Of a DNA stretch of 9,157 bases, positions 1-9,157 are shown piece after piece. The stretch covers positions 1-9,157 of the forward strand of contig CALXXB010000048.1 in assembly GCA_944392525.1 (NCBI GenBank). Reading direction: 5' to 3'. Origin of the DNA: an uncultured Clostridia bacterium (GTDB lineage Bacteria > Bacillota_A > Clostridia > TANB77 > CAG-508). The number at the start of each line of letters is the position of its first letter. The first letter of the stretch is position 1. Made by a program: the position numbers and the translations under genes. Under the pieces are notes generated by a model, which worked only from the letters and a program-made list of their open reading frames with translations, had not been told where the DNA came from and did no database searches.

Positions 1-419
1 GTTACAGAAGAAAGATTTACAATTGCTCCACCATTTGGCATATAAGGTAAAACTTCTTGAGACATATTCCAACTACCTTTTATATTAATATCAAAATGGA
101 AATCTCTAATTTCATCACTAGTCTCTAAGAATGGTGTTAATTTTGCAACACCTGCATTATTAACTAAAATATCTATTTGCTTATATTTTTCTACAACCTT
201 TTCTACACATTCTTTTATTCTCGCTTTATCTCTAATGTCTACTAAATATCCTTCTACATCTTTACCTTCTTGTTTTAATTTACTTACTGTCTCTTCTATT
301 TTATCTGAATAATCAAATATTATAACTTTTGCTCCATATTTCAAAAATGTCTTTACAATTCCTAATCCATTTCCCATAGCTCCACCTGTTACTATAGCAA
401 CTTTGTTTTCCAATTTCAT
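1..419 (-). CDS. SDR-family oxidoreductase, partial (N-terminal ~140 residues)
   Basis: Short-chain dehydrogenase/reductase, an NAD(P)-dependent cytosolic oxidoreductase; the substrate cannot be told. Starting at the ATG at 419, the frame gives the cofactor-binding motif TGGAMGNG (residues 11-18), an acidic Asp36 at the end of the second beta strand (usually a sign of NAD rather than NADP preference), the structural NNAG motif (87-90), Asn112 of the catalytic tetrad, and IVNLSS at 133-138 whose last Ser is the likely catalytic serine. The YxxxK motif expected at about residue 151 lies beyond the left edge, so the gene is cut by the window and not visibly broken. The start is supported by AGGAGA at 427-432. 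The gene has its own promoter at 445-473 and so is probably separate from the glucosaminidase gene. The family assignment is firm; the function is not. Confidence 0.93.
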   Translation of the reverse strand, partial: MKLENKVAIVTGGAMGNGLGIVKTFLKYGAKVIIFDYSDKIEETVSKLKQEGKDVEGYLVDIRDKARIKECVEKVVEKYKQIDILVNNAGVAKLTPFLETSDEIRDFHFDINIKGSWNMSQEVLPYMPNGGAIVNLSSV

Positions 420-444
420 AATTACATCTCCTTTCTTTTTTTCC

Positions 445-473
445 ATTTTATCATTTGTTATATTTTATAACAA
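445..473 (-). promoter_or_regulatory. Sigma-A-type promoter of the SDR gene
   Basis: On the minus strand there is a TTGTTA -35 box (468-473), exactly 17 bases of spacer, and an extended -10, TGATAAAAT (445-453). Transcription would begin near 438, giving a short leader that carries the AGGAGA ribosome binding site. The same stretch contains a small AT-only inverted repeat (455-462/466-473) overlapping the -35 box; it is too weak to call an operator or a terminator. Confidence 0.65.
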
Positions 474-508
474 TATATTTTTAATTTTTACTATTTAATT
501 TTTTGTTT

Positions 509-1597
509 CTACTCTTCTGAAACCTCTTCAGGCATATTCTCATATAGAGGTATTATAAAATTTAGTTCTGAATCTACTGTATCAGATGCTTCATAAATAT
601 CTTTCATATTAGAAGCCTCAGATGTTGGTGCAAGTAAGTTTTGCATGTATTGGTGTTCATATAAGCCCTCTTGTTTTACAACATCAAACTTTTGTAGATA
701 TAAAGTATTTTGTCCTTCATTTATATATCCTTCTTTCATAAACTCTATTCCACCAATAATCGCTTTTTCTAAACTATCCCATCCTTGTTCATATGCATAA
801 TTTGCTGCACTTTCTAATATTTCGTCTCTAGAATTTCCTATAGCATTTATATTAAATGGATTATAAACTATTGCTCCATTATATTCATATCCTTTAGATA
901 AAGTAGTTCCATCTCTTCCTTGTTCTTGTATTAATCTTGAAGCTATAAAATATGGGTCTAAATTAGAATTCTTACCCGCTTCTATTAAAGCTTCCGAAAC
1001 ATTGTCTCCTTCTAAAAAAGAACCATCTGTAATTTCTTTTAACCCTTCTGCTGTCTGAGCTCCATCTACATAGTTTAGTTCTTTAAATTGAAATATATTG
1101 TCATCATTTAAAATATTTCTAGGATCCATTTTATATCCTATAGCTTTATCAGAAGCACACATCCAAGTTCCATTATCAAATCTTTTATCTTTATCTATCT
1201 CACATTTCCAGTCATCAGGATAACTTGATGAATCCGGAACTAAGTTTAATGGATATGTTCTAGTATCAGAATGACCTTCATTTTCAATTACTTCATTCCA
1301 ATCTAGCTTAGTATAAAATAAAGTAAAAGTCCAATTAGGATGTTCTTCTAATAAATTATCTATTAATTCCTTATATCCTGGATATTTAGATTCATTTAAG
1401 TTTTCTCCATCATAATCTACATATTTTTGTTTTCTACTTTCTTCAACTATCATCTGAACTCCTATTGATATTATTATTAGAACTACTACCGCTATTATAA
1501 AATTCTTTACTTTTTTAGGATTTTCCTTAATTACTTTTACCGCTTTTCTTATTAAATTATTTTCTCTGTTCATATTATTATAATTAAAACTTTTCAT
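509..1597 (-). CDS. Membrane-anchored N-acetylglucosaminidase (GH73/glucosaminidase-like)
   Basis: Predicted peptidoglycan hydrolase, cutting the glycan strand beside N-acetylglucosamine, acting outside the membrane. The 362-residue product has a basic N-terminus, one hydrophobic anchor at about residues 32-50 and then an extracytoplasmic region. The pattern HPNWTFTLFYTKLDWNEVI (86-104) and the stretch around MDPRNIL (157-163) followed by FQF are typical of clostridial LytB-like glucosaminidases. The catalytic-type glutamate is probably E225 in ASRLIQEQGRDG, and LYLQKF (299-304) is a late family motif. The protein ends soon after FIIPLYENMP with an acidic tail; relatives often continue into SH3-type or repeat domains, absent here. 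No Shine-Dalgarno precedes the ATG at 1597; the next Met is residue 9 (1573), also without one. A perfect extended -10 sits only seven bases upstream, so the mRNA may be leaderless. Stop codon is TAG. No clear terminator follows. Confidence 0.85.
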   Translation of the reverse strand: MKSFNYNNMNRENNLIRKAVKVIKENPKKVKNFIIAVVVLIIISIGVQMIVEESRKQKYVDYDGENLNESKYPGYKELIDNLLEEHPNWTFTLFYTKLDWNEVIENEGHSDTRTYPLNLVPDSSSYPDDWKCEIDKDKRFDNGTWMCASDKAIGYKMDPRNILNDDNIFQFKELNYVDGAQTAEGLKEITDGSFLEGDNVSEALIEAGKNSNLDPYFIASRLIQEQGRDGTTLSKGYEYNGAIVYNPFNINAIGNSRDEILESAANYAYEQGWDSLEKAIIGGIEFMKEGYINEGQNTLYLQKFDVVKQEGLYEHQYMQNLLAPTSEASNMKDIYEASDTVDSELNFIIPLYENMPEEVSEE

Positions 1598-1604
1598 GAT
1601 TTTT

Positions 1605-1632
1605 ATTATAACATAAATATAATTTTTTTAAA
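1605..1632 (-). promoter_or_regulatory. Extended -10 promoter abutting the glucosaminidase start codon
   Basis: On the minus strand TGTTATAAT (1605-1613) is a perfect extended -10, preceded by a weak TTTAAA -35 (1627-1632) at 16 bases spacing. Only seven bases separate the -10 from the ATG at 1597, so the predicted transcription start falls on or next to the start codon. This implies a leaderless message or, alternatively, initiation at Met9 (1573). Confidence 0.6.
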
Positions 1633-1680
1633 CTTATTTATAATTTTTTCATACAAAATTTACAATATAACAAGTATAAA

Positions 1681-1722
1681 ATAAAAAATAAACCTGCATA
1701 TTAGTTTCCTAATATACAGGTT
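1681..1722 (-). terminator. Intrinsic terminator of hsp20
   Basis: A 14-bp stem with one mismatch, arms 1691-1704 and 1709-1722. On the minus strand the loop is GAAA, followed by TATTTTTTAT. It begins seven bases after the hsp20 TAA. The stem base AACCTG/CAGGTT gives it the G-C content needed for a real terminator in this AT-rich setting. Confidence 0.88.
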
Positions 1723-1728
1723 CTTTTA

Positions 1729-2145
1729 TTATTCAATTGGAATAAATTTCTTTTCTGGAAGTTCTTTTTTGTCCTCTTTTTTAGGTACTTCAAGTGTTAA
1801 AGTTCCATTTCTAAATTTAGCTTTTATATCTTCTTCTTTTACATTGTCACCAACATAGAAGCTTCTTGAACATTCTCCAGTATATCTTTCTTTACGTACA
1901 TATTTTCCTTTTTCATTATCATCCTCTGATTTATCTACTTTTGCATGTACTGTTAAATATCCATCTTGTATTTCAATTTTTATTCCGTCTTTTTCATATC
2001 CTGGTAAATCAATATCAATTAGGTATTTGTCTTTTTTCTCCTTAATATCTGTTTTCATTAATTTGCTTTCACCTTCTGTGAAAAATGGATCTCTAAACAT
2101 TTCATCCCATAAATCAAAATCATGTCTTCTTGGTATCATCATCAT
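1729..2145 (-). CDS. Small heat-shock protein, Hsp20/alpha-crystallin family
   Basis: ATP-independent holdase chaperone that binds unfolding proteins and forms oligomers in the cytosol. The 138-residue product has a short N-terminal arm (MMMIPRRHDFDLWDEMF), an alpha-crystallin domain at about 30-121 containing the conserved AKFRNGTLTLEVPK (109-122), and a C-terminal IPI at 135-137, the I-x-I motif that docks into neighbouring subunits. Start chosen at 2145: GAAGGAG at 2155-2161 lies nine bases upstream, and the resulting N-terminus matches the family. The frame stays open to an ATG at 2172, which has its own weaker AAGGTG (2180-2185) seven bases upstream and would add nine residues (MKIKKELII), and to an ATG at 2199 with no ribosome site. 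The gene is monocistronic, with its own promoter, CIRCE operator and terminator. Confidence 0.95.
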   Translation of the reverse strand: MMMIPRRHDFDLWDEMFRDPFFTEGESKLMKTDIKEKKDKYLIDIDLPGYEKDGIKIEIQDGYLTVHAKVDKSEDDNEKGKYVRKERYTGECSRSFYVGDNVKEEDIKAKFRNGTLTLEVPKKEDKKELPEKKFIPIE

Positions 2146-2180
2146 AATAATCAACTCCTTCTTAATTTTCATGTGTTGAC

Positions 2181-2192
2181 ACCTTTTTAGGT
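2181..2192 (-). promoter_or_regulatory. Small leader hairpin in the hsp20 5' UTR
   Basis: In the minus-strand RNA, ACCU and AGGU pair across an AAAA loop. The right arm is part of the AAGGUG ribosome site of the alternative start at 2172. The left part, CUACCU (2189-2194), could instead pair with the main AGGAG (2155-2159) with one bulged A. This is a possible temperature-responsive fold; it is read from base pairing by eye only. Confidence 0.35.
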
Positions 2193-2215
2193 AGCACATA
2201 ATTTTTATTTAGATT

Positions 2216-2225
2216 AAAGCGCTTT
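2216..2225. promoter_or_regulatory. Palindrome AAAGCGCTTT in the hsp20 leader
   Basis: A perfect 10-bp palindrome about 20 bases downstream of the predicted hsp20 transcription start. It resembles the core of a catabolite-response element (cre), but two of the outer conserved positions do not match, so CcpA binding is only a possibility. It could equally act as a short RNA hairpin or be chance. Confidence 0.3.
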
Positions 2226-2250
2226 TATCTTTTTTTCTTTTTACATTTAT

Positions 2251-2278
2251 ATTATATATCTAATTTTAGCAAAGTCAA
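2251..2278 (-). promoter_or_regulatory. Vegetative promoter of hsp20
   Basis: Minus-strand TTGACT -35 (2273-2278), 16-base spacer, and consensus TATAAT -10 (2251-2256). The -35 box and half of the spacer lie inside the CIRCE element, so HrcA bound there would block RNA polymerase. Predicted start near 2244 gives a leader of about 100 nt. Confidence 0.85.
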
Positions 2279-2292
2279 TAGGAGAGTGCTAA
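2266..2292. promoter_or_regulatory. CIRCE operator (HrcA binding site) with one degenerate half
   Basis: The CIRCE consensus is TTAGCACTC, nine bases, GAGTGCTAA. Here the right arm GAGTGCTAA (2284-2292) is perfect, the spacer is exactly nine bases (2275-2283), and the left arm is TTAGCAAAG (2266-2274), matching six of nine. Outside the canonical element the symmetry continues with AATT on both sides, giving perfect 10-bp outer arms AATTTTAGCA (2262-2271) and TGCTAAAATT (2287-2296). It overlaps the hsp20 promoter, as expected for HrcA-repressed heat-shock genes. The hrcA gene is not in this window. Confidence 0.85.
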
Positions 2293-2315
2293 AATTCACA
2301 AAACTTTCACATTTC

Positions 2316-2332
2316 TTATAAGTCACTTATAA
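2316..2332. repeat. Perfect inverted repeat TTATAAG-TCA-CTTATAA
   Basis: Seven-base arms (2316-2322 and 2326-2332) around a TCA centre, about 70-90 bases upstream of the predicted hsp20 transcription start. The size and symmetry suit a dimeric regulator, but I do not recognise the site and AT-rich DNA gives such repeats by chance. Confidence 0.35.
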
Positions 2333-2405
2333 TTGACCATTTTAGTGGTTCATTATAAATACAAATTAATACATTTATACAAAATACAGAAGCTTTGTAG
2401 TAATA

Positions 2406-2459
2406 GAAAAAAGACTGAATAAATAGAGCAGATACGATTATAATGTACCTGCTTTATTT
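2406..2459 (-). terminator. Intrinsic terminator of the CYTH-like gene
   Basis: Arms 2421-2435 and 2445-2459 form a 15-bp stem with one mismatch and one G-U pair around a nine-base loop. On the minus strand it is followed after eight bases by TTTTTT (2406-2411). The stem starts directly beside the stop codon at 2460. On the plus strand the hairpin also has a T-rich tail, so it may work in both directions. Confidence 0.7.
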
Positions 2460-3035
2460 TTATATTCTTTCTATTACTTTTTCAAGTTCTACTTCTGCTT
2501 TTTTCACGAAAAAATCACTTGTATCAATTGGTAAATTTAATTCTAACATTTTCTTTTTTAAATCCTCTACAGTTCTTAATCCATCTTCATCTATTGTCTC
2601 TATTTCTATCAAATTATCTCCATTTCTTACATTTTTTAATACTAAACCGAATCCACCTTTACTATAACATACATCGTCTTCTGCAATCTCCATGATTTCC
2701 TTATAACCAATTGCTTCAATAAACCTTTTGCCATCTTCTATATTTAAAATATCACATTCAATCTTTTCTTGTGAAATTATGTTTCCAAATTTATCTATGT
2801 TTTTCTTTTTAAAAACTAGAACTTTACATCTTCCTACATTTCTTATTATTATAGCTTCTTTTAATATTTCTCGTACGGATAATTTTTTAATATTCATATC
2901 TTTAGGTATTAGATAAATATCTTCTAATGAAAATTTATCTGTGATTTCAAATCCTTCATTTACTAATATTTCTATTACTTTATCAAAATCACCATTTACT
3001 TTTACTGTAATTTCATTGTTTTTCTCAACACTCAT
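2460..3035 (-). CDS. CYTH-like protein (CyaB/class IV adenylate cyclase-like fold), function unknown
   Basis: A 191-residue soluble protein that I assign to the CYTH superfamily, whose members bind triphosphates in a beta tunnel (adenylate cyclase CyaB, thiamine triphosphatase, inorganic triphosphatase). Evidence is the order of elements: an N-terminal EITVKV strand (8-13), NEGFEITDKFSLEDIYLIP (26-44), a basic RCKVLVFKKKN strand, the acidic EKIECDI, an IGYKEIMEI helix-strand of the 'lGf' type, and LIEIETIDEDG, matching the FVEIE element of CYTH proteins. The hallmark ExExK is incomplete: here it is E8-I-T10-V-K12, with Thr where the second Glu is expected, so metal-dependent catalysis is uncertain. 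Start at 3035 is supported by AAGGAGA (3041-3047). It is transcribed alone, with its own terminator. Do not infer cAMP synthesis from this sequence. Confidence 0.75.
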   Translation of the reverse strand: MSVEKNNEITVKVNGDFDKVIEILVNEGFEITDKFSLEDIYLIPKDMNIKKLSVREILKEAIIIRNVGRCKVLVFKKKNIDKFGNIISQEKIECDILNIEDGKRFIEAIGYKEIMEIAEDDVCYSKGGFGLVLKNVRNGDNLIEIETIDEDGLRTVEDLKKKMLELNLPIDTSDFFVKKAEVELEKVIERI

Positions 3036-3079
3036 TTATTTCTCCTTTTTGCTTTTTATATCTTTCTTTAATTTCTTTT

Positions 3080-3108
3080 ATCTTATAATAAATAGTTATA
3101 AATTTCAA
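3080..3108 (-). promoter_or_regulatory. Possible promoter of the CYTH-like gene
   Basis: Minus-strand TTGAAA (3103-3108), 17-base spacer, TAAGAT (3080-3085). The -35 is good but the -10 matches only four of six positions. It sits correctly between the upstream terminator and the ribosome binding site. Confidence 0.4.
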
Positions 3109-3140
3109 TACTAGAGTTTTTAATACAAAATTGAAAAATA

Positions 3141-3183
3141 ATAAAAAATAGAAATCTTCTAGGAAACTAGAAGATTTCTATTT
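3141..3183 (-). terminator. Intrinsic terminator of the DUF4190 gene, probably bidirectional
   Basis: A perfect 17-bp stem with arms 3146-3162 and 3167-3183 and a four-base loop. Minus-strand RNA continues into TTTTTT ATT from the A-run at 3141-3148, and the plus strand continues into TTTATTTTTTTC. It follows the stop codon at 3197 within about 15 bases and isolates the DUF4190 gene from the CYTH-like gene. Confidence 0.92.
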
Positions 3184-3196
3184 ATTTTTTTCTATA

Positions 3197-4087
3197 TTAA
3201 AATGCTTCATTAGCACCTAAGAAGTATACTTCGTATCTATCAAAAGCTACATCTTGGTATCTTGAATCTGTTGGATAATCTACATTAACATATGCTGTTC
3301 CACCAGCAGATACTTCTTCATAAGCATCTCCTCTTTCACATCCAACAATCTTATCCCCTTGATAATATGCAACTACTACATTCATACTACTTGTTGCAAC
3401 ATTATTATTGTTCTTTACTTCTACTGCAATTTGACTACCTGTATTATTGCTAGTTACTTCGAAGTTTTCGCATAACATATCCTCTGTCATCCATTCACTT
3501 GATAATTGGAAATCAAATTCATAATTTGGATATTGTGAATAATCTTGGCTATATCCCCAAACATAATTTACAACTTCTGAATTTGCTGGAATTGAGAAAT
3601 ATGAAACAAATCCATCTTCTTTTAAAGCAAAACTTCCGTTTGCATCTTTAAATATTACATTTACAGAATCTAAATATACTGGTTCATCATTATTATTAGT
3701 AATTTTGAATGCAAAGTCTCCGCTTGCTGTAATTCCTAAAGCTTCTGCTGTAATATTTTCTTTTAATTTATCTGTATTATCTACTTCTGTATTTAAGAAA
3801 CTATCATCTAAGATATTTTCCTCAGAAGATGAGAAAGAATCTTTAAAAGCTTCTCCTAAATCTCCAATTGTTCTAAATAAGTTTACAAATGTTAAAATTA
3901 CTAAAACAAGTGTTATTGCAGATAATACAATACCAACAATACTTTGTGCCTTTCTTTTTTTCTTTACTAAAGAAACTATTCCTAGGATTAATCCTACTAA
4001 TGCTGGTATAAATGCAATCATCCATACAAATGGTACAAATCCTAATACTAGTGATACGATACCTAAAACTAGTGATGCTATTCCCAT
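3197..4087 (-). CDS. DUF4190-type membrane protein with extracytoplasmic domain
   Basis: A 296-residue protein of unknown function. The N-terminus holds three closely spaced hydrophobic segments (about 2-20, 23-41 and 48-70) separated by a KKKRK loop near 42-46; the glycine-rich MGIASLVLGIVSLVLG opening is characteristic of DUF4190 proteins. A short linker rich in Ser, Glu and Asp follows (about 82-112). The C-terminal ~185 residues are polar with alternating hydrophobic positions: a beta-sandwich-like domain with ITNNNDEPVYLDSVNVIF and VEVKNNNNVATSSMNVVV, which look like two related strand pairs of the FxLYD type. There is no lipobox and no catalytic motif. The start at 4087 is supported by AGGGGAG (4094-4100). 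It has its own promoter and strong terminator, though readthrough from the flavoprotein gene upstream cannot be excluded. Confidence 0.8.
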   Translation of the reverse strand: MGIASLVLGIVSLVLGFVPFVWMIAFIPALVGLILGIVSLVKKKRKAQSIVGIVLSAITLVLVILTFVNLFRTIGDLGEAFKDSFSSSEENILDDSFLNTEVDNTDKLKENITAEALGITASGDFAFKITNNNDEPVYLDSVNVIFKDANGSFALKEDGFVSYFSIPANSEVVNYVWGYSQDYSQYPNYEFDFQLSSEWMTEDMLCENFEVTSNNTGSQIAVEVKNNNNVATSSMNVVVAYYQGDKIVGCERGDAYEEVSAGGTAYVNVDYPTDSRYQDVAFDRYEVYFLGANEAF

Positions 4088-4120
4088 AATAAACTCCCCT
4101 TTCTTATAATATTTGACATT

Positions 4121-4149
4121 ATTATATATTATTAGAGTTTTTTTTACAA
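4121..4149 (-). promoter_or_regulatory. Promoter of the DUF4190 gene
   Basis: Minus-strand TTGTAA -35 (4144-4149), exactly 17 bases, and consensus TATAAT -10 (4121-4126). Predicted transcription start near 4114 gives a leader of about 27 nt containing the AGGGGAG ribosome site. Confidence 0.7.
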
Positions 4150-4165
4150 TATATTTTTTACTATT

Positions 4166-5809
4166 TTAACTATTTAATATAGAATAGAAATAATATCCCC
4201 CTGTAATATTTTGTACTCTATATCCATTTTGCATTAATATTCTACAAGCTATATAACTTCTAAGTCCTGTGCGACAATAAACTAAATATTCTTTGTTTTT
4301 ATCCAATTCGTCTAATCTATTTCTTAAATCATCTAACGGGATATGAATAGCATTTTCATACGCTCCTTTTACATACTCTTCATCAGTTCTAACATCTAAA
4401 ACACAGATTTCTTTGTCTTTCTTTAAATCTTTCACTTGGTGCCATGTAACTGTCTTAACTAATCCTTCTATTTGATTTACTATACTATTTCCTAATATAT
4501 TTACAGGACTTTTAGCTGAAGAAAATGGTGGTGCATAACATAGTTCTAGTTTTTCTAAATCATATGCTGTCATTTTCATCTTTATTGCTGTAGCTAAAAT
4601 ATCACAAATTTTATCTACTCCTTCTTTTCCCCAAACTTGTGCTCCATAAATTTGTCCTGTTGTTCCATTATATAATGCTTTTATAGTTATCATTTTAGCT
4701 CCTGGATAATATCCTGCATGTGAGTTCGGAGAAACTATAATTGATTTATAATCTAATTTTTCATGTTTACACATTCTTTCATTTAATCCCGTCATTGCTA
4801 AATTATAATCAAAAATCTTTATAATGCTACTTCCAATAGTTCCCTCATAAGTCTCAATTTTTCCTACTATATTATCAGCAACTATTCTTGCTTGTCTATT
4901 TGCAGGACCTGCTAAAGGTGTATACGTTCTTTCCTTTGTGATAGAATTGATTACACTCACAGCATCTCCCAAAGCATATATATCTTTATTTTTTGTTTGC
5001 ATATGTTCGTCTACTAATATTGATTCATTCTTCATACTTATTGTCAATCCTGCATCAGACGCAAGTTTTCCTTCTGGCTTCACGCCTATACATAATACAA
5101 CAAAATCAGATTCAATTACTCCATTTTCTAAAGTAATCTCTAATTTTTCCCCTTCTTTTATTTCATTTACTCCATTATTTAGTATAATATTTATACCATG
5201 TTTTCGTAACTCTCTATGTACAAAACAAGCCATATCCTCATCTAGTGGATTTATTAAATGTGATCCTTTTTGAACGATTGTTATATCTAAATCATGATAA
5301 TTACTTAAATTCTCTGCCATCTCTACACCAATATATCCACCACCAATTATTGTTACATTTTTTATATCATTATTTTCTATATATTCTTTTATTTCTATAG
5401 AGTCTTCTACAGTTCTTAATGTTTTTATTTTTTTACTTTCTAGGTGTTTAAATGGATTAATAGGCTCCGCTCCTGGAGATAAAACTAATTTATCATAAGT
5501 CTCTTCATATTTTTCTTCACTATTTAATTTTTTAACTATTATTTTTTTCTCATCTGGTATTATTCTCTCTACCTCTTGTCTTATTCTTACATCTATATTA
5601 AATCTTTTATTAAACGACTCTGGCGTTTGTAATAATAAATCCTGTTTTTCTTTTATAACATCACCCACATAATATGGAAGACCACAGTTTGCAAATGAGA
5701 TATGATTTCCTCTATCTATCATTATGATTTCTGCTTTTTCATCTAATCTTCTGAGCCTTGCAGCTGTAGTTGCTCCACCTGCTACTCCTCCTATAATTAT
5801 AACTTTCAT
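4166..5809 (-). CDS. CoA-disulfide reductase-like FAD flavoprotein with C-terminal rhodanese domain
   Basis: Pyridine nucleotide-disulfide oxidoreductase of the CoADR-rhodanese type, expected to use NAD(P)H to reduce CoA disulfide, CoA persulfide or related polysulfide species in the cytosol. The 547 residues show an FAD-binding VIIIGGVAGG (3-12), the single redox cysteine C42 in SFANCGLPYY (no CxxxxC pair, as in CoADR), a NAD(P)H-binding IIGGGYIGVE (around 155), an FAD-contacting IYALGDA, a dimerisation domain, and from about residue 455 a rhodanese domain with LDVRTDEEY and active-site loop YCRTGLRS (C512). The fused length matches the CoADR-RHD subgroup and not the plain ~440-residue CoADR. 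AGGAGG (5815-5820) five bases upstream fixes the start. It lies 75 bases after the thioredoxin gene, with a weak hairpin between. Which sulfur substrate it prefers cannot be told. Confidence 0.93.
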   Translation of the reverse strand: MKVIIIGGVAGGATTAARLRRLDEKAEIIMIDRGNHISFANCGLPYYVGDVIKEKQDLLLQTPESFNKRFNIDVRIRQEVERIIPDEKKIIVKKLNSEEKYEETYDKLVLSPGAEPINPFKHLESKKIKTLRTVEDSIEIKEYIENNDIKNVTIIGGGYIGVEMAENLSNYHDLDITIVQKGSHLINPLDEDMACFVHRELRKHGINIILNNGVNEIKEGEKLEITLENGVIESDFVVLCIGVKPEGKLASDAGLTISMKNESILVDEHMQTKNKDIYALGDAVSVINSITKERTYTPLAGPANRQARIVADNIVGKIETYEGTIGSSIIKIFDYNLAMTGLNERMCKHEKLDYKSIIVSPNSHAGYYPGAKMITIKALYNGTTGQIYGAQVWGKEGVDKICDILATAIKMKMTAYDLEKLELCYAPPFSSAKSPVNILGNSIVNQIEGLVKTVTWHQVKDLKKDKEICVLDVRTDEEYVKGAYENAIHIPLDDLRNRLDELDKNKEYLVYCRTGLRSYIACRILMQNGYRVQNITGGYYFYSILNS

Positions 5810-5832
5810 CTATTCCTCCTAAAATATAAAAT

Positions 5833-5865
5833 AAATTAGTCTAGAAAAATATTCTAAACTAATTT
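5833..5865 (-). other. Intercistronic hairpin between trx and the flavoprotein gene
   Basis: Arms 5833-5845 and 5853-5865 pair as 8+4 bp around one mismatch, loop seven bases. The minus-strand tail (ATTTTATATTTTA) is only moderately T-rich, and the stem is almost all A-T, so it would be a leaky terminator at best. It could equally protect or tune the 3' end of the upstream message. I see no convincing promoter between it and the flavoprotein start. Confidence 0.45.
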
Positions 5866-5884
5866 AATAAAATATTTATTTTCA

Positions 5885-6340
5885 TTATTTAATCATACTT
5901 AAAATTTCTTCTTTATCAATAACACCTACTGAACGATTAATTTCATTTCCGTTTTTAATAACAACTAATGTAGGTATTGACATTACTTGATATTTTATTG
6001 CTACATTTTGTGATTCATCTACATTTACTTTTACAACTTTGATATCATCATTTTCAGCTGCTACTTCATCCACTGTTGGTGATAACATTTTACATGGGCC
6101 ACACCAATCTGCATAAAAATCTACCAATACAGGTATATTACTTTTTAATACTTCTTGTTCAAAAGTATCATCATTTACTTTTACAACGTTCATACTTTCT
6201 TCCTCCTTATTTTCATTTATTATATTTGCCTGCTCACTTCCTATTATTTCTAGCCCTTTTTTATTTATAAATATGCTAGCTATAACAATAACCACAACAA
6301 GCAAAGCAAAAATTATAAACCATATTATTTTCTTCTTCAT
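5885..6340 (-). CDS. Membrane-anchored thioredoxin (WCGPC) with probable internal second start
   Basis: Thiol-disulfide oxidoreductase. The 151-residue product has KKK then one hydrophobic segment (about 5-26), a charged linker (27-49) and a complete thioredoxin domain (50-151) with WCGPC (C80, C83) and the cis-proline motif SIPT (P123). Positive charges before the segment predict that the thioredoxin domain faces outward. Start chosen at ATG 6340: AGGAG (6346-6350) is five bases upstream and overlaps the ccdA stop codon, so translation is coupled; an open GTG at 6346 would overlap that site and is rejected. Residue Met50 (ATG 6193) is preceded by AAGGAGG at eight bases, and translation from there gives a 102-residue protein with C31 and C34, the classic soluble thioredoxin size. 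The active site is CGPC, as in reducing cytosolic thioredoxin, not CEPC-like as in ResA. CcdA upstream is the obvious partner. Confidence 0.94.
   Translation of the reverse strand: MKKKIIWFIIFALLVVVIVIASIFINKKGLEIIGSEQANIINENKEEESMNVVKVNDDTFEQEVLKSNIPVLVDFYADWCGPCKMLSPTVDEVAAENDDIKVVKVNVDESQNVAIKYQVMSIPTLVVIKNGNEINRSVGVIDKEEILSMIK
6193..6208 (-). promoter_or_regulatory. Internal ribosome binding site and start within trx
   Basis: Minus-strand AAGGAGG (6202-6208), eight bases, then an in-frame ATG ending at 6193. The coding sense of this stretch is Asn-Lys-Glu-Glu-Glu-Ser-Met. The Lys and first Glu use AAG and GAG, the rarer choices in this AT-rich window, and it is these codons that create the Shine-Dalgarno. 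The downstream product MNVVKVNDDTF... is the standard beginning of a soluble thioredoxin. Confidence 0.6.
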
Positions 6341-6349
6341 AAACACTCC

Positions 6350-6985
6350 TTAAAAGAATATCATATAAATTCCCATAATTATCAAAATTATTCCAGAAAT
6401 CTTTTTAATTATATTATAATGGTTTTTTACAAAATTAAATACTTCTTTTAGCTTTTCTAGTAATGCTGCTGATATTATAAATGGAATTCCCAATCCTACT
6501 GAATATACAATCATCAGAAGTACTCCTTTTATCATATCTTGGTTCTTAGCAATTAAAAGTAATGCTGAAGCTAAAAATGTTCCTATACATGGAGTCCAAC
6601 TAATTGAAAATAGCATTCCAAATATCATTGATTTAATAAAATTTAAATCTTTAGCTTTTTTATTTGCACTCTTTGTTTTATTTAAGAACTTTATTTTTAT
6701 TAGCTCCATATAGTTTAAACCAAGTAATATTATAATAATACCAAATGCTATTTTAACATATTTGATATTATTACTAATAATTCCACCAAAACTACTTGCA
6801 AGTATTGATAAAAGTATAAAAATTATTGTAAATCCTAATACAAATCCTATTGAATTTATTATAGCTTTTGATACTTTTTTATTATCTTCACCAATAAAAT
6901 ATGATATATATATTGGTAACATTGGTAATATACATGGTGAAATAAAACTTGCAAAACCTTCTATAAATGTAAAAACATAGTCCAT
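6350..6985 (-). CDS. ccdA: CcdA-type transmembrane thiol-electron carrier
   Basis: Membrane protein of the CcdA/DsbD-beta family that takes electrons from cytosolic thioredoxin and passes them to thiol proteins outside the membrane. The 211-residue product has about six hydrophobic segments and the two expected redox cysteines: C18 in FISPCILPMLP in the first segment, and C133 in SWTPCIGTFLAS in the fourth. Length is normal for stand-alone CcdA. The ATG at 6985 is preferred, 11 bases from AAAGGA (6997-7002); an in-frame TTG at 6991 would add two residues and sits only five bases from that site, so it remains possible. The ribosome site overlaps the stop codon of the Ham1-like gene, and the ccdA stop overlaps the ribosome site of trx, so the three genes are translationally linked. 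No cytochrome c genes are seen, so the role here is more likely thiol reduction via the adjacent thioredoxin. Confidence 0.93.
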   Translation of the reverse strand: MDYVFTFIEGFASFISPCILPMLPIYISYFIGEDNKKVSKAIINSIGFVLGFTIIFILLSILASSFGGIISNNIKYVKIAFGIIIILLGLNYMELIKIKFLNKTKSANKKAKDLNFIKSMIFGMLFSISWTPCIGTFLASALLLIAKNQDMIKGVLLMIVYSVGLGIPFIISAALLEKLKEVFNFVKNHYNIIKKISGIILIIMGIYMIFF

Positions 6986-7000
6986 TATCAATATTTTCCT

Positions 7001-7615
7001 TTACATATTTTTTAAAATTTCGCAAATGGCATCCACAGCATTTTCTTTATTGTCTTCATTTTGCTCTTTTGCTCTTATTTCCATTTCTTCTTCAGTCAAA
7101 TCTGTAAAATATTTATTAAATTCGGGAATAATGCTTATTGAATCTAATGGATAACCAGGATGTCTCTTTTTAGATTCAGTATTTACTAAATAGAACTTAG
7201 ATTTAGCAAAACTATACGTCTTAGTTTCTTCGCCATTGTATATAGCAATTCCATTTACCCATTTAGCTATAAGTTTTCCTCCAAATTCATTTGCCAGATT
7301 TTTATAATACTCAATCATTTCTTCATCTGTAAGTGTTTTTCCATTTACTCTTCTTACATGTGTACCTGGTTGTTTATTTTCTGGCACATTTTCAAAAAAT
7401 AAATTTGTGTCAATTCCTATTGTTATTTTTTTAGCTAATTTTCCGTAAGTTTCTGCTTTTATACAAGCATTTTCTATCGCTGTCTTCCCCGTCTCTTCCA
7501 CATCAATATTTAATCCTAAATCTTTTAATGTTAAAACTCTAATTCCATGCTCTTCTAATTTTTCCTTATAACTTTTTATTTTAGCTGGATTAGTTGTTGC
7601 AAATAATACTTCCAT
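7001..7615 (-). CDS. Divergent Ham1/RdgB-like non-canonical purine NTP pyrophosphatase
   Basis: Cytosolic house-cleaning enzyme family that hydrolyses dITP/XTP to the monophosphate so that deaminated purines are not built into DNA or RNA. The 204-residue product starts with LFATTNPAKIKSY (4-16), matching the nucleotide-binding T/SxNxxK, continues with VEETGKTAIENACIKA (39-54, with E41 and K53 where RdgB has them) and has Asp69 in GIDTNLFF in place of the usual DDSGL. The later family signatures are weak: FGYDPxF is replaced by HPGYPLDSI, and the SHR motif near the C-terminus is not recognisable (EIRAKEQNED). Specificity may therefore differ from RdgB. The start at 7615 is fixed by a strong GGAGGAG a few bases upstream. 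It is the second gene of the dfx cluster. Confidence 0.8.
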   Translation of the reverse strand: MEVLFATTNPAKIKSYKEKLEEHGIRVLTLKDLGLNIDVEETGKTAIENACIKAETYGKLAKKITIGIDTNLFFENVPENKQPGTHVRRVNGKTLTDEEMIEYYKNLANEFGGKLIAKWVNGIAIYNGEETKTYSFAKSKFYLVNTESKKRHPGYPLDSISIIPEFNKYFTDLTEEEMEIRAKEQNEDNKENAVDAICEILKNM

Positions 7616-7637
7616 TTCTCCTCCATATTTTAAGAAT

Positions 7638-7662
7638 GCCTACTAAATTATATTTAATAGGC
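7638..7662 (-). other. Intercistronic hairpin between dfx and the Ham1-like gene
   Basis: Arms GCCTACTAAA (7638-7647) and TTTAATAGGC (7653-7662) form a 10-bp stem with one mismatch and a five-base loop. On the minus strand it is followed by ATTCTTAAAATAT, not a T-run, so efficient termination is unlikely. It may act as a processing or stability element that makes dfx the most abundant part of the transcript. Confidence 0.45.
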
Positions 7663-7672
7663 TATCTAAAAA

Positions 7673-8056
7673 TTATTCTTCTACTTCTTTTTTCCATAAT
7701 CCATGTTTGTTACAATATGCATAAATTGTTGCTCCTTTTATATAAGGGAATCTTACTTCTGCAGCTTGTTCTGGATATAATTTTACTGTTATTTCTTTGT
7801 TTTCTTTTACTAGACTAATCCATTCTATATAATGCTCTTTTTCCATAACATGATTTACTTTTACCAATAATTCATCATCTACTTTTTCATAAGTTGGTAC
7901 ATGTTTTTCTACTGCTGCATCTACTGAGTTTGGAACTAATTTTTCCATCGGCTCTCCACAGCATACAATTCCACATCCTTTGCAATTGCAATCTTCAATT
8001 ACCTTTACAATTGCTCCACATGATTTACATCTTTTTATAACTAATTCGTTTTTCAT
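7673..8056 (-). CDS. dfx: Desulfoferrodoxin (superoxide reductase, two-iron type)
   Basis: Superoxide reductase of anaerobes: it reduces superoxide to peroxide without making oxygen. The 127-residue product has both parts of a desulfoferrodoxin. The N-terminal Dx domain carries C10xxC13 and C32-C33, the rubredoxin-like centre I ligands. The catalytic domain has the full centre II set H52 (EKHVP, with K51), H69, H75 (EHYIEW), C115 and H118 (YCNKHGLW), at almost the same numbers as the Desulfovibrio protein. Two details differ: three extra cysteines, C23, C25 and C28, in DCNCKGCG between the two halves of centre I, and HVM at 69-71 where HPM is usual. Start at 8056 is chosen because AAAGGAGG (8065-8072) lies eight bases upstream; an ATG at 8077 lies upstream of that site and about at the predicted transcription start, so it is excluded. 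First gene of the redox cluster. Confidence 0.96.
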   Translation of the reverse strand: MKNELVIKRCKSCGAIVKVIEDCNCKGCGIVCCGEPMEKLVPNSVDAAVEKHVPTYEKVDDELLVKVNHVMEKEHYIEWISLVKENKEITVKLYPEQAAEVRFPYIKGATIYAYCNKHGLWKKEVEE

Positions 8057-8082
8057 AATAAACGCCTCCTTTTTCATTTTGA

Positions 8083-8091
8083 ATTATATCA
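8083..8091 (-). promoter_or_regulatory. Extended -10 promoter of the dfx cluster
   Basis: Minus-strand TGATATAAT (8083-8091) is a perfect extended -10 in the 68-base gap between the ZIP gene and dfx. No good -35 is visible at 17 bases, as is common when the -10 is extended. Transcription from near 8076 gives a leader of about 20 nt carrying the AAAGGAGG site. I saw no clear PerR or Fur box. Confidence 0.6.
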
Positions 8092-8124
8092 TGCTTTTTA
8101 TATTTTGCATAGCTATTTTATTAA

Positions 8125-8913
8125 TTATCCTAAAGCTATGTCTAAAACCATCATTAAAGCAAAGCCAATTGCTACTCCAATTGTCCCTATATTTGAATGT
8201 TCACCTTCTTGTGATTCAGGTATTAATTCTTCAACAACAACATATATCATTGCTCCTGCTGCAAATGATAATAAATATGGTAATATCGGTGTAACTAGCC
8301 CTGTTAATAAAATTGTTATTATTGCTGCAATCGGTTCAACTGCTCCTGATAGCATTCCGTAAAGAAATGCTTTTCCTTTAGATCTTCCTTCTGACTCCAA
8401 TGGCATTGAAATAATTGCTCCCTCTGGGAAATTCTGAATAGCTATCCCAATTGCTAATGTTAACGCTCCTGCCATTGTCATTCCAATAGTTCCATTTGCT
8501 GCAGCCGCAAGAACAACGCCAACAGCCATTCCTTCTGGAATATTATGAAGTGTTACTGCAAAAACAAGCATTATTTCATTTTTTAATTTTGTTTTTACTC
8601 CTTCTGGCTTTTTACTATTTAAATGCAAATGTGGTATTATCGTATCCAAAATTAGTAAAAATCCTATTCCTAATAAAAAGCCAATTAATGCTGGAAACCA
8701 TTCAATTTTTCCTTGTTCTACAGCCATATCCATTGATGGTATTAATAAAGACCATACAGATGCTGCCATCATTACTCCTGCTGCAAATCCTAAAAGTAAT
8801 TTTTGTACTCTTGGTTTTATTTTATTTTTCATAAAGAATACCATTCCTGAACCTAAAGTTGTTCCTAAAAAAGGTATTATTAAACATATTATAATTGGTA
8901 ATGTTTGTTCCAT
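8125..8913 (-). CDS. ZIP-family divalent metal transporter (GufA/ZupT-like)
   Basis: Inner-membrane metal ion uptake protein, likely for zinc and possibly other divalent metals such as iron or manganese. The 262-residue product has eight hydrophobic stretches. The metal-binding signatures are HNIPEG in the fourth segment (H123, N124, P126, E127) and QNFPEG in the fifth (Q160, N161, P163, E164), the pairing typical of the GufA branch rather than classical ZupT with a second His. A short HLHL (95-98) lies at the membrane edge before the cytoplasmic loop (99-111) and may capture metal. C-terminal EELIPE (228-233) is another conserved ZIP element. The start at 8913 has a moderate AAGGGAT ribosome site. 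It ends 68 bases before dfx. A metal link (iron for desulfoferrodoxin) is plausible but not shown, and I see no clear terminator behind it. Confidence 0.93.
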   Translation of the reverse strand: MEQTLPIIICLIIPFLGTTLGSGMVFFMKNKIKPRVQKLLLGFAAGVMMAASVWSLLIPSMDMAVEQGKIEWFPALIGFLLGIGFLLILDTIIPHLHLNSKKPEGVKTKLKNEIMLVFAVTLHNIPEGMAVGVVLAAAANGTIGMTMAGALTLAIGIAIQNFPEGAIISMPLESEGRSKGKAFLYGMLSGAVEPIAAIITILLTGLVTPILPYLLSFAAGAMIYVVVEELIPESQEGEHSNIGTIGVAIGFALMMVLDIALG

Positions 8914-8954
8914 ATTTATCCCTTCTTATTTTATTCTTATTTTATAATTTTATA

Positions 8955-8963
8955 ATTTTATCA
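8955..8963 (-). promoter_or_regulatory. Possible extended -10 promoter of the ZIP gene
   Basis: Minus-strand TGATAAAAT (8955-8963), identical to the -10 of the SDR gene, about 42 bases upstream of the ZIP start. There is no recognisable -35, and the surrounding ATAAAATT tandem repeats make chance matches easy. No metal-responsive operator was recognised between 8914 and 9030. Confidence 0.4.
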
Positions 8964-9032
8964 TTTTTGTAATATTTATCTATAATTTTTCATATAATAT
9001 TCTTAATGAGATCACTTTTTTAACAAATACTA

Positions 9033-9061
9033 TTGACATTATCCTTCATTCGTAGTAAAAT
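9033..9061 (+). promoter_or_regulatory. Near-consensus promoter of tRNA-fMet
   Basis: Plus-strand TTGACA -35 (9033-9038), exactly 17 bases, and TAAAAT -10 (9056-9061). This is the best -35 in the window, as expected for a stable RNA gene. The predicted start near 9068 leaves a leader of about 12 nt before the mature tRNA. Confidence 0.85.
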
Positions 9062-9079
9062 TAATAATGTACTAAACAT

Positions 9080-9155
9080 CGCGGGGTGGAGCAGTTGGCA
9101 GCTCGCAGGGCTCATAACCCTGAGGTCGGTGGTTCGAGTCCATCTCCCGCAACCA
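9080..9155 (+). tRNA. Initiator tRNA-fMet (anticodon CAT), CCA encoded
   Basis: A complete 76-base cloverleaf: acceptor stem CGCGGGG/TCCCGCA, D stem GAGC/GCTC, anticodon loop CTCATAA with CAT at 9113-9115, T stem GGTGG/CCATC with TTCGAGT loop, discriminator A and encoded CCA (9153-9155). Two features mark it as the initiator and not the elongator: the first base C cannot pair with A72, and the anticodon stem has three consecutive G-C pairs (CAGGG/CCCTG). It is transcribed to the right, away from all protein genes in the window, and may lead a tRNA or rRNA cluster beyond the edge. Confidence 0.96.
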
Positions 9156-9157
9156 AA

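Follow-up and report, generated by a model that had tools for sequence, protein, structure and literature searches.

Results

A thioredoxin gene with two in-frame start signals lies beside ccdA

We analysed a 9157-nucleotide stretch of DNA from an uncultured Clostridia bacterium, which as a whole we call the window. On its minus strand, positions 4166-8913 carry a run of genes in the order zip, desulfoferrodoxin, Ham1-like, ccdA, trx and cdr, and this run, which is kept in whole or in part in many loci of the window's clade, has the look of a cluster for oxygen or sulfur stress. The ccdA gene (6350..6985, minus strand; ATG at 6985, stop at 6352-6350) encodes a DsbD_TM-type membrane electron carrier whose product matches the CcdA/DsbD transmembrane domain PF02683 with 86.3 bits, where the cut-off is 27.1, and PF13386 with 47.1 bits. 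An earlier note on this DNA, made from the letters alone, had placed a CcdA gene directly upstream of an anchored thioredoxin, and these matches bear that out. Downstream of trx, cdr (4166..5809, minus strand) encodes a CoA-disulfide-reductase-like flavoprotein with a C-terminal rhodanese domain (TIGR03385 and PF00581); its TIGR03385 score of 481.6 bits is under the cut-off of 578.8, and a homologue stands downstream of the trx gene in 12 of 18 clade loci. Elsewhere on the minus strand of the window, a 362-aa protein (512-1597) has a hydrophobic stretch at its N-terminus and no Pfam match, and by eye we take it to resemble a cell-wall glucosaminidase. Upstream of an HSP20 gene (1729-2139, minus strand) is the sequence GAGTGCTAAAA (2255-2300), which resembles half of a CIRCE element.

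The trx gene, also on the minus strand, has two start signals in one frame. From the ATG at 6340 it encodes a 151-aa membrane-anchored thioredoxin (5885..6340), hereafter the long form, which is preceded by the Shine-Dalgarno (SD) sequence AAGGAG at 6346..6351 that overlaps the ccdA stop codon (duplex −7.7 kcal/mol). The long form begins with MKKK and continues through a single transmembrane helix and a polar linker into a complete thioredoxin domain. The helix, which is found in the long form only, spans residues 5-25 (6266..6328; mean hydropathy 3.3 over 19 residues). The linker (6194..6262), which reads NENKEEES just ahead of an internal Met, holds a second SD, AAGGAGG, at 6202..6208, and a spacer of 8 bases (6201-6194) separates this from an ATG at 6191..6193 in frame with the long ORF. 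Translation from there would give a 102-aa soluble thioredoxin (5885..6193), the short form, with its CGPC active site at 6092..6103 (C31 and C34 in short-form numbering). The positions of the internal SD and ATG, the spacing, the product length and the cysteine numbering given in the earlier note were all exact. In a predicted RNA fold the internal SD is unpaired save for one base, and the internal ATG lies inside a hairpin whose stability (−8.9 kcal/mol, z −2.1) exceeds that of most shuffled sequences, which counts somewhat against easy initiation.

The short product is a complete thioredoxin by profile matching. Read from 6193 it scores 125.2 bits against the equivalog model TIGR01068 (cut-off 96.8), covers positions 2-102 of the 103 in PF00085, contains the WCGPC motif (W30-C31-G-P-C34-K) and, in alignments with several solved thioredoxins, matches them from the first residue of each. 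When the long form was compared with models of ResA/TlpA-type CcdA partners, it stayed far below both cut-offs (NF002854, 33.1 bits against 170; NF047696, 23.5 bits against 230). Close relatives of the window have TrxB-like genes.

Comparison set

The comparison comprised 72 anchored thioredoxin genes, or rows: that of the window and those of 71 draft genomes whose completeness is unstated. A CcdA scan gave 32 loci from uncultured Clostridia (one titled Candidatus Merdicola faecigallinarum), and family and genus scans extended the set. The 71-genome table combines these 32 loci with hand-chosen anchored thioredoxin frames of about 140 aa or more (a few are shorter); it is not exhaustive and stands for at least 71 genomes in which a TrxA-like gene has a helix as its anchor. 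Excluded from it were the TlpA-like anchored genes L067 and L068, the second tandem copy in G023, weak TlpA-like extra matches (e.g. in G104 and G024), and G695 and G662. G023 was scored as being without a stand-alone trx gene, and G031 as having the internal start although a stop codon cuts its anchor ORF. The window, as the 72nd row, has no entry for other trx genes, hence genome counts are given out of 71.

A CcdA match lay within the fetched piece in 70 of the 72 rows (partial in G025 and G032; none for G026 and G336). The long ORF is common, as in a protein-database search with the long form the best 120 of 7899 matches cover 100% of the query at 79-100% identity. Most of the 32 loci have a GGAGG-like sequence together with an ATG ahead of the domain, and the residues that this sequence encodes differ among them (KEE, EEE, GEE, REE, GGE and EEV). 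In G023, two anchored thioredoxins stand in tandem after ccdA (L042/L196), the first with SD and ATG and the second, far more diverged, with neither, as if roles had been split between them. In G032 (L031, about 4413-6129), the last 43 CcdA residues alone match beside trx, with about 1.6 kb to the Ham1-like gene; ccdA there looks interrupted or rearranged.

The internal SD and Met are conserved together

We estimated the chance expectation for the internal SD from 305 mechanical ORFs taken from the window and the 32 related loci. As had been claimed, AAG and GAG are minority codons: in the 305 ORFs Lys is encoded by AAA 84% of the time and Glu by GAA 85% of the time. SD duplexes at least as strong as the window's internal one (−11.1 kcal/mol or stronger) preceded 5 of 1271 in-frame internal ATGs, compared with 23% of 274 ORF starts in the same set. 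When the linker was resampled with synonymous codons at pooled usage, the strength of the window's SD was reached with p = 0.043. Across the 43 rows that have the site, which are related and not independent, this resampling gave p < 0.05 in 38, with a median of 0.024; it was not significant in G001 (0.053), in G009, G011 and G139 (about 0.155) and in G025 (0.76). Taken by itself a single sequence is only suggestive, and the case rests on the comparative data. Two candidate measures were set aside. The third-base count within the SD core (G at 78 of 78) is circular, since G bases had served to define that core. Parsimony on 30 rows relied on a sample selected for GGAGG or GGGGG with a spacing of 8, and the clade-only count described below takes its place.

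In 42 of the 72 rows an ATG lies between −2 and +1 codons of where the domain begins, and each of these 42 also has an SD of −8 kcal/mol or stronger. Such an SD occurred in 5 of the 30 rows that have no domain-start ATG, and these five comprise four rows with GTG (G063, G047, G157 and G143) and G139, in which an ATG lies two codons on. At L173, L174, L175 and L181, which belong to four genomes that each own a soluble trx as well, a strong SD precedes a GTG where the domain begins; the GTG there may be a functional start or part of a decaying site.

The window's clade, picked by the tree only, holds 20 rows. The earlier note had asked whether the SD-making codons and the Met are conserved beyond what the protein requires. 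Nineteen of the 20 clade rows have G at the SD wobble bases, −13 and −10, whereas about 15% of Lys and Glu codons here have G as their last base. Changes at SD sites −13, −12, −10 and −9 within the clade numbered 1, 0, 1 and 0, compared with a mean of 3.0 changes at each of 18 other linker sites, one of which was unchanged. Both changes at SD G sites fall in G027, where GAG GAG has become GAA GAA with Glu-Glu kept, ATG has become ATT, and a stand-alone trx is present. Relatives that keep the Lys-Glu-Glu linker with codons that destroy the SD, or that lose the Met, had been named as the case that would speak against two isoforms; in the 20-row clade G027, itself the owner of a soluble trx, is the only one to keep Glu-Glu without the SD and Met. 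Outside the clade, G297 is a counter-case, in which the SD is weakened, ATA replaces ATG, and another thioredoxin was not found. Judged from these alignments, the internal SD and ATG are more than a product of chance, and the SD and start codon at the domain boundary are conserved beyond coding need, as predicted for a gene with dual isoforms.

The internal start tends to be missing where a separate soluble trx exists

Among the 42 genomes with the internal start, another full-length stand-alone Trx was absent from 37, as had been predicted for relatives, and present in five (G006, G019, G022, G294 and G031). Among the 29 genomes in which the internal start is absent, another stand-alone Trx was absent from four (G021, G264, G269 and G297) and present in 25 (Fisher p = 3.3e-10 for the 71 genomes; five genomes rechecked). 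With GTG scored as a start, the counts became 37/9 versus 4/21 (Fisher 1.6e-7), and without G031 and the contig-edge rows G336 and G026 they were 35/4 versus 4/25 (Fisher 1.9e-10). Gaps in the drafts do not account for the absences in 37 of 42 genomes, since the soluble gene was found in 25 of the 29 drafts that have no site.

The association was also found when shared descent was modelled, with Pagel's dependent model favoured over the independent one (LR 27.0, 4 df, p = 2.0e-5) on one tree with a midpoint root and bootstrap not settled. The tree of CcdA plus thioredoxin calls for at least 10 changes in the internal-start trait and 14 in the soluble gene. The independent pairs on well-supported branches of this tree (5 pairs, mean 3.5 opposite, 0 same) were too few and did not reach significance, and the CcdA tree likewise held too few well-supported pairs. 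Over the genomes compared, the inner start tends to be missing where a separate soluble trx exists, and this suggests that one gene may serve both sides of the membrane. In G031 (L039), a TAA cuts the anchor ORF, the SD and Met are intact, and a second soluble trx lies beside a TrxB-like gene.

Reductases and other cytosolic carriers

Of the 30 genomes that have a stand-alone trx, 21 have it next to a reductase-like frame: it adjoins a TrxB-like gene in 12 and a small FTR-like frame in 10, G187 having both. The 37 genomes that have only the internal start include 17 with a TrxB-like match above 170 bits and 9 with a weak FTR-like match (23-32 bits), so that 26 in all keep a candidate cytosolic reductase with no stand-alone trx to partner it. 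All TrxB-like matches are under the NCBIfam cut-off of 343 bits, and the FTR-like matches as a whole score a weak 23-33 bits against a cut-off of 22. In the other 11 of the 37, no FTR-like gene and no TrxB-like gene above 170 bits was seen. The gene order in G335 and G296 is ccdA, dual gene, trxB, with trxB following directly. Frames of about 70 aa matching FeThRed_B (PF02943, 25-33 bits) adjoin stand-alone trx genes at L044, L128, L132, L123, L065 and L071 (G030, G270, G272, G294, G073 and G165), and likewise in G029, G063, G266 and G187; going by these matches, they may be a ferredoxin-type thioredoxin reductase. Glutaredoxin, considered as an alternative carrier in the cytosol, gave a match in 53 of the 71 genomes. 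Nearly all of these matches score 22-36 bits and lie in frames at least about 118 aa long, and stronger small ones were seen in G005 and G006 only.

Discussion

Two proposed forms from one reading frame

It is very probable that this one reading frame gives both an outward-facing tethered thioredoxin and a cytosolic thioredoxin, likely the cell's only one, and that the two are linked through CcdA. The two-isoform interpretation offered by the earlier note is supported by the comparative evidence. We infer internal initiation, membrane orientation and electron flow; because the absence of another trx was counted in relatives only, we likewise infer the single-thioredoxin status of the window's own genome. 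In this proposal, ribosomes starting at 6340 would make a thioredoxin tethered by one helix and facing outward beside CcdA, and ribosomes starting at 6193 on a near-consensus SD would make an ordinary cytosolic thioredoxin, probably the sole one of the cell. The short form would be reduced by a cytosolic reductase, would serve the cytosol and would hand electrons to CcdA, which in turn would hand them to the long form outside.

A more specific reading, which we consider likely though less so, is that the gene supplies consecutive carriers of one relay, the short form being the sole cytosolic donor to CcdA and the long form the outward acceptor; that the ratio of the two starts sets the exported reducing power; and that lineages switch repeatedly between this state and one with two genes, in which a separate soluble trx exists and the internal SD and Met are lost. 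If so, internal translation initiation in a bacterium would supply a central redox carrier to two compartments, and the balance of cytosolic and exported reducing power would become testable through the ratio of the two starts. Genomes with a second soluble trx, which tend to lack the internal start, would then offer a natural genetic control, and annotating the long ORF alone in these genomes would miss a cytosolic protein.

Several other explanations bear on whether both forms are made and where they face. The anchor is under purifying selection, as its median dN/dS across 16 clade rows is 0.26, against 0.19 for the thioredoxin domain. This argues against the short form alone being made from a gene whose anchor ORF goes untranslated, as do the overlap of the long-form SD with the ccdA stop and the retention of the anchor beside ccdA in rows without the internal start. 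In 40 of 43 rows the internal SD is the stronger when set against the best SD of the long form, which speaks for the two-form reading. That strength and the cut anchor ORF of G031 would also fit a short form made alone, but we give this explanation hardly any credence. From the positive-inside rule and the known partners of CcdA, the long form would be N-in/C-out with its domain outside. Were both forms made and both domains to face the cytosol, the anchor would just dock thioredoxin at CcdA. Positive charges on either side of the helix (MKKK/NKKG) leave room for this topology, but the net charge would favour N-in/C-out, soluble thioredoxin is already present in many rows without the internal start, and in the pneumococcal model CcdA partners are outward-facing (PMC3914529). 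We therefore regard two cytosol-facing domains as unlikely. Equally doubtful is that the short thioredoxin arises from an internal promoter and a short mRNA and not from internal initiation on the polycistronic message: a 9-of-12 promoter-like match does lie upstream of the internal start at 6271-6243, but promoter-like matches in the region are at chance level, with 14 found against 14.2 expected.

The remaining alternative concerns the origin of the gene. In stand-alone trx genes near that of the window (L159, L161-L166 and L168), the leader carries an SD and, read in the trx frame, encodes KEE, as AAAAGGAGGAAAATAAAATG does; soluble rows fall inside a cluster of anchored domains in a tree built on few columns and with weak support. 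In G329 and G330 the gene order is zip, trx, trxB. The simplest story is that a ccdA-linked anchor was fused to a soluble trx that retained its SD, though the direction may be the reverse; anchor loss in some lines is possible. A recent in-frame fusion had been raised in the earlier note, and of that suggestion the leaders favour the fusion, while its recency does not stand: the site occurs in several lineages, in 43 of the 72 rows altogether, and so is neither recent nor just a relic. The same leaders, and the intermixing of anchored and soluble domains, are what could be said for a relic in which the SD and Met linger unused after an anchor was joined in frame to a soluble trx gene. Were the SD unused, it would be expected to decay. 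In the clade, however, other linker sites change a mean of 3.0 times and the SD G sites have changed in G027 alone, a genome with another trx; loss of the site also tracks the presence of another trx gene, so we consider an unused relic very improbable.

Comparison with known systems

Dual starts serving two compartments in eukaryotes, and internal starts in bacteria, are known already; a search of the openly licensed literature for the one-gene, two-thioredoxin arrangement beside ccdA found no report of it. In a class-level survey, 391 genomes were searched with CcdA, of which 185 matched at 1e-12, and 50 ccdA places were read (30 given as loci and 20 of further listed rows). A TrxA-like anchored neighbour was found in 4 of the 50 (G007, G039, G695 and G662; 51-93% identity), and the internal SD and ATG, looked for by eye in part of the 50 places, were seen in G007 only. 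At the other places, 36 of 50 had a match of just 21-39% identity, mostly to part of the domain, and 9 of 50 had none. One of the 50 places (L270, in G048) shows a natural fusion, a 425-aa open frame that holds both CcdA and a thioredoxin domain of 43.6% identity. The anchored ccdA neighbours in other Clostridia are presumably TlpA/ResA-type CcdA partners, which resemble the long form in being anchored thioredoxin-fold proteins encoded beside ccdA. The Etrx proteins of Streptococcus pneumoniae are likewise of the TlpA type.

In S. pneumoniae, CcdA gets electrons from cytoplasmic TrxA, which is reduced by TrxB, and reduces an outward thioredoxin-fold protein encoded beside CcdA (PMC3914529). 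The window is alike in that ccdA lies beside the gene for a thioredoxin-fold partner, here predicted to face outward. It differs in that pneumococcal TrxA and the surface Etrx lipoproteins are products of separate genes (PMC3914529), whereas in the window a single gene seems to supply the two. The outer partner here is, in place of an Etrx lipoprotein, a plain TrxA domain carried by a transmembrane helix. The single gene for yeast glutaredoxin Grx2 has two in-frame starts and places its products in the mitochondrial matrix and the cytosol; it shares with the trx gene a thiol-redox carrier, two in-frame starts and, as proposed for the trx gene, two compartments. Unlike the trx gene it is eukaryotic and has no internal SD, and its forms are reported to act on separate protein sets and not as consecutive carriers (PMC11653698). 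The long and short forms of SpaO from type III secretion provide an example of a functional internal start in a bacterial gene that yields a C-terminal isoform; unlike the two forms proposed for the trx gene, both SpaO forms belong to one cytosolic assembly and the compartment is unchanged (PMC13059759).
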